A DNA stretch of 64,000 bases, taken from positions 1 to 64,000 of the forward strand of contig CALMPI010000023.1 in assembly GCA_937872175.1 (NCBI GenBank). The letters run 5' to 3'. Below are positions 1 through 64,000 of the stretch, in pieces. Both the position numbers and the translations under genes were made by a program. The notes under the pieces were generated by a model, which saw only the letters and a program-made list of their open reading frames with translations, was not told the origin of the DNA and did not search any database. The DNA is from an uncultured Flavobacteriales bacterium (GTDB lineage: Bacteria > Bacteroidota > Bacteroidia > Flavobacteriales_F > PHOS-HE28). Within the stretch, counting starts at the first letter, position 1. Each line of letters opens with the position of its first letter.

Positions 1-1
1 C

Positions 2-1027
2 GTAGGTCAGCTGCTGGACTGCCTGGGCGTACCGGGCGGAAGCGCCCTTCCTGGCGCGGCGTGCGATGACGGCAATCCGAACACGATCAACGACCAGTGG
101 GACGCGAACTGCGTGTGTGCCGGTACGCCGGTGACGCTGGACTGCCTGGGCGTGCCGGGTGGCAGCGCGATGCCTGGCACGGCGTGCAATGACAACAACG
201 CGAACACGACCAACGACGTCTGGGGCGCGAACTGTGTGTGCGCGGGCACGCCGGTAACGCTGGACTGCCTGGGCGTGCCGAACGGCACGGCCCTGCCTGG
301 CACGCCATGCGATGACGGCAATGCGATGACGAGCAATGACGCCTGGGACGCCGATTGCAACTGTTTTGGATTCCTTGTCCTCATGGATTGCGCCGGCGTA
401 CCGAATGGCAACGCCTTCCCCGGGACACCATGCGATGACGGTGATCCCAGCACGGGCAACGACCTGTGGGATGCGAACTGTGCCTGCAACGGGCAGGAGT
501 ATGACTGCGCGGGTGTGCCGGGCGGCACGGCCTATGTGGATGCCTGCGGGGTATGCGCGAGCGGGACAACGGGCATCACGGCCGATCCCGACAGCGATGT
601 GGACGGCTTGCTGGATTGCATGGACAGCTGCCCCTTCGCCTATGATCCGGGTCAGATGGATTTCGACCAGGATGGCATTGGCGACGCCTGTGACAACTGC
701 TCATGGATCCCGAACCCGGACCAGGCGGACACCGACGGGAATGGCATCGGCGATGTCTGCGATCAGGCCAACGCGATCGGCGAAACCGCAGGGATGTCCC
801 ACTTCACCTTCGCGCCGAACCCGGCACGCGAGGAGGTCATCCTTTTGTCCCTCCCGGTGAAGGCGCAACGCGTGCAGCTGGTCGCGTTGACGGGCGCCGT
901 GGTGCTCGATGTCGATGTGACACAGCGAAGGATCGCGTTGGACGCGGTGCCCGTGGGTGTATATCAGATCATGGCGCTCGATGCGGACGGTAGACCGCTG
1001 GCGCAGGGCAGGCTCGTCCGGCAATGA
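2..1027 (+). CDS. T9SS-sorted secreted repeat protein (5' end outside window)
   Basis: The reading frame is open from base 2, so the true start lies upstream; 341 residues are visible. The first half holds four near-identical tandem units of 41 residues (123 bp period, beginning near 14, 137, 260 and 383), each with a DCLGVPGG-type opening, a CDDGN(P/A) motif and a conserved NCVCAG end with paired cysteines. A fifth shortened unit follows. Next comes an Asp-rich stretch ([32 protein letters not shown]) resembling thrombospondin type 3 calcium-binding repeats. The last 75 residues match a T9SS type A sorting domain (FAPNPA, then short beta strands, ending GRLVRQ). Known for the family: such domains route proteins through the type IX secretion system to the surface or medium. 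The function of the 41-residue repeat is unknown. It is followed by a strong terminator hairpin. Confidence 0.85.
14..505 (+). repeat. Tandem 123-bp coding repeat, four units
   Basis: Four consecutive in-frame 123-bp units begin at about 14, 137, 260 and 383 within the first CDS. The first three are nearly identical at the DNA level and the fourth has diverged. A fifth unit from about 500 is shorter. More units may lie upstream of the window. Confidence 0.85.
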
Positions 1028-1045
1028 CGCGTCCTGCTTGGAAGG

Positions 1046-1074
1046 AAGGCCCGGCCGGCAAGCCGGGCCTTTTT
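1046..1074 (+). terminator. Rho-independent terminator
   Basis: A perfect 10-bp stem (aaggcccggc at 1046-1055 with gccgggcctt at 1062-1071), a 6-nt loop and a run of T through 1074 lie 18 bp after the stop at 1027. It separates this gene from the convergent gene whose stop begins at 1076 and could stop transcription from both sides, though the T-tract only favours the plus strand. Confidence 0.85.
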
Positions 1075-4000
1075 CATTTCACCAGGGTGACGTGACCGAA
1101 ATACTCCCGGCGATCGGCACTGAAGGCGTCGCGCACGATCATCCTCCATGTGTACACGCCATCCGGAAGCAGCTCCGCGGAGCCGTTCAGCGCGCCGTTC
1201 CACGATAGGCCCGGTTCATCCGAAGAGAACACGATCTCTCCCCAGCGGTCGAAGATCCAGAAGCCGAAGTCCTCCGTGTCCGCACCCACGAGCACCGGCT
1301 GGAACGTGTCGTTGAACCCATCTCCGTTCGGGGTGAAGGCGTTGGGAACATGCACGATGAGCACATCGTCCACCAGCACCAGGGCGCAGGCTTCGGCGGC
1401 ACAGCCCAGGCTGTCGGTGGCCAGCACGCAGACCAGGTGATGCCCGGCCAGCGGCGCGTCGAAGCGGTATCGCAGTTCGACGGTGGTGTCCACTGCGGTT
1501 CCGTCCACCGTCCACAGATGGTCGCGGCACACATCACCGACCGGCCATGCCTCAACGACCGCATCATCCAAGGGGATCACCGTGCGTCGCACTTGTACGC
1601 CCACGTTCGGAGGCGGCAGCGCGGTCACCAGTGCGATGGACGAGGTCTCCCACGCACAACCGGCCGTATCTGTGTATTGAACGCTCGGAGCGTATGTGCC
1701 CGCTTGTGCATAGGTGTGGTCCACGGGGCCGTTCTGTACGATCACGGTCCCATCGCCCAATTGCCATGTGAGGTCCACCACGGCCGTCCCGTACTGCGGG
1801 ATCAGGGTCACTGCCAATGGGGCGCATCCGGATCCGGGCACCACGGTGGCGACGAGGTCGGGACGGGTGGCGATGTCCACTTGCACCACTGCGGTATCCG
1901 AGCTTCCAGCGCATGCGCCAAGGCCTTGCACGGTGTACAGGTACACACCCTCCTCGGCGACCGCAGGGTCGATGAGCGAAGCGCTCGGCGTGCCATCCGG
2001 TGCGGACCAGGACCCGCCGGCCTGGGCCGATGGCCCCAGCACCGGGGTCATGTCCACGGGCGTCTGTGAAGCACAGAGCACAAGGCTTCCGTCCAGGCCT
2101 GCCTGTGGGAGAGGGTCGATGTTCAACGTGAGCACGGCCGTCGCGTTCGGACAGGGGGGAGTTCCTGTGACCGTGTAGGAATACGCACCGGAGGCCGCAC
2201 CGCCCGGATCGATCGGCGGGATCACGACCGCTCCGCCCGGGTCTGTCCAGGTCCCGCCGGAAGCAGGGTTGCCACCCAGGACGGACAGTGGGTCGAACGG
2301 GGGGGCGCTGGCGCATACCGTGTGGCTGGCATCGGCTCCGGCATCGACGGGGGGCACCTCATCCACAAGGACCGTGGCGGAATCGGCCGGGCAGGGACCG
2401 ACCCCGATAAGGACGTATTGGTAAGTGCCGGGCGTATCGGTGAGCGGATCGAAGTCCGGCCCCTGGGTGTTGCCGTTCGGGTCCGTCCACGCACCGCCGG
2501 GATCGGGACTTCCACCAAGCGCATTGAACAGGGCGGTCGGTGCGCCGTTCGCGCACACGGTGAGCGATCCAGGTACCCCCGCGTCGGGCGGCTCAAGCAG
2601 GCTGAGGTTCACCGTGTGAGTGCCATCCGTGCAAGGGGGAATGGCCGCAAGGGTGTAGATGTAAGTGCCCGCGATCGCAATGGACGGATCCACGACGCCC
2701 GTGCTGGAACCTCCGACCGGATCGGTCCAGGTCCCGGTGGCCGGAAGTCCGATGAGCAGGGAGAGCAGGTCCACCTGTGGTGAGCTCGTGCAGGCGCTGA
2801 GCGCGGCTGATCCTCCAGTGGGCGGGGCGGGCACCACGGTCAGTTCCACCTCCGCGGAGGCCGGTGAGCATGGAGCCGGTGCGTTCACCAGATAGGTGTA
2901 CGTGCCTGCCGTGGCCGTTCCTGGGACGATGATCCCGGTGACCGGTAGACCGAGCGGATCCGTCCAGGTTCCTCCCGGGTCCGGCGAACCTCCCAGCAGC
3001 AGGAAGAGGTCCGCTGTGGGCAGATCGTCGCACAGATCGACCACCGCATCGATGCCTGCGTTCGGTTGGTTCACCTCCGTCACCTGAACGGTGGCGCTAG
3101 CGTCCGTACAGGCCGGACCGCCCGGCACTGCGTAGGTGTAGCTGCCCGGTCCGTTCAACACCGGATCGTAGGTCCCGCTGAACACGGACCCGTTCGGGTC
3201 CGTCCAGGTCCCTCCTGGCTGGGCCGATGCACCCAACGTGGTGAAGAGGTCGGTAGGACCGCCCGCGGCACAGAGGGTCACCGCGCCGCTCGTTCCCGCA
3301 TCCGGCGCAAGCTCGGTCGACATCGTCACCGTGGCGCTCTCCGTCCCGCAGGGCGGGCCCGTGCCGACCGTGTACGTGTAGGCACCATCCGGGCTTGACC
3401 CGGGTGTGAACGTGCCACCGAAGACCTGTCCGTTCGGGTCCGTCCAGCTGCCACCGGGCTGTGGGGTTCCGGTCAACAGGGTGTACAGGGTGATCGCGGC
3501 ATCCGAGGAGCAAACGGTGAAGGATCCTCCTGTCCCGGCATCGGGCTCTGCAGCCACGCTGATGGTGATCGTCGCCACGGCATCGACGCAGGGTGGCGTG
3601 CCGGCCACCGTGTAGCTGTATGTGCCGGCGGGGTCGACGGCGGGATCGAACGGGGTCACATGGACCGCTCCATTGGGGTCGGTCCATGATCCTCCGGCAT
3701 CCGGAGCACCGCCCAGTTGTAGGAACAGATCCAGCACAGGGCTGGTGTTGCACACGGACAGTGCACCATCCGTGCCGGCGTCAGGGGCCACCGACACCTG
3801 CACGGTCACCGTGCTCTGTGCATCGATGCACGGCGCCGTGCCGGTGAGGGAGTAGGTGTACTGACCGGCCGATCCGGTGGAGGGATCGAAGAGGTTGCCG
3901 GACAGCGGCCCCGGCCCGCTCCACGTGCCGCCGGGGTCGGCGTTCGGGCCGAGGAGCGCGAACAGATCGATGGCGGCCGCATCGCTGCAGGTCGCCACGC

Positions 4001-4850
4001 TCGTTGAAGTTCCGGTTTGTGGCTGTGCATGGATGGTCACCGTCACAACGGCCTGGTCCGAGCAACCGCCATTGGCATCGACCACCTCATAGGTGTAGGG
4101 ACCCGGAGGCGCTGTCGCAGGGTCGAGCGTACCGGACATGGCGTTGCCGAACGGATCGGTCCAGGCGCCACCGGGCTGCGCCGAGCCGCCCAGCAGCGTG
4201 AGCAGATCGATGGCCGGTCCTTGATCGCATGTGGCGATGGACGCATCCGCCCCGGCCTCCGCCATGCAGCATGCGGCGGTGGCGGGGGCACTGGCCACCA
4301 CGGCGTCCCCCGTGCATCCTGAACTGCCCCAACTGCCCGTTTCGCTGTCTCCGTAGGTGTTGACGGTCATCCCCAGGTCCGCACCGTCCACGCAGGCCAC
4401 CCCACTGGCGACGGTCACGGTCCAGCAGAACTGCCAATTCGTGGCGCCGGTGCAGAAGTCGCCGAAGTTGTTGCCCGGGTTTCCGTCGCTGTCGAGATCG
4501 AAGAAGAAGCCGGGTCCCACCGTACCGATGGCCGTGGCTGCCGTGCCTGTGCACGTGGCGTACCAGTTCCAGCTCCCGGTGCTGGGGCCGCAGGTCGGTG
4601 GCGGAGGGCCGGGCGTCAATGTGCTCGCGTCCCATCCCGGTCCGAGCACGGGCACCAGTCCGTGGAACCAGTTGGCGTTGGTGCTGTTCCAGAAGGTGAC
4701 CGTGAAACAGAAGTTCACCGACTGGCCGCCGGCGTAGGTGCCGTTCACCGGCGGGGGCGCTGCGGTATAGGTGTAGTTCACCAGGCAGGGCTGGGCCGCC
4801 AGCAGGGCCGGGATCGTGATGCCGACGAAAAGGAGGGCTCGGATGGCCAC
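1074..4850 (-). CDS. Large modular secreted protein with gliding-type (T9SS type B) C-terminal domain
   Basis: This 1258-residue protein has an N-terminal signal peptide (hydrophobic segment ending ALLAAQP) and a GTG start; no other start codon lies in the frame nearby. After a Cys-containing N-terminal domain of about 195 residues come ten tandem modules of about 80 residues. Each has one conserved Cys near its start, a (G/S)TWTDPNG-type motif and a GTYTYTV...C strand pair. A PKD-like domain follows (GDGT, then DHTYAQAGTY). The end carries the hallmark of the gliding motility-associated C-terminal family: NAFTPNGDGFND, IFDRWGEIVF and a DGVYTW strand. Known: this C-terminal type is secreted by T9SS and often surface-attached. 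Inference: it is a large surface adhesin or matrix protein; the ligand is unknown. Confidence 0.9.
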   Translation of the reverse strand: MAIRALLFVGITIPALLAAQPCLVNYTYTAAPPPVNGTYAGGQSVNFCFTVTFWNSTNANWFHGLVPVLGPGWDASTLTPGPPPPTCGPSTGSWNWYATCTGTAATAIGTVGPGFFFDLDSDGNPGNNFGDFCTGATNWQFCWTVTVASGVACVDGADLGMTVNTYGDSETGSWGSSGCTGDAVVASAPATAACCMAEAGADASIATCDQGPAIDLLTLLGGSAQPGGAWTDPFGNAMSGTLDPATAPPGPYTYEVVDANGGCSDQAVVTVTIHAQPQTGTSTSVATCSDAAAIDLFALLGPNADPGGTWSGPGPLSGNLFDPSTGSAGQYTYSLTGTAPCIDAQSTVTVQVSVAPDAGTDGALSVCNTSPVLDLFLQLGGAPDAGGSWTDPNGAVHVTPFDPAVDPAGTYSYTVAGTPPCVDAVATITISVAAEPDAGTGGSFTVCSSDAAITLYTLLTGTPQPGGSWTDPNGQVFGGTFTPGSSPDGAYTYTVGTGPPCGTESATVTMSTELAPDAGTSGAVTLCAAGGPTDLFTTLGASAQPGGTWTDPNGSVFSGTYDPVLNGPGSYTYAVPGGPACTDASATVQVTEVNQPNAGIDAVVDLCDDLPTADLFLLLGGSPDPGGTWTDPLGLPVTGIIVPGTATAGTYTYLVNAPAPCSPASAEVELTVVPAPPTGGSAALSACTSSPQVDLLSLLIGLPATGTWTDPVGGSSTGVVDPSIAIAGTYIYTLAAIPPCTDGTHTVNLSLLEPPDAGVPGSLTVCANGAPTALFNALGGSPDPGGAWTDPNGNTQGPDFDPLTDTPGTYQYVLIGVGPCPADSATVLVDEVPPVDAGADASHTVCASAPPFDPLSVLGGNPASGGTWTDPGGAVVIPPIDPGGAASGAYSYTVTGTPPCPNATAVLTLNIDPLPQAGLDGSLVLCASQTPVDMTPVLGPSAQAGGSWSAPDGTPSASLIDPAVAEEGVYLYTVQGLGACAGSSDTAVVQVDIATRPDLVATVVPGSGCAPLAVTLIPQYGTAVVDLTWQLGDGTVIVQNGPVDHTYAQAGTYAPSVQYTDTAGCAWETSSIALVTALPPPNVGVQVRRTVIPLDDAVVEAWPVGDVCRDHLWTVDGTAVDTTVELRYRFDAPLAGHHLVCVLATDSLGCAAEACALVLVDDVLIVHVPNAFTPNGDGFNDTFQPVLVGADTEDFGFWIFDRWGEIVFSSDEPGLSWNGALNGSAELLPDGVYTWRMIVRDAFSADRREYFGHVTLVK

Positions 4851-4911
4851 TTCCGCAGGGAGTTGCTGCGGGAAGATAGCGGCTCGGAGCGTACGACGCC
4901 CAAAGCCGCGC

Positions 4912-6132
4912 TCAGCGGGCGATCACGGTGCCTACGCGGCCTTTGCGCGAACCATCGGCACCCTCCACCACGCAGCGGTAGGTGCCGGCCTTCAATCCGC
5001 CACGTTCGATGCGGTGCTCGCCGGCACCGAGGCCGTCCACGCGCAACGCCTCCCGCCCCTGGGCATCGAACAGCACAAGGGAGACAAGCGACCGCCCCTC
5101 CGGCATCACCGCCGTGAAGCCGCTCTCGAACACCGTGGGATAGAGATAGGCCGATGGGGCCGGGCTCGCCTCCTCCACGGCCACCGTGCTGCCGGCCACG
5201 GAGTAGATGTCCGTGAACGATCCCACGTACAACAGGCTTCCATCCGCGAAGAACTCCTCCAGGCTCACCAGGTCGATCACGGAAACCCCGCCGTTGTAAG
5301 CCGCGAAGGTGACCCCGTTGTCGATGGAGCGGTAGATGCCCGTTTGGTTCGGCAGGATCAGATACACCTTGCCGTCGTAGCCGATGATCTCACCGTCAGC
5401 GAGGCTCGTCGGTGTGCCCGTGGCGTCGTTCCACGTTCCACCATTGTTGGTGCTGTACCGCACACCGAAGGTGGAGACCATGACGAGGTTGCTTCCCGCG
5501 GCGGCCACGCCGAACACGGTGTAGTTCACACCGGGCATCGCGGTCCAGTTGAGCCCGTTGTTCACGCTGGTGTAGATGCCGGTGTTCGTCGCCGCATAGA
5601 GCAGCCCGCCCACTTGCGTGAGGTGGTACACGATGGTGTTGGAGCCCATGCCCGAGTGCCCCACGTTCCAGGTGCCACCGAGGTTGTCGGTCTTCCAGAT
5701 GCCGCCCCCCTGGCTCACTGTGCCTGTGAACACGGCGAAGAGATCGTTGCCGAAGGAGAAGAACTTGTTCGCGTAGACCTGATTGCTCGCGGTCAGGCTC
5801 CCGTTGACGCTCGTCCAGGAGCTTCCTCCGTTGTCCGACCGATGGATGCCGGATTGCGTCCCGGCGAAGAGGCTCGTACCCTTCCGTCCCACGGACTCCA
5901 CGAAGTAATTGCCTCCGTTCTGCGGAAGCCCTGTGTTCACCGCGGTCCAGCTCGATCCTCCATTGGTGCTCTTCTTTACTCCGGTGGGATAGGTCACCGC
6001 GTAGAGCGCCCCTCCTTCGGAGGTCATGCTCCGGGTCTGTTGCTGACCGCTGGCCAACGCTGTCCATTGGGCCGGCGAGACAAGGGGCAGGAATACGAGA
6101 AGGGCGAGCGGAACGATCGGAAGCAGGCGCAT
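4912..6132 (-). CDS. Secreted beta-propeller (BNR/Vps10-like) protein with T9SS type A sorting domain
   Basis: 406 residues from the ATG at 6132. A TTG 21 bp further upstream is also open, but the ATG places a signal peptide (MRLLPIVPLALL... ending SPAQ) at the very N-terminus. The body has repeated blades of the form STNGGSSWT, SDNGGSSWT, TDNLGGTWN, SVNNGLNWT and STNNGGTWN. This is the Asp-box/BNR signature of seven-bladed sialidase-like or photosystem-assembly-like propellers. The last 75 residues (from about YLYPTVFESG) form a T9SS type A sorting domain. No catalytic sialidase residues are evident, so a binding or structural role is more likely than an enzymatic one. Confidence 0.85.
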   Translation of the reverse strand: MRLLPIVPLALLVFLPLVSPAQWTALASGQQQTRSMTSEGGALYAVTYPTGVKKSTNGGSSWTAVNTGLPQNGGNYFVESVGRKGTSLFAGTQSGIHRSDNGGSSWTSVNGSLTASNQVYANKFFSFGNDLFAVFTGTVSQGGGIWKTDNLGGTWNVGHSGMGSNTIVYHLTQVGGLLYAATNTGIYTSVNNGLNWTAMPGVNYTVFGVAAAGSNLVMVSTFGVRYSTNNGGTWNDATGTPTSLADGEIIGYDGKVYLILPNQTGIYRSIDNGVTFAAYNGGVSVIDLVSLEEFFADGSLLYVGSFTDIYSVAGSTVAVEEASPAPSAYLYPTVFESGFTAVMPEGRSLVSLVLFDAQGREALRVDGLGAGEHRIERGGLKAGTYRCVVEGADGSRKGRVGTVIAR

Positions 6133-6183
6133 GGCATCGGGTTGGGCCCGCAAGTTGGGGCCGGCCCCCCGTGTGCCGTCCGT

Positions 6184-6567
6184 TCAGGTGCTGCCCTTTT
6201 TCAACAGTTGGGCATCATGAGCCTGACGAAGCCGGTCGCGGACCGCGGCGAAGGCCTCGCAGGTGCGATCGAGCGCCTCGCCGAGCACCTGGCCCAACTT
6301 GTAGCCCGCGTTGGTGTCCGTACCGGGTCGTTCCAGCATCCTGCGGGCCCCGGACGGATGGCGGAGCACCGTGGCCTCCAGGCATCCGCGCACCTGCCGC
6401 TCCAACTGGCTGTTCGATGCACCCAGGTCCACGGCCCCCACACAACCACAGAGGTCCTCGATCAAGGCCTTTTCGTCACTTCGTGCAGGTGCGGATTGAG
6501 CGGCCGAAGGCGACCCGGTCGCGCCCAGGCACAGCAGCAGCCCCATGCAACGGATCACCCAATGCAC
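6184..6567 (-). CDS. Small secreted cysteine-containing protein, unknown function
   Basis: 127 residues from a GTG at 6567, or 120 from the ATG at 6546. A signal peptide ends near SAAQS. The mature part has a DLCGC motif, a later single Cys (VRGCLEA) and one near the C-terminus (RTCEAF), a pattern suggesting disulfide-stabilised helices. A -7-like box (TACCTTTC, 6571-6578) lies 3 bases before the GTG, which supports the GTG as a leaderless start. It is transcribed divergently from the His/Cys-rich gene at 6684. I do not recognise the family. Confidence 0.65.
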   Translation of the reverse strand: MHWVIRCMGLLLCLGATGSPSAAQSAPARSDEKALIEDLCGCVGAVDLGASNSQLERQVRGCLEATVLRHPSGARRMLERPGTDTNAGYKLGQVLGEALDRTCEAFAAVRDRLRQAHDAQLLKKGST

Positions 6568-6570
6568 TCC

Positions 6571-6578
6571 GAAAGGTA
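6571..6578 (-). promoter_or_regulatory. -7-like promoter box TACCTTTC
   Basis: It matches the Bacteroidota -7 consensus TAnnTTTG with one mismatch on the minus strand, three bases before the GTG of the small secreted protein. No convincing -33 TTTG is visible. Confidence 0.35.
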
Positions 6579-6667
6579 GCCCGACCGGTGATGGATACCC
6601 GGTCTTGTGACCAGCGGTGATGTGCGCGGGGTGAACGGTGATCCTCCGAGCAGCCGGGTCAGCGGGC

Positions 6668-6675
6668 TACCTTTA
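6668..6675 (+). promoter_or_regulatory. -7-like promoter box TACCTTTA
   Basis: It matches TAnnTTTG at seven of eight bases and lies 8 bases before the ATG at 6684. A second overlapping candidate, TACCTTGC, lies at 6674-6681. Confidence 0.3.
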
Positions 6676-6683
6676 CCTTGCTC

Positions 6684-7004
6684 ATGGCCACCCCCCTTCG
6701 CCTGTTCCTTGCGTGGATCGTCGTGCTCGGCATGTGGGGCTCCATCCTCCCGCCCGAGCTCGGTGCGCTGCACACCTGCGCCGGGCATTCGGGCCATCAG
6801 CACGATGCCGAGCGCCACCCCGGCGATGGGGACGATTGTGCGGGCTGTGCGCTCGCCCTGGCGGAGGCCCTCGTTCTTGGTCCGTTGCAGGGGACGCACG
6901 TGGAGGATCGGGTGGTGCGGGCGGTCGTGAGCGGAGAGGGCACAGCACCTGCCGGGTCGGTTGCTCGCGGCACCACCGACCGCGGACCACCCTCGCGTGG
7001 CTGA
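6684..7004 (+). CDS. Small exported His/Cys-rich protein, putative metal-linked
   Basis: 106 residues from the ATG at 6684. An N-terminal hydrophobic segment (LRLFLAWIVVLGMWGSI) looks like a signal peptide or anchor. It is followed by a short region dense in metal ligands: HTCAGHSGHQHDAERH, then DDCAGCALALAEAL. The stop lies 41 bp before the start of the TonB-dependent receptor on the same strand. Small His-rich proteins of this kind often precede TonB receptors in Bacteroidota, so a role in metal binding or sensing connected with the receptor is inferred. The tail after about residue 75 is low in recognisable structure. No enzymatic function can be assigned. Confidence 0.6.
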   Translation: MATPLRLFLAWIVVLGMWGSILPPELGALHTCAGHSGHQHDAERHPGDGDDCAGCALALAEALVLGPLQGTHVEDRVVRAVVSGEGTAPAGSVARGTTDRGPPSRG

Positions 7005-7044
7005 TCGCCGAGGTACGTGCTCCATCATTCCCATCCCACTTGCC

Positions 7045-9378
7045 ATGCCCTTCCTCCGGCCCTTGGCGGCCGTGCTCATCCTTCTGAACAGTCCCGTGCT
7101 CCAGGCCCAGGAGCCCTGCACGTTGGTGCTGTCCGGCATCGTGGTGGATGACCATGATGGGGCGCCATTGGGCTTCGCCCAGGTGGTGGTCGTGGGCACC
7201 TCGCTAGGCGTGGTGGCCGATGCGGAAGGTCGGTTCAGGATCGAGGGCCTATGCCCCGGGCCGGTGGAGCTGCGCCTGGAACATCTGGGATGCCAGCCGG
7301 TGCAGCGGAAGCTTGACCTTGCGACCGATCGCTCCATCACCGTGCGGTTGGAGCATCACGCGGAAGAGCTCAAGCAGGCCGAGGTGGTGCGTGAGCGGCC
7401 GGATGAGAACGTCGGCATGTCGCGGGCAGTCATGGACAGGGTCGCCATGGAACGGGCCTCGGGCCGCTCCTTCGCCGATATGGTCGCGACCGTCCCGGGT
7501 GTCACCGTGCTGCGCTCCGGACCGGTCATCGCCAAACCGGTCGTTCAAGGCCTCTCCGGCAATCGCGTGCTGACGCTCAACCAAGGGGTGCGGCAGGAGG
7601 ATCAGCAGTGGGGCGGCGAACATGCCCCGGACCTCGATCCGTTCAGCACGGACCGCATCGAACTGGTGAAGGGGGCCGCATCGGTCCAGTACGGGAGCGA
7701 TGCCTTGGGCGGGGTCATCATCACCTCGCCGGTGGAGCTGCCGCGGCAGGGCGGGGTGGGCGGTGCCGTCGGTGTGGTGGGGATCAGCAACGGTCTGGGC
7801 GGTACCGCGCAGGCGGTCCTCGAAGGCGGGTTCGGCCACCTGAGCGGACCTGGCTGGCGGCTCCAGGGTTCCGGTCGCCTGCTGGGCGACGGCCAGGCAC
7901 CAGGCCATGTGCTCAGCAACACCGGCTTGCGCGAAGGGGCCGGTTCAGTGGCCATCGGACATCATCGGCCGCGCGGCGGTGTGGAGCTGTACTACAGCTA
8001 CCTCGCCCGCGAGGTCGGCATCCTGCGCGCGGCCCACATCGGAAACCTCACCGACCTGCAGAACGCCATCGAACGCGACGAGCCCTGGTACCAGGCTCCG
8101 TTCACGTACGCCATCGACGCCCCCCGGCAAACGGTACAGCACCATCTGGTGAAGGCGCACGGTGAGTTGAGGTTGTCCAGGCGCGGACAGCTGGAGCTCA
8201 CCTACGCCTACCAGGCGAACGACCGGCAGGAGTATGATATCCGACGCGGTGGACGCAGTGCCCGACCGGCCCTCGACCTCTTCCTGGCCTCGCACTCGGC
8301 CGACCTCGTGCTGAAGCATCACGTGGGTCCGCGGCTCCACGGCAAAGTGGGCACCAATGGTCTGCTGCAGACCAACGTCAACATCCCCGGAACCGGCGTC
8401 AGCCCGCTCATTCCGGACTTCCGGCGGCGCACACTGGGGGTGTTCGTCCTGGAACACTACCCGATCGGTGAACGGCTGGAGCTGGAGGCCGGTGCCCGGC
8501 TCGACGGAGCAGGTCTGGTGGTGTACACCTTCGACGAGGCGGATCGACCGTTGAGCGTGGAGCATCGCTTCATCAATGGAGCGGGGAGCCTGGGCGCCAA
8601 CTGGACCGTGGCCGACAGCCTTGCCTTGCGCATCAACGTGAGCTCGGCCTTCCGGCCACCTCATGTGAGCGAGCTCTACAGCGCAGGTCTGCATCACGGG
8701 GCGGCGGCCATCGAAGAGGGCGATGCCGGCCTGGGCAGTGAGCGGATGTACAAGGGCACGATCGACCTGGTCGGAAGCGTGTGGGGAGGCCGCCTTACCG
8801 GCATCGTTTCGGCGCATGCCGGTCGTGCGGATGGCTTCATCCAGCTCCGGCCCGAAGGCGTGGCCCTCACCATCCGCGGCGCGTTCCCCGTGTTCCGCTA
8901 CGCGGCCACGGATGCGTTCCTCTGGGGCATCGATGGGCGCGCGCAACTGCACCTCGCCCGGCATTGGTCCACGTCCTTCGAATGGAGCCTGGTGCGGGGC
9001 CGCGACCTGCGCCGTGATGAGTGGCTCTATATGATGCCCTCCGATCGGGGTGCCCTGGTCCTGGTCTGGCGGGGAGCGGACAAGGGGGCGTGGGCACGAC
9101 CCGAACTGGCCTTGCGCTCGTCCCTGGTGCTGCGGCAGTCCCGCTTTCCGGAGGACCTTGACCTGGTCGACCCACCGCCGACCTATCACCTGCTTGGCCT
9201 CAGCGCTGCGGTGGAGCGACGCATGAACGGCGGTGTGCTGCGCATCGGCCTGGAGGGCAACAACGTGCTCAATGCGCGGTACAGGGACCTGTTGGACCGC
9301 TTCAGGTACTATGCGGACGCGCGCGGCGTGGAGGTGCTGGTGAGGCTGGGGTATACCTTCGGAAGGCGGGCCACATGA
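7045..9378 (+). CDS. TonB-dependent outer-membrane receptor with carboxypeptidase-like N-terminal domain
   Basis: 777 residues from the ATG at 7045; an upstream TTG in the same frame would add 28 residues without a signal peptide. A signal peptide ends near LQAQ. Residues about 28-110 form a carboxypeptidase-D-like regulatory domain (SGIVVDDHDGAPLGFAQV). The plug follows with QWGGEHAPDLDPFS and the classical IELVKGAASVQYGSDALGG motif. The rest is a 22-strand-type barrel ending in an aromatic-containing strand (VRLGYTFG). The conserved NNVLNARYRD segment near the end is typical of the family. Known: such receptors import scarce ligands using TonB energy. The upstream His/Cys-rich protein suggests a metal or metallophore as substrate (inference). 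The downstream gene overlaps its stop codon. Confidence 0.93.
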   Translation: MPFLRPLAAVLILLNSPVLQAQEPCTLVLSGIVVDDHDGAPLGFAQVVVVGTSLGVVADAEGRFRIEGLCPGPVELRLEHLGCQPVQRKLDLATDRSITVRLEHHAEELKQAEVVRERPDENVGMSRAVMDRVAMERASGRSFADMVATVPGVTVLRSGPVIAKPVVQGLSGNRVLTLNQGVRQEDQQWGGEHAPDLDPFSTDRIELVKGAASVQYGSDALGGVIITSPVELPRQGGVGGAVGVVGISNGLGGTAQAVLEGGFGHLSGPGWRLQGSGRLLGDGQAPGHVLSNTGLREGAGSVAIGHHRPRGGVELYYSYLAREVGILRAAHIGNLTDLQNAIERDEPWYQAPFTYAIDAPRQTVQHHLVKAHGELRLSRRGQLELTYAYQANDRQEYDIRRGGRSARPALDLFLASHSADLVLKHHVGPRLHGKVGTNGLLQTNVNIPGTGVSPLIPDFRRRTLGVFVLEHYPIGERLELEAGARLDGAGLVVYTFDEADRPLSVEHRFINGAGSLGANWTVADSLALRINVSSAFRPPHVSELYSAGLHHGAAAIEEGDAGLGSERMYKGTIDLVGSVWGGRLTGIVSAHAGRADGFIQLRPEGVALTIRGAFPVFRYAATDAFLWGIDGRAQLHLARHWSTSFEWSLVRGRDLRRDEWLYMMPSDRGALVLVWRGADKGAWARPELALRSSLVLRQSRFPEDLDLVDPPPTYHLLGLSAAVERRMNGGVLRIGLEGNNVLNARYRDLLDRFRYYADARGVEVLVRLGYTFGRRAT

Positions 9379-10031
9379 GGCGGACATACGCTGCAGGTCC
9401 GGGCCTTCGTTCACCGGGCATGACCTTCCGTTGGGCCATCATTGCGTGGGTCGGCCTGCCTGTCTGGGCGGCCTGCACGGACCATCCACACCGTTCCGAT
9501 CGCGGACCGCTCGTTCAGGAACATTCCGTACCGATGGCCGAGCATGTGCCGCTGAAGGAGCTCCTCGACGGCCTGGGTATCGATGCGGACGAGGTGGCCA
9601 TCCATGTGGACAAGAGCGAGCGGCGACTCTGCCTGATGCACGGCGACGCGACGGTTCGCTGCTACGATGTGGTGTTGGGCGGTTCACCGGAAGGGGACAA
9701 ACGCATGCAGGGTGATCTGCGGACCCCGGAGGGGAGCTTCACCTTCCGCGACAAATACCCGCACCGGAAGTGGCACCGCTTCGCCTGGATCGACTACCCG
9801 AACGAGGAAAGTGTTCGGCGGTTCAAGGCGCGGCGTGCCGCCGGGGAGATCCCGACCGAAGCGCGGATCGGCGGAGAGGTGGGCATCCATGGCGTTCCGG
9901 CGGGCATGGACATGCTCATCTCCACGGGGGTGGACTGGACGCTGGGCTGCATCGCCATGCGGAACGACGATCTCGATGAGGTGTACGACATCATTCGGCC
10001 CGGCCGGACGATCGTCCACATCGGGCCGTGA
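9375..10031 (+). CDS. L,D-transpeptidase family protein (YkuD domain), probable lipoprotein
   Basis: 218 residues if started at the ATG overlapping the receptor stop (ATGA). Starting at the ATG at 9420 instead gives a cleaner lipoprotein signal with lipobox LPVWAAC. The YkuD domain spans about residues 75-217: a VDKSERRLCL strand, the LRTPEGSFTF motif, then HGVPAG and the catalytic TLGCIAMRN, with the active-site Cys preceded by the conserved His. Known: this fold forms 3-3 cross-links in peptidoglycan or attaches proteins to it. The stop-start overlap with the TonB receptor suggests translational coupling, but a functional link is not evident. Confidence 0.9.
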   Translation: MRRTYAAGPGLRSPGMTFRWAIIAWVGLPVWAACTDHPHRSDRGPLVQEHSVPMAEHVPLKELLDGLGIDADEVAIHVDKSERRLCLMHGDATVRCYDVVLGGSPEGDKRMQGDLRTPEGSFTFRDKYPHRKWHRFAWIDYPNEESVRRFKARRAAGEIPTEARIGGEVGIHGVPAGMDMLISTGVDWTLGCIAMRNDDLDEVYDIIRPGRTIVHIGP

Positions 10032-10034
10032 GGC

Positions 10035-10451
10035 TCAGTGTGCGGTCGGGAAGAGCTCGTTGGAGCCCGTCAGCGGGTCGTGAGGACGATGCAGGACGAC
10101 CCCCTCGATCTCCAGGATGAGGATCTCCAAGGTGGTCCGCACCACACAGCCCGCTGGCACGTGGCCTCCGCGGACCGCCCCATCCGGGTCGGAAACGGTG
10201 ACGTGGAGGTGTGCCCCGTCGGGCCCGATGGTCCCACTGAGCGAGACCACTTCCTGGTCGTCGGGCAGGATCGTGGGCTCGGTGCGGCCGGCCAAGCGGA
10301 GCGCGCAGGGTCCGAGGCTGCCCACGGCCGAGATCACCACACCGCCCCCCATCCCGGTGCGTCGGGCCCAGGCCTCAAGTCCAAGGCGGACATCCTCGCC
10401 AGGGGCCATGCGGAGGGCATGCACCACACCCGCCCGGCCCGTGGCGTGCAT
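10035..10451 (-). CDS. PPC/DUF296 domain protein coupled to purE
   Basis: 138 residues; the ATG at 10451 shares one base with the purE stop (TGATG). The whole protein is one PPC (DUF296) domain: VHALRMAPGEDV, a glycine-rich GGGVVISAVGSLG turn, a SLSGTIGPDGAHLHV core and the GGHV motif of the trimeric fold. Known: this domain occurs in plant AT-hook proteins and in stand-alone bacterial proteins of uncertain function. The candidate metal or ligand residues are the His pair in AHLHV and in GGHV. The tight overlap with purE makes co-translation likely, so a role connected with purine metabolism or nucleotide sensing is possible (inference). It converges with the L,D-transpeptidase gene, with three bases between their stops. 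Confidence 0.85.
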   Translation of the reverse strand: MHATGRAGVVHALRMAPGEDVRLGLEAWARRTGMGGGVVISAVGSLGPCALRLAGRTEPTILPDDQEVVSLSGTIGPDGAHLHVTVSDPDGAVRGGHVPAGCVVRTTLEILILEIEGVVLHRPHDPLTGSNELFPTAH

Positions 10452-10954
10452 CACTGGTCGAAGCGGTTCGGGAATTGCTGACGCAGCACACCGATGCCGT
10501 CGTGGATCTTGGCCTGCTGGTCGTGTTTGAACCGCTCCAGGGCCTCTGCGATGGCCGGATCGTGAGCGCCCAGCAGCTGCACCGCCAGCAATCCTGCGTT
10601 GCGTGCACCATTGATGGCCACAGTGGCCACGGGGACCCCCGCAGGCATCTGCACGATGCTCAGCAGGCTGTCCCATCCATCAATGCTGTTGCGGCTCCGG
10701 ATGGGCACGCCGATCACCGGCAGGGTGGTGAGGCTCGCGACCATGCCCGGAAGATGTGCGGCGCCCCCGGCGCCGGCGATGATGGCCTTCAGTCCACGGG
10801 AGCGGGCCGTTCGCGCGTAGTCGAACATGCGCTCCGGTGTCCGGTGGGCGCTCACCACGGTGAGTTCATGTTCCACCTGGAATTCCTTGAGGGTGTCCGC
10901 GGCCTCGCGCATCACCTCCAGGTCGCTGCGGCTGCCCATGATGATCCCGATCAT
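10451..10954 (-). CDS. purE: N5-carboxyaminoimidazole ribonucleotide mutase PurE
   Basis: 167 residues, standard length for class I PurE. It converts N5-CAIR to CAIR in de novo purine synthesis. Visible motifs are [10 protein letters not shown] (phosphate-binding), [10 protein letters not shown] with the catalytic His, and the glycine-rich [11 protein letters not shown]. The start overlaps the purK stop by four bases (ATGA) and its stop overlaps the PPC-domain gene by one base, so all three are probably translated as a coupled unit. Confidence 0.97.
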
Positions 10955-12114
10955 GTCCGTGTGGATGTGTTGTTCGTGTTCGTTGTGGCCGGTACCACCC
11001 GACCGTGTAGGCGCGTCACCGCGATGCCCTGGTCCAGCGCGGCATGGTCCTCGGCAAGCAGGGTCACATGGCCCATTTTCCGGCCATCGCGTGTTTCGCG
11101 CTTGCCGTAAAGGTGCACGAACGCGCCGGGCACATGCACGATGTCGGAGAGGCCGGTCAGCACCGGCTCGCCGCTCCCCTGTTCGCCCACAAGGTTCACC
11201 ATGGCCGCATGGGCCCGCAACCGGGCATCACCGATGGGCAGGCCGAGGTAGAGCCGCAACAACTGGTCGAACTGGCTGCTCGCGCAGGCTTCGATCGTGT
11301 GGTGGCCGGAGTTGTGCGCACGTGGAGCGGTCTCGTTCACCAGCAGTTCGCCGTGGGTGGTGAGGAAGAGCTCGACCGCATACAGCCCTGGCACATGGAA
11401 CGCATCCGCCACCTGCACGGCGAGCCTCCGTGCATCCTCCAGCGTTCGCGCGTCAAGACGCGCGGGAGCCCGGAGGTGGTCCACCAGATTGTAGCGCGGG
11501 TCGAACACCATTTCCACCGGATCGTAGGCCAGGGTGTTGCCGGCGGCGTCGCGCACCACGAGCACGGCAAGTTCCAGTGCAACGGCCACCTGCGCTTCCA
11601 CCACGCTCGGTCCTTCGAAGGCCAGTGGAAGGTCCGTCGGCCCCCGCAGGGCCATCACGCCCTTTCCATCATAGCCGCCTGTGCGGGCCTTCAGGAAGGC
11701 GGGGAAGGCCGGTGGGGCTGCGCGCAGGGCGTCGCGACCGTCCACCAGGGTGAAGGGTGCGGTCGGCAGCCCGTGGTCGCGGTAGAAGACCTTCTGGGTA
11801 CCCTTGTCCTGGATGGTGCGCAGCACGGCTGGATCGGGGATCACCCGCTTGCCCAGTGCTTGAGCCGCTTCCAAGGCGGTCACGCTCACGTGCTCGATCT
11901 CGATGCCCACCACATCGGCGTCGCGCACGAACCGCAGCACGGTGTCGTGGTCGGCGAAGGAACCTTGGACGAAGCGTTCGGCGATCCCCGCGCAGGGGCA
12001 TTGCGGATCGGGGTCGAGCACATGCACCCGGGCGTCGTAGCGCAGGGCGTTCTCGATGAACATGCGGCCCAGCTGGCCGCCGCCCAGCAACGCGATGATC
12101 GGCCGTTGGCGCAC
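10951..12114 (-). CDS. purK: 5-(carboxyamino)imidazole ribonucleotide synthase PurK
   Basis: 387 residues with a GTG start. It is the ATP-grasp enzyme that makes N5-CAIR from AIR, ATP and bicarbonate, the substrate of PurE encoded next. Motifs: GGGQLGRM at the N-terminus, the Lys/Gly-rich ATP-grasp loop [11 protein letters not shown], and [14 protein letters not shown] near the metal site. A perfect -7 box TATCTTTG lies four bases before the GTG, which supports this start codon and suggests a leaderless mRNA. It is the first gene of the purK-purE-PPC operon. Confidence 0.96.
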
Positions 12115-12118
12115 GGGC

Positions 12119-12126
12119 CAAAGATA
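12119..12126 (-). promoter_or_regulatory. -7 promoter box TATCTTTG of purK operon
   Basis: An exact match to TAnnTTTG on the minus strand, with four bases between it and the purK GTG. Spacing predicts transcription starting at or next to the start codon. No -33 TTTG is recognisable. Confidence 0.5.
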
Positions 12127-12135
12127 GCCGCGGGC

Positions 12136-12744
12136 TCAGCGCCGGCGGGCGTACCGGCGCTTGAAGGGCTTGAACCGATACCCCACGGTGAACTGGAGGG
12201 TGTTGTTGCGGGGGTAGACCGTGCTGTCATCGGCGAGCGTCGGGGTCACCCCTCCGTAGTACCGCAGGGTCAGGTCCGTGCCACCGATCAGGTCCAGCCC
12301 CAGGCCGGCGATGACCCCGGCGTCCAGCGGAACGAACCGGTCGGTGGTGTTGATCGTCCCGTCGTCCGTGTCGGTGCGCGCCATGAGCAACCAGCCCAGC
12401 TGCCCGCCGATGTGCAGGTTCAGCGTATTGCTCACGAAGAGCTTCACGGACAAGGGAAGGTGGGCGTACAGCTGGCGGTCCACCCAGCGGTCATCGTTCT
12501 CCCCCACCGCGTAGGAGGCTCCGTTCAGGCTCACCAGAAGTTCCGGTTGCAGTTCGATCCGGTCGCTCACCCCGAAGGCCGCATAGGGGCCCAGCGTGGC
12601 ACCTGGCACCAGCCCGTATTGCACAAGTGCGGACCGTGCCGTGCCCAGCACGATGCCGCCCTTGATGCCGATCGCCGAGCGCTGGGCATGGGCCACGGCG
12701 GTGGTGAGGGTCAGGGCGAGGGTGGCGGCCGTCCGGAAGCTCAT
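12136..12744 (-). CDS. Outer-membrane beta-barrel (porin-family) protein
   Basis: 202 residues with a signal peptide ending AHAQ. The mature part alternates amphipathic strands (IGIKGGIVLG, YAAFGVSDRIELQPELLVSL, LQFTVGYRFK), the pattern of the small PorT-like/OmpW-like eight-stranded barrels common in Bacteroidota. A basic tail (FKRRYARRR) ends the protein. It lies between purK and the M43 protease gene without evident coupling. Substrate unknown. Confidence 0.75.
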   Translation of the reverse strand: MSFRTAATLALTLTTAVAHAQRSAIGIKGGIVLGTARSALVQYGLVPGATLGPYAAFGVSDRIELQPELLVSLNGASYAVGENDDRWVDRQLYAHLPLSVKLFVSNTLNLHIGGQLGWLLMARTDTDDGTINTTDRFVPLDAGVIAGLGLDLIGGTDLTLRYYGGVTPTLADDSTVYPRNNTLQFTVGYRFKPFKRRYARRR

Positions 12745-12862
12745 GGCTGCAGGTCTGTACGGACGCGTACGAACTGCAGCGCGCGAGGTTGCGGCGGCCT
12801 GATGCGGATCCGCCGACCGCTACCGACCCATCGACGAACGCGGACCGGGGAGCGATGACGGA

Positions 12863-14968
12863 CTATTCGCCAGTGAGCACGAACCGCAGGACGACCGGTT
12901 TGTCCACTTCGCCGATCAGCACCACCTGGTAGGTGCCTGCCGAAGCACCGGCGGCCAGGATGGTGGTCCGGTCCGCCTGGATCCGGCCTTCGGCCACCGG
13001 CCTGCCCGTCCCATCGTACACGCGATAGGTCCATCCCTTGGCAGCCGGGCCGATCAGGTCGGCCTGGCCGTTCCGGACGAGCACCTGATGCTCCGCCGCG
13101 ACCCAGGCGTTCATGCTGGTGGATGTCGTGATGTCCACGGTGTAATCCTCCGTTTCGCCCCAGGAATAGTCAAAGCAGGGGTCCACCGGATCGGGCTCGC
13201 CGGTGTTGACGTATACACTGCGAACGCGCATCACGGTGCCGCCCAGTGTGGCGCTCATCGGCACCATGAACGGGAGGGAAAGGTTCTGGAGCGGGGCGCT
13301 GTTGGTCACTTCGCCAAGCTTCTCGGCCACCTCGAACTGTCCGTCCTGGTCCATATCGATCCACGCGGCGATCCGGTCGGGCACGTAGGTGCCGCCGGTC
13401 ACCTGCAGCGTGTAGGTGTCGCCGCGTACCAGATCGGTGCTCAGGGCTGTGTAGTCCGTGTATGTCGGCATGGACGTGCCACCCGTGCCGATGTTCTGGA
13501 TGGAGCCGAGCTGCACGCTTTCGATGAAGTCCCCGTCGGCGGTGCCATTGACCGATGTGGGGATGCACGGACCTCCTGGTGTGGTGATGACCACGGTGTA
13601 ATCCTCCGTCTGGCCCCAAGTGTAACCGAAGCAGGGGTCCGTGGGATCGGGCTCGCCGGTGTTGAGGTACACGCCCCGCACCCGCATCCGGGTCTGGCCC
13701 AGCGCAGCGCTCACGGGAACGATGAACGGGATGGGCATCACCTGCCCGGCCGCGGTGTTCGTCACTTCGCCAAGCTTCTCCCCGGTCTCGAAGACGTCGT
13801 CCTGGTCGTAGTCGATCCAGACCGCGAAGGCGTCGCCCACATAGGACCCGGCCGTCACCTGAACGACCTGACCGGTGCCGCGCTGCAGCGTGGTGCTCAG
13901 GCCGGTGTGGTCCACATAGGCCGCACCGCCGACGCCACCCGTTCCCGTGTTGTTGATGGAACCGAGCTGCACCCCATCGATGTAGTCGCCGTCAGAGGTC
14001 CCCTGCGCGCTGGTGGGGATGCAGGGACCCGACGGTACGGTGCCGCAGGCCGGGCTGTTGAGCAGGGAGGCCCTGACCCCATTGAGGACACCTTGCATCG
14101 AAGCGGCCTGCTGGTCGGTGAACATCACGCTGCACGACGCGTAGTCCATGAAGTTCTCGTACTGGGTCAGCACGCCGCACTTCATCAGGTTCGTGTTGCT
14201 GCAGCTGAAGGTGGGGCTGTTGGTCGTGGGGGTGTCGGAGAAGCCGTCCGAATCGGTGCAGTTGCCGTTATCGAAGGGATGCAGCAGCCCGAAGTAGTGG
14301 CCGATCTCGTGGGTGGCCGTTCGCTCACCGGCGCCGAGACCGTAGTCGTGGTCGATGACCAGGCCATCGATGCCCGACCCGACCACACCGCCCACGGGGA
14401 GGTAGGCATAGCCCACGGTCACCGTACCCCCGGTGGCTCCGCTGGTGATGTCGCAGACCCAGATGTTCAGGTATTGGTCGGGGTCCCACGGGCTGATCCC
14501 TTTCGGCGGTGACTTCATGTCATCGGTCTCGGTGTCCGGATCGAACCACGTCTCCGAGGTCTGGGTGCGGGTGATCCCGGTGGTCGGGTTGCCGCTCGGG
14601 TCCACCGTGGCCAGGCAGAATTCCATGCCCCCGTTGCCGATCACGCCCGTGAAGGCCGGGCGAACGGTGTTCAGGTCGGCGTTCACCTGCTGGTAGTCCT
14701 GGTTCATCTGGTCGATCATCTGGGTGATCGAGGCGTCCGGCACGTTCTCGGCGGGGGTGTTCCACACCACATGGACCACCACCGGCACCGTCTGCAGGCC
14801 ACCACGGAAGCTGCCGCGCGGCACCTGCCGCAGGGCTGAGGCCAGGTCACCCGTGCCGCCGTTGGCGATCAGGTGCCGCTGGGTGATCACTTCGGCCATG
14901 CAGTGCTCCTGGGCGGTGGCGGTGCCGAGGATCGCCGGCAGGCAGATGGTCGTCAACAGGAGGCGCAT
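12863..14968 (-). CDS. Secreted M43-family metalloprotease with two GEVED domains and T9SS sorting domain
   Basis: 701 residues. A signal peptide ends TATAQ, and a propeptide-like segment follows. The catalytic domain carries the zinc motif HEIGHYFGLLH at residues 220-230 and a Met-turn in ENFMDYASC, the signatures of pappalysin/cytophagalysin (M43) peptidases. Two tandem GEVED modules follow (about 310-460 and 465-620), each with a (V/A)WID(Y/M)DQD calcium-like loop and ending (G/W)GxTEDYTV. The last 75 residues are a T9SS type A sorting domain. Known: cytophagalysins are extracellular proteases of gliding Bacteroidota. A -7-like box (TAGTTTCG) lies at 14994-15001 upstream. Confidence 0.93.
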   Translation of the reverse strand: MRLLLTTICLPAILGTATAQEHCMAEVITQRHLIANGGTGDLASALRQVPRGSFRGGLQTVPVVVHVVWNTPAENVPDASITQMIDQMNQDYQQVNADLNTVRPAFTGVIGNGGMEFCLATVDPSGNPTTGITRTQTSETWFDPDTETDDMKSPPKGISPWDPDQYLNIWVCDITSGATGGTVTVGYAYLPVGGVVGSGIDGLVIDHDYGLGAGERTATHEIGHYFGLLHPFDNGNCTDSDGFSDTPTTNSPTFSCSNTNLMKCGVLTQYENFMDYASCSVMFTDQQAASMQGVLNGVRASLLNSPACGTVPSGPCIPTSAQGTSDGDYIDGVQLGSINNTGTGGVGGAAYVDHTGLSTTLQRGTGQVVQVTAGSYVGDAFAVWIDYDQDDVFETGEKLGEVTNTAAGQVMPIPFIVPVSAALGQTRMRVRGVYLNTGEPDPTDPCFGYTWGQTEDYTVVITTPGGPCIPTSVNGTADGDFIESVQLGSIQNIGTGGTSMPTYTDYTALSTDLVRGDTYTLQVTGGTYVPDRIAAWIDMDQDGQFEVAEKLGEVTNSAPLQNLSLPFMVPMSATLGGTVMRVRSVYVNTGEPDPVDPCFDYSWGETEDYTVDITTSTSMNAWVAAEHQVLVRNGQADLIGPAAKGWTYRVYDGTGRPVAEGRIQADRTTILAAGASAGTYQVVLIGEVDKPVVLRFVLTGE

Positions 14969-14993
14969 GGGATGGATCCGTGGATTTGGGCCG

Positions 14994-15001
14994 CGAAACT
15001 A
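14994..15001 (-). promoter_or_regulatory. -7-like box TAGTTTCG of the M43 protease gene
   Basis: Seven of eight bases match TAnnTTTG on the minus strand, about 25 bases before the ATG. Confidence 0.35.
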
Positions 15002-15050
15002 GACCCGTAAGCACCGACCGGGTGGGTGGTCCGTCGAATGTTGCCAACGA

Positions 15051-15845
15051 TCACCGCCGGCGTTCCAGGTCGATCAGGTAGTGATCGGCGTAGCGCGCCG
15101 TCCAGCGCCAGCCTGCGACCAGCTCGTCCAGCATGGACAGGCGCTCCAAGGTCTTCGGCCGGTGGCCGTACCGGTGGACCAGCTGCGTCGGAGGAACGAA
15201 CAGCCCCACCGGTCGGATGTTCACGGTCCTGAACCAGGGAGCGGTGAGCCGCTCGAGCGTGGCCGGGGCATGGTTCCAACGCACCACGCCTGTGCCGCTA
15301 AGCCCGGCAAGCTCCGTGCGCTGTCGCCCGCGTTGGAAGGCCTCCCTCCATTGCAGCCGCACGAGATGATGCAGGGTCTCGCGGACGCAGCGGTCGGGTT
15401 GGATCACCGCCACGAAGCGCCCACCGGGCCGTATCCGTTCGGCCACGGCATGGATCACGGCCACCAGGTCGTCCTCGTCGTACTGGTTCAGACCGCCCAT
15501 GTCGGAAAGCACCAGGTCGAAGAGCATCGGCCACACCTGCCCATGCAGCCCCGACTTCGGCAGAAGTTCAAGCAGGATGCGGTCCTCCAGCCCGTATTGA
15601 CGGACGCGCTCCCTGGCCCGGCGGATGAGCTCGGGGCTCTGGTCGGTGGCGATCACCCGGTGGCCCTGACGGGCCAGGTGCACCGCGTCGGTGGCATCCC
15701 CCGTGTTCAGCTCGAGCACGTGCATCCCCGGGTTGCGCAGCAGGGCTTCGAGATAGGCCCAGATGGCACGGCGCTGCACCAGCCCGATGCGGTTATGCAC
15801 GAACTCCGTGTCGTACACCGAACGGCCGTGTCGAAGGGGCTCCAT
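15051..15845 (-). CDS. Class I SAM-dependent methyltransferase
   Basis: 264 residues from the ATG at 15845; the frame is open further upstream but without a plausible N-terminus. Motif I is VLELNTGDATDAVHLA and motif II VIATDQSPEL, with LVLSDMGGLNQ at the position of motif IV and a RPGGRFVAVIQ strand, giving a complete Rossmann-like SAM-binding core. The C-terminal third is specific to this subfamily. The substrate cannot be told from sequence; general similarity is to small-molecule or lipid methyltransferases. A -7-like box TAACTTGC lies at 15854-15861. Confidence 0.85.
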   Translation of the reverse strand: MEPLRHGRSVYDTEFVHNRIGLVQRRAIWAYLEALLRNPGMHVLELNTGDATDAVHLARQGHRVIATDQSPELIRRARERVRQYGLEDRILLELLPKSGLHGQVWPMLFDLVLSDMGGLNQYDEDDLVAVIHAVAERIRPGGRFVAVIQPDRCVRETLHHLVRLQWREAFQRGRQRTELAGLSGTGVVRWNHAPATLERLTAPWFRTVNIRPVGLFVPPTQLVHRYGHRPKTLERLSMLDELVAGWRWTARYADHYLIDLERRR

Positions 15846-15927
15846 GATCGAAGGCAAGTTATGGCGACCGACGGGAGGTCCGCCAGTGCGCGGTGGACGG
15901 CTGCCGGTGCTTCGACGCTGCTTCGCC

Positions 15928-16575
15928 TCAGGAAAGCAGGGTGGTGATCGCCGCGCGCGGGTCCGGGGCTCCGAACACGCTGTTGCCCGCCACGAGCACG
16001 TCGGCGCCATGGTCGACCAGTTTGCGGTGGTTGTCGGCACCCACGCCCCCATCCACCTCGATCAACGCGCCGGAGCCGGTGCGCTGCCGCAGCTCGCGCA
16101 AGGCCTCCAGCTTGCGGTATGTGCCATCAATGAAGCGTTGCCCGCCGAATCCAGGGTTCACGCTCATCACCAACACCAGGTCGAGGTCGGGCAGGATGGC
16201 CTCCAGGGCGGACACCGGCGTGTGCGGATTGATCGAAACACCGGCCTTCATGCCCTGTGCCTTGATCGCCTGTACGGTGCGGTGCAGATGCGTGCAGGCC
16301 TCGAGGTGAACGGTGAGCACGTCCGCGCCGGCCTCCTTGAACGCCGTGATGTAGCGGTCGGGGTCCACGATCATCAGGTGCGTGTCGAACACCTTGCGGG
16401 TGAGCGGGCGGATGGCCTTGATGACCGGGATGCCGTAGCTGATGTTGGGCACGAAGACGCCGTCCATCACATCCAGGTGCAGCCATTGCGCCGGGCTGTC
16501 GTCCACCAGTCCGACGGCGGAACGCAGGTCGGTGAAGTCGGCCGAGAGCAGGGACGGGGCGAGGATATGGGGCAT
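15928..16575 (-). CDS. rpe: Ribulose-phosphate 3-epimerase
   Basis: 215 residues from the ATG at 16575 (MPHILAPSLLSADF), the usual N-terminus of Rpe. An ATG at 16605 in frame would add 10 non-conserved residues and overlap the promoter box. It interconverts ribulose 5-phosphate and xylulose 5-phosphate in the pentose phosphate pathway. Motifs: HLDVMDGVFVPN and EVDGGV hold the two catalytic/metal aspartates, VFDTHLM the metal His, and VMSVNPGFGGQ the phosphate loop. A -7-like box TACTTTCG lies at 16582-16589. Confidence 0.97.
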   Translation of the reverse strand: MPHILAPSLLSADFTDLRSAVGLVDDSPAQWLHLDVMDGVFVPNISYGIPVIKAIRPLTRKVFDTHLMIVDPDRYITAFKEAGADVLTVHLEACTHLHRTVQAIKAQGMKAGVSINPHTPVSALEAILPDLDLVLVMSVNPGFGGQRFIDGTYRKLEALRELRQRTGSGALIEVDGGVGADNHRKLVDHGADVLVAGNSVFGAPDPRAAITTLLS

Positions 16576-16581
16576 CAGGGG

Positions 16582-16589
16582 CGAAAGTA
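16582..16589 (-). promoter_or_regulatory. -7-like box TACTTTCG of rpe
   Basis: Seven of eight bases match TAnnTTTG on the minus strand, six bases before the chosen rpe ATG. It lies inside the longer alternative reading frame and so argues for the shorter start. Confidence 0.35.
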
Positions 16590-16626
16590 GGGGCCTCCCG
16601 GGCATGATGGCCGCAGGGGTGAACGG

Positions 16627-16658
16627 GGAAGGCCGCCCCGGGGACGAGGCGGCCTTCC
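16627..16658 (-). terminator. Putative terminator hairpin after rpoD
   Basis: A perfect 11-bp stem (ggaaggccgcc with ggcggccttcc) and a 10-nt loop lie 18 bp past the rpoD stop. There is no T-run on the minus strand, so it may act as a processing or stabilising hairpin instead. Confidence 0.5.
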
Positions 16659-16675
16659 ATGGATGCGTCGATGGT

Positions 16676-17542
16676 TCAGCCCAGGTAGGCGCGCAGGGTG
16701 CGGGAGCGGCCGGTGTGCTTGAGCCGGCGGATCGCCTTCTCCTTGATCTGGCGCACGCGTTCCCGCGTCAGGTCGAACTTCTGGCCGATCTCCTCCAGGG
16801 TGTGGGGCTGGTTGCCCTTCAGCCCGAAGTAGAGGCGGATCACATCGGCCTCGCGGCTGCTCAGCGCATCCAGGCTGCGCTCGATCTCCAGCCGCAGGCT
16901 GTCGGTCATCAGGGCCTCCTCGGGGTCCGGCAGGTCCTGGTTCTTCATCAGGTCGAGCATGGTGCCGCTGTCCTCACCCTCGCGCAGGGGAGCGTCCATG
17001 CTCAGATGCTTGCCGGTGTTGTTGAGGCTGGTCTTCACCTCCTCCAGGGTCATCTCAAGCACCTCGGCCAGCTCGTGCGCGGTGGGGGGACGTTCGTGCT
17101 CCTGCTCCAGCTTGGCGAAGGCCTTGTTGATCTTGTTGATCGAGCCGATCTTGTTCAGGGGCAGGCGCACGATGCGCGCTTGTTCGGCCAGGCTCTGCAG
17201 GATCTGCTGACGGATCCACCAGACGGCGTAGCTGATGAACTTGAAGCCGCGGGTCTCGTCGAAGCGTTTCGCCGCTTTGATCAGGCCCAGGTTGCCTTCG
17301 CTGATCAGGTCGGGCAGGCTGAGCCCCTGACCCTGATACTGCTTGGACACGCTCACCACGAAGCGCAGGTTGGCCTTGCAGAGGGCTTCCAAGGCGTCGT
17401 TGTCGCCTTCCTTGATGCGGCGGGCCAGCTCCACCTCCTCTTCGGCCGTGATCAACTTCACTTTCCCGATCTCCGTCAGGTACTTGTCCAGGGACGGCGT
17501 GTCCCGGTTGGTCACCTGCTTGGTGATCTTCAATTGCCGCAT
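16676..17542 (-). CDS. rpoD: Primary sigma factor RpoD/SigA, short Bacteroidota form
   Basis: 288 residues from the ATG at 17542, giving the characteristic MRQLKITK N-terminus; an ATG 9 bp upstream adds only three residues. Region 1.2 ([11 protein letters not shown]), region 2 ([40 protein letters not shown]), region 3 and region 4 ([19 protein letters not shown]) are all present. It lacks the long region 1.1 and spacer of proteobacterial RpoD. Known: the Bacteroidota form recognises -33 TTTG and -7 TAnnTTTG, which agrees with the boxes seen across this window. Confidence 0.97.
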
Positions 17543-17640
17543 GCGTGCCATATGTGAGCTGGGGGTGTTTGGCGAAGAGCACGCTGTTCAACGGCACATG
17601 GGCCGGACTGGTTACGGGGGATATGCGGGGGGCGAAAGCA

Positions 17641-17668
17641 GCAGGGCCGCCTTTTCGGGCGGCCCTGC
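17641..17668 (-). terminator. Terminator hairpin after pnp
   Basis: A perfect 11-bp stem (gcagggccgcc at 17641-17651 with ggcggccctgc at 17658-17668) and a 6-nt loop lie 18 bp beyond the pnp stop. The downstream sequence on the minus strand (tgctttcg) is only weakly T-rich. Confidence 0.6.
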
Positions 17669-17686
17669 GGTCCTCGGATGGTCGGG

Positions 17687-19951
17687 TCAGTTCTGTTCGG
17701 GAGGCGCATCACCGTGGTCGCGCCGCGGACGATCCTCGCGGCGGGGACGGTCGTCGCGGCGGGGACGATCCCCGCGGTCGCGACGCTCACGCCCTGCGCC
17801 TTCCATGGCGGGCTCGCGCTCCACCCAGCCTTCCGGCTTGGGCAGCAGCACGCGGCGGCTCAGCTTCAACTTGCCGGTGCGCGGGTCCTTGCCCACCACC
17901 TGGAAGTCGATCACCTCGCCCTCCTTCAGCACGTCCTCCACACGCTCGATGCGTTTCCAGTCGAGTTCGCTCACGTGCAACAGGCCGTCGGTGCCCGGGA
18001 AGATCTCCACGAACGCACCGTAGGGCATGATGGTCTTCACCTTGCCACGGTAGTTCACGCCGATCTCGGCTTGCGGCGGGAAGGCGATGGCGCGCACGCG
18101 GGCCACGGCGGCGTCGATGCTCGCCTTGTTCTCGCTCATGATCTCCACGATGCCCACGCCCTCCACCTCGTCAATGGAGATGTGCGCGCCGGTCTCGGCC
18201 TGGATCTCCTGGATCACGCGGCCGCCCGGGCCGATGATGGGTCCGATGCTCTCCTTGGGCACCTCGAAGGTGATGATGCGCGGGGCGTGCGGCTTGTAGT
18301 CCTCACGCGGTTTGTCGATGGTCTTGAGCATCTCGCCGAGGATGTGCATGCGGCCCTGGCGCGCCTGCTCGAGCGCCTGTGCCAGCACTTCGTAGGGCAG
18401 GCCGTCGACCTTCATGTCCATCTGCGTGGCGGTGATGCCCTTGGCGGTACCGCAGATCTTGAAGTCCATGTCGCCGAGGAAATCCTCGTCGCCGAGGATG
18501 TCGCTGAGGATCGCGTGGCGGCTGCCGTCGCTGATCATGCCCATGGCGATGCCGCTCACGGGGGCCTTGATCTTCACGCCGGCGTCCATCAGGGCCAGGG
18601 TGCCGCTGCACACGGTGGCCATGGAACTGGAGCCGTTGCTTTCGAGCACGTCGCAGTTCAGGCGGATCGTGTACGGGTTGTCCGGCGCGGTGGGGATCAT
18701 GGGCTGCAGCGCGCGCTGCGCCAGGTTGCCGTGGCCCACTTCACGACGGCCGGGGCCGCGGATAGGCTTCACTTCGCCCGTGCTGAAGCTGGGGAAGTTG
18801 TAGTGCAGCATGAAGGACTTGCTGCTCTTCTCGGTGGCCAGGTCAACGGTCTGTTCGTCCATCGAGCTGCCCAGGGTCACCGTGTTGATGGCCTGCGTCT
18901 CACCCCGTGTGAACACGGCGCTGCCGTGGGTGCCGGGCAGCAGGTCGATCTCGCACCAGATGGGGCGGATCTCGGTGGTCTTGCGGCCATCGAGGCGCAC
19001 GCCCTTGTCGAGCACCACGTTGCGCACCGCCTTCTTCTGCACCTTCTTGAAGTAGCGGCCCAGCATGGCCTTGTCGGCCTTCTCCTCATCGCTGAGGGTG
19101 GCCAGGCACTCGTCCTTCACGGCACTGAACTTCGCGCTGCGCTCCTCCTTGCCGCTGGGCTGAAGGGCCAGGTCGTAGTAGCGCTGGTAGCAGAAGTCGA
19201 AGATCTTCTGCTCCACCTCGGCGTTGTTCTTTTCATGGTCGTAGGTGCGCTTCACATGGCTCTTGGCCACGGCGGCGGCGAGCTCGTTCAGCACCTTGCA
19301 GTGCACCTTGATCGCGTCGTGCGCCACCTTGATGGCCTCGATCATGTCGGCTTCCTGCACCTCGTTCATCTCGCCCTCCACCATCAGGATGTCGCGCTCG
19401 GTGGCGGCCACGATCAGGTCGAGGTCGGCGTTGGCCACCTCCACCATGTCGGGGTTGATCACGAAGCGGCCGTTGATGCGGGCCACGCGCACCTCGCTCA
19501 CGGGGCCATCGAAGGGGATGTCGCTCACGGCAATGGCGGCGGCACCGGCCAGGCAGGCCAGGCTGTCGCTGTGGTTCTTCTTGTCGTGGCTCATCAGCAT
19601 GATCTGCACCTGCGTGTCCCCATGGAAGTCATCGGGGAACAAGGGGCGCAGGGCGCGGTCCACCAGGCGGCTCACGAGGATCTCGTGGTCGCTGGGGCGG
19701 TTCTCGCGCTTGAAGAAGCCCCCCGGGAAACGGCCGGCGGCGCTGAATTTCTCACGGTATTCCACCTGAAGGGGCAGGAAGTCGATGCCTTCCCGGGCCT
19801 CCTTGGTGGCCACCACGGTGGCGAGCAGGATGGTGTCGCCCATGCGCACGGTCACTGAGCCGTCGGCCTGCTTGGCCAGAATGCCGGTCTCGATGGTGAT
19901 GGGCCGACCGTCTCCGAGGTCGATGGTCTTGGAAATGCCTTGTGGTCTCAT
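17687..19951 (-). CDS. pnp: Polyribonucleotide nucleotidyltransferase (PNPase)
   Basis: 754 residues. It degrades RNA 3' to 5' phosphorolytically. Two RNase PH domains (about 10-230 and 330-560) with [14 protein letters not shown] and the second-core [11 protein letters not shown] and [15 protein letters not shown] motifs, a KH domain ([15 protein letters not shown]) and an S1 domain ([16 protein letters not shown]) are in the standard order. The tail is a short Arg/Asp-rich, low-complexity RRDxRPRR repeat, which may add RNA binding. It follows rpsO on the same strand after a terminator, the common rpsO-pnp order. Confidence 0.97.
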
Positions 19952-20037
19952 GTTCGTATTGGCACGCCTTTCGCGCCGTTGCTTTGGTTGATTATCGCTC
20001 TGTTGGCCTATGGTCCGGGATGTTCCCCGGGATTATG

Positions 20038-20069
20038 AAAAAGGGCGACCGTGCCTCACGATCGCCCTT
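20038..20069 (-). terminator. Rho-independent terminator of rpsO
   Basis: A stem of about 12 bp with one central mismatch (aagggcgaccgtg at 20041-20053 with cacgatcgccctt at 20057-20069) is followed on the minus strand by TTTTT (20042-20038). It lies 52 bp after rpsO and separates it from pnp. Confidence 0.85.
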
Positions 20070-20121
20070 GGTTCAGTATTGATGTCCAGGCGCCGCCATA
20101 TGCCCGGCGGTCGCACAGGGG

Positions 20122-20391
20122 TCACTTGCGCAGACCAAGCTCCTGGATGATGGCGCGGTAGCGCTCAAGATGCTGCTCCTTCAGGTAGCCGAGGAGCTGT
20201 TTCCGCTTACCCACCAGGCCCATCAGGGCCATCTCCGTGGCATGGTCCTTCTTGTTGATCTTCAGGTGCCCGGTGAGGTGATCGATGCGCTTGGTGAAGA
20301 GCGCGATCTGGCTCTCCGCCGCACCGGTGTTCATCTCGGTGCCACCGTGCTTCTTGAAGATCTCGCGCTTGGCCTCTTTCGTCAGGTACAT
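20122..20391 (-). CDS. rpsO: 30S ribosomal protein S15
   Basis: 89 residues, the normal length. The conserved LTGHLKINKKDHATEMALMGLVGKRKQLLGYL segment is split here as LTGHLKINKKDH and LMGLVGKRKQLLGYL, both rRNA-contacting motifs. Its 5' leader of about 45 nt holds an 8-bp stem-loop. An exact -7 box TATCTTTG lies at 20438-20445. It is followed by its own terminator, then pnp. Confidence 0.97.
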   Translation of the reverse strand: MYLTKEAKREIFKKHGGTEMNTGAAESQIALFTKRIDHLTGHLKINKKDHATEMALMGLVGKRKQLLGYLKEQHLERYRAIIQELGLRK

Positions 20392-20408
20392 GGTCGTCCG
20401 CGTTGGTC

Positions 20409-20431
20409 CAACACGGCATTTCCCCGTGTTG
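20409..20431 (-). promoter_or_regulatory. Stem-loop in the rpsO 5' leader
   Basis: A perfect 8-bp stem (caacacgg with ccgtgttg) with a 7-nt loop lies about 18 nt before the rpsO start, within the leader predicted from the -7 box. In several phyla S15 represses its own mRNA through leader structures. That this one does so is inference. Confidence 0.35.
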
Positions 20432-20437
20432 AGGCGG

Positions 20438-20445
20438 CAAAGATA
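20438..20445 (-). promoter_or_regulatory. -7 promoter box TATCTTTG of rpsO
   Basis: An exact TAnnTTTG match on the minus strand, 46 bases before the ATG, predicting a leader of about 40 nt. Confidence 0.5.
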
Positions 20446-20471
20446 GATGTTTTCAGGAGCCGGGCCGCCCT

Positions 20472-21317
20472 TCAGGCCTGAAAGAAGGCGATGAACTGCG
20501 AGAGCTTGGCCTTCAGGTCCTTACGTGGCACGATCTTGTCCAGGAAGCCATGCTCGAGCACGAACTCGCTCGTTTGGAACCCCTTGGGCAGGTCGGTCCC
20601 GATGGTCTCCTTCACCACACGGGGGCCGGCGAAGCCGATCAGCGCCTTCGGTTCGGCGATGTTCAGGTCGCCCAGCATGGCGAAGCTGGCCGTCACGCCT
20701 CCCGTGGTGGGGTCGGTGAGCACGCTGATGTAGGGCAGCCGCCTGGCGGCCAGCTGGGTGAGCTTGGCGCTGGTCTTGGCCATCTGCATCAGGCTGAAGC
20801 CCGCCTCCATCATGCGGGCCCCTCCGCTCTTGCTGATGATGATCAACGGGCACTTCCGTTTCATGGCCTGATCGGCCGCAAGGGCGATCTTCTCACCCAC
20901 CACGCTGCCCATGCTCCCGCCGATGAAGCGGAAATCCATGCAGGCGATCACCACCATGCGCTTGTCCAGCTTCCCCTCCGCGGCCCTCAAGGCATCGTTG
21001 AGGCCGGTCTCCTTCCGGGTCTTCTGCAGCCGGTCGCTGTACCGCTTGGTGTCCTCGAACTTCAGCGGGTCACCGGCCACCAGATCGGCATGCAGTTCCG
21101 TGTACTTCTGATCGTCGAACAGGATGGCGAAGTACTCGGCGCTGCCGATTTTTTCGTGGTGCTCGCACTTGGCGCAGACCCAGAGGTTGTTCTCGTGGTC
21201 CTCCGAGGTCATGATCTCATCACACTCCGGACACTTGTACCAAAGCCCCTCGGGCGTCTCCTTCTTCTCCTCGGTGGAGGTGGTGATGCCCTCTTTGGTG
21301 CGTGTGAACCAGCCCAT
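20472..21317 (-). CDS. accD: Acetyl-CoA carboxylase carboxyltransferase subunit beta
   Basis: 281 residues, typical length. It forms, with AccA, the carboxyltransferase that makes malonyl-CoA for fatty acid synthesis. The N-terminal zinc ribbon has CPEC (Cys29, Cys32) and CAKC (Cys48, Cys51). The crotonase-like core contains FIGGSMGSVVGEK, SGGARMMEAGFSLMQMAK and TDPTTGGVTASFAMLGD. No accA is nearby. The upstream sequence has a weak box (CACCTTTG). Confidence 0.97.
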   Translation of the reverse strand: MGWFTRTKEGITTSTEEKKETPEGLWYKCPECDEIMTSEDHENNLWVCAKCEHHEKIGSAEYFAILFDDQKYTELHADLVAGDPLKFEDTKRYSDRLQKTRKETGLNDALRAAEGKLDKRMVVIACMDFRFIGGSMGSVVGEKIALAADQAMKRKCPLIIISKSGGARMMEAGFSLMQMAKTSAKLTQLAARRLPYISVLTDPTTGGVTASFAMLGDLNIAEPKALIGFAGPRVVKETIGTDLPKGFQTSEFVLEHGFLDKIVPRKDLKAKLSQFIAFFQA

Positions 21318-21418
21318 GGGTGCAAAGGTGGAGTGCGTACGCTGAAAGATGAAACCGGAACGATGAAAGGCGGAACCGGGGTCTCGTTCCAGCCGTCAGC
21401 CTTCCCCCTTCCGCGTTC

Positions 21419-22492
21419 CTAAGCGATGGTGATCTTCGGGTCGAGATACACGTCCTGGATGGCATTGAGCAGCTGGACGCCTTCGCCCATGGGGCGCTGA
21501 AAGGCTTTACGGCCGCTGATGAGGCCCTGGCCACCGGCGCGCTTGTTGATCACGGCGGTCCGCACGGCCTCCGCAAGGTCGCTCTCGCCGCTGCTGGCCC
21601 CGCCGCTGTTGATCAGTCCGATGCGGCCCATGTAACAGTTGGCCACCTGGTAGCGGCACAGGTCGATCGGATGCTCGGTGGTGAGGTCGCTGTACACCTT
21701 CTTGTGGGTCTTGCCGTAGCCGCTCAGTGCGGTGTATCCGCCGTTCACCTCGGGCAGCTTCTGCTTGATGATGTCGGCCTGGATGGTGACACCCAGATGG
21801 TTGGCCTGCGCGGTGAGATCGGCGGCGGTGTGGTAGTCGACCCCGTCCTTCTTGAAGCCCGGGTTGCGGAGGTAGCACCACAGGATGGTGGCCATGCCCA
21901 GTTCATGCGCCAGTTGGAAGGCCTCGGCGATCTCGGTGATCTGCCGGGTGCTTTCGTCGCTGCCGAAGTAGATGGTGGCGCCCACGGCGACGGCCCCCAT
22001 GTCCCATGCGCTCTCCACGGTGCCGAAGAGCACCTGGTCGAACTTGTTCGGCAGGGTCATGAGCTCATTGTGGTTGATCTTCACGATGAAGGGGATGCGG
22101 TGGGCGTACTTGCGCGCCACGCTGCCGAGCACGCCATAGGTGCTGGCCACCGCATTGCAGCCGCCTTCGATGGCCAGCTTCACGATGTTCTCCCCATCGA
22201 AGTAGATGGGGTTGGGCGCGAAGCTCGCGGCGGCGCTGTGCTCGATGCCCTGGTCCACCGGCAGGATGCTCATGTACCCGGTGTTGGCCAGGCGGCCGCC
22301 ACCATAGAGGGCCTGGATGCTGCGCAACACCTGGGGGCTGCGGTTGCTGCCCGCGAAACAGCGGTCCACGAAATCGGGACCGGGCAGGTTCAGCTGGTCC
22401 TTGCTGATGGTGGTGCAACGGTGTCCGAGCAGTCGGTCGGCGTCCTGGCCGAGCAGTTCTTCGATGCGGCCGGTCGTGGTGGTGGTGGGCAT
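21419..22492 (-). CDS. fbaB: Class I fructose-bisphosphate aldolase (DhnA/FbaB type)
   Basis: 357 residues from the ATG at 22492; a TTG at 22516 would add eight residues. The DhnA-type aldolase signatures are [24 protein letters not shown] with the Lys expected to form the Schiff base, and a C-terminal phosphate-binding [15 protein letters not shown] segment. It cleaves fructose 1,6-bisphosphate in glycolysis or gluconeogenesis. An exact -7 box TAGTTTTG lies at 22514-22521. Long insertions relative to the E. coli enzyme are usual in Bacteroidota. Confidence 0.9.
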
Positions 22493-22513
22493 GCGGTACG
22501 TGCGGATGGGCGG

Positions 22514-22521
22514 CAAAACTA
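22514..22521 (-). promoter_or_regulatory. -7 promoter box TAGTTTTG of the aldolase gene
   Basis: An exact TAnnTTTG match on the minus strand, 21 bases before the ATG. It overlaps the alternative TTG start and so supports the ATG. Confidence 0.5.
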
Positions 22522-22557
22522 CGGAAAGCGGACAGGGGTGTCGAGCCGCCGGGGCGG

Positions 22558-24990
22558 TCAGAAGGGATACCCGATCCCTAGGTTCAGGTTGGCCAGGTCG
22601 CTGAGGGCCCGCTCCTCGCGGGTGCGTTCGAAGATCCAGCGTTCGCCGGAGGGGAGCGCGGGGTCCTTCGTCTGGAACCCCAGGTCGAAGCGGACCAGGA
22701 AGAAGTCGAAGTTCAGGCGCAGTCCGGCCCCCACGCCGATCGCCAGGTCGCTGAGGAGGTCACTATCGATCCCGCTTCCGGGTCGCTGGGGGTCCTCCTT
22801 CAGATACCAGATGTTGCCGGCGTCCGCGAACAGGCCCATCTCGAAGAAGCCCACCAGCTTGAAGCGGTATTCGGCGTTGGCCTCGATGCGCACTTCGCCG
22901 ATGCGGTCGTAGGCGACCAGCGGTGCCGCGTACGATCCCGGGCCCACCGACCGTGCGCGCCAGGCCCGAAGGCCGTTCGCGCCGCCCACGAAAAAGCTCG
23001 ATTCAAAGGGCAGCACCCCGAGGTTCCCGAACGGCACGCCCACGCCGGCGGCGGCCCTGAACACGAGCTGGCTCTTCTCGTGCAGACGCCGGTAGTAGCG
23101 CAGGTCCGCATCCACCTTCACGAACTGGGCGAAGCGCACCCCGTCGATGGTGTGGAAGCTGTTCCCGCTGGTGTCCGTGGTGCGCTCCCAGCCCAGCAGG
23201 CCCGCCACTCCACTGAGCAGGTTGCCGCTGGTCTCCAAGGTGGTGCGGAGGAAGACCACATCGCGGCCTTTGGCCGTGCCCTGCGTGTTCAGGGTGTAGA
23301 ACGCCCGGGCACCGATGATCAGGTGGTCCGTGTAGCTGTCGGTGAGCACCGGGTCGTTGGCCTGCTGGAGATAGGTCCGGAAGGCTTGTGTGAGGAAGGG
23401 GATGCGGATGATGTTCAGGTCCACGGGGAAGATGCCCACCGTGGCCCGCGGGCTCTCGGTCCATTCGAGCCCCAGGCTCGTCCGTGCCAGGGTGCGGTTG
23501 TAGTCAGGGCGCCGCTGGTAGTTGTACAGGGCGGTCCAGGTGGTGCGCGGCGCGGCGGATTTGGTGAACCAACGGGCGGGCACGAAGGGGCGAGGGAACC
23601 GCAGGGTGAGCTCCGGGCCGATCTCCACGGTGTTGAACAGCACGTCGCGGCCCACCGCCGTGCTGGTCTCGCCCGTGCCCGTTTCCTGGCCGGTGATGCT
23701 CTGCTGGGCCTCCAGGCCCAGGGTCACCTGCGCTTGCAGGGACCCCATGTTGCGGAACACGTTGCGATGGCGGTAGGCCAGGCTGATGGAGGTGCCCAGG
23801 AAGCCCCCGCGGTTCGTTCCGAAGCCCTCCACCGTGAAGCCCTGCTGCTTGGCCGGGGTCAACCGCATGGTGCAGTTCACCACGTCCCGTGCCCCGGTGC
23901 CCACCGTGTCGTACAGCATGTCCACCCGGTCGAAGACCCGCAGGTTGGTCAACCGCCGGAAGGTCCTGTCCGCCATGCTGGCCTGGTAGCGGTCGCCCGG
24001 ATGGAAGTACACCGTGCTCAGCAGCGCCTGTGGCCGATAACGCGGTTTGTTGCCTTGGTAAAGAAAGGTGTAGCCCTCCCGCACCAGCGTGTCAACGGGC
24101 AGGGTCGAACGGCCCGCGAACGAACCGGTGGCATCGATGGTCACTTGACCGAGGTGGTGGATGGTGCCCTCCCGGGAACCGCGAAGGCCGGCGTCCCTGT
24201 CCGCCATCGGTCTGGTCAGTCGCATCATCACATCCACCTGATGGTCACCCGCCGCGGTATCGGCGTCGAAGCTCACCAGGTCGCGATGGAAGTAGATGTA
24301 GCCCAGTTCCCGCAGCACTTCGGTCACACGGTCACGTTCCGCCTCCAGGTCGTCGGCGTCGAAGCGCGCACCGGCGCGCAGCCGCGAACCGTCCCAGGTC
24401 TTGGTCAGGTAATCCTCGATGCTGGGGTCGTCCACGGAGAACCGGATGCGGCGCAGGCGATGCGGTTCGCCGGGGATCACGTGATAGCGCAGCCGGGCCC
24501 TGCGCCCGCGATGGGCGACGGAATCGGTGACCTCGCCCTTGAAGAAGCCCTCCCGGAGGAGGTACATGCGCATCTGCGTCACGGTGCGGGCCGTCAAGGT
24601 GCTGTCCAGCACCACCGGCGGTTCACCGACCACCTCGCGGAGCCATTCGCCGAAAGTGCGCCCGGCCTCCTTGGGCGGCTTGCCCTGCTCCGCGCGACGG
24701 GCATTGGTCCTGGCGGTCCGCTCCGCGCGATCGGCCTTCCGCCGGGCCAGCCGTTCGGGCGACGGCAGGTTGTACATCGCCAGATAGAACCGCAGTCCCA
24801 GGATCCGCTTGTTGGGTCGCTGCTTCATCAGCGACGTCAGCTCGTCCTTCTCCACGCGCGTGTCCTTCACCTCCACCTTCGACCGCACGAGCAGATGGCG
24901 GCCGGCTGGCACGCGCCGCGCCGGGTCGCACGCGGAAAGGACCAGCAAAAGGACCACCGGTAGCACGATATGCGTGGTCCGCGGATGCAC
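22558..24990 (-). CDS. BamA/TamA-family outer-membrane assembly lipoprotein
   Basis: 810 residues from a GTG at 24990; the frame stays open far upstream only because of antisense coding. A lipoprotein signal with lipobox LLVLSAC begins the protein. POTRA-like modules occupy about residues 25-400 ([33 protein letters not shown]). A Bac_surface_Ag barrel follows with [20 protein letters not shown], equivalent to the conserved VRGF-loop region of this family, and ends in a C-terminal Phe. Lipidated forms in Bacteroidota are known as TamL. Its role in outer-membrane protein or lipoprotein assembly is inferred from the family. It is divergent from the RNA methyltransferase gene. Confidence 0.88.
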
Positions 24991-25008
24991 GGAGGTGTCG
25001 CTGGTCCC

Positions 25009-25016
25009 TAGTTTTG
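25009..25016 (+). promoter_or_regulatory. -7 box TAGTTTTG toward the RNA methyltransferase gene
   Basis: An exact TAnnTTTG match on the plus strand, 25 bases before the TTG start at 25042. It lies within 20 bases of an opposing box, so the two promoters overlap. Confidence 0.45.
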
Positions 25017-25024
25017 GCGAAGGC

Positions 25025-25032
25025 CAAAGATA
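25025..25032 (-). promoter_or_regulatory. -7 box TATCTTTG toward the BamA/TamA-like gene
   Basis: An exact TAnnTTTG match on the minus strand, 34 bases before the GTG at 24990. It faces away from the plus-strand box at 25009-25016. Confidence 0.45.
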
Positions 25033-25041
25033 TCCGACAGG

Positions 25042-25788
25042 TTGACCGAGGCGGAGTACAAGTTGACGCGAGCGCTGCTGGAACGAAGGCATCGCCGGAC
25101 CGAAGGGGCGTTCCTCGTTCAGGGACGCAAGCTGGTGAACGAAGCCTTGCGCTCCGGATGGACGGTGCGTTTCGTGGTGGCCACGGACGAAGTGGCCCGC
25201 GCCGCGGACATCCCGGATCACCTGGTGCGCATCGCTCCTCCGCACCGGCTGGAGCGCTTGGGCACCTTCGAGCAGGGCAACGAGCTGATCGCCGTGGTGG
25301 ACCTGCCCCGGCCCGGCACCGACGGGCCGGTGGGGGACGGTGAGCTCGTGCTCGCCCTGGACGGGGTGGCCGATCCGGGGAACCTCGGTACGATCATCCG
25401 GTTGGCGGACTGGTTCGGGGTCCGCCGCATCTGGTGCGCCGAGGGTTCGGTGGACCCGTTCAATCCGAAGACCGTCCAGGCCAGCATGGGTTCCGTCCTC
25501 CGGGTGGAGGTGTTCACCGTGCGCCTGCCTGACAGGCTGGCCCGCGCCCGGCGCGAGGGAGCGTCGGTCTACGCGGCGGACATGGCGGGTGCATCGGTGT
25601 TCGAGGTGGGGCTGCAGCGCCCGGCGGTGCTGGTGCTCGGCAGCGAGTCCCACGGGCTCTCCGATGCGGTGAAGGAGCAGGCCGGTGTGCGGTTGCGCGT
25701 GCCGGGGGGGGGGGGCGCGGAGTCGCTCAACGTCGCCATGGCAGCCACCGCGCTGTGCATGGAGTTCGAGCGCCGCCGTCAGCTCTGA
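25042..25788 (+). CDS. SpoU/TrmH-family RNA 2'-O-methyltransferase
   Basis: 248 residues with a TTG start; no ATG is available and the conserved N-terminus (EYKLTRALLERRHR...GAFLVQGRKLVNEAL) begins right there. The N-terminal substrate-binding domain precedes a SPOUT (knotted) domain with LALDGVADPGNLGTIIRLADWFG, VLVLGSESHGLSD and the final AESLNVAMAATALCMEFERR. These are motifs 1-3 of the family. It methylates ribose in rRNA or tRNA; the target is not predictable. Just before motif 3 the gene contains twelve consecutive G (25704-25715). Its 3' end overlaps the convergent FAD dehydrogenase gene by 10 bp. Confidence 0.9.
   Translation: MTEAEYKLTRALLERRHRRTEGAFLVQGRKLVNEALRSGWTVRFVVATDEVARAADIPDHLVRIAPPHRLERLGTFEQGNELIAVVDLPRPGTDGPVGDGELVLALDGVADPGNLGTIIRLADWFGVRRIWCAEGSVDPFNPKTVQASMGSVLRVEVFTVRLPDRLARARREGASVYAADMAGASVFEVGLQRPAVLVLGSESHGLSDAVKEQAGVRLRVPGGGGAESLNVAMAATALCMEFERRRQL
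25704..25715 (+). repeat. Homopolymeric G12 tract inside the RNA methyltransferase gene
   Basis: Twelve consecutive G encode part of a Pro-Gly4 stretch immediately before the catalytic motif 3. In the written sequence it is in frame. Confidence 0.9.
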
Positions 25789-27347
25789 TCGACGGAACGT
25801 CCCATCCGCGCAGCGATGCGCTCGGCCACCCGCATCCCGTCCATCGCCGCGCTCACGATACCGCCGGCGTAGCCCGCGCCTTCCCCGCAGGGGTACAGCC
25901 CCTCCACCTCCGGGTGCTCGAGGGTGTCCGGATCCCGCGGGATGCGGACGGGGCTGCTCGTTCGGCTCTCCACCGCCACGAGGACGGCCTCGTTCGTGCG
26001 GAAGCCCCGCATGCGCTTCCCCACGCGCACCAAGGCTGTCCGCAGCCGCTGCATCACCGGCGGGGGCAGCAGCTCGTTCAGCGGTGCGCTGACGATGCCC
26101 GGGGGATAGCTGCACGCGGGAAGGTCGGCGCTCAGCCGTCCGGCGATGAGGTCCTCCATGCGCTGGGCCGGTGCGCACTGGGTGCCACCGCCCATCCGCC
26201 AGGCGAGGTGCTCCACCGCCCGCTGGGTCTCCATGCCGGCGAGGGCGCCCGGGCCGGTGCGGAGGCTGCGCGTGTCGACCACCAGTCCCGAGTTCGCGAA
26301 GGGGTTGTTGCGCTTGCTCGGGCTCCAGCCGTTGGTCACCACTTCGTCCGGCGCGGTCGCGCACGGGGCGATGATGCCGCCCGGGCACATGCAGAAGCTG
26401 TACACGCCATGGCCGTCGACCTGTTCCACCAGGCTGTAGCTCGCCGGGGGCAGCAGGGGGTCACGCGTGGTACAGTGGTACTGCATCGAATCGATCACGG
26501 TCTGCGGGTGCTCCACGCGCACACCGATGGCGAAGTCCTTGCGCTCGATGCGGATCCCCTTTCCGTGCAGCATGCGGAAGATGTCCCGTGCGCTGTGCCC
26601 GGTGGCCAGCACCACATGGTCCGCGGGCATCTCGGTGCCATCGAGCGTGCGAAGTCCCCGCGTCCTCCCGCCCTCCATGATCAGGTCGGTGACGCGGCGG
26701 CCGAAATGCACTTCGCCGCCGGCGGCCAGGATGGCCTCGCGCATGGCCGTGATGATGCCCGGCAGCTTGTTGGTCCCCACATGCGGATGCGCGTCAACGA
26801 GGATGTCGGGAGAGGCCCCGAAAGCCACCAGCCGGTCGAGGACACCCCGCACATCGCCGCGTTTGGTGGAGCGCGTATAGAGCTTCCCGTCGCTGTATGT
26901 GCCGGCGCCTCCCTCGCCGAAACAGTAGTTGCTGTCGGGGTCGACCACATGCGCCCGGTTGATCGCGGCCAGGTCGCGTCGCCGGGCGCGCACATCCTTG
27001 CCGCGTTCAAGCAGCACCGGTCGGATGCCGAGTTCGATGGCGCGCAGGGCGCAGAAGAGCCCTGCAGGACCGCAGCCCACGATGTGCAGGCTCGGTGCCT
27101 TGTGCACATCGCGGTGCACGAAGGTGTGCGGCCGCTCGGTGCTGCCATCGCCGGTCACCAAGGCCACGCGAAGCCGGATGCGCGGAGGTCGGCTGCGCGC
27201 ATCGATCGACCGCCGCAGCACCTGGTGCGTCAGGCCGGCTGCCGGTCCTTGGCCAGCGGCCTCCAGGGCCGCGGCGCGCACGATCACCGGGTCGGCGGCT
27301 TCGCCGGGCGACAGCACCAGCTCCACCGTGCGCGCATCGCCCGTCAT
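25779..27347 (-). CDS. FAD-dependent dehydrogenase (COG2509 type)
   Basis: 522 residues. After a basic N-terminal domain of about 85 residues comes the dinucleotide-binding HIVGCGPAGLFCALRA, then NYCFGEGGAGTYSDGKLYTR, the FAD-contacting motif typical of this family. VVLATGHSARDIF (the ATG/GD-like motif), CPGGIIAPC and the C-terminal GLYPCGEGAGYAGGIVSAAMDG complete the two FAD motifs. Known: the family is widespread and uncharacterised. Its ATG overlaps the porT stop by four bases, so it is co-translated with porT and downstream of ubiE. Confidence 0.9.
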   Translation of the reverse strand: MTGDARTVELVLSPGEAADPVIVRAAALEAAGQGPAAGLTHQVLRRSIDARSRPPRIRLRVALVTGDGSTERPHTFVHRDVHKAPSLHIVGCGPAGLFCALRAIELGIRPVLLERGKDVRARRRDLAAINRAHVVDPDSNYCFGEGGAGTYSDGKLYTRSTKRGDVRGVLDRLVAFGASPDILVDAHPHVGTNKLPGIITAMREAILAAGGEVHFGRRVTDLIMEGGRTRGLRTLDGTEMPADHVVLATGHSARDIFRMLHGKGIRIERKDFAIGVRVEHPQTVIDSMQYHCTTRDPLLPPASYSLVEQVDGHGVYSFCMCPGGIIAPCATAPDEVVTNGWSPSKRNNPFANSGLVVDTRSLRTGPGALAGMETQRAVEHLAWRMGGGTQCAPAQRMEDLIAGRLSADLPACSYPPGIVSAPLNELLPPPVMQRLRTALVRVGKRMRGFRTNEAVLVAVESRTSSPVRIPRDPDTLEHPEVEGLYPCGEGAGYAGGIVSAAMDGMRVAERIAARMGRSVDQS

Positions 27348-28075
27348 CCCTCGAAGGTGAAGGTCAGCACATAGGTCTTCGTGCGGATGCTCTGCAAGGG
27401 CGTGCTGAACCGGGTGCCGTCATCGATCAGCAGGTTCGGGATGCCGATGCCGGTCTTCAGCTCGATCCCGAACTTGAAGTAGGGCAGGAAGAAATCGAAC
27501 CCACCGCCCACCTCCGCGGCATAGTCGAACTTGTTCAACTTCACCACCACCTCCTCATCGATCGCATTGTTCACGTCCTTCTGGCTGGCCATGTCGATGG
27601 CGGCCTTGCCGCCCGCCACCACGTACACCGCGAAGTTGTTGATGCGGTCACTGCGGAACTTCAGCAGCAGCGGGAACTCCAGGTAGGTGCTCTCCACAGG
27701 CTTCTCGTACACCACCTCGGTGCCGTCGCTCCGCCGGAAGCGATACCGGAGCACCCGGTCCTGGAACGAGAGCGAGGGGATGAAGCGCACGCTCAGGTTC
27801 GTGGTCATGTTCAGCGAACCGATGATCCCGAGGTTGAACCCCGGCTTACGCAGGTGGTCGATCGCCATCACACTGTCCCGCGTGTAGGCCTGCGGGTCGA
27901 GCTTCATGAAGAAGTCGGAGGTGTTGTAGGCGAGCAGGAATCCGAAGTGGAAGCGCCGGAGATCGAAGTTGGGCAGATGCTCGGTCTTGATGCCTTTGAC
28001 CGGTCCGGTCATCTGCGACAGGGCATCGCCCGACGCGAGCGCGCACAGCAGCAGGAGCGGGAGGAGGCGCTTCAT
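27344..28075 (-). CDS. porT: Type IX secretion protein PorT
   Basis: 243 residues with a signal peptide (ending SGDALSQ). The mature protein is an outer-membrane barrel with the PorT features: HFGFLLAYNTSDFFMKL, LNMTTNLSVRFIPSLSF, VESTYLEFPLLLKFRSDR and a C-terminal LKTGIGIPNLL region. Known: PorT is required for type IX secretion and gliding in Bacteroidota, and it commonly sits next to ubiE, as here. A -7-like box TACCTTCG lies at 28086-28093. It is the only T9SS machinery gene in the window, which also encodes many T9SS substrates. Confidence 0.92.
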   Translation of the reverse strand: MKRLLPLLLLCALASGDALSQMTGPVKGIKTEHLPNFDLRRFHFGFLLAYNTSDFFMKLDPQAYTRDSVMAIDHLRKPGFNLGIIGSLNMTTNLSVRFIPSLSFQDRVLRYRFRRSDGTEVVYEKPVESTYLEFPLLLKFRSDRINNFAVYVVAGGKAAIDMASQKDVNNAIDEEVVVKLNKFDYAAEVGGGFDFFLPYFKFGIELKTGIGIPNLLIDDGTRFSTPLQSIRTKTYVLTFTFEG

Positions 28076-28085
28076 GGATGCGCAA

Positions 28086-28093
28086 CGAAGGTA
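28086..28093 (-). promoter_or_regulatory. -7-like box TACCTTCG before porT
   Basis: Seven of eight bases match TAnnTTTG on the minus strand, ten bases before the porT ATG. It could give porT and the FAD dehydrogenase gene transcription of their own inside the larger operon. Confidence 0.35.
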
Positions 28094-28117
28094 GACAGCG
28101 ATCCGTGCCCGTGGGCT

Positions 28118-28831
28118 TCAGGAGCGCGCGATGTAAAGCGTGGCGATCCCGCCGGACAGTCGATCCGATGTGACCGCGCTGAAGCCCGAGGCGCGCAGGC
28201 GTTGCTCGAACGCAGGTCCCTCGGGGAACGCCTCCACGGACCGCGGCAGATACGTGTACGCGCTGCTGTCGCCGCTCACCCATCGGCCGACCATGGGCAT
28301 CACGCGGTGGAAGTAAAGGCGGAAGAGCGCTCCCATGAGGCCACGGGCCCTGGAGAACTCGAGCACGAAGACCCGTCCGCCCGGCCGCAGCACCCGCCTC
28401 ATCTCGCGCAGGCCGCGGTCAAGGTCATCGAAGTTGCGTACACCGAAGGCCACCGTCACCGCATCGAAATGAGCGTCCGGGAAGGGGAGGGACTCGGAGG
28501 CCGCGCGCACCAGCTCCACCCGGTCGGCCAGCCCGGCCCTGTCCACTTTCGTCCGGCCGTGGGACAGCATGCCTTCGCTGATGTCGGCGCCCACCACGGA
28601 ACGGGCGTGTCGAGCACAGAGCAGGGCCAGATCGGCGGTTCCTGTGGCCAGGTCCAGCAGGCGGTCCACCGGCTCCCTACGCAGGATGCGCAGCACGCGT
28701 CGGCGCCAGGCCCGGTCCACACCCAGACTGAACACGCGGTTCAGCAGGTCGTAGCGCGGGGCGATGGCATCGAACATGCGCTCGACCTGCTCACGCTTCG
28801 AGCCATCCGGGGAGTACGGCTTCACGCTCAT
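28118..28831 (-). CDS. ubiE: Demethylmenaquinone methyltransferase UbiE/MenG
   Basis: 237 residues from the ATG at 28831, which shares one base with the rfaE1 stop. It transfers the methyl group from SAM in the last step of menaquinone synthesis. Motifs: VERMFDAIAPRYDLLNRVFS, LLDLATGTADLAL (SAM motif I), VVGADISEGML and the family-specific VAFGVRNFDDLDRGLREM. Menaquinone is the usual quinone in Bacteroidota, so the MenG activity is the more likely one. Confidence 0.95.
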   Translation of the reverse strand: MSVKPYSPDGSKREQVERMFDAIAPRYDLLNRVFSLGVDRAWRRRVLRILRREPVDRLLDLATGTADLALLCARHARSVVGADISEGMLSHGRTKVDRAGLADRVELVRAASESLPFPDAHFDAVTVAFGVRNFDDLDRGLREMRRVLRPGGRVFVLEFSRARGLMGALFRLYFHRVMPMVGRWVSGDSSAYTYLPRSVEAFPEGPAFEQRLRASGFSAVTSDRLSGGIATLYIARS

Positions 28832-29832
28832 CACGCGCGGTCGGCTTCCGGCAGCGCAAGGCACTCCGCCAACAACAGGTCGCGATCGATGGGCACCACG
28901 CCCACCTGCTCGCAGACCAGCCCGCCGGCCAGGTTGGCCCAGGCCGCCATGGTGCGCGCCGGGGCCTGTTGGGCCAGCAACAAGGCCGCCACGGCGATCA
29001 CCGTGTCGCCGGCACCGCTCACATCGGCGATGGTGCGCACATGGGCCGGTATCAGGTGGTCCTCGACGCCACCGTGCACGAGCACGCCGTGCTCGCTCAG
29101 GGTCACCAGGGTCAACCGGTTGCCTAGGGCGTTCTCCAGCGCTTTCACCGCACGACGCAACTGCCCCGCATCGCTGGCGTGCACTTCCATGCGCAGGCCT
29201 TCGCGCAGTTCCTTCAGGTTCGGCTTGAAGAGGTCCACCCCTTGGTACGCCATGAAATTGCGCTTCTTGGGGTCCACGGCCGTGGGGATGCCTTCGGCCT
29301 GGGCCAGGCGTACCACCTCGCGGATGAACGGGGGGCTGAGCACGCCCTTGTCATAGTCCTCGAACACGATCACACCCGGTCGGGCGGACCTCACCCGGGC
29401 CTTCACGGCCTCCAGCAGGCGTTCGCTGTCACCGTCCGTCAGCACATGGTCGTCCTCCTCGTCCACGCGTACGATGTGCTGATGGCCGCTGATGACGCGT
29501 GTTTTCACCGTGGTGCGGCGGTGGGCGCTGCGCAAAAGCCCTTCGGCGGGCAGGCCGAGCCCGCCGAACAGCTGGTCCAGTCGGGCGGCGTGCTCGTCCT
29601 CGCCCACCACGGTCATCACCACGGGGGTGGCGCCGAGGGCGCGGAGATTGAGGGCCACGTTGGCGGCTCCTCCGAGCCGCGCGCTGCGTTCCTGCACATG
29701 CACCACGGGCACGGGAGCCTCGGGGCTGATGCGGTCCACGCGGCCCCAGAGGTAGGCATCGAGCATCACATCACCCAGCACAAGGGCGTTGGTGCGGGCG
29801 AACGCGTCGAAGCGGTCGTGGACGTTCTTCAT
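28831..29832 (-). CDS. rfaE1: PfkB-family heptose 7-phosphate kinase (RfaE1-like)
   Basis: 333 residues from the ATG at 29832. The ribokinase fold shows the N-terminal ALVLGDVMLDAYLWGRVDRISPE split as GDVMLDAYLWG and VDRISPEAP, the GGAANVALNL substrate loop, and the C-terminal DVSGAGDTVIAV with the catalytic Asp. It corresponds to the kinase half of HldE, without the cytidylyltransferase domain. Known role: phosphorylation of D-glycero-D-manno-heptose 7-phosphate for LPS heptose. No partner heptose genes lie in the window. Its ends overlap both neighbours by one to four bases. Confidence 0.88.
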   Translation of the reverse strand: MKNVHDRFDAFARTNALVLGDVMLDAYLWGRVDRISPEAPVPVVHVQERSARLGGAANVALNLRALGATPVVMTVVGEDEHAARLDQLFGGLGLPAEGLLRSAHRRTTVKTRVISGHQHIVRVDEEDDHVLTDGDSERLLEAVKARVRSARPGVIVFEDYDKGVLSPPFIREVVRLAQAEGIPTAVDPKKRNFMAYQGVDLFKPNLKELREGLRMEVHASDAGQLRRAVKALENALGNRLTLVTLSEHGVLVHGGVEDHLIPAHVRTIADVSGAGDTVIAVAALLLAQQAPARTMAAWANLAGGLVCEQVGVVPIDRDLLLAECLALPEADRA

Positions 29833-31022
29833 GCCTGCAGGCGTTCCCCGAAGGAGCGCAGACGACGGAGGGCCTCGGTGAGCTTGGCGTCCGCGGTGGC
29901 GTAGCTGATGCGGATGGTGCCCGGGGCGCCGAAGGCATCGCCATCCACCACCGCGACCCCGGCCTGCTCCAGCAGCGTCGTGCACAGTTCCACGGTGGAG
30001 GTGATCGACCGGCCATCGATGGACCTGCCGAGCCACGCGGACACGTCGGGCAGCACGTAGAACGCCCCCATGGGCCGATTGCATCGCAGCCCGGGAACGT
30101 CGCCGAGCCCGCGGACCACCAGATCGCGGCGCCGCAGGAAGTCGGACCGCATCGGAGCCAGCAGGGCAGGGTCGGCCTGCATGCAGGCCAGGGTCACCCG
30201 TTGCGCGATGCTGTTGGCCCCGCTGGTGAACTGCCCCTGTATGGTATTGCAGGCCTTGGCGATCCAGGCCGGTGCGGCGAGGTAGCCCACCCGCCAACCG
30301 GTCAGGGCGAAGGCCTTGGAGAGCCCGTTCACCGTCACCGTCCGGTCCATCATGCCCGGGAACGTGGCGAAGGAAACGTGGCGGCCATCGAACACGATGT
30401 GCTCGTAGATCTCATCGCTGATGACCAGAAGGTCCGGGTGTGCGGAAACGACCCGGGCCAGTTCCTCCAGTTCCTCAGCGGTGAACACCGAACCGGACGG
30501 GTTGCAGGGTGAACTGAAAAGCAGAAGACGCGTGCGTGAGGTGATGGCCGCGGCGATCCGGGCGATGGGCGGCTTGAACTCCTCTTCCAAGGAGGAGGGC
30601 ACGATCACCGGGGTGGCCCCGGCCATGCGCACCTGTTCGCGGTAGGTCACCCAATAAGGCGCCGGGATGACCACTTCGTCGCCGGGGCCCACCAGGCTCA
30701 GAACGACGTTCATGATGGCCTGTTTGGCGCCGGTGCTCACCACCACCTGGTCGGGATGATAGTCCAGCCCGTTGTCCCGGCGCAACTTGTCAGCGATGGC
30801 CTGGCGCACATCGGCGAAGCCGTTCACCGGGGGATACTTGTGCCAGGGACCGTCGATCGCCCGATGGGCGGCCTCCAGCGCGAACGCCGGCGGGTCGTGA
30901 TCGGGCTCCCCGAGGCTGAGGTCGATGATGTCCCGTCCCTGCGCGCGCAGTTCGCGGCATCGCCGGGCCATCATCAGGGTGGCGGGTTCTTCGATGGAAC
31001 GGACGAGCGCGGAAGGACGCAT
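29829..31022 (-). CDS. Class I/II aminotransferase (aspartate aminotransferase-like)
   Basis: 397 residues from the ATG at 31022. It is a PLP fold type I enzyme: KYPPVNGFADVRQAIA, the NPSG loop (SSPCNPSGSV), SDEIYEHIVFDG with the PLP-ring Asp/Tyr, and the Schiff-base Lys in VNGLSKAFALTGWRVGY. The C-terminal Arg for the carboxylate is in TIRISYA. Closest to subgroup Igamma aspartate aminotransferases. Its stop overlaps the rfaE1 start by four bases. It heads the operon, with an exact -7 box at 31052-31059. Confidence 0.93.
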   Translation of the reverse strand: MRPSALVRSIEEPATLMMARRCRELRAQGRDIIDLSLGEPDHDPPAFALEAAHRAIDGPWHKYPPVNGFADVRQAIADKLRRDNGLDYHPDQVVVSTGAKQAIMNVVLSLVGPGDEVVIPAPYWVTYREQVRMAGATPVIVPSSLEEEFKPPIARIAAAITSRTRLLLFSSPCNPSGSVFTAEELEELARVVSAHPDLLVISDEIYEHIVFDGRHVSFATFPGMMDRTVTVNGLSKAFALTGWRVGYLAAPAWIAKACNTIQGQFTSGANSIAQRVTLACMQADPALLAPMRSDFLRRRDLVVRGLGDVPGLRCNRPMGAFYVLPDVSAWLGRSIDGRSITSTVELCTTLLEQAGVAVVDGDAFGAPGTIRISYATADAKLTEALRRLRSFGERLQA

Positions 31023-31051
31023 GGGCGCGGTACCTGCTTGGGCAGAAGCGG

Positions 31052-31059
31052 CAAAACTA
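31052..31059 (-). promoter_or_regulatory. -7 promoter box TAGTTTTG of the aminotransferase-rfaE1-ubiE operon
   Basis: An exact TAnnTTTG match on the minus strand, 29 bases before the aminotransferase ATG. Confidence 0.5.
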
Positions 31060-31131
31060 GGCATGCGACCCGGGGGTGGGCCGAAGCGGGCGGCCATCGA
31101 TGCCGATATTCGTCAACATCTTTGTCCACGC

Positions 31132-31653
31132 ATGGAGCCCTTCACCCTGTTGCTCATTGCCGTGCTGCCCTCCGTGGTGGTGTTCCTCACGGCGTTCTAC
31201 CTCATCCGCCAGTTCATGCAGGCCCGTCAGGGCGAGCGAGCGGCCGAACAGCGGAAGGAGGACCGCAGGCACACGCTACCGCTCCGGTTGCAGGCCTATG
31301 AGCGGCTGGTGCTCTTTCTGGAGCGGATATCACCGGGCGGGTTGGTGCTGCGCGTGCACAAGAGCAACATGACGGCGCGGATGCTGCATGCGGAGCTTAC
31401 GGCCACCATCCGGGAGGAGTACGAGCACAACGTCACCCAGCAGGTCTATGTGTCGGACAAGGCATGGACGCGGGTGAAGCAGGCGAAGGAGGAGACGATC
31501 CGCATCATCAACATCGCGTTCGAGCAGTGCGCCGAACAGGCACCGGGGACAGAGCTCAGCCAGCGGGTCTTCGAGACAGCGTCCCGGTTGAGCCATACGC
31601 CGTCCCAAGAGGCGGTACTCATGCTCAAGGAGGAGGTGCGCCGCCTGTTCTGA
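31132..31653 (+). CDS. Conserved membrane-anchored protein, unknown function
   Basis: 173 residues from the ATG at 31132. One N-terminal transmembrane segment (LLLIAVLPSVVVFLTAFYLI) is followed by a charged cytoplasmic-type helix (QGERAAEQRKEDRRHTLPLR split here) and a helical domain with LQAYERLVLFLERISP. That pattern matches a Bacteroidota family of single-pass proteins of unknown function (possibly DUF7935). It is divergent from the aminotransferase operon and its 3' end overlaps meaB by 29 bp. A near-consensus box (CATCTTTG) lies 8-15 bases upstream. Confidence 0.75.
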   Translation: MEPFTLLLIAVLPSVVVFLTAFYLIRQFMQARQGERAAEQRKEDRRHTLPLRLQAYERLVLFLERISPGGLVLRVHKSNMTARMLHAELTATIREEYEHNVTQQVYVSDKAWTRVKQAKEETIRIINIAFEQCAEQAPGTELSQRVFETASRLSHTPSQEAVLMLKEEVRRLF

Positions 31654-32614
31654 GCAGGCGCATCAGCCGGTCCACGGCCACGGCCGGATCAAGAGTGCCT
31701 GCGGACACCCGGGCCTCGAGCTCGGGAAGCGCACCGGCCAGGCGTGGGTCCTGGAGCGCGCGATCCAACAAGGCCTGCCGGAGGCCGGTGTGGAGCCAGT
31801 GCGCGGCCTGTTCGTTCCTGCGGCGCTGGAGGGCGCCCGTGGACGCGCATCGGTCCCCAAGCTCCTCCAGCAGGTCCGCCAATTCGTCGATGCCCTCCCC
31901 CGTGAGGGCCGAGCACCGGAGCACCGGCGGACGGCGACCATCGCGTAGCGGCATCAAGTGCAGGGCGTGCTCCAGGTGGCACACGGCCGCGTTCACCAAG
32001 GCCGGTGGGGCCGTATCCGTCTTGGTCACCACCACCATGTCGGCCGCTTCCATGATGCCGCGCTTGATCCCCTGGAGCTCGTCCCCCGCACCGGCGATGA
32101 GCAGCAGCACGGTCAGGTCGGTGACACGGTCCACATCGGATTCGTTCTGACCGGCACCGACGGTCTCCACCAGCACGCGGTCGTATCCGGCCTCCTCGCA
32201 CAGAAGCAGCGTTTCGCGGGTGCGAAGCGCAATGCCACCGAGAACGCCACCGGTCGCCGTCGGCCGCACAAAGGCCCTGGGATCGGTGGCGAGGCGGTGC
32301 ATCCGTGTCTTGTCGGCCAGGATGCTGCCACCGCTCCGCTGGCTGCTGGGGTCCACCGCCAGCACCGCCACGCGGTGGCCGCGGTCGATCAAGGCCGAGC
32401 CCAGCGCATCGATCAAGGTGCTCTTTCCCGCTCCGGGGATGCCGGTGATGCCGATCCTGAGGCTCTCACCGTGGTCGGTGAGCATGGCGAGCAGCGCCAT
32501 CAGCCGCGACCTGTCCTCCGGCCTCCGGCTCTCCACAAGCGTGATCGCACGGGCCAGTGCGCTCCGGTCACCGCTGCGCAGCGCGGTGATCAGGTCCTCA
32601 TCCTCGGTCCGCAT
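31625..32614 (-). CDS. meaB: Methylmalonyl-CoA mutase-associated GTPase MeaB
   Basis: 329 residues. G1 is GIPGAGKST, followed by VDPSSQRSGGSILADKTRM (switch region specific to MeaB/ArgK), ETVGAGQNE, and the G4 motif TKTD. Known: MeaB guards adenosylcobalamin loading of methylmalonyl-CoA mutase. The mutase genes are not in the window. It follows the 194-residue gene by six bases, so it appears to be the last gene of a long run that begins with the tail-fibre-like proteins. Confidence 0.95.
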   Translation of the reverse strand: MRTEDEDLITALRSGDRSALARAITLVESRRPEDRSRLMALLAMLTDHGESLRIGITGIPGAGKSTLIDALGSALIDRGHRVAVLAVDPSSQRSGGSILADKTRMHRLATDPRAFVRPTATGGVLGGIALRTRETLLLCEEAGYDRVLVETVGAGQNESDVDRVTDLTVLLLIAGAGDELQGIKRGIMEAADMVVVTKTDTAPPALVNAAVCHLEHALHLMPLRDGRRPPVLRCSALTGEGIDELADLLEELGDRCASTGALQRRRNEQAAHWLHTGLRQALLDRALQDPRLAGALPELEARVSAGTLDPAVAVDRLMRLLRTGGAPPP

Positions 32615-32620
32615 GGTCGG

Positions 32621-33205
32621 TCAGAGCCCTTTCCGGTAGTTGTCCACCCATTCCGGGTCCGACACGTCGCGCAACAGCCGGAACATCGCCTCTCCGTGGC
32701 AGAGGTCGGTGGGATGCCGGAGGCCGTAATTGCTCAGCAGCAGCATCTGTCGCGGAGAGGGGTTCAGGGGTTGTTCCGCCCAGCCCTTGCCCACGCGCTG
32801 CCCGTCCTGCACGTGGAGTGGATACTCCCAGAAGCGCAATTTCCAGAGGTCGTCCAGCACCTCGCAATAGGGCACGATGCGGCGGCCGTCTTCGGCCAGC
32901 TGCACCTGGCAGGCGTCCACACCATGCTCCGCGAACAGGTCCGCGCTCTGTGGATTGGCCTTGCTCGGCACCAGGCCCCGCACCTGCTGCAGGAACTGGT
33001 CCCGCGTCACCGGTTCGGTGCCGATCACCTCGCCCTCGAAGACCTTCACCACGAAGCAGCTCAACAATTGGCTGTTGAGGCTGGTCGCCAGGCTGATGCC
33101 GAAGGTGAACGAAGCATAGGCTGCGGGAGGTACCGCCTGACCCGCCGACCCGGGATGGGCCATGAGTGTTAGCGTGAGCGGGATGACCAGCAGGGCTCGG
33201 TTCAT
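32621..33205 (-). CDS. Secreted protein of unknown function
   Basis: 194 residues from the ATG at 33205, which overlaps the stop of the upstream 56-residue gene by four bases. An N-terminal signal peptide (LLVIPLTLTLMAHPGSAG) is followed by a compact domain with FTFGISLATSLNSQLLSCFVVKVFEGE and several aromatic residues (WKLRFWEYPLHV). Three cysteines are present. I do not recognise the family; the coupling indicates that it is expressed together with the surface-protein array. Confidence 0.7.
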   Translation of the reverse strand: MNRALLVIPLTLTLMAHPGSAGQAVPPAAYASFTFGISLATSLNSQLLSCFVVKVFEGEVIGTEPVTRDQFLQQVRGLVPSKANPQSADLFAEHGVDACQVQLAEDGRRIVPYCEVLDDLWKLRFWEYPLHVQDGQRVGKGWAEQPLNPSPRQMLLLSNYGLRHPTDLCHGEAMFRLLRDVSDPEWVDNYRKGL

Positions 33206-33372
33206 CGGGAGCGGCGAAGGACCGCAAAGATACCCCCACCGCCCAGGGCCATCAAGACCAGCACACCCACCCACCACGCCCCGGAGGTCCAGCCCAGCAG
33301 GACGGACAAAGGCACGGACGCGATGACGATGAGGTGGAGAAGCCCCTGATGACGAGGCGCGTTGATCGACAT
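33202..33372 (-). CDS. Small two-helix membrane protein
   Basis: 56 residues from the ATG at 33372. Two hydrophobic segments (LIVIASVPLSVLLGW and WWVGVLVLMALGGGGIFAVL) and a basic end (RRSR) suggest a hairpin in the inner membrane. Support for coding comes from position: it begins four bases after the stop of the surface-protein gene and overlaps the next start by four bases. Function unknown. Confidence 0.6.
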   Translation of the reverse strand: MSINAPRHQGLLHLIVIASVPLSVLLGWTSGAWWVGVLVLMALGGGGIFAVLRRSR

Positions 33373-33376
33373 GCCA

Positions 33377-35287
33377 TCACCGGATGGGCGTGGCCGCACC
33401 CTGGGTGCGCTGCCGCACCAGGTGTTGACGCAGGAGGTTCATGCGTTCGTTGAGCTCCTTGATGTAAAGCGCCTGCTCCTCCACGGTGACCCAGAGGCGG
33501 GTGTTCAGGTCGTCCAGGCTGAAGGGCCCCTGCATCTCCCAGTCGCTGCGTCCGGGGATGGTGGGCAGGTGACGCTCGCGTTCCACGTAGTTCACCATGT
33601 CCGCGATGGGCATGCGGCTGTAGCCGGCACCGCGCTGGCCGTCCTCCTCGCGGGCCTTGCCGTCGTAGTAGGCGTCGAACACGTGGTCGCTCAGGAGCAG
33701 GTTGCCGCCCCACACCCCGATCTCGGCGCTCAGGGTACCGGGGCCCTTGAACTTCTGGTCGGGCGATACGCCGCTGGTGGCCCAGCCCGCGGTCTTCTCC
33801 ACCATCACGGCCGTGGGGCTGTAGATGAAGTCGCCCTGGGTGAGCACCGGCACGATGGAATTGATCTGGGCGTTCAAACGGAGCAGGGGACGGCGGTTGG
33901 ACGATCCGGTCTGGCCCACCCACTGAAAGGTGCCGTCACAGGTGACCAGGCTGGAGTTCGCCTGGAGCGCGCAGCCGGGGGAGTGGCTGTAGCCCAGGCA
34001 GAGCACGCCCGGGAAGTTCTGCGGGGAGTTGTTGGGGCAGGAGGCGAAGTAGCACGTTCCGCTGCCTGGTGTGAAGAGGTGGCCGCAGGCATCGCAGTAA
34101 ATGCCGAACAGGGCGGTGTAGTTCGTCGTCTCGGCGTTCACACCGATGTTGGAGGTCCAGCTGTTCAGGTCGAAGCAGTACTCCACCAGAAGGTTGCTGG
34201 CACCGTTCCATTGGAAGTTGGACACGTTGAAGTTGTGCGCGTTCCAACCCACCACGGGAACGAAGCTGGCCGAGGTGTGGCAGATCACCCAACCAGGGCT
34301 CACATCCAAGGTCGCAAGGGCCGCCAAGGGGGTGTTCTTCATGCTCAACTGGCTGTTGGTGATGGCCTGTCCGCCGCTGCCGGTGGCCTGGAAGGCGGCA
34401 CCGGTGATGTTGGTGTTCGCACAGATGTTCAGTGCGGCAAGGTCGCTGGCCAGGTAGAGGTATTGGTGCCGGCCATCCTCCCAGCCCCTGCTGTAGGGGG
34501 TCTCGATCGTACTGAAGAGGCCGACGTTCGCGAAGGAACCGTTATCGATGATCGGACCGCCGGTGGTGGGCCAGCCGGCCTGGTAGGCGCAGGCGGGTAC
34601 GGGACTGCTGAGGTACACCCGGTTCTTCTCCAGGATGAAGGCGTTCTCCAGCTGGTACCAGTTGGCCGAGTTGTCGATGTTGCCCTCGTGGGCGCTGGTG
34701 GTGGCGTTGAGGCGGATACTGCCTTCGGTGTTGGTGGCCGACGTGCCGCCGATGAGCAGACCGCCGTTCACTTCCAACTGCTCGGTATATGTCGCTGGGG
34801 CGTTGATGCCCACGAGACCGCCGGTGGACAAGGCGCCGGCCGTGATCCGCATGCGCTCCAGTCCATTGGTGCGGAAGGCCAGGTCCACGTTGTCCGTGGT
34901 GCCCACGAGATCCGTGGCCGGGTTCGTGCCGGTATTGCCGCCCAGTTGCCAGGCTGCCGTGCTTGAAACGAAGACCCAGCCTGGCGCGGGCAGGAGGTCG
35001 GTATCATAGTACCAGTAGCCCTTCGGGGCGGTGGCGGTGTTGTTGTTCTGGAAGACCATCAGGCCCTCGGCGGTGGCCAGGGCCGTCCGCTGGGCATCGG
35101 TCATCCGGGGCGCAAGGAAGGCGCGGCCCAACTGGTTCAGGTCCAGCATGGCGTTGGCGCCGGGCGCTGCACCGGTGTTGTTGATGCCGATCTGCCCGTT
35201 ACCGGACATGCATGCGAGCATCGAGGCGACGAACCCGAGGTACCGGAAAAGCCGAACCCCTGAACGGTGGAGGTGACGTGCCTGCAT
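33377..35287 (-). CDS. Tail-fibre-like exported protein, array copy 4
   Basis: 636 residues with a signal peptide (hydrophobic GFVASMLACMSG). The mature N-terminus begins QIGINNTGAAP, a lead common to Bacteroidota fibre-like proteins, followed by FLAPRMTDAQR, the FQNNN/YWYYDTD block and the GTTDNVDLAFRTNGLERMRI stretch, here divided as GTTDNVDLAFRTNG and ERMRI. A variable centre with several Cys comes next (CDACGHLF, CYFASCPNN). The C-terminus has LSDHVFDAYYDG, RHLPTIPGRSDWE and a coiled-coil end (VEEQALYIKELNERMNLL). This end type replaces the S74 endosialidase chaperone in related fibres. It is close to copy 3 at both ends but not in the centre. No T9SS sorting domain is evident. Confidence 0.8.
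   Translation of the reverse strand: MQARHLHRSGVRLFRYLGFVASMLACMSGNGQIGINNTGAAPGANAMLDLNQLGRAFLAPRMTDAQRTALATAEGLMVFQNNNTATAPKGYWYYDTDLLPAPGWVFVSSTAAWQLGGNTGTNPATDLVGTTDNVDLAFRTNGLERMRITAGALSTGGLVGINAPATYTEQLEVNGGLLIGGTSATNTEGSIRLNATTSAHEGNIDNSANWYQLENAFILEKNRVYLSSPVPACAYQAGWPTTGGPIIDNGSFANVGLFSTIETPYSRGWEDGRHQYLYLASDLAALNICANTNITGAAFQATGSGGQAITNSQLSMKNTPLAALATLDVSPGWVICHTSASFVPVVGWNAHNFNVSNFQWNGASNLLVEYCFDLNSWTSNIGVNAETTNYTALFGIYCDACGHLFTPGSGTCYFASCPNNSPQNFPGVLCLGYSHSPGCALQANSSLVTCDGTFQWVGQTGSSNRRPLLRLNAQINSIVPVLTQGDFIYSPTAVMVEKTAGWATSGVSPDQKFKGPGTLSAEIGVWGGNLLLSDHVFDAYYDGKAREEDGQRGAGYSRMPIADMVNYVERERHLPTIPGRSDWEMQGPFSLDDLNTRLWVTVEEQALYIKELNERMNLLRQHLVRQRTQGAATPIR
33543..33712. repeat. Near-identical block shared by array copies 3 and 4 (C-terminal part)
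   Basis: This stretch is essentially identical to 35475-35644, an offset of 1932 bp. Identity falls on both sides. Confidence 0.85.
34545..35195. repeat. Near-identical block shared by array copies 3 and 4 (N-terminal part)
   Basis: It aligns with 36477-37127 at the same 1932-bp offset. The first 280 bp are almost identical and the rest has scattered differences. The sequence between this block and the C-terminal one is clearly more diverged. Confidence 0.8.
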
Positions 35288-35314
35288 CGCTCAGGGGTTC
35301 GGGCCGAAGGATGG

Positions 35315-37219
35315 TCAATCCTGCTTCAACCCATCCAGTCGCTGCCGCATCAGGTGCTGGCGCAGGAGGCTCATCCGCTCGTTGAGCTCCTTGATGTAGA
35401 GGGCCTGCTCCTCCACGGTGACCCAGAGGCGGGTGTTGAGGTCGTCCAAGCTGAAGGGGCCCTGCATCTCCCAATCGCTGCGTCCGGGGATGGTGGGCAG
35501 GTGACGCTCGCGTTCCACGTAGTTCACCATGTCCGCGATGGGCATGCGGCTGTAGCCGGCACCGCGCTGGCCGTCCTCCTCGCGGGCCTTGCCGTCGTAG
35601 TAGGCGTCGAACACGTGGTCGCTCAGGAGCAGGTTGCCGCCCCAGACCCCGATCTCAGCGCTCAACGTACCGGGTCCCTTGAACTTCTGGTTGGGCGATA
35701 CGCCGCTGGTGGCCCAGCCTGCCGTCTTCTCCACCATCACGGCCGTGGGGCTGTAGATGAAGTCGCCCTGCGTGAGCACCGGCACGATGGAGTTGACCTG
35801 GGCGTTCAAGCGGAGCAGAGGACGGCGGTTGGCCGAACCCGTCTGACCGGTGAACTGGAACGTACCGTCGCAGGTGGTCAACGAGGAGGTGGGCAGGAGC
35901 TGGCAGCCCGGGGTGTGGCTGTATCCCGTGCACAGCACGCCCGGGAAGTTCTGCGGTGAGTTGTTGGGGCAGGACGCAAAGTAGCAGGTACCGCTGCCCG
36001 GCGTGAACAGGTGGCCGCAGGCGTCGCAATAGATCCCGTAGAGCGCCGTGTAGTTCGTCGTCTCGGCGTTCACGGTCACGTTGCTCGTCCAGTTGTTCTG
36101 GTCGAAGCAGAACTCCACCAGCAGGTTGCTCGCGCCGTTCCACTGGAAGTTGGACACGTTGAAGTTGTGGGCGTTCCATCCGGCCACCGGGGTGAAGCTC
36201 GCGGCCGTATGGCACACCACCCAACCACCGCCCACATCCAGCGTGGCCAAAGCGGCCAGGGGGGTGTTCTTCATGCTCAGCTGGGTGTTCGTGATCGCCG
36301 TTCCACCACCGCTCGTGGCGCTGAACGCGGCTCCGGTGATGTTCGTGTTCGGGCAGATGTTCAAGGCCACCAGGTCGCTCGCGAGGTACAGGTACTGGTG
36401 ACGACCATCCTCCCAGAAGCGGCTGTAAGGCGTTTCGATCGTCGAGGCGATGGTGGTGTTGGCGAAAGCTCCATTGTCGATGATCGGACCGCCGGTGGTG
36501 GGCCAGCCGGCCTGGTAGGCACAGGCGGGTACGGGACTGCTGAGGTACACCCGGTTCTTCTCCAGGATGAAGGCGTTCTCCAGCTGGTACCAGTTGGCCG
36601 AGTTGTCGATGTTGCCCTCGTGGGCGCTGGTGGTGGCGTTGAGGCGGATACTGCCTTCGGTGTTGGTGGCCGACGTGCCGCCGATGAGCAGACCGCCGTT
36701 CACTTCCAACTGCTCGGTATATGTCGCTGGGGCGTTGATGCCTACGAGGCCGCCGGTGGACAAGGCGCCGGCCGTGATGCGCATGCGCTCCACGCCATTG
36801 GTGCGGAAAGCCAGGTCCACGTTGTCCGTGGTGCCCACGAAATCCGTGGCCGCATTGGTGCCGGTATTGCCGCCCAGTTGCCATGCCGCGGTGCTTGATA
36901 CGAAGACCCACCCTGGCGCGGGCAGGAGGTCGGTATCATAGTACCAATAGCCCTTCGGGGCGGTGGCGGTGTTGTTGTTCTGGAAGACCATCAGGCCCTC
37001 AGCGGTGGCCAGGGCCGTCCGCTGGGCATCGGTCATCCGGGGCGCAAGGAAGGCGCGGCCGATCTGGTTCAGGTCCAGCATGGCGTTGGTGCTGGGCGCT
37101 GCGCCGGTATTGTTGATGCCGATCTGGGCATGCACGGGCAGCAGGGCCGTGAGGACCGTGCCAAGCACGACCGGACGGAACAGCGGGATCGCGGTACGGG
37201 TCGAACGCATGCGCATCAT
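35315..37219 (-). CDS. Tail-fibre-like exported protein, array copy 3
   Basis: 634 residues from the ATG at 37219, sharing one base with the stop of copy 2 (TGATG). Signal peptide ends LLPVHAQ; the mature protein starts IGINNTGAAP. Same layout as copy 4: conserved N-terminal third, variable Cys-containing centre, LSDHVFDAYYDG / RHLPTIPGRSDWE / VEEQALYIKELNERM end. The N- and C-terminal parts are nearly identical to copy 4, while centre residues differ at many sites (for example TTIASTIETPYSRFWED against VGLFSTIETPYSRGWED). It precedes copy 4 by 27 bp. Extracellular location is inferred; how the mature protein is anchored is unclear. Confidence 0.8.
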   Translation of the reverse strand: MMRMRSTRTAIPLFRPVVLGTVLTALLPVHAQIGINNTGAAPSTNAMLDLNQIGRAFLAPRMTDAQRTALATAEGLMVFQNNNTATAPKGYWYYDTDLLPAPGWVFVSSTAAWQLGGNTGTNAATDFVGTTDNVDLAFRTNGVERMRITAGALSTGGLVGINAPATYTEQLEVNGGLLIGGTSATNTEGSIRLNATTSAHEGNIDNSANWYQLENAFILEKNRVYLSSPVPACAYQAGWPTTGGPIIDNGAFANTTIASTIETPYSRFWEDGRHQYLYLASDLVALNICPNTNITGAAFSATSGGGTAITNTQLSMKNTPLAALATLDVGGGWVVCHTAASFTPVAGWNAHNFNVSNFQWNGASNLLVEFCFDQNNWTSNVTVNAETTNYTALYGIYCDACGHLFTPGSGTCYFASCPNNSPQNFPGVLCTGYSHTPGCQLLPTSSLTTCDGTFQFTGQTGSANRRPLLRLNAQVNSIVPVLTQGDFIYSPTAVMVEKTAGWATSGVSPNQKFKGPGTLSAEIGVWGGNLLLSDHVFDAYYDGKAREEDGQRGAGYSRMPIADMVNYVERERHLPTIPGRSDWEMQGPFSLDDLNTRLWVTVEEQALYIKELNERMSLLRQHLMRQRLDGLKQD

Positions 37220-39225
37220 CAATGGGTGGTTCGAGGTTCGGTGGCGGCACGTCCCTTCAGGTCGGAGACCATCCGGGCTTTCTGGGCATCGGTCAGCTCA
37301 GGCAGCGCCTTCACGGCCGAGGTCATCGGTACTACTTCGTCGGGGCGCAACGGCCGGTCCGTGCTCAACACCTCGAGCAGATGGGCCTGCCTGTTCAGCT
37401 CGGCCAGGTACAAGGCGTGGGTCTCCGTGGTCGTCCACAACTGGTTCGTCAGGTCCCCGAACGAGAAGCCATGCTCCCGTTCCCAGGCATCCCGGCCCTT
37501 CATGGTGGGCAGATGCCGGTTCAGCCGGGTGAACTCGGCCATCTCTTCCATGGAGAGGGTCCGGTGCGCGCCTGCGGCCTCCGCATCCGAGGGGGCCACC
37601 CGACCGTCGAAGTGCCGGTCGAACACATGGTCGTTCAACCGCACGCCATTGTCATACACGCCGTTCTGCGCATGGATGGTGCCCGGGCCCTTGAAGGACC
37701 GGTACGGATCCGGCGGATTCACCCACAGGCGCCAGCCGGGGGTCTCCTCCACCATGAAGCCACCGTCATACACGATGTAGTTGCCGTTGCCGGGTACGAT
37801 CGGACCTGGCGTTGTGGCCACCGTGCCGCCGAAACGGATCACCGGGCGGATGGTGCTCGCGCCACCAAGGCCGCAGGTGTTGTCCATTCCGCTTCCGGAA
37901 AGGATACCGGAGCACGCGGTGGCGATGGCCCCACAGGTCCCGTTCACCAGGTTGTTGTAGCGGGTGTAGCTCAAGGCGGTGGACGTTGTGGCCACCTTCA
38001 CAGGCGTGTTCGCGCTGGTGCCGATGGCGGATCCCTGCATGGAGACCTCCACAATGATGTTGCGGGAACCATCCCACACGAACGGCGTGGAGAGGTTGAA
38101 GACGTCCCATGCGCCGGCCCCGGCGATGGGCCGGTTCTGGGTGGCCGGAGCGTTGAACCCGCAACCAGCGCCAGGGTCCGTGTTGGCCACGAACCCGCCG
38201 GTGAGGTCGTTCAGGCCCGGAGGAGCGTGGAACACGGCGACCTGCCAGGCCCAAGCTTTGGGTAAGGCCTGACCGATGAAGAACCCGATCTGGTCGATCG
38301 GCTGCCCGGGACAAAGCCCCTGGGTCCAGGTGGTGTTCCCGTTCAACTGGGCCAGTTCCACGTTCAGCTCGTTCACCAGGAACATCATCTGCTTGCGCAT
38401 CCGCTGCGCGATACCGGTCTGATTGATGTACGGGGTTACCGTCGCCGCATTGCTCCATTGGCCGGTGGTGCAGCCAGGGCAGGCCGGTGGAAGCGGGGTG
38501 TTCGGGATGTTGTTGGAGATCTCGGCCGTTCCTGCGCCGCAGGTCGCCTCCGCGTGATGCGTATAAGCCAGTGGGCCGAAGGCCTGATAATCGTTCGGCA
38601 GCTTCCGCCACCCGACCGCCGGTCCCATATAGCCCTCGTGCCAGAGGTCGGTGGCATTCCAGCGGATGGTGCCCACGTTGGTGTTCGCGGTGGTGCCGGT
38701 GAGGCGCACCGCACCGCTGACCTCCAGGAGCTGCTGCGCGGCAGGAAGCGGGGTGGGCGCTCCCATGGCCACGCGGCCACCGGCCTCCACCACCATGCGT
38801 TCGATGTTGTTCGTGCGGAAGTTCAGCTCCGTGGCGTCCGTGGTACCGAGGTAGTCATTGATCGGGTTCACCAGGTCATTGCCCGTAAGGCCCCAGGCGG
38901 CGGCGCCGACACTTACACGCACCCACTGGGCGAGCGCGCCGTCGTAGTAGTAATAGCCGGCCACACCATCGGTCTGATAGATGGTCATGCCATCCACGCC
39001 GGCGGGTCGTTGGGCCGTGGTCATCCGCGGCACCAGGAAGCCCTTCTTGGCGTTCGCCGGCAGGGCGCTGACGTCGATGTCCAGGATGGCCGTGGGGCTG
39101 GGGGCCGCGCCGTTGGCGTTGATGCCGATGTTGTTCTGGGCGGCCAGGCCCATGCTCAGGCCCAGCGTCAGTACCGTCAGGGAGGTCCTCATGGCCGTGC
39201 GGGTCTTGGGTTGCGCGTTGGTCAT
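37219..39225 (-). CDS. Tail-fibre-like exported protein, array copy 2
   Basis: 668 residues. Signal peptide (MGLAAQ), then NNIGINANGAAPSPTAILDI and GFLVPRMTTAQRPAG, GTTDATELNFRTNNIERMVV: the same N-terminal plan as copies 3 and 4 but much diverged. The centre has several Cys and CPGCTTGQW. Its end has LNDHVFDRHFDG, NRHLPTMKGRDAWE and TETHALYLAELNRQAHLLE, followed by a 45-residue helical extension (LTDAQKARMVSDLKGR). It begins two bases after the stop of copy 1. Confidence 0.78.
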   Translation of the reverse strand: MTNAQPKTRTAMRTSLTVLTLGLSMGLAAQNNIGINANGAAPSPTAILDIDVSALPANAKKGFLVPRMTTAQRPAGVDGMTIYQTDGVAGYYYYDGALAQWVRVSVGAAAWGLTGNDLVNPINDYLGTTDATELNFRTNNIERMVVEAGGRVAMGAPTPLPAAQQLLEVSGAVRLTGTTANTNVGTIRWNATDLWHEGYMGPAVGWRKLPNDYQAFGPLAYTHHAEATCGAGTAEISNNIPNTPLPPACPGCTTGQWSNAATVTPYINQTGIAQRMRKQMMFLVNELNVELAQLNGNTTWTQGLCPGQPIDQIGFFIGQALPKAWAWQVAVFHAPPGLNDLTGGFVANTDPGAGCGFNAPATQNRPIAGAGAWDVFNLSTPFVWDGSRNIIVEVSMQGSAIGTSANTPVKVATTSTALSYTRYNNLVNGTCGAIATACSGILSGSGMDNTCGLGGASTIRPVIRFGGTVATTPGPIVPGNGNYIVYDGGFMVEETPGWRLWVNPPDPYRSFKGPGTIHAQNGVYDNGVRLNDHVFDRHFDGRVAPSDAEAAGAHRTLSMEEMAEFTRLNRHLPTMKGRDAWEREHGFSFGDLTNQLWTTTETHALYLAELNRQAHLLEVLSTDRPLRPDEVVPMTSAVKALPELTDAQKARMVSDLKGRAATEPRTTH

Positions 39226-39227
39226 GG

Positions 39228-41351
39228 TCAGGGCTTGCTGGGTTGGTTGAGCTGCTCCAGGCGGTCCAGCAGCGCCTTCCGTTGATCATCGGTCAGGCGT
39301 GGGCTTCGCTCCACGTCCTGTCGCATTCGTTGCCATTCCTCCGGAGTAAGACCCTTGGCGAAGGTCATTTCCTCCAACACGCGAAGGTCGCCTTCCAACT
39401 CGGCGATATACAGTGCCTGCTCCTCCACGGTGCGCCAGAGGCCCGTGCTCAACTCGCCCAAGGAGGTGCGTTCTCCCGTCTCCCAGTCGGTCCTGGAGGG
39501 CATCGACGGAAGGTGCCGGTTCTCGGCCAGGTATTGTTCCAGCGCGTTGAGGGGTACGAAGCGATGGTCGGCGGCGCTGCTGGCGTCCTCGGGCTTCACC
39601 GCATCATCGAAGTAGCGGTCGAACACGTGGTCCGAAAGCTGCAGGCCTCCGTCGAACACCCGGTCCTGGGCGCGGATGGTGCCCGGACCTCGATACACGC
39701 CTGCGGTGGCCGCCCATTGGGGGGTGCCCACCATCAGCGCATGGCCGTTCAGCAACGTGTAATCCCCCGTGTTGTTGAACGGGGTGGGTTGCTTCACCTG
39801 ACCCCAGACCTTGAAGACCGGGCGGGTGGTGTTCAACCCCCAGAGCAGACCCGTGGGGAAAACCGCCGGGGTGGTGTAGTGGGTGGACCCGGGGTTCACA
39901 CTGGAGCCCGGCATGTAGGACCAGATCGTGCTTTGGAAGGTGAGGCCGGAGGTCAGCAGGACGCGGGGGCTGACACCGGCCACGGCCGATTTCAGGTAGT
40001 TGATCTCGATGATGATGTTGTCCGTGCCGTTCCAGAAGTACGGCGGGTTGAGCGGGAAGACCACGTCGCCCGCACCAACACGCAGGTTCGTGGAGTTGAA
40101 TCGCACCGGGGAGGCGTTCATGCCGTTCCCTGTGGCCTGGTCGATGCCTGTGGCCGGAAGGGACGCGAGTGCGGTGGTGGCCACCTTGACGTTGATGTTG
40201 AGCACGCAACCGGGAACGGGTGTGTTCGGGTCATCATCCAATGAGGTGACCGCCAGCTGGGTGATGTTGCCTGCGCACAGGTTGAACGGCGGGTTGGCCA
40301 GCTCGCTGCCGAGGATGAGGTACTGCACCCGGCTTCCGGCGGATTGGGCCGTCTGGCTGGTGGGGAAGGGCGTCTCCCGCAATCGCTGAGGGGCCGCGGC
40401 ACTGGTCTGGAAGTTGGCCACCCCGCCTTGCGTCTGGCCCGGAGCACCGCACACCAGGTTGAAGTCGGTGTAATCCTGTCCGGTCACCACGGTTTCGATG
40501 TTCTCCAGCCGCGTGAACAGAGGCCCCACGCGCAGGAACTGGTTCTGGTTGGTGGCGGTGCAGTTGGCGCTCAGTTGAAGGGTGGTGGCGTTCACCACGT
40601 TCAGGATGGTGGCGCCGACCGGGATGCCCGTACCGCTCACATACATGCCGGCGGCGAGACCTGCGGTGGACGGGATGGTGATGTTGGCGCTGCCATTGGT
40701 GGTGTTCATGCCTTGGATGGCGCGCACCCCGCCACCCTCGTGGTAGTTGAGCGCGTCGTTGTAGCGCAACACTCCGTTCGCCGAGGTGAGGCTGTACGAA
40801 GTGCCCGGATAGACCGGAGCCTGCTTGAACAGACGCATGGCCCCGTTGACATGCAGGGCCTCCGCGGGGGTGGTGGTTCCCACTCCCACATAGCCGTTCG
40901 TTCCGCTGAGGGTGATCCTCGGGTTGGCCGCACCGTTGGTATTGATCCGCATGTCATCGTTGCTGCCCGCCACCGTTCCGATGAAGTTGGTGGCCACGTT
41001 GGTGCCCGCGTTCCCGGATTCCGACCACCCGAAGCCGGTGGCCATCCGGTTCCAGGTGGCCCCATCATGATAGAACAGGCCCACCGCGTTCTTCGGATCA
41101 TAGGTCGCCGGGTTGTCCGTTTGGTACACCCAGAGGCCGGCGGTGGGGCCAGGCAGCGCCAGGCGCTCATTGTAGGTAATCCGCGGAATGAGCAGGCCGC
41201 GGTTGGTGGCCTCCAGTTCCAGCAAGGCATTGACATTCGCCGGCGGGGCCCCCGTGGTGTTGATCGCCACGTTCTGGGCGCTGGCCGGAACGGCGAGAAC
41301 ACCGGAGATCAACAGGACGTACAGCTGGCACGAGCGTAGCGTCTTCATCAT
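39228..41351 (-). CDS. Tail-fibre-like exported protein, array copy 1
   Basis: 707 residues from the ATG at 41351 (a second ATG follows directly). Signal peptide ends VPASAQ; the mature start is NVAINTTGAPPANVNALLEL, then GLLIPRITYNERLAL. GYVGVGTTTPAEALHVNGAMRL, here in parts, is the classical fibre lead-in. The centre contains NGSANITIPSTAGLAAGMYV and a Cys-poor jelly-like region. The end has LSDHVFDRYFDD, NRHLPSMPSRTDWE and VEEQALYIAELEGDLRVLEE, plus a helical tail (LTDDQRKALLDRLEQL) like that of copy 2. It is first in the array, with an exact -7 box at 41406-41413. Confidence 0.78.
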   Translation of the reverse strand: MMKTLRSCQLYVLLISGVLAVPASAQNVAINTTGAPPANVNALLELEATNRGLLIPRITYNERLALPGPTAGLWVYQTDNPATYDPKNAVGLFYHDGATWNRMATGFGWSESGNAGTNVATNFIGTVAGSNDDMRINTNGAANPRITLSGTNGYVGVGTTTPAEALHVNGAMRLFKQAPVYPGTSYSLTSANGVLRYNDALNYHEGGGVRAIQGMNTTNGSANITIPSTAGLAAGMYVSGTGIPVGATILNVVNATTLQLSANCTATNQNQFLRVGPLFTRLENIETVVTGQDYTDFNLVCGAPGQTQGGVANFQTSAAAPQRLRETPFPTSQTAQSAGSRVQYLILGSELANPPFNLCAGNITQLAVTSLDDDPNTPVPGCVLNINVKVATTALASLPATGIDQATGNGMNASPVRFNSTNLRVGAGDVVFPLNPPYFWNGTDNIIIEINYLKSAVAGVSPRVLLTSGLTFQSTIWSYMPGSSVNPGSTHYTTPAVFPTGLLWGLNTTRPVFKVWGQVKQPTPFNNTGDYTLLNGHALMVGTPQWAATAGVYRGPGTIRAQDRVFDGGLQLSDHVFDRYFDDAVKPEDASSAADHRFVPLNALEQYLAENRHLPSMPSRTDWETGERTSLGELSTGLWRTVEEQALYIAELEGDLRVLEEMTFAKGLTPEEWQRMRQDVERSPRLTDDQRKALLDRLEQLNQPSKP

Positions 41352-41405
41352 GGAACGAAGCGTTGGATAGCGTTTCGGTGCGGAAAAAGCCTGATGGACA
41401 TCAGG

Positions 41406-41413
41406 CAAAAGTA
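41406..41413 (-). promoter_or_regulatory. -7 promoter box TACTTTTG of the surface-protein array
   Basis: An exact TAnnTTTG match on the minus strand, 54 bases before the first ATG of the array. The four fibre-like genes, two small genes and meaB follow with gaps of at most 27 bp, so one transcript could cover all seven. Confidence 0.5.
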
Positions 41414-41661
41414 ACGTGACCTTGGTTCGACGGCAACATCAGAGAGCCACATCGGTCCGGATGGTTGGAAGGGAGCCACGATGCGCTGCAAAGGCAGGAG
41501 GAAGACGCCAACCCCGGGGAAGAGTTGCCCGATAGTTATCAACAGGCTGGGGGTGAGGGGGATGCGTCGCTGAGCGTCCAGGGCGGGACCTTCACCGGCC
41601 CGAGACAGCGCCGGGGTCGACGATCGGCGTCCGGTGAGGGTTCCCTGGGGGGTGAGGCCGC
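41414..41661. other. Intergenic stretch without recognised gene
   Basis: About 250 bp between the array promoter and the next gene's stop. An open frame exists on the plus strand but has no conserved features. The only notable item is TTATCAACA (41537-41545), resembling a DnaA box. Confidence 0.5.
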
Positions 41662-44052
41662 TCAGTACACCAACAACGGCCAGGCGCGCGGTGGACCGCT
41701 GTCGGTGGTGAGCCGTACGCTGTAGCTGCCCCCCGGAAGCTGCTCAGGCACAAGCTCGAGCACCGTGCGCCCGGAGCCCACGGTGAAGGTGCGCCGGAGA
41801 ACGGTACGGCCCATGGCGTCGAGCAGGGCGAGCTCCACCCCTTCGTCCCCCGAAGCCTCGTACACCAATCCGACCCTCCCCGCGGTGGGGTTGGGGAACG
41901 GACCTTCAGTTCCACCGGTCCGGAAGACCGCCGTGGTGGTGGCCACCCGCGTTTCATGCCCGCTGGCATCCACCTCGGTCAAGCGATAATAGTTCAGGCC
42001 ATTGACCGGGTCCAGGTCCCGGAACTGATAGGAGAGCTGCAATTGGCTGTGGCCTGCTGCGGGGACGGAACCGATGGCAGCGAAGTGCTCACCGTCCGCC
42101 GAACGCTCCAGGATGAAGCGGTCCGAAGCCGTCTCCGTGGCCGTCTCCCACGCGATGAGCACATGGTCGGCCGCCGGCTCCGCGGAAAGGCCGATCAACT
42201 CCAGGGGCAGGACGGTGCAGTCCAGGGAGGCCCCGTTGGTCAGGTTCCAATCCAGGCTGAACTGCTGGCCGTTCGCACTGAAGTTGTCCACATAAAGGAT
42301 GTAGATCTGGCCGACGAGGACGTTGAAGGTGCTGACCCACCGATCGCCCCCCGCACCCTCGGTGACGTCGGTGGCGCCGTTGCCGCATCCGGTCGGGCCG
42401 GTCGGAGCGGCATACGAGCACCGCAGGGGTGGGCCCACAGGTGGACAGGTCACGGCGGACATGGGCCCCCACACAGCGAAGTCATAGTCGGTCGGAACAG
42501 CAGGGTTGATGGTGAAGCCGATGGTGCCCGCCGCGCTCGGGCTGAAGTAGTACCACGTGCCCTGCCGTTCCCCGCTGGCGAGGCACCCCTGGTTGGAGGT
42601 GTTCAGGTCGGCCGTGCATCCCGTGTTGTTCGTGTTATTGTTGAAGCTCTGATTGTTGCAGATCGTGGTGCCCCCTGAGCAATCCTCCGGAAAGGTGGAC
42701 CCCACGGTGGATTGGAACGCGCAGATGTTGAACGAGCCCTGCTGGCCGTTGTAGCCCCACATGCGCAGATAATAGGTCTGCCCCGGGGTGAGCGGGTTGC
42801 ACCGGCGGTCGATCCGGGGCATGAGCCCGATCGCATCATCGTTGCACTGGATGCTGGTGAACGGCCCCGCGCAACTTGGGGCGGAGTAGAGCTCCATGGC
42901 CCCGTTGGTCATCGTGCCGATGGCGGTCTCGATGGTCACCACCCCGTTGGCCGGGGCTGTGAAGGTGAACCACACATCCCCGCCGGTGTAAAGGCCGCAG
43001 CCCGGGGCCGGGGCTCCGGTGGTGGCTGTGGCGCCGATGTTCGAGTAGGTCAGCGGGATGCAGGAGGACAGCACCGGGAGCGGATTCGCGCCGCAGGGAT
43101 CGTTCCCGGTCATCGGTGGGGGCGGTGGGATGGTGTACGCGCAGATCGAGAAGGTGCCGTTGTTGTCGCCGCCGAACTCCCAGAAGCGCACATACACGGT
43201 GCTGCCCGGCGTGAGGCCGGTGGCGTTGATGTAAGGCATCAAGCCGTTCGCGCTGCCATCATCATCGCAGGCCACCTGGGTGAAGGGCCCGCTGCATGAA
43301 GGGGCGGTGTAAAGGGCCATGCCCCCATCGGTGACCACACCCGTGTTCGAGTCGAGGATCACTACGCCGCTGGCGGGCACCACCACGGAGAACCACACAT
43401 CGCTGCCGGTGTAGAACGCACAGGTGGGGGCGGGTGGTCCGGTGGTGGCCGTGCTGGACGCCGTGGTGCCGTTCTGGAGGACGCAGCTCAGGCCCGGGGT
43501 GAGCGGGGTGGCGCCACAGGGGTTGTCGTTCGCAGGCGGAGGGGGCGCAGCACCGATGCTGAAGGTGCCCGGGCAGGGGCTGGCCGGGGTGGGCCAGGTG
43601 TCGAACCAGATGTAGTACTGGGTGCCGGCGTTGAGCGTGACGGTGATGGTGGTGCTGTTGCCGGCGTTGCCGTCGCCGTACACGCAGGTGCCTCCGCCGT
43701 TCGGGCAGCCGGCCCATACCTGCACGGAGCTCCAGGTCTGACCGGTGACATTGATGTTATACGCTCCCGTGACCGAAGGGGTCAGCACGTACAGCGCTTC
43801 GTTGCCGTTCTTGTAGGCCGCATTGTCACCGGTGCCGCAAAGGGCGCCCGGCACATTGGTGGAGTTCAGGTCGTTGGTGGCACCGCAGGTCAGTGCTTGG
43901 TTGGTGATCGGCAGGCTGGCGGGGTTCAGCACCGTGGCGCCAGCGCAGGTGGTCGCTTGCGCCGCTCGGGGCGTGCTGACCGCCACCAATGTGGACAGCA
44001 CCGCTCCGGCCACGGTCCAGCGGTAAGGGTGTTGGTGCTTCCGTGGGCTCAT
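41662..44052 (-). CDS. T9SS cargo protein with repeated PPC-like domains, cassette A
   Basis: 796 residues. Signal peptide ends RAAQA. Three related jelly-roll-like modules follow, each with a CGA..L opening, a (T/S)GSDVWFSVV or GGDVWFTFTAP strand and a CxDD motif before a long strand (TYYLRMWGYNGQ). A fourth module carries NNTGCTADLNTSNQGC, GTWYYFSPSAAGTI and DYDFAVWGP. Next is NGASLDCTVLPLELIGL, a fibronectin-III-like segment (DRFILERSADGEHF...GLNYYRLTEVD in parts) and a T9SS type A sorting domain (FPNPTAGRVGL). Shared with the proteins at 44621-46573 and 58690-60537. Its start lies three bases after the small secreted gene. Confidence 0.85.
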   Translation of the reverse strand: MSPRKHQHPYRWTVAGAVLSTLVAVSTPRAAQATTCAGATVLNPASLPITNQALTCGATNDLNSTNVPGALCGTGDNAAYKNGNEALYVLTPSVTGAYNINVTGQTWSSVQVWAGCPNGGGTCVYGDGNAGNSTTITVTLNAGTQYYIWFDTWPTPASPCPGTFSIGAAPPPPANDNPCGATPLTPGLSCVLQNGTTASSTATTGPPAPTCAFYTGSDVWFSVVVPASGVVILDSNTGVVTDGGMALYTAPSCSGPFTQVACDDDGSANGLMPYINATGLTPGSTVYVRFWEFGGDNNGTFSICAYTIPPPPPMTGNDPCGANPLPVLSSCIPLTYSNIGATATTGAPAPGCGLYTGGDVWFTFTAPANGVVTIETAIGTMTNGAMELYSAPSCAGPFTSIQCNDDAIGLMPRIDRRCNPLTPGQTYYLRMWGYNGQQGSFNICAFQSTVGSTFPEDCSGGTTICNNQSFNNNTNNTGCTADLNTSNQGCLASGERQGTWYYFSPSAAGTIGFTINPAVPTDYDFAVWGPMSAVTCPPVGPPLRCSYAAPTGPTGCGNGATDVTEGAGGDRWVSTFNVLVGQIYILYVDNFSANGQQFSLDWNLTNGASLDCTVLPLELIGLSAEPAADHVLIAWETATETASDRFILERSADGEHFAAIGSVPAAGHSQLQLSYQFRDLDPVNGLNYYRLTEVDASGHETRVATTTAVFRTGGTEGPFPNPTAGRVGLVYEASGDEGVELALLDAMGRTVLRRTFTVGSGRTVLELVPEQLPGGSYSVRLTTDSGPPRAWPLLVY

Positions 44053-44055
44053 CGC

Positions 44056-44520
44056 TCAATGCGTTCCCGGGCCGGTGTGGTCGTCGTACAGTTCGGGATA
44101 CGCTTCGATCCACGCACGCTTGGCGGCCGAGCGCACGGAGTCGTCGGGTCTGTTCGCATCCTGAAGCATCCAGGCACCGTCCGGTGTGGGCACCAAGGCC
44201 CGGTAGGTCGGAGCTCCGGGCCACATCACCTCGACCCCGAGCAGAGGCACGCCGCGTACCTGAAGCACCGTCACCAACGCGTCCAGATCGAGGTCGGTCA
44301 CCGGCGTGAACTTCGCCAACGTGCGATCCGCGGCGAGGTGGAGCGGCACCACCTGGTCATGGTCGTGCAGCGTATGGATGGTCACTTTCTCCAATGTGCC
44401 GCTGAGCGGAAGGAAGAAATGCAGGAACACATCGATACCGGCCACGCTTTGGGCGGAGGCGGCGCGCGGCCCGGCGGTCAGCACCACCAGTAGGAAGAAG
44501 AAGGTTCTGCGCAGAACCAT
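44056..44520 (-). CDS. Small secreted protein, cassette A partner
   Basis: 154 residues with a signal peptide (ending AASAQS). No recognised domain. Its C-terminus (AAKRAWIEAYPELYDDH) resembles that of the 165-residue protein at 46570-47067 (LRKAAFIQAHPEHYQRM). Each is the immediate upstream neighbour of a related T9SS cargo gene, here with a three-base gap. A -7-like box (TAACTTGC) lies at 44549-44556. Inference: the two small proteins are distant paralogues that work with the cargo encoded next. Confidence 0.65.
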   Translation of the reverse strand: MVLRRTFFFLLVVLTAGPRAASAQSVAGIDVFLHFFLPLSGTLEKVTIHTLHDHDQVVPLHLAADRTLAKFTPVTDLDLDALVTVLQVRGVPLLGVEVMWPGAPTYRALVPTPDGAWMLQDANRPDDSVRSAAKRAWIEAYPELYDDHTGPGTH

Positions 44521-44586
44521 GATCGGGCCACGCCTCGGATGCGTGGAAGCAAGTTATGGAATAGGACCGGAGGACCAGGATCGGAG

Positions 44587-44605
44587 TTATCCACAAGACG
44601 TGGAT
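44587..44605. other. DnaA-box-like sequence in a small hairpin after cassette B
   Basis: TTATCCACA at 44587-44595 equals the consensus DnaA box and overlaps a 6-bp stem (atccac with gtggat, 44589-44605). The stem follows the stop of the gene at 44621 on the minus strand but lacks a T-run. There is only one such site here, so replication function is doubtful. Confidence 0.25.
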
Positions 44606-44620
44606 CGACGGTGCGGTTGC

Positions 44621-46573
44621 CTAGGGGTGTGGGTCCACCATGACCCTGGCGCTCCCCAGCTGTCCGCCGTCAGCGTCCTCCAACACCAGCATGTAGAGTC
44701 CTCCGGCGGCACCCGCCAGCGAAAGCTCCAGGCGGTCGCCGTGCCCGTTCGAAGGCACGACACCCTGCCGGACGCACGTTCCATCCGGGGTCCGCAGCGC
44801 GTAATGGATGACCGGGGAAGCGGACCGCGGCAGCTGCACGATGATGCGGTCCGTCGCGGGGTTGGGTCGCACCGCCAGGTGCGGTCGGTCCACCCCCACG
44901 ACGGCGGACACGGTGGAGCTCAGCGCAGTGGTGCCATCGCCATACAGGAGCCGGAGGCGATAGTAGTTCAGTCCACGCTCGGGTGATCCGTCGAGGAACG
45001 CATACTCGATCCGCTCGAGGGAGTGCCCGGCCGCTGAACGCTCCCCGATGGCGATGTAGTCCACGTCATCGGTCGAGCGTTCCACGACGAAGCGGGATGA
45101 ACCGGACTCGCTCTGGGTGGCCCAGGACAAGTGAACGCCGTCGGTCTGCACATCCGCCTCGGGACCGATCAGTTCCACAGGCAGCACGGTGCAGTCCAGG
45201 GACGCGCCGTTCGTCAAGGTCCAATCCAGCGCGAAGGCCTGTCCGGTGACATCGAAGTTGTCGATGTACATGATGTAGATCTGCCCGGCGACGATGTTCA
45301 GGGGTGCCACCCAGCCATTGCCCAGGTCGTTCTCCGAGGCGTCCACCGCCCCGTTGCCCATCCCGGTAAGGAACGCTGCCGCACCCGGATAGCCCGGCAC
45401 GTTCGGCGGATAGGCCCAGGAACATCGGATGGGGTTTCCGACCGGTGGGCAGGTGATGGTGCTCATCGGGCCCCAGATGGCGAAGTCGTAGTCGATGTTG
45501 GCCGCAGGTTGGATGGTGAGCGCAGCAGTGCCCGAGGCCGATGGAGAGAAGTAATACCAGGTCCCCTGCCGCTCATTGCCGTCCAGGCAGCCGTTGTTCG
45601 CCGCCGTGAGGTCCGTGGTGCACCCGGTGAAGTCGGCGTTGTTGTTGATCTGCTGGTCGTTGCAGATGGTGAACGCGCCGGCGCAGTCCTCCTGCGGAGT
45701 GGTCGGTGTCGCCGGCGCACTGACGCAGATGTTGAAGATGCCGGTGCTTCCGGCATACCCCCAGACCCTGATGTAATAAGTGGTGAACGGGGTCAGCGGG
45801 GCGCAGCGGAAGTCAAGCTCCGGCATCAGCAGACCGCCGAAGAAGTCCTCATCATCGTTGCAGCCTCCAGGCACCAGGGCCAGCGCACCGCAGGTCCCGG
45901 TGTACAACTGCATCGCCGCATCCGCCAGGGTGATCGCCCCGGTCTCGATATGCACCTCTCCGTTGGCGGCCGTGGTGAAGGTGAACCAGATGTCCGTGTT
46001 CGGGGCGGAGCTGCAGGTCGGCGCCGGGGCCGTGCCCGAAGCGGTGGAGCCGACATTGGTGAAATGCAGCATGGTGCAGGTCGGAAGCACCGGCAGGACG
46101 ATCGCGGACCCGCAGTTGTCGTTGGTCAACGGCGGTGGTGGTGGGATGCACGTGATGTTCAGGGGAGCGCATCCGCCCGTTCCGCAAGGGGTGAAGATGC
46201 TGACGTAGCGATCGACCAGGACACGAAGCTGACCGGTGAAGTTCGCCGCCCAGGTGACCTGCGATTGCAGCCCGCAGTAATCGTCATTGGTCGCGAGCGA
46301 TCCGCCTCCCGCATTGTTGTAAAGCGTGATCTGCGTGTCGTAGGTGGCCCCGCAGGTGTTGAACGTGTAGATGTTCCCTGCCGTGACATTGAGCAGCGCA
46401 TACTGGCCACCGTTCACACACGGCACGGTCATGCTGCCCGGACAAGGAGGTGTGATCGCCCCGCCGGCGATCACCGTGTTGTTGTTCGGGCATTGGGCCG
46501 AAGCCCTGTACGCGACGCTGGAGAGCGCCAGTGTGATCAGCAGGGAGCACTGACGAGGGTAGGGGGTCTTCAT
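44621..46573 (-). CDS. T9SS cargo protein, cassette B
   Basis: 650 residues. Signal peptide ends YRASAQ. The first module starts CPNNNTVIAGG and has TPPCPGSMTVPC, YDTQITLYNNAGGGSL and LRVLVDRY, followed by one WFTF-type module and the shared CNDQQINNNADFTGC, GTWYYFSPSASG, DYDFAIWGP module. NGASLDCTVLPVELIG, a fibronectin-III-like part and a T9SS type A domain (VRPNPATDRIIVQL) end it. The first module is the same as in 58690-60537. The ATG overlaps the stop of the upstream small gene by four bases (ATGA). Confidence 0.85.
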   Translation of the reverse strand: MKTPYPRQCSLLITLALSSVAYRASAQCPNNNTVIAGGAITPPCPGSMTVPCVNGGQYALLNVTAGNIYTFNTCGATYDTQITLYNNAGGGSLATNDDYCGLQSQVTWAANFTGQLRVLVDRYVSIFTPCGTGGCAPLNITCIPPPPPLTNDNCGSAIVLPVLPTCTMLHFTNVGSTASGTAPAPTCSSAPNTDIWFTFTTAANGEVHIETGAITLADAAMQLYTGTCGALALVPGGCNDDEDFFGGLLMPELDFRCAPLTPFTTYYIRVWGYAGSTGIFNICVSAPATPTTPQEDCAGAFTICNDQQINNNADFTGCTTDLTAANNGCLDGNERQGTWYYFSPSASGTAALTIQPAANIDYDFAIWGPMSTITCPPVGNPIRCSWAYPPNVPGYPGAAAFLTGMGNGAVDASENDLGNGWVAPLNIVAGQIYIMYIDNFDVTGQAFALDWTLTNGASLDCTVLPVELIGPEADVQTDGVHLSWATQSESGSSRFVVERSTDDVDYIAIGERSAAGHSLERIEYAFLDGSPERGLNYYRLRLLYGDGTTALSSTVSAVVGVDRPHLAVRPNPATDRIIVQLPRSASPVIHYALRTPDGTCVRQGVVPSNGHGDRLELSLAGAAGGLYMLVLEDADGGQLGSARVMVDPHP

Positions 46574-47067
46574 GGTGCTCCTCGTCGTTGCCCTTGGTGC
46601 TCCAACATCCGTTGGTAGTGCTCGGGATGGGCTTGGATGAATGCGGCCTTCCGCAGCGCTGCGTCATCGGCCGGCGCCATGCCGTCCTGAGGAACGCCCG
46701 CAGGTGTACGCAGCGGCGCGGGGCCTGCTCCGCTGATCTGGACGAGCTGAAATCCGTGCGCGAACAGGAGCTGTGCGAGGGGGGTCGCCTGGACGGCCTC
46801 CGGACCGTGGAAATGCAGGGTCCTGTTCGGCTGGTCATAGCGCACTTCCGTACCCGGGAGCCAGTTGACGACCGCCCCGAGCATCGGCTTCACCCCGGCC
46901 CCTGGATGGAGCGGTGCGATCACCGCTTCGGCATGCAAGACATCCTGAGCGTGAACGGAAAGGCTGCACGCCAGGGTCAGGCATAGGGCCGAACTGCGGA
47001 ACAACCCCCCGGCGGCTGCATGCACGCTCAAGCCCGATGGAACGCTGCACCTCTCTGAATCCCTCAT
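46570..47067 (-). CDS. Small secreted protein, cassette B partner
   Basis: 165 residues. An N-terminal stretch of about 25 residues precedes a hydrophobic segment ending SLSVHAQ, the likely cleavage site. The mature part has VKPMLGAVVNWLPGTEV and LHFHGPEAV, then LAQLLFAHGFQLVQI, which is reminiscent of the LVTVLQVRGVPLLGV part of the cassette A partner. The C-terminus is AFIQAHPEHYQRMLEHQG. It overlaps the cargo start by four bases. No known family was recognised. Confidence 0.65.
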   Translation of the reverse strand: MRDSERCSVPSGLSVHAAAGGLFRSSALCLTLACSLSVHAQDVLHAEAVIAPLHPGAGVKPMLGAVVNWLPGTEVRYDQPNRTLHFHGPEAVQATPLAQLLFAHGFQLVQISGAGPAPLRTPAGVPQDGMAPADDAALRKAAFIQAHPEHYQRMLEHQGQRRGAP

Positions 47068-47162
47068 GGATCGCCGTCCCGAAGCGGGATCGATGGACCA
47101 AGCTACGGTGCCATGACCGTGAAGGTCAAGCCCTTCGGTCTGCGATCATCAACAACCGGTGT

Positions 47163-48389
47163 TCAAGCCGATGCGCTCGCTCCCTGGGCCTGCACCACGC
47201 GCCCAGGGTATTGTTCCAACGCCGCTCCGAGGCATTCCACCGCTTTTCGGAGCTTCTCCTGCTCCAGCACGTAGGCCAGCCGCACCTGCCGTTCTCCCGT
47301 GGCCGGTTCGGCATAGAACCCGCTGCACGGCGCCATCATCACCGTGTGGCCGTCGTGGCTGAAGGACTCCAGCAGCCATTGGCAGAAGGCGTCCGCATCG
47401 TCGATGGGCAGCTCGGCCACGCAGTAGAAGGCCCCCTTGGGCCTGGGGCAGTGCACCCCGGGGATGGCGTTCAGACCGTCCACGAGGATGTCACGGCGCT
47501 GGCGGTATTCGCCGATCACTTCATCGAAGTATGAAGGGGGCGTGCGGAGGGCGGCCTCGCTGGCGATCTGGCCGAAAGTGGGCGGGCTCAGGCGGGCCTG
47601 GGCGAACTTCAGCACGGTGGCCAGCAGTTCGGCGTTGCGCGTGATGAAGGCACCGACCCGTGCGCCGCACATGCTATAGCGTTTGCTGACACTGTCGATC
47701 AGCACCGCATGCTGGTCCAGTCCCTCCAGCGACAAGGCGCTGATGTGGGAGGCCCCATCGTAGCAGAACTCGCGGTAGACCTCATCGGCGAAGAGGAACA
47801 GATCGTGCTTGAGGACGATGGATCGGAGGGTCTCCAGTTCCGCGCGGCCGTAGAGGGTTCCGGTCGGATTGCCCGGATTGCAGATCAGGATGCCCTTGGT
47901 GCGCGGGGTGATGAGGGCCTCGAAGGCGCTGATGGCGGGGAGGGCGAAGCCTTCCTGGATGGTGCTGCGCACGGGCACCACCTTCACGCCGGCGGCCAGC
48001 GCGAAACTGTTGTAGTTGGCGTAGTAGGGTTCGGGGATGATGAGCTCATCCCCCGGCTCGAAGCAGGCCATCATGCCGAAGAGCAGGGCCTCGCTGCCCC
48101 CGTTGGTGACGATGATCTGTTCGTGGGTCACCGGGATGTGATGCTCGGCATAGTAGACCGCCAGCCCTTTCCGGTAGCTCTCGAAACCGGCGCTGTGGCT
48201 GTATTCGATCACGGTGCGGTCCAGCTGCCGGATGGCGTTCAAGGCCACCTCCGGCGTTCGGATGTCGGGCTGCCCGATGTTGAGGTGCAGCACCTGGAGA
48301 CCCCGTTTCCGGGCGGCCTCGGCGTAGGGGACGAGCTTGCGGATGGGAGAGGCCGGCATCAGGCGGCCCTTGGTGGAGATGGCGGGCAT
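47163..48389 (-). CDS. Class I/II pyridoxal-phosphate aminotransferase
   Basis: 408 residues from the ATG at 48389; a TTG 45 bp upstream is less likely. Fold type I motifs: LNIGQPDIRTPEVA, EYSHSAGFESYRKGLA, NGGSEALLFGMMACF, ICNPGNPTGTLY, FADEVYREFCYDG and the Schiff-base Lys in IDSVSKRYSMCGARVG. The GQPDI opening separates it from the aspartate aminotransferase-like protein at 29829-31022. Substrate uncertain; aspartate or aromatic/branched amino acids are possible. Confidence 0.92.
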   Translation of the reverse strand: MPAISTKGRLMPASPIRKLVPYAEAARKRGLQVLHLNIGQPDIRTPEVALNAIRQLDRTVIEYSHSAGFESYRKGLAVYYAEHHIPVTHEQIIVTNGGSEALLFGMMACFEPGDELIIPEPYYANYNSFALAAGVKVVPVRSTIQEGFALPAISAFEALITPRTKGILICNPGNPTGTLYGRAELETLRSIVLKHDLFLFADEVYREFCYDGASHISALSLEGLDQHAVLIDSVSKRYSMCGARVGAFITRNAELLATVLKFAQARLSPPTFGQIASEAALRTPPSYFDEVIGEYRQRRDILVDGLNAIPGVHCPRPKGAFYCVAELPIDDADAFCQWLLESFSHDGHTVMMAPCSGFYAEPATGERQVRLAYVLEQEKLRKAVECLGAALEQYPGRVVQAQGASASA

Positions 48390-48449
48390 CGGGTTCGTGA
48401 GGGTGTGGGGCGAAGTTCGGCGTTCCCGGGCCAACGTGAGTTCAATGAA

Positions 48450-48476
48450 GAAGCCCCGCCGGTGTGGCGGGGCTTC
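48450..48476 (-). terminator. Terminator hairpin after the DUF1573 gene
   Basis: A perfect 11-bp stem (gaagccccgcc with ggcggggcttc) with a 5-nt loop lies 19 bp past the stop at 48496. The minus-strand continuation (ttcattg) is weakly T-rich. Confidence 0.65.
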
Positions 48477-48495
48477 TAGAGGATCCGATGATGGG

Positions 48496-48960
48496 TCAGT
48501 TGGTCTTCTCCACCGGGGCCATGGGGCTCTGCTCCTTCACCGGGGAGGCGGGGGTCTCGGGACCGGCCTCCACCGTACCCTTGATGCGCACCACCTTTTC
48601 GGGGGCGTTCGTGGCGTTGCTGCTGATGGTCACGCTCTTATTGATCGGGCCGGGACGCTTGGTGTCGTACTTCACCGTGATGGTCGTCTTGGCGCCGGGC
48701 TTGATCGGGGCGGTGTCGCACTTGGGCACCGTGCATCCGCAGCTGCCTTTGCAGTTGGTGATGATCAGGGGCTGATCGCCGGTGTTGGTCACGATGAACT
48801 CGCAGGTGCCGTTCGCCCCGTTGGCGATCGTGCCGTAGTCGTGGACCTCCTTGTCGAGGCTGATCTGCGGACCGGTGCCGCCCACGGGCTTGGCATTGTC
48901 CTGGGCCAGGGCACCGAGGAAGAGGGCGCTCAGGCCGAACGAGAGAAGGAACTTCTTCAT
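48496..48960 (-). CDS. Exported DUF1573-domain protein
   Basis: 154 residues. Signal peptide ends LGALAQ. The Ig-like DUF1573 domain has DYGTIANGANGTCEFIV, NTGDQPLIITNCKGSCGCTVPKC in parts and VKYDTKRPGPINKSVTISSN. The invariant SCGCT motif is present. The tail is Pro/Thr/Glu-rich and probably unstructured. Known: the family is very common in Bacteroidota periplasm or outer surface with no settled function. It is divergent from valS; an exact -7 box lies at 48992-48999. Confidence 0.9.
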   Translation of the reverse strand: MKKFLLSFGLSALFLGALAQDNAKPVGGTGPQISLDKEVHDYGTIANGANGTCEFIVTNTGDQPLIITNCKGSCGCTVPKCDTAPIKPGAKTTITVKYDTKRPGPINKSVTISSNATNAPEKVVRIKGTVEAGPETPASPVKEQSPMAPVEKTN

Positions 48961-48991
48961 GGGATGGGTCGGGTTTCTTGCGTTGCTGGAT

Positions 48992-48999
48992 CAAAACTA
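48992..48999 (-). promoter_or_regulatory. -7 promoter box TAGTTTTG of the DUF1573 gene
   Basis: An exact TAnnTTTG match on the minus strand, 31 bases before the ATG. Upstream of it lie two TTAACA half-sites, at 49027-49032 and 49038-49043. Confidence 0.5.
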
Positions 49000-49101
49000 C
49001 GGACAGGCCTCTGGGGGGTTCTGACATTAACAAGACCTTAACAGGGCTTGGGTCCGCGTGAAGGACAGCTGCCGATCGCGTGCCGATCCGATGCCCAGGG
49101 C

Positions 49102-49109
49102 TACCTTTG
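49102..49109 (+). promoter_or_regulatory. -7 promoter box TACCTTTG of valS
   Basis: An exact TAnnTTTG match on the plus strand, 50 bases before the valS ATG. It lies inside the longer alternative reading frame, favouring the shorter start. Confidence 0.5.
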
Positions 49110-49159
49110 CCGGCCTCGAAACCAAGGCCGGCGCGGCTTTGCTCGAAGCACATGCCCCG

Positions 49160-51805
49160 ATGAGCACCACTGAGTTCCCCAAGCGATACGACCCCAGCCA
49201 GGCCGAAGGGCACTGGTATGCCCACTGGATGGAGAAGGGCTACTTCCGCAGCGTGCCCGACGGCCGCGAGCCCTACACCGTGGTGATCCCCCCACCCAAC
49301 GTGACGGGTGTGCTTCACATGGGGCACATGCTCAACAACACGATCCAGGACGTGCTGGTGCGCCGCGCCCGCATGCTGGGGAAGAACGCCTGCTGGGTGC
49401 CGGGAACCGACCATGCGAGCATCGCCACCGAGGCGAAGGTGGTGCGGTTGCTCGCCGAGCAGGGTATCCGGAAAAGCGTGATCGGCCGGGAGGAGTTCCT
49501 GAAGCACGCCTTCGCGTGGAAGGAGAAGTACGGCGGGGTGATCCTCGAGCAGTTGAAGAAGCTCGGCGCCAGCTGCGACTGGGACCGCACGCGCTTCACC
49601 ATGGAAGCCGACCTGAGCGATGCCGTCATCGACGTGTTCATCGACCTGCACAAGAAGGGCCTCGTGTACCGCGGCCTGCGCATGGTGAACTGGGACCCAC
49701 AGGCCCTCACCGCCGTGAGCGACGAGGAGGTGATCTACAAGGAGGTCAACTCCAAGCTCTACCATATCCGTTACAAGGTGGAGCAGGAGGATCCCGACGG
49801 GGTGGAGGAGTATGTGGTGATCGCCACCACCCGCCCCGAGACCATCCTGGGCGATACGGCCGTGGCCGTGCATCCCGAGGATGAGCGCTACCGCGACCTG
49901 AAGGGCATGCGCGTGCAGGTTCCCCTGATCGGCCGCAGCATCCCTGTCATCTTCGACGAGTACGTGGAGCGCGAGTTCGGCACCGGTGCGCTGAAGGTGA
50001 CGCCCGCGCACGATGTGAACGACCACGAGCTCGGCAAGAAGCACGACCTCGAGACCATCGATATCCTGGAGCCCAACGGCACGCTGAGCCCCGCCGCGCA
50101 GCTCTACGTGGGTGAGGACCGCTTCGTGGTGCGCAAGAAGATCGCCAAGGAGCTGGAGGAGAAAGGCTTCCTGGTGAAGGTGGAGAACATCAAGAACAAG
50201 GTGGGCACCAGCGAGCGCACCGATGCGGTGATCGAGCCGCGCCTCAGCCTGCAGTGGTTCGTGAGGATGGGCGAGCTCGCCAAGCCTGCACTGGAGGTGG
50301 TGAAGGACGGGCGCGTGAAGCTGCACCCGCAGAAGTTCGTGAACACCTACACCTACTGGATGGAGAACGTGCGCGACTGGTGCATCAGCCGCCAGTTGTG
50401 GTGGGGGCAGCAGGTGCCTGCGTGGTACAACGAGCATGGTGATGTGGCCGTGTGCCGCACCGAGCCCGAGGCCATCGCGCAGTTCACCGCCGAAGGCAAG
50501 AGCGTGAAGGGCATCAAGCAGGACGAGGATGTGGTGGACACCTGGTTCAGCAGCTGGCTGTGGCCCATCAGCGTGTTCGACGGCTTCAAGGACCCGGACA
50601 ACGCCGATATCAAGTATTACTATCCGACCAACGACCTGGTGACGGCGCCGGAGATCCTCTTCTTCTGGGTGGCGCGCATGATCATGGCGGGCATGGAATA
50701 TCGCGGCGAGGTGCCGTTCAAGAACGTGTACCTCACCGGCATCGTGCGCGACAAGCAGGGCCGGAAGATGAGCAAGAGCCTGGGCAACAGTCCCGATCCG
50801 CTCGACCTCATCGCCAAGTACGGCGCCGATGGCGTGCGCACCGGCATGCTCTTCAGCAGCCCGGCCGGCAACGATCTGCCCTTCGACGAGAGCCTCTGCG
50901 AGCAGGGCCGCAACTTCAGCAACAAGATCTGGAACGCCTTCCGCCTGGTGAAGGGCTGGACCGTGGCGGAGCAGGAACAACCTGCGGGCAATGCGGCCGC
51001 CGTGGCGTGGATGCGCAGCCGCGTGGAGCGAAGCACCACGGAGCTCAATGGCTTGTACGATCAGTTCCGCATCAGCGAGGCGCTGATGACCACCTACAAG
51101 CTGATCTGGGACGACCTGTGCAGCTGGTACCTGGAAAGCATCAAGCCCGCTTTCGTGGACGGCGTGGCGCAGCCGATCGACCCGGCCACCTACGAGGCCA
51201 CCATCGGCCTGTTCGAGGACGTGCTGAAGCTGCTGCATCCCTACATGCCCTTCCTCACCGAGGAGCTGTGGCACCACCTGCGTGAGCGGAAGGCCGGCGA
51301 GGACATCATCATCGCGGCGTGGCCGAAGGGCGGCGAAGGCAATGCCCCGCTGGAGGCCGAGGTGCAGCATGCTTTCGACCTGGTGAGCGCGGTGCGCGCC
51401 GTTCGGAACGAGCGCGGCCTGTCGCCGAAGGATGCGCTTCAGGTGGGTCCATCCGGCAGTACGCCACTGAGCGCAGCATCGGCTTCACTGGTCGACAAGC
51501 TCGCGAACACCGGTCCGCTGGCCGGTCCATTCGGGTCCATCCCGGCCGGTGCCACCGCGGTGTTCGCCGGGGCCACCGAGTACGCCGTGCTGCTGCCGCA
51601 GATGGACGCAGCCGCCGAGGCGAAGAAGGCCGAGGAGGAGCTCACCTACCTGCGCGGCTTCCTGGCCAGCGTGGACAAGAAGCTCGGCAACGAGCGCTTC
51701 GTGAGCGGCGCGCCTCCGCAAGTGTTGGAGAACGAGCGCAGGAAGAAGGCGGATGCGGAGGCCAAGATCAAGGCGCTGGAGGAGCGGCTGGCGGTGTTGA
51801 AGTGA
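49160..51805 (+). CDS. valS: Valyl-tRNA synthetase
   Basis: 881 residues from the ATG at 49160 (MSTTEFPKRYDPSQAEGHWY), the usual N-terminus; the frame is open for 34 more codons upstream without conservation. Class Ia features: PPPNVTGVLHMGHML (HIGH motif), the editing domain with TTRPETILGDTAVAV, the WFSSWLWP region, KMSKSLGN signature and the C-terminal anticodon-binding and coiled-coil arm (KKAEEELTYLRGFL). It charges tRNA-Val. Confidence 0.98.
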   Translation: MSTTEFPKRYDPSQAEGHWYAHWMEKGYFRSVPDGREPYTVVIPPPNVTGVLHMGHMLNNTIQDVLVRRARMLGKNACWVPGTDHASIATEAKVVRLLAEQGIRKSVIGREEFLKHAFAWKEKYGGVILEQLKKLGASCDWDRTRFTMEADLSDAVIDVFIDLHKKGLVYRGLRMVNWDPQALTAVSDEEVIYKEVNSKLYHIRYKVEQEDPDGVEEYVVIATTRPETILGDTAVAVHPEDERYRDLKGMRVQVPLIGRSIPVIFDEYVEREFGTGALKVTPAHDVNDHELGKKHDLETIDILEPNGTLSPAAQLYVGEDRFVVRKKIAKELEEKGFLVKVENIKNKVGTSERTDAVIEPRLSLQWFVRMGELAKPALEVVKDGRVKLHPQKFVNTYTYWMENVRDWCISRQLWWGQQVPAWYNEHGDVAVCRTEPEAIAQFTAEGKSVKGIKQDEDVVDTWFSSWLWPISVFDGFKDPDNADIKYYYPTNDLVTAPEILFFWVARMIMAGMEYRGEVPFKNVYLTGIVRDKQGRKMSKSLGNSPDPLDLIAKYGADGVRTGMLFSSPAGNDLPFDESLCEQGRNFSNKIWNAFRLVKGWTVAEQEQPAGNAAAVAWMRSRVERSTTELNGLYDQFRISEALMTTYKLIWDDLCSWYLESIKPAFVDGVAQPIDPATYEATIGLFEDVLKLLHPYMPFLTEELWHHLRERKAGEDIIIAAWPKGGEGNAPLEAEVQHAFDLVSAVRAVRNERGLSPKDALQVGPSGSTPLSAASASLVDKLANTGPLAGPFGSIPAGATAVFAGATEYAVLLPQMDAAAEAKKAEEELTYLRGFLASVDKKLGNERFVSGAPPQVLENERRKKADAEAKIKALEERLAVLK

Positions 51806-51866
51806 TCGCCCACGGGGCATCCGAAGGCGTGTTGCCGCACGCTACCTTCGCTTCATCGAACGCGAC

Positions 51867-52787
51867 CTGAAATACGCCGCCATCGACATCGGATCGAACG
51901 CCGTGAGGCTGCTCATCGGCGATGTGATCGAGCGGGACGACCATCCGGTGGTGCGCAAGACCTCCTTGGTGCGGGTGCCGATCCGTCTGGGAGAGGACGT
52001 GTTCGCCAGCGGCGCCATCGGAGCCGCCAAGCGCGATTACCTGATCAAGAGCCTGAAGGCCTTCCGGCTGCTGATCGACGTGTACGGTGTGCCGCGCTAC
52101 CGGTGCTGTGCGACCAGCGCGATGCGCGAAGCCTCCAACAGCGCGGAGACCATCGCCCGCGTGGAGATGGAGACCGGGGTGGACATCGAGGTGATCGGCG
52201 GGCGCGAGGAGGGTGACCTGATCTGCAGCACGTTCTGGACGCAGGACCTGCTGAAGGATCGGAGCTACCTGTTCATCGATGTCGGGGGTGGCAGCACCGA
52301 ACTGACCTGGCTGGAGAAGGGGCGCCGCGTGAAGACCGCGAGCTTCAAGGTGGGCACCGTGCGCATGCTGGCCGGCAAGGTGAAGGCGCACGTCTGGCCG
52401 GACATCGCCGAGTTCCTGGGGGAACTGCGCGCGCAGCATGGTCAGTTGATGGCGGTGGGCACCGGGGGCAACATCAACCGCATCTTCAAGGAGAACGGCA
52501 ACCGCTACGGTGAGCCGCTGCAGCGCGCCGACATCCAGCGTCATCGCGACCGCATCGCAGGGTACAGCCTGGAGGACCGGGTGAAGCTGCTGCGGCTGCG
52601 GGCCGACCGGGCGGACGTGATCATCCCTGCGGCCGACATCTTCCTGCGTGTGCTGGACGCGGCGGAGATCACGGAGATCTTTGTGCCCAAGGTGGGCCTT
52701 GCGGACGGGATCGTCTACGACCTGTACATGAAGCAGTACGGACATAAGCGGTATGCGCCTGCGGATCCCGTTGGTGTTCCGGCCTGA
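51867..52787 (+). CDS. Ppx/GppA-family exopolyphosphatase, apparent CTG start
   Basis: 306 residues if it starts at the CTG at 51867 (LKYAAIDIGSNAVRLL in sequence). Family members begin M-K-(Y/F)-A-A-I-D-I-G-S-N, so the CTG sits exactly at the expected start. The only ATG/GTG/TTG in frame is a GTG at 51903, which would remove the essential phosphate-1 loop DIGSN. Other motifs: ATSAMREASN, GGREEGDLI, FIDVGGGSTEL (phosphate-2 loop) and GTGGNINRI. It hydrolyses polyphosphate or pppGpp. It lies 61 bp after valS; the next gene overlaps it by 35 bp. Confidence 0.88.
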   Translation: MKYAAIDIGSNAVRLLIGDVIERDDHPVVRKTSLVRVPIRLGEDVFASGAIGAAKRDYLIKSLKAFRLLIDVYGVPRYRCCATSAMREASNSAETIARVEMETGVDIEVIGGREEGDLICSTFWTQDLLKDRSYLFIDVGGGSTELTWLEKGRRVKTASFKVGTVRMLAGKVKAHVWPDIAEFLGELRAQHGQLMAVGTGGNINRIFKENGNRYGEPLQRADIQRHRDRIAGYSLEDRVKLLRLRADRADVIIPAADIFLRVLDAAEITEIFVPKVGLADGIVYDLYMKQYGHKRYAPADPVGVPA

Positions 52788-53856
52788 GCGGCTGTTGTTG
52801 GTGGCGGCCCTGGCCGGCTGCTCCACCGGCCGGGCGGCGTCCCCTCCCTGGGCCATCGGACTGCGCGGGCATGTCGGTTTCCTCTGGCCGCACCGGCCCA
52901 GCAGCTGGATCCTCGTGGAGGACCATTGTGCCGCGCCGGAGCTCTTCGTGGAGCGGCGGCTGCCGGGCGACCGGCCTTGGCAGCGCCACTATCGCGCACC
53001 CTCCTTCGGTGTCGGGGTGCTTTACACGGGCCTGGCCAATCCGGACCGCATCGGGGCCGCGGTGCGGCTGCTACCGTACCTGCATCTGCCGTTCACCCGC
53101 GGTACACGAGGCGACCTCGGCATGCGGCTGGGTTGGGGCGTGGGCCTGGTGACACGGCCGTACGACCGGCGGGAGAACAGCAAGCAGATCGCCATCGGTT
53201 CGCGGATCAACACCGCCATCCAGCTCATGCTCGCGTATCGTCACCGCTTCGGCCGCACCGAGCTGTCCGCAGGCTTCGGCATCGACCACTGGAGCAACGG
53301 GTCGTTCGCGCTGCCCAACCTGGGGCTCAACCTGTTGAGCGCGAGCCTGGGCGTGGCGCAGGCCCTGGGACCGGTCGCACCTTACGTGCACACCCCGGAC
53401 ACCGTGCCGCTGGAGCGACCGCGACGGGAGCACAGCGTGGTGGGCGCGCTGTTCTGGAGTGAAACGGGCCGGCCGGAAAGCGGACAGTACAGCGTGTACA
53501 GCCTGATCGGGCAGGTGCAATGGCGGCTCACGCGGAAGTCAGCCGTGGCCGTTGGTGTCGACGCGTTCAACAAAGGCGCTCTGCGCACCGATCATCCTGA
53601 ATTGGCGGACGACGGACGTGCCGCGCTCACCCAGGCGGGTCTGCATGCGGGCTATGCGCTGCTGTTCGGCCGTGGCGAGCTGTTCATGCAAATGGGGGCG
53701 TATGTGTACACCCCCGTCCCGGACCAGGCTGCGGTGTTCCACCGGCTGGGTTGTCGCTACCGGATCGCCCGCCATTTGTTGGCGCACATGGCGCTCAAGA
53801 GCCACTATGCGGTGGCCGATCACTGGGAGTTCGGATTCGGATACCGTTGGTCATGA
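52753..53856 (+). CDS. Acyloxyacyl hydrolase / PagL-like lipid A deacylase, lipoprotein
   Basis: 367 residues. A hydrophobic leader ends in lipobox AALAGC. The barrel has FGVGVLYTGLANPD, GWGVGLVTRPYD, and the family motif FGIDHWSNGSFALPNLGLN, matching the catalytic H-x-S-N-G-S region of PagL, followed by a C-terminal GFGYRW strand. Known: PagL removes the 3-O-acyl chain from lipid A in the outer membrane. In Bacteroidota, longer members like this are common and their substrates are untested. The start overlaps ppx by 35 bp and the stop overlaps the next start (ATGA). Confidence 0.82.
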   Translation: MRLRIPLVFRPERLLLVAALAGCSTGRAASPPWAIGLRGHVGFLWPHRPSSWILVEDHCAAPELFVERRLPGDRPWQRHYRAPSFGVGVLYTGLANPDRIGAAVRLLPYLHLPFTRGTRGDLGMRLGWGVGLVTRPYDRRENSKQIAIGSRINTAIQLMLAYRHRFGRTELSAGFGIDHWSNGSFALPNLGLNLLSASLGVAQALGPVAPYVHTPDTVPLERPRREHSVVGALFWSETGRPESGQYSVYSLIGQVQWRLTRKSAVAVGVDAFNKGALRTDHPELADDGRAALTQAGLHAGYALLFGRGELFMQMGAYVYTPVPDQAAVFHRLGCRYRIARHLLAHMALKSHYAVADHWEFGFGYRWS

Positions 53857-54581
53857 AACGCATGCTCCTCCCGCTGATGGTGCTTCTGGCCGCGTGCGAG
53901 GCGGAGCAATGGGACGATTGCATCACCAGTTCCGGTCCCGAGCGCGTGGAGGAACGCGCGGTCGGTGCCTTCCAACGGGTGGTGCTGGAGGACCGGGTGG
54001 ACCTGGTACTGGAGGATCGCGCGGCGGGCACGGTGGCCGTGGCGGCGGGAGGGAACCTGATGGATCAGATCGTGACCGAGGCGGAGGGAGGTATGTTGAC
54101 CGTGAGGAACGAGAACCGGTGCAACTGGGTGCGCAGCTTCAAGCCGCGGATCACCGTGCATGTGCCGTTGCAGGCGGTGGTGGAATTGGAGCTGCGCGGG
54201 ACCGGTGACGTGCATGCCGCGGACACCGTGCGGCACCAGGTGTTCCGCATCGAGCAACGCAATGCCCAGGGCACAGTGGAACTACCGCTCGCGGTGGATA
54301 CGTGCTACGTGGGCCTGCACACGGGCGCGGGCGATGTGCGGTTGGCGGGCCGCTGCGGCGTGGCCTATCTGTACAGCGGCTTCATGGGCCCCATCGATGC
54401 GGGCGAGTTGGCGGCGCAGGAGGTGAACGTGAACAACAGCGGCGTGGCCGACATCATCTGCCGTGCGCAGCAGCGCCTGAACGCGCAGCTCTTCGATGTG
54501 GGGGACGTACGCTACTACGGGGATCCCGTGGTGCAGGCCACGGTGAGCGGCAGCGGACAGGTGGTACGGCTGGGGCCGTAG
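53853..54581 (+). CDS. GIN-domain (DUF2807) lipoprotein
   Basis: 242 residues from the ATG at 53853, overlapping the previous stop by four bases. Lipobox LLAAC. The body is a DUF2807 right-handed beta-helix: FQRVVLEDRVDLVLED, ITVHVPLQAVVELELRGTGDVH in parts, NAQGTVELPL and VNNSGVADIICRAQ strands, ending VSGSGQVVRLGP. Known: these putative auto-transporter-like adhesin domains are abundant in Bacteroidota outer membranes, function open. It is the last gene before the acs 3' remnant. Confidence 0.85.
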   Translation: MKRMLLPLMVLLAACEAEQWDDCITSSGPERVEERAVGAFQRVVLEDRVDLVLEDRAAGTVAVAAGGNLMDQIVTEAEGGMLTVRNENRCNWVRSFKPRITVHVPLQAVVELELRGTGDVHAADTVRHQVFRIEQRNAQGTVELPLAVDTCYVGLHTGAGDVRLAGRCGVAYLYSGFMGPIDAGELAAQEVNVNNSGVADIICRAQQRLNAQLFDVGDVRYYGDPVVQATVSGSGQVVRLGP

Positions 54582-54585
54582 CGGC

Positions 54586-54739
54586 TCACACCCTTCCCCC
54601 CTTGATCTCCTCCACCACCGCCGGATCCAATAGGGTGGAGGTGTCCCCCAGGCTCCCCAACTCATTCTCCGCCACTTTCCGCAGGATGCGCCGCATGATC
54701 TTGCCGCTGCGTGTCTTCGGCAGGCCGCTCACGAACTGG
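54586..54739 (-). pseudogene. Displaced 3' end of acs (second copy)
   Basis: These 154 bp align without gaps to the last 154 bp of acs (56640-56793), stop codon included. There are eight differences (54589, 54592, 54631, 54703, 54706, 54709, 54712, 54723). Seven are at third codon positions and the eighth is a CTG/TTG Leu exchange, so the 50-codon translation ([12 protein letters not shown]... to the stop) is unchanged. It has no upstream acs part. Similarity ends abruptly on both sides. Together with the intact acs it flanks about 1.9 kb of foreign-looking sequence. Confidence 0.92.
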
Positions 54740-54776
54740 CCATGCCAACTATCTTGTGCAACCACCGATCGCCAAT

Positions 54777-55592
54777 ATGCCCGTCAACAACACGATCCAG
54801 GTCTTCGATGCGACGCAAGTACGCACCGCATGGGATGCCGACCAGGAGAAGTGGTTCTTCTCCATCATCGACGTGATCGCCGCGCTGACAGGAAGCCCAC
54901 GGCCGCGCAAGTACTGGAACGCCCTGAAGACCAAGCTGAAGGAGGAGGGAAGTGAACTGTCCCATAACATGGGACAGTTGAAAATGCCCGCTGAGGACGG
55001 CAAGATGCGCGTGACCGATGTTGCCGACACCGAGCAACTCTTCCGCCTCATCCAGTCCATCCCTTCGCCCAAGGCCGAGCCCTTCAAGCAGTGGTTGGCG
55101 CAGGTGGGCAGGGAGCGCTTGGACGAGATGCAGGATCCCGAACTCACCATCGACCGGGCGCTGGAGCAGTACCTGCGTTTGGGCTACTCGAAGAACTGGA
55201 TCAACCAGCGGCTCAAGAGCATCGAGGTCCGCAAGGAACTGACGGATGAATGGAAGCGCCGGGGCCTGAAGGAAGGCGTGCAGTTCGCAACCCTCACGGA
55301 CATCATCACCAAGGCATGGTCGGGGAATAGCACCAAGGAGTACAAGGTGCTGAAGGGCTTGAAGAAGGAGAACCTCCGCGACAACATGACCAACACGGAG
55401 CTGATCCTGAACATGCTTGCCGAGGCATCCACCAAGGACATCTCACAAGCCACGGACCCCGAGACCTTCGAGGACAGCAAGGAAGTGGCGCGGCAGGGTG
55501 GGAATGTGGCCAAAGTGGCGCGGCTGGAGTTGGAGGCCCGCACAGGAAAGAAGGTAGTTAGCCGGCTGAATGCGAGGAAGGCGCTGAAGTAG
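54777..55592 (+). CDS. Bro-N / DinD-like protein
   Basis: 271 residues from the ATG at 54777. The N-terminal 110 residues resemble the BRO/antirepressor N-domain: [26 protein letters not shown] and [20 protein letters not shown] in parts, where the tryptophan and the VIAALT helix are typical. The C-terminal half ([19 protein letters not shown], the [27 protein letters not shown] region in parts, and [16 protein letters not shown]) resembles DinD, the DNA-damage-inducible protein D. Known: such genes are carried on phages and islands; biochemical role unclear. It starts 37 bp after the acs remnant, inside the island. Confidence 0.8.
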
Positions 55593-55604
55593 GGTAAGGA
55601 ATAG

Positions 55605-55712
55605 GTCTACGGGACCACTATTCGCCCTGCCGCCCACTGGCACATCCCCCTCATCACGCAGGACAAGCACTTCAGGAAGCTGAAGGGGGAGGTGGAGTTG
55701 AGGGAGGTGTGA
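55605..55712 (+). pseudogene. Remnant of a PIN-domain (VapC-like) toxin gene
   Basis: A 36-codon frame without any start codon, closed upstream by a TAG, encodes IPLITQDKHFRKL near its end. The pattern (P-L-(I/V)-T-x-D-x-x-F) is the C-terminal active-site strand of PIN-domain ribonuclease toxins. The 80-90 upstream residues of such a toxin are missing. It lies just after the Bro-N/DinD-like gene in the island. Confidence 0.55.
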
Positions 55713-55760
55713 GGGCAGGAAGGCGGAAGACTCGTGAAGGCCAACGACCGGATCGACCCA

Positions 55761-56552
55761 TCAGTCGACGCTATTCATCCAAGCCTGTAGATCTATCAGG
55801 AACTTCTCGCGTTGTGCGAAGTCCGGGTACGTTACGCAATCAAATGCACCATCCAACAGGTTCTCCTGGGTCCCCAAAACGCGAATAGGCCGGGAGTGCA
55901 GTATCGCGATCAACCTGTCTTTTTCAAAGGCCAATCCAATACGAAAACTCGGTGAAGGGTCCTCGAACGAATTCTCATAGTTTGAGAAGAGCCGATATCC
56001 CAAAAAGTCGGAATCATCTTGCAAAGCGAACCGGTCGATGAACGGCTGCCAACTCTTAAGCATTCGAGCTCCATTAGAATGTTGAATGTGCTTCTCCAGC
56101 TCAGGCTCAATGATCGACTCCGGATCAATATTGTCCTTGTGTGTGTAGCCATATAGAAAGACCCAGGCCTTCTTGCCGCCGTGCGATGTTGAGGCGCTCA
56201 TGGTTCTGACAATTTCACCGATGACTTCTCCATCGACAAGGATCTTGCGGCCAGCATTGATACTGTCCATCCCGAACTCGCTTGTGTCGATGTCGGCATA
56301 GATACCTACACGATACCAATCGTTCTCAAGAGTCAAATTATCTACCAGCGCCTGATCGAATAAAGTGAAAATGTGTTTACCTTTCACAGTATCCCGCACG
56401 TTGGCAGGACCATCTATTCGTTCACCCACAACAGGAGACGCCAACGCGCTGGAGGACTGAACGGTTACGATCGCCTCTGATCGAGGTGCATCATGGCAGG
56501 CCGTTAGTATCGATAGCGTGATAAGGAATAGGAAGGTCGTTATCGTGTTCAA
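55761..56552 (-). CDS. AT-rich lipoprotein with SH3-like domain, unknown function
   Basis: 263 residues; lipobox LSILTAC. Residues about 43-85 (VGERIDGPANVRDT...GKHIFTL...WYRVGIYADI) follow the bacterial SH3b pattern of G-x-x-NVR, a turn and WY-x-V. The remaining 170 residues contain HGGKKAWVFLYGYTHKDNID and many aromatics and are not recognised. Base composition (visibly lower GC, many AAA/AAT/TTC codons) differs from all neighbours and points to transfer. It is the only complete gene on the minus strand of the island. Confidence 0.75.
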   Translation of the reverse strand: MNTITTFLFLITLSILTACHDAPRSEAIVTVQSSSALASPVVGERIDGPANVRDTVKGKHIFTLFDQALVDNLTLENDWYRVGIYADIDTSEFGMDSINAGRKILVDGEVIGEIVRTMSASTSHGGKKAWVFLYGYTHKDNIDPESIIEPELEKHIQHSNGARMLKSWQPFIDRFALQDDSDFLGYRLFSNYENSFEDPSPSFRIGLAFEKDRLIAILHSRPIRVLGTQENLLDGAFDCVTYPDFAQREKFLIDLQAWMNSVD

Positions 56553-56621
56553 GTTGGAGCGGCTTATCGACCGAAGGTATTGATCGACGCGTATGCGGAC
56601 AAAGGCTGTATGGGGCTCGCA

Positions 56622-56639
56622 TGACAGGCAAGATGCCTG

Positions 56640-56642
<3 letters not shown>
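56622..56642. repeat. Perfect inverted repeat at the end of acs
   Basis: tgacaggca (56622-56630) and tgcctgtca (56634-56642) form a 9-bp perfect stem with a 3-nt loop. The minus-strand stop codon TGA of acs is the first three bases of the palindrome. There is no T-run. It marks the border between acs and the island; the displaced acs end lacks it. Confidence 0.7.
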
Positions 56643-58553
<1,911 letters not shown>

Positions 58554-58557
58554 GCAG

Positions 58558-58565
58558 GAAAAGTA
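58558..58565 (-). promoter_or_regulatory. -7-like box TACTTTTC of acs
   Basis: Seven of eight bases match TAnnTTTG on the minus strand, with four bases between it and the acs ATG, predicting a leaderless mRNA. Confidence 0.4.
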
Positions 58566-58689
58566 GCATGCGGTCGGGGAATGAGGGACCGGCGTGCAGA
58601 ACGCAGGAGGCCATCGTGGAGCAGCCCTTGCGATCGTGTTGGACGGGACCGGAACAAAGGCGCTGTGACAGGCCGGTCGGGAGCGGCTG

Positions 58690-60537
58690 CTAGTCCCGCA
58701 CCCAGGTCACGGTGGGTGAGCGTTCCCCGGAGGGCAGCTGGACGACCGCACCGTAGACCCCACGGGCCAGGTGTGAGATATCCAACGATGAGCGTGGGCC
58801 TTCAGGACGCGTGCGCCAGACCTCACGGCCGGTCGCATCCATCATCACGAGGATCGAGCCCGGTTCGATCGGGGCCCAGAGCAGGTCCACGCGTCCTGAC
58901 CCCGGGTTCGGCATCAGCACCGGAGCGCTGTGGCTGTGCTGGAAATGCACGACCCGCACAGGTGAATACGCGTGATGACCGTCCAGGTCCACCTGGCGCA
59001 ATCGGTAGTAATTGAGCCCTGCGTGCGGCTTGGGGTCGAAGTGGGTGTAGTACCGGGGGGCCGTGCTGTTCCCGGCGCCAGGCACCGTGCCGATGTGCTC
59101 GAACTGCGCGCCATCGAAGGAACGCTCGACCTCGAACCGGTCGTTGTCGACCTCCGTCGCAGTGGACCAGTCCACGTTCACGCCACCGGGTACGGCATAG
59201 GCCTGCAGGCTGAGCAGATCGATCGGAAGCACGGTGCAGTCGAGGGAGGCACCGTTCTGCAGGTTCCAGTCCATGGTGAAACCGATGCTGCTCTGGCTCC
59301 AGTTGCTGATGTACATCAGGTAGACCTGTCCAACGGTCACCTGTATGCCGGGAACCCACCCGCAGTACTGTGGCGGCAAGAGCGGACAGGCGTTCATGGT
59401 GGCGGGGAGGCCATAGGTGACCGCGGTGCTGGCGAACTGGGGCGGCGAATAGGTGGCGTGGCCCATGCCGGTGGCATAGCTACCGGTGCTGTTGAACGTC
59501 GCGGGACCGCTGGAGGCGGCGCAGCGGATCGGCGGACCGGGTGGCGGGCAGATGCTGGACGGCGTGGATCCGGGCGGGTAGGGCCCCCAGATCGCCCAGT
59601 CGTAGTCATCCGGGCCAAGGGGTGCGATGGTGAGCCCCAGATCACCGGAGGAGCTTGGAGAGAACACGTACCAGGTGCCTTGGTACTCGACGATGTCCAG
59701 GCATCCGGAGTTCGCGGCGGTGATGTCGACGATGTTCCCGGTGTTGTTCGTGTTGTTGCTGAAGGCGACGTTGCTGCAGATGGTGACCGCGCCGAGGCAG
59801 TCCTCGGGCGCCGGAGGGGGCGGGATGCAGGTGACCGCGCCGGCATAGACGATGCCTGCGGCCGGCGGTGACCCGGAGTTGAAGATCGTGCCACCGCCCA
59901 GCGAGACGATGTAGGAGTTGTCCGTCTGCCACGCGCCTGAGGCGTTGTAGGCGATGATGACCGCATCGCCGATGTTGACCCCGAGCTGCACCGTCACCGA
60001 AGGCACACCGGCAGGTACCGTGTAATTCGTGGCCACGCCGTTGATGGTGATGGTGACGAACGAGGTGCCCCAGCCATCGCTGAAGCTGTCGAACAGGGTG
60101 AGCGTGTAGACGCAATCACCCGCCGGGGGGGCTGCGCAGGCGATGACCAGGGGTGCGCAGACCGCATTGGTCGCGCAGATGTACTGGTCCACCAGCACGC
60201 GCAGCTGACCGGTGAAGTTCGCCGTCCAGGTCACGGAGGATTGCAGCCCGGTACCGCACGCATCGTCGTTGTACCCGAGCGATCCGCCGCCGGTGTTGTT
60301 GTACAGCGTGATCTGCGTATCGAAGGTGGCGGCGCAGGTACTGAAGGTGTAGGTGTTGCCGCTCACCACGTTCACCAAGGCGTACTGCCCGCCTTGAACG
60401 CAGGGAACGGTGGTGCTGCCGGGACAGGGAGGCGTGACGGCGACGCCCGACAGCGCATTGTCGTTGGGGCACTGGGCCACCGCGCAGGTCGAAAGGCCTG
60501 CGGCCAGAACGATGATCGGTGATCGGCAGGTGCGCAT
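58690..60537 (-). CDS. T9SS cargo protein of the cassette family, stand-alone copy
   Basis: 615 residues from the ATG at 60537 (a TTG lies nine bases upstream). Signal peptide ends CAVAQ. The first module (CPNDNALSGV, TPPCPGSTTVPC, YNNTGGGSLGYNDD) is the same as in the cassette B cargo. A different jelly-roll module follows (YTLTLFDSFSDGWGTSFVTI in parts). Then come the shared CSNVAFSNNTNNTGN, GTWYVFSPSSSG, DYDWAIWGP block, NGASLDCTVLPIDLLSL, a fibronectin-III-like part and a T9SS type A domain (LMPNPGSGRVDLLW). No small secreted partner gene precedes it. A -7-like box TACCTTGC lies at 60548-60555. Confidence 0.85.
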   Translation of the reverse strand: MRTCRSPIIVLAAGLSTCAVAQCPNDNALSGVAVTPPCPGSTTVPCVQGGQYALVNVVSGNTYTFSTCAATFDTQITLYNNTGGGSLGYNDDACGTGLQSSVTWTANFTGQLRVLVDQYICATNAVCAPLVIACAAPPAGDCVYTLTLFDSFSDGWGTSFVTITINGVATNYTVPAGVPSVTVQLGVNIGDAVIIAYNASGAWQTDNSYIVSLGGGTIFNSGSPPAAGIVYAGAVTCIPPPPAPEDCLGAVTICSNVAFSNNTNNTGNIVDITAANSGCLDIVEYQGTWYVFSPSSSGDLGLTIAPLGPDDYDWAIWGPYPPGSTPSSICPPPGPPIRCAASSGPATFNSTGSYATGMGHATYSPPQFASTAVTYGLPATMNACPLLPPQYCGWVPGIQVTVGQVYLMYISNWSQSSIGFTMDWNLQNGASLDCTVLPIDLLSLQAYAVPGGVNVDWSTATEVDNDRFEVERSFDGAQFEHIGTVPGAGNSTAPRYYTHFDPKPHAGLNYYRLRQVDLDGHHAYSPVRVVHFQHSHSAPVLMPNPGSGRVDLLWAPIEPGSILVMMDATGREVWRTRPEGPRSSLDISHLARGVYGAVVQLPSGERSPTVTWVRD

Positions 60538-60637
60538 CGGAGCCAAGGCAAGGTAGGCACTTCCGCTGGTGGCCGGAGCCCGGTCGTTCGGGGACAGGGC
60601 TCCGGACGCCGGGCTCCTCCGATCGCGCCGGGGCCGA

Positions 60638-62224
60638 TCAGGTCCTGTCGCCCGTCCTGGTGCCGCGCTTCGCCTTCGCAGGGATGCCGTTCGCGGAGTC
60701 GTTCTTCAGCAGCTTCACCTCGTAGAGATCGGTGCGGCGGTCGCGCATGATGCGCACACTGCCGTGCGCGTTGAGCTCCTTCAGCAGGTCGCGGTCCACG
60801 TCCACGATCAGCGTCATCTCCGTGTTGGGTGTGGCCTCGCTCTTGATGCCGTTGGTGGGGAAGGCGAAGTCGCTCGGGGTGAACACGGCGCTCTGGGCGA
60901 ACTGGATGTCCATGTTCTCCACCTTGGGGAGGTTGCCCACGCTGCCGGCGATGGCCACGTAGCACTCGTTCTCGATGGCGCGGGCCTGTGCGCAGCGTCG
61001 CACACGCATGTAGCCGTTCTGTGTATCGGTGAGGAAGGGCACGAAGAGGATCTGCATGCCCTGCAGGGCCAGCAGGCGCGAGAGCTCGGGGAACTCCACA
61101 TCGTAGCAGATGAGGATGCCCACCTTGCCGCAGTCGGTGTCGAACACGCGCACCTCATCGCCACCCACCATGCCCCAGTACTGCACTTCGTTGGGGGTGA
61201 TGTGCACCTTTTCGAATTTCTCCCAGGTGCCATCGCGGCGGCACAGGTAGCCCACGTTCTTCAGGTGCTCGCCATCCTGCCAGGGCATGGACCCGGTGAT
61301 GATGTTCACGTTGTACCGGATGGCGAAGTCGATGAACTTGTCCCGCAGGGGTTCGGTGTACCGCGCCAGTCCGCGCATGGCAGCGGCCTGGTCCAGGTCG
61401 TTGTACTCCGCCAGGAGGGGGGCATTGAACAGTTCCGGGAACAGGCAGAAATCAGCCTGATAGCTGCTTATCGCATCCACGAAGAACTCCACCTGGTCGC
61501 AAAGGGCATCGAAGTTCGACATGGTCCGCATCTGCCATTGGACCAGCCCCAGTCGCACCACATCATTGGCGCGCCCCGCGATCTTCGGGCGCTGGTCGTG
61601 ATAGATGTTGTTCCATTCCAGCAGAGTGGCGTACTCGCGTGAGCTGCTATCGCCTTCGAGATAGCCCTTCATCACCTTCAGCACGTGGAAGTCGTTGCTC
61701 AGTTGGAACGACAGGGTGGGGTCGTACAGTTCCTTGAGCTTCACCTTCTCGATGTACGCACGCGGGCTCAGCTGATCCGCATACCTCGCATAGTTGGGGA
61801 TGCGCCCTCCGGCGATGATCGACCTCAGATTGAGGCGTTCACATAGTTCCTTACGCGCCTCGTAAAGCCGCCGTGCCAGCCGCATGCCGCGGTACTCGGG
61901 ATGTACGAACACATCAATGCCGTACAGCACATCGCCTTCCGGGTCGTGGGTGCTGAAGGTGTAGTTGCCCGTGATCTGCCGATAGGTGTGCCGGTCACCG
62001 TAGAGGTCATAGTCGACGATGATGGAGAGGGCCGAGGCCACCACCTTGCCGTTCACCGTGACGCAGAACTGGCCGTCGGGGAAGCGGGCGATGAGGCTGC
62101 GGATATGGTCCTCCCGCCAGATGGCACCGGCCATGTCCGGATAGGCCTGCACCATGGCCTCGCGCAGGTGCTGGAAATCCTCGAGCTTCAGGTGGCGCAG
62201 GCGGATGCGAATGTCCTTGGGCAT
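60638..62224 (-). CDS. GNAT acetyltransferase fused to carbon-nitrogen hydrolase (nitrilase)
   Basis: 528 residues from the ATG at 62224. Residues about 1-215 are a GNAT domain (VFVHPEYRGMRLARRLYEARKE, with the acetyl-CoA loop in RGMRLA). Residues about 230-500 are a nitrilase-superfamily domain with the full triad: Glu in LFPELFN, Lys in EKVHITPNE and Cys in GILICYDVEFPE. This two-domain order is a known but uncharacterised arrangement in Bacteroidota and others; substrates are unknown. An exact -7 box TACCTTTG lies four bases before the ATG. It is divergent from the SDR gene with only 22 bp between starts. Confidence 0.92.
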   Translation of the reverse strand: MPKDIRIRLRHLKLEDFQHLREAMVQAYPDMAGAIWREDHIRSLIARFPDGQFCVTVNGKVVASALSIIVDYDLYGDRHTYRQITGNYTFSTHDPEGDVLYGIDVFVHPEYRGMRLARRLYEARKELCERLNLRSIIAGGRIPNYARYADQLSPRAYIEKVKLKELYDPTLSFQLSNDFHVLKVMKGYLEGDSSSREYATLLEWNNIYHDQRPKIAGRANDVVRLGLVQWQMRTMSNFDALCDQVEFFVDAISSYQADFCLFPELFNAPLLAEYNDLDQAAAMRGLARYTEPLRDKFIDFAIRYNVNIITGSMPWQDGEHLKNVGYLCRRDGTWEKFEKVHITPNEVQYWGMVGGDEVRVFDTDCGKVGILICYDVEFPELSRLLALQGMQILFVPFLTDTQNGYMRVRRCAQARAIENECYVAIAGSVGNLPKVENMDIQFAQSAVFTPSDFAFPTNGIKSEATPNTEMTLIVDVDRDLLKELNAHGSVRIMRDRRTDLYEVKLLKNDSANGIPAKAKRGTRTGDRT

Positions 62225-62228
62225 GCCC

Positions 62229-62242
62229 CAAAGGTACCTTCG
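62229..62242. promoter_or_regulatory. Overlapping divergent -7 boxes
   Basis: Minus strand: TACCTTTG (62229-62236), four bases before the ATG at 62224. Plus strand: TACCTTCG (62235-62242), four bases before the ATG at 62247. The two share the central TA (62235-62236) in the palindrome GGTACC, so the promoters overlap and should compete. Both predict leaderless transcripts. Confidence 0.5.
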
Positions 62243-62246
62243 CACC

Positions 62247-62894
62247 ATGGGTAGGAAGGTCATCCTCACCGGCGCCACAGGCTACGTGGGCGAAGGCGTC
62301 CTGCTGGAATGCCTGGCGCATCCCGAAGTGGACCAGGTGCTCGTGGTGGGACGCCGGAGCTGCGGCCGCAGCCATGCGAAGTTGACCGAGCTGCTGGTGC
62401 CCGACTTCCTGGAGCTGGATGCGGTAAAGGACCGGTTCACCGGCTACGATGGGTGTTTCTTCTGCGCGGGCATCAGCTCGGTGGGCATGGGCGAGGCGGA
62501 CTACACACGCGCCACCTACGACACCACACTGGCATTCGCACGGGCCGTGCATGAAGGATCATCGCTCGCCACGTTCATCTATGTGTCGGGTGCTGGAACG
62601 AACCTCCACGGTCGGCAGATGTGGGCACGGGTGAAAGGCCGGACCGAGCAGGAGCTCTCCACCCTGGGCTTCCGGCAGCAGTTCAACTTCCGACCGGGCC
62701 TGATGACACTTACGCCCGGCATGCGCAACCCGAAGTGGTGGATGCGCGTCCTGGTGCCCGCGTTCGCCGTGCTGATGCCCTGGGTCACCTGCAGCATGAA
62801 GCAGGTGGGCCTGGCCATGATCCACGCCGTACAACGGGGCTACCCGAAGAACGTGCTGGAAGTGAAGGACATCAAGGCGCTGGCGAAGGCCTAG
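62247..62894 (+). CDS. NAD(P)-binding SDR/epimerase-like protein
   Basis: 215 residues from the ATG at 62247. The Rossmann N-terminus has ILTGATGYVGEGVL (GxxGxxG), with VLVVGRRS as the second strand. CFFCAGISSVGMGE is followed by IYVSGAG and a R-x-K-G-R-T-E stretch in place of the canonical YxxxK. That is usual in atypical SDRs that bind NAD(P) without a clear redox function. The C-terminal half has a hydrophobic segment (MRVLVPAFAVLMPWVTC). The stop region overlaps the convergent T9SS cargo gene by 23 bp. Confidence 0.87.
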   Translation: MGRKVILTGATGYVGEGVLLECLAHPEVDQVLVVGRRSCGRSHAKLTELLVPDFLELDAVKDRFTGYDGCFFCAGISSVGMGEADYTRATYDTTLAFARAVHEGSSLATFIYVSGAGTNLHGRQMWARVKGRTEQELSTLGFRQQFNFRPGLMTLTPGMRNPKWWMRVLVPAFAVLMPWVTCSMKQVGLAMIHAVQRGYPKNVLEVKDIKALAKA

Positions 62895-63789
62895 CCTGGT
62901 CCTTCACCCACGTCGCACCCAACACCCCACCGCGCCCATCGCGCACGGTGATGCGGTACAGCCCTGCGGGCAGCGCTTCCGTGGCGACCACCGGCCGGAG
63001 ATCGGTGGTGCGTTGTTGCAGCACCATGCGGCCGGTGGCATCGAAGAGGGTGATGGTGTGCGGGCCCTGAGGCAGATCGAGGGTGAAGTGGGAGGAGCCG
63101 GGGTTGGGGAAGGGCATCAAAAGATCCCTGTGGTATCGGTCCACATGGAGCCCGAGGTCACAGACATCGAGCCAGTCGGGAGCATGGTAACTGATCTCGT
63201 TGTCCGAATAGCAACGCACGCTCTCATAGCCTCCGTCGAACATGCACCAAGGGTCGAAGATCAGTCCACCGAGCAAGCCGATGCGTTCGTGGTAGGGCAG
63301 TAGCGGTCCGCCGATCAATGAGCCGTCCGCCTGCACTCCGTCCAAGGTGCAGGAACGAAGCGGAAAGCCATCCACCCAGTACGTGGTGGTATCAACGACC
63401 TGGTACATACCCGCCGGGTGGTCTTCGCCACAAGGCTGCGGGGCTCCCGGATACCACCGATCTCCGGGTACGGCATCGAAGCGGACCAATGTGTCCCACA
63501 CGTTGTTCTTCAGGATGAGCACCAAGTCATTCTCCACGCTGGTGTAATGGACCGCGCTTTGCGCCAGATACTCCGGTTGGCCCGAAAAGGTGCTGATGAT
63601 ATAGCCTTCGTCGTTCAAGCGCTGTGCTGTCCTTCCGACGATCACCGTATCTCCGGTGTAGGTGCGATGCAGGTATCCGCTGAACAAATAGCCGCCTGTG
63701 GAAAGGTGCCACTCAGCTCCCGGCGGACACCAGCTCTGAGCCGAGGCCAGCAAGGGCAGCAGGGCCATGGTGAGGAGTGCGGCGCGCAT
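62872..63789 (-). CDS. Secreted protein with T9SS type A sorting domain
   Basis: 305 residues. Signal peptide ends LASAQS. The central 200 residues (GYLFSGYLHRTYTGDTVIVG, WDTLVRFDAVPGDRW, GLIFDPWCMFDGGYESVRCYSD in parts) are of a Bacteroidota type seen in front of sorting domains, with no known activity. The last 80 residues are a T9SS type A domain (MPFPNPGSSHFTLDLP, GRMVLQQRTTDLRP). The final part is nearly the same as in the truncated gene at the end of the window. A -7-like box TACATTCG lies at 63796-63803. Confidence 0.85.
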   Translation of the reverse strand: MRAALLTMALLPLLASAQSWCPPGAEWHLSTGGYLFSGYLHRTYTGDTVIVGRTAQRLNDEGYIISTFSGQPEYLAQSAVHYTSVENDLVLILKNNVWDTLVRFDAVPGDRWYPGAPQPCGEDHPAGMYQVVDTTTYWVDGFPLRSCTLDGVQADGSLIGGPLLPYHERIGLLGGLIFDPWCMFDGGYESVRCYSDNEISYHAPDWLDVCDLGLHVDRYHRDLLMPFPNPGSSHFTLDLPQGPHTITLFDATGRMVLQQRTTDLRPVVATEALPAGLYRITVRDGRGGVLGATWVKDQARPSPAP

Positions 63790-63795
63790 GATGAA

Positions 63796-63803
63796 CGAAT
63801 GTA
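63796..63803 (-). promoter_or_regulatory. -7-like box TACATTCG
   Basis: Seven of eight bases match TAnnTTTG on the minus strand, six bases before the ATG at 63789. Confidence 0.3.
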
Positions 63804-63856
63804 AGGAGGAGACGGGGTGCGGTGGGGAAGTGCTGCCTGGGCAGTGCCACCAGCCA

Positions 63857-64000
63857 TTACTGCGCTTTCACCCACGTCGCACCCATCACCGCGCCGCGTT
63901 CATCCCACACGGTGATGCGGTACAGCCCTGCAGGCAGCCCTTCCGTGCCGATCACCGGCCGGGCATCGGTGGTGCGTTGTTGCAGCACCATGCGGCCCGT
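63857..64000 (-). CDS. C-terminal end of a tandem T9SS cargo paralogue (5' part outside window)
   Basis: 47 codons before the TAA stop are visible. They encode GRMVLQQRTTDARPVIGTE, then GLPAGLYRITVWDERG and GATWVKAQ. This is the last part of a T9SS type A sorting domain, and it matches the same region of the 62872-63789 protein at most positions, at the DNA level too. The two genes are tandem, both on the minus strand. Confidence 0.8.
   Translation of the reverse strand, partial: TGRMVLQQRTTDARPVIGTEGLPAGLYRITVWDERGAVMGATWVKAQ

Follow-up and report, generated by a model that had tools for sequence, protein, structure and literature searches.

A conserved cassette of exported, fibre-type proteins in environmental Bacteroidota, and the C-terminal domain it shares with phage tail fibres

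Why should a bacterial chromosome carry, amid housekeeping genes, a tight row of exported proteins that seem to be built like the fibres of phage tails? The question is raised by the window, that is, the whole stretch of 64,000 nucleotides analysed here, in which four consecutive minus-strand ORFs occupy positions 33377-41351 and would be transcribed in the order A-B-C1-C2. The initial annotation had described four consecutive exported-type genes of 634-707 residues, separated by gaps of -1 to 27 bp, and the ORFs confirm this (A/B, 2 bp; B/C1, -1 bp; C1/C2, 27 bp).

39228-41351, minus strand: gene A, 707 aa, exported (signal-peptide-like start), first in the cassette
37219-39225, minus strand: gene B, 668 aa, exported (signal-peptide-like start)
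35315-37219, minus strand: gene C1, 634 aa from ATG, exported (signal-peptide-like start); a TTG start one codon upstream would give 635 aa
33377-35287, minus strand: gene C2, 636 aa, a tandem duplicate of C1 present only in this genome

The common plan proposed for the four holds: they are paralogs that can be aligned over their whole length, at 31-33% identity to A and with dozens of columns invariant; C1 and C2 are 89% identical. Export, also proposed, agrees with their N-termini, each of which by eye shows a basic and then a hydrophobic stretch up to an AQ or GQ site, followed directly in all four by a conserved mature start, (I/V)(G/A)IN (IGIN or VAIN). The end motif quoted as HLP.(I/M)P is present in A (HLPSMP) and in C1 and C2 (HLPTIP); B has HLPTMK in its place. 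Named families offer little guidance: searches of Pfam and NCBIfam returned no meaningful match for any of the four, PHROG matches to A and B are weak, cover short parts and concern families of unknown function, and a PDB search by sequence returned no match.

The surroundings are those of a chromosome. Among the downstream genes are those for MeaB, for an aminotransferase and for a 218-aa protein of unassigned function whose start looks signal-like, and other housekeeping genes also flank the array; upstream are three further genes.

41662-44052, minus strand: 796-aa protein with T9SS-associated galactose-binding-like domains
44056-44520, minus strand: 154-aa protein with a signal-peptide-like start and no assigned function
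44621-46573, minus strand: 650-aa protein with a T9SS-associated galactose-binding-like domain

The 796-aa protein ends in a T9SS type A tail that scores slightly under the curated cut-off, and it is probably a member of the cassette; in the nearest relatives the 154-aa protein is kept on the upstream side of the cassette. Neither in the window nor in the relatives' loci that were read did a phage structural gene turn up near the cassette, and the view that this is no prophage stands. A prophage origin of the whole array was rejected on the flanks, the signal-peptide-like starts and the lack of any whole-gene phage match. Elsewhere in the window, 52753-53856 encodes a PagL-type lipid A 3-O-deacylase-like protein (PF09411, E 1.9e-13).

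That the array is more than a chance assembly follows from orthologs in the same order in other genomes and from the purifying selection that, the signal peptide apart, acts on every domain (dN/dS 0.05-0.35). A search of 45 genomes of the same genus gave clear matches in about 18, and in 12, that of the window included, A, B and C lie on one contig, as the initial annotation had proposed to look for. Their order is invariant in relatives, with spacing of -11 to +109 bp. When 42 proteins from 14 genomes of the genus were placed in a tree, they fell into one clade apiece for A, B and C (support 99-100), and the branching inside the three clades is largely congruent, as expected under joint inheritance of the set. 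In nearly all loci readable at that place, the gene directly upstream of A encodes the T9SS-type galactose-binding protein, even in L122, where the cassette block is inverted; L113 is an exception. Two chromosomal contexts occur, one adjoining MeaB, the other adjoining genes that we take, from reading their sequences, to be FtsH and BirA. Full-length relatives of A, B or C were found in none of the 295 other genomes of the phylum sample. The array of four is better described as a cassette of three genes, A-B-C, of ancient origin, with a duplication of C in this genome alone: four genes are indeed present, but they represent three paralogs.

Two C genes are carried by the window alone, and their divergence is uneven. 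Synonymous divergence between C1 and C2 is 0.14 for the N-terminal module and 0.25 for the C-terminal part, against 0.70 for the centre; C1 and its L117 ortholog differ by 0.59 in the centre. The mosaic (33377-37222) suggests either that the ends were homogenised by gene conversion or that the centre was exchanged. The B proteins of L117 and L118 are 77% alike in their centres, 95% and 90% in their ends. In the signal-peptide region (35200-35287 in C2) the two share only 21% identity, whereas the following 185 codons are 96% identical; a cysteine of this region of C2, in SMLAC, might belong to a lipobox.

Each protein can be divided into three parts, of which the first is a module of about 170 residues, recognised by profile matches.

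40734-41270, minus strand: N-terminal module of A
38626-39129, minus strand: N-terminal module of B
36611-37123, minus strand: N-terminal module of C1
34679-35191, minus strand: N-terminal module of C2

By this module A, B and C belong to a wider group of secreted Bacteroidia proteins: a profile search found it at E below 1e-30 in 66 of 295 Bacteroidia genomes, and outside the genus the matches almost always span the first 200 or so model positions. The proteins that share it carry many different C-ends. Two that were tested end in the Pfam domain Peptidase_S74, the phage endosialidase chaperone, which bears out the earlier suggestion that the C-end of A, B and C takes the place of an S74 domain in sister proteins. 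In phage tailspikes the Peptidase_S74 domain drives trimerisation (PMC3742443). Homology of the C-end itself to S74 was considered and rejected, as profile comparison gave 29% probability, over coiled coil only, and PF13884 was not matched. The A-B-C cassette has a parallel at L061:3096-10252 and L070:5347-10549, where exported proteins that combine this N-terminal module with S74-like ends are likewise encoded in tandem; PF13884 was confirmed in L061:5059-6816, and also in L089:9989-11737.

The middle part had been called a variable centre. Variable it may be, but structure prediction makes it a globular beta-sandwich like those of carbohydrate-binding domains.

39792-40451, minus strand: predicted central beta-sandwich of A, about residues 301-520
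35786-36541, minus strand: predicted central beta-sandwich of C1, about residues 227-478

For C1 the single-chain model has pLDDT mostly of 80-96 over residues 231-400. Compared with the PDB by fold, the centre reaches Z 8-9.4 with carbohydrate-binding and phage receptor-binding beta-sandwiches, among them N-terminal domains of acetylxylan esterases (7toh, 7toj) and a polyvinyl-alcohol esterase (9kr1), and also phage tail tips and fibres (9d93, 9eui, 8zdp); such matches to a model point to shared folds and are no proof of function. Best matches in a library of viral structures include tail-fibre and collagen-repeat phage proteins (E down to 9e-8), which were not taken as proof because of low TM-scores. 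No Pfam carbohydrate-binding module matched A, B, C1 or C2.

The third part carries the main argument. It is a domain of about 95 residues, of phage-fibre type, followed by a helix.

39372-39656, minus strand: C-terminal domain of A, then a helical extension to 39231
37372-37656, minus strand: C-terminal domain of B, from profile and alignment
35360-35644, minus strand: C-terminal domain of C1, from profile and alignment
33428-33712, minus strand: C-terminal domain of C2, from a profile match

Its profile finds relatives in 124 of 295 Bacteroidia genomes, and yet no entry in Pfam, NCBIfam or PHROGs names it; nor was a description of the domain or of the cassette found in searches of an open literature library. 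The usual form is short and sits on secreted Bacteroidia proteins, some with SprB repeats. The subtype of A, B and C is marked by an insertion around YFDG...ED and by an LW.TVE.QALYI helix; outside the genus, a comparable long form was noticed in one more protein of the Bacteroidia sample, a 175-aa ORF in L161. In the window's own genome the usual domain also ends a 404-aa ORF, found identically and with equal scores at C24:91005-91208 and C41:118206-118409, which may be assembly redundancy or a recent duplication.

Judged by sequence, this domain has homologs at the C-ends of bona fide tail fibres of phages, among which the A/B/C form finds its closest relatives, so the fibre-like character claimed for the array proves well founded at that end. 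The phage links rest on IMG/VR contigs, since INPHARED protein searches with the whole of C1, the usual domain and the phage-type domain gave no match. In L195 and L193 the protein with the domain matches tail-fibre families and adjoins a head-tail adaptor gene; in L196 it is followed by tail sheath and tube genes; in L206 a baseplate wedge gene precedes it, and L202 has a major head gene close by. The A/B/C subtype ends a fibre in L209/L213 that lies between a portal gene and the capsid protease and major head genes, with TerL beside, and that shares mostly 38-47% identity with A, B and C over some 107 residues (E down to 1e-26). The same subtype occurs in L214, L218, L219, L221 and L223 near tail sheath, head closure, capsid, tape-measure or terminase genes; in L219 the fibre begins with Phage_tail_fib (PF12571). 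Alignment of A, B and C with these fibres spans about 125 residues.

Two subtypes of the unnamed domain thus end fibres of several kinds of phage (L195, L193, L196, L202, L206, L209, L214, L217-L223), and in those IMG/VR fibres neither Pfam nor PHROG matches reach it. The tree computed for the domain has a split (99/99) between two groups, one of the usual Bacteroidia type and L195-kind phage fibres, the other of A, B and C and the second phage set; the tree is midpoint-rooted and its deep support is weak, so it gives no direction of transfer. Exported proteins with NTLVGPQA-like repeats and the usual domain also occur on contigs classed as viral (L187, L188, L190, L191, L194 and L201), where they may be host flank or genes carried by phage.

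How might such proteins work together? The explanation we incline to, with moderate confidence, makes A, B and C a set of fibre-type proteins, encoded by the chromosome and exported, that jointly serve as an adhesin or for surface binding. Sec would carry out the export of each. The C-terminal domain, the DHVF...HLP part and then the helix, would fold and tie the chains, probably as trimers, in the manner of the chaperone ends of phage fibres; the central beta-sandwich would be the ligand-binding part, with a polysaccharide (glycan) as the likeliest ligand; the N-terminal module would serve as the base; and the T9SS-type galactose-binding protein encoded upstream would be a probable surface partner. 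Trimers, surface position, ligand, partner and outer-membrane route are all things we infer for A, B and C. From its heptad pattern alone the end helix cannot be called trimeric, and the low confidence of the single-chain models in the N-terminal module and the C-terminal domain would be compatible with an intertwined oligomer and equally with a thin alignment. The initial annotation's undescribed surface system remains plausible.

A second perspective assigns A, B and C a structural rather than an adhesive role, in the periplasm or after release, as proteins of a matrix, scaffold or vesicle whose fibre-type ends merely hold oligomers together. It draws on export signals: TIGR04183, TIGR04131, Por_Secre_tail and CHU_C match none of A, B, C1 and C2, and the searches of A, B and C turned up no other known outer-membrane export signal, for which reason surface exposure is something we only infer. 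SprA, of the T9SS translocon, is encoded in the same genome, but as it is found in 286 of 295 genomes of the class, co-occurrence with T9SS is uninformative, and an argument for T9SS dependence on that ground was dropped. Against structural proteins speak the resemblance of the centre to ligand-binding beta-sandwiches, the relatives it has by sequence among T9SS type B cargo, the presence of the C-terminal domain, in its usual form, on SprB-repeat proteins, and the T9SS-type protein encoded upstream; we consider this reading unlikely.

The carbohydrate-binding-like centre and the T9SS-associated galactose-binding-like proteins upstream would also suit soluble proteins that bind or scavenge glycans for nutrient uptake, trimerising for avidity and forming no long fibre. 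Against this, in the neighbourhoods read, no enzyme, SusC/SusD or transporter gene was noticed adjoining the cassette, and the retention of three different paralogs together suggests a complex. Scavenging seems to us quite improbable. That the proteins are a phage remnant, or tail fibres belonging to a prophage or an extracellular contractile injection system whose other genes lie elsewhere, would account for the homology of the C-terminal domain to tail-fibre ends but is very hard to credit, given signal-peptide-like starts that are mostly missing from the matched phage fibres inspected, loci free of phage genes wherever they were read, vertical co-inheritance in three congruent clades, and the absence of the whole genes from phage collections. 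The initial annotation had named capsid, tail or terminase genes beside the same genes in relatives as evidence against its view; whole A/B/C genes lie beside none of these, whereas their C-terminal domain does.

The adhesin-like set that we prefer has a further-reaching form, which we put forward tentatively as a possibility of lower standing: the cassette may be a three-subunit, hetero-oligomeric surface fibre in which a phage-fibre C-end has been joined to exported proteins, and the domain an undescribed fibre-folding or trimerisation domain of several kinds of tailed phage and of about 40% of Bacteroidia genomes. The cassette offers a compact case in which to ask whether bacteria build hetero-oligomeric fibres from phage-type parts. 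Apart from that, the plan on which phage tail fibres are built is linked to a conserved set of exported proteins of environmental Bacteroidota, and a widespread C-terminal domain without a name in Pfam, NCBIfam or PHROGs is brought to attention. If it is true that the domain folds and trimerises fibres, this would aid the annotation of phage receptor-binding proteins and of many secreted Bacteroidota proteins.

Among known systems, the cassette has partial likenesses to several. With phage tail fibres (those of L209/L213, L214, L218, L219 and L221) it has in common the pattern KGxGT...DYVFD...LP.MP.R..W...LW.TVE.QA.. of the C-terminal domain; the N-terminal and central parts of those fibres are unlike those of A, B and C, and they are encoded among virion genes and, where inspected, mostly without a signal peptide. 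Trimeric autotransporter adhesins (type Vc) are set apart, as no YadA-type C-terminal membrane anchor was matched in Pfam and the C-end is the phage-fibre-type domain. The T9SS type B cargo protein L010 (CHU_C), from the same genome, is 30% identical to the C1 centre over residues 259-402, but has PKD domains and a T9SS sorting domain that A, B and C lack. Secreted Bacteroidia proteins with the usual form carry the same C-terminal domain family at the same end, without the A/B/C-type insertion. Bacteroidia proteins with the N-terminal module and Peptidase_S74 share the signal-peptide-like start, the module and the fibre-like plan, and in some cases the tandem arrangement, but end in PF13884 where A, B and C do not. 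The cassette is thus of a known kind, that of the secreted, fibre-like proteins of Bacteroidota, and its most general point is the unnamed C-terminal domain.
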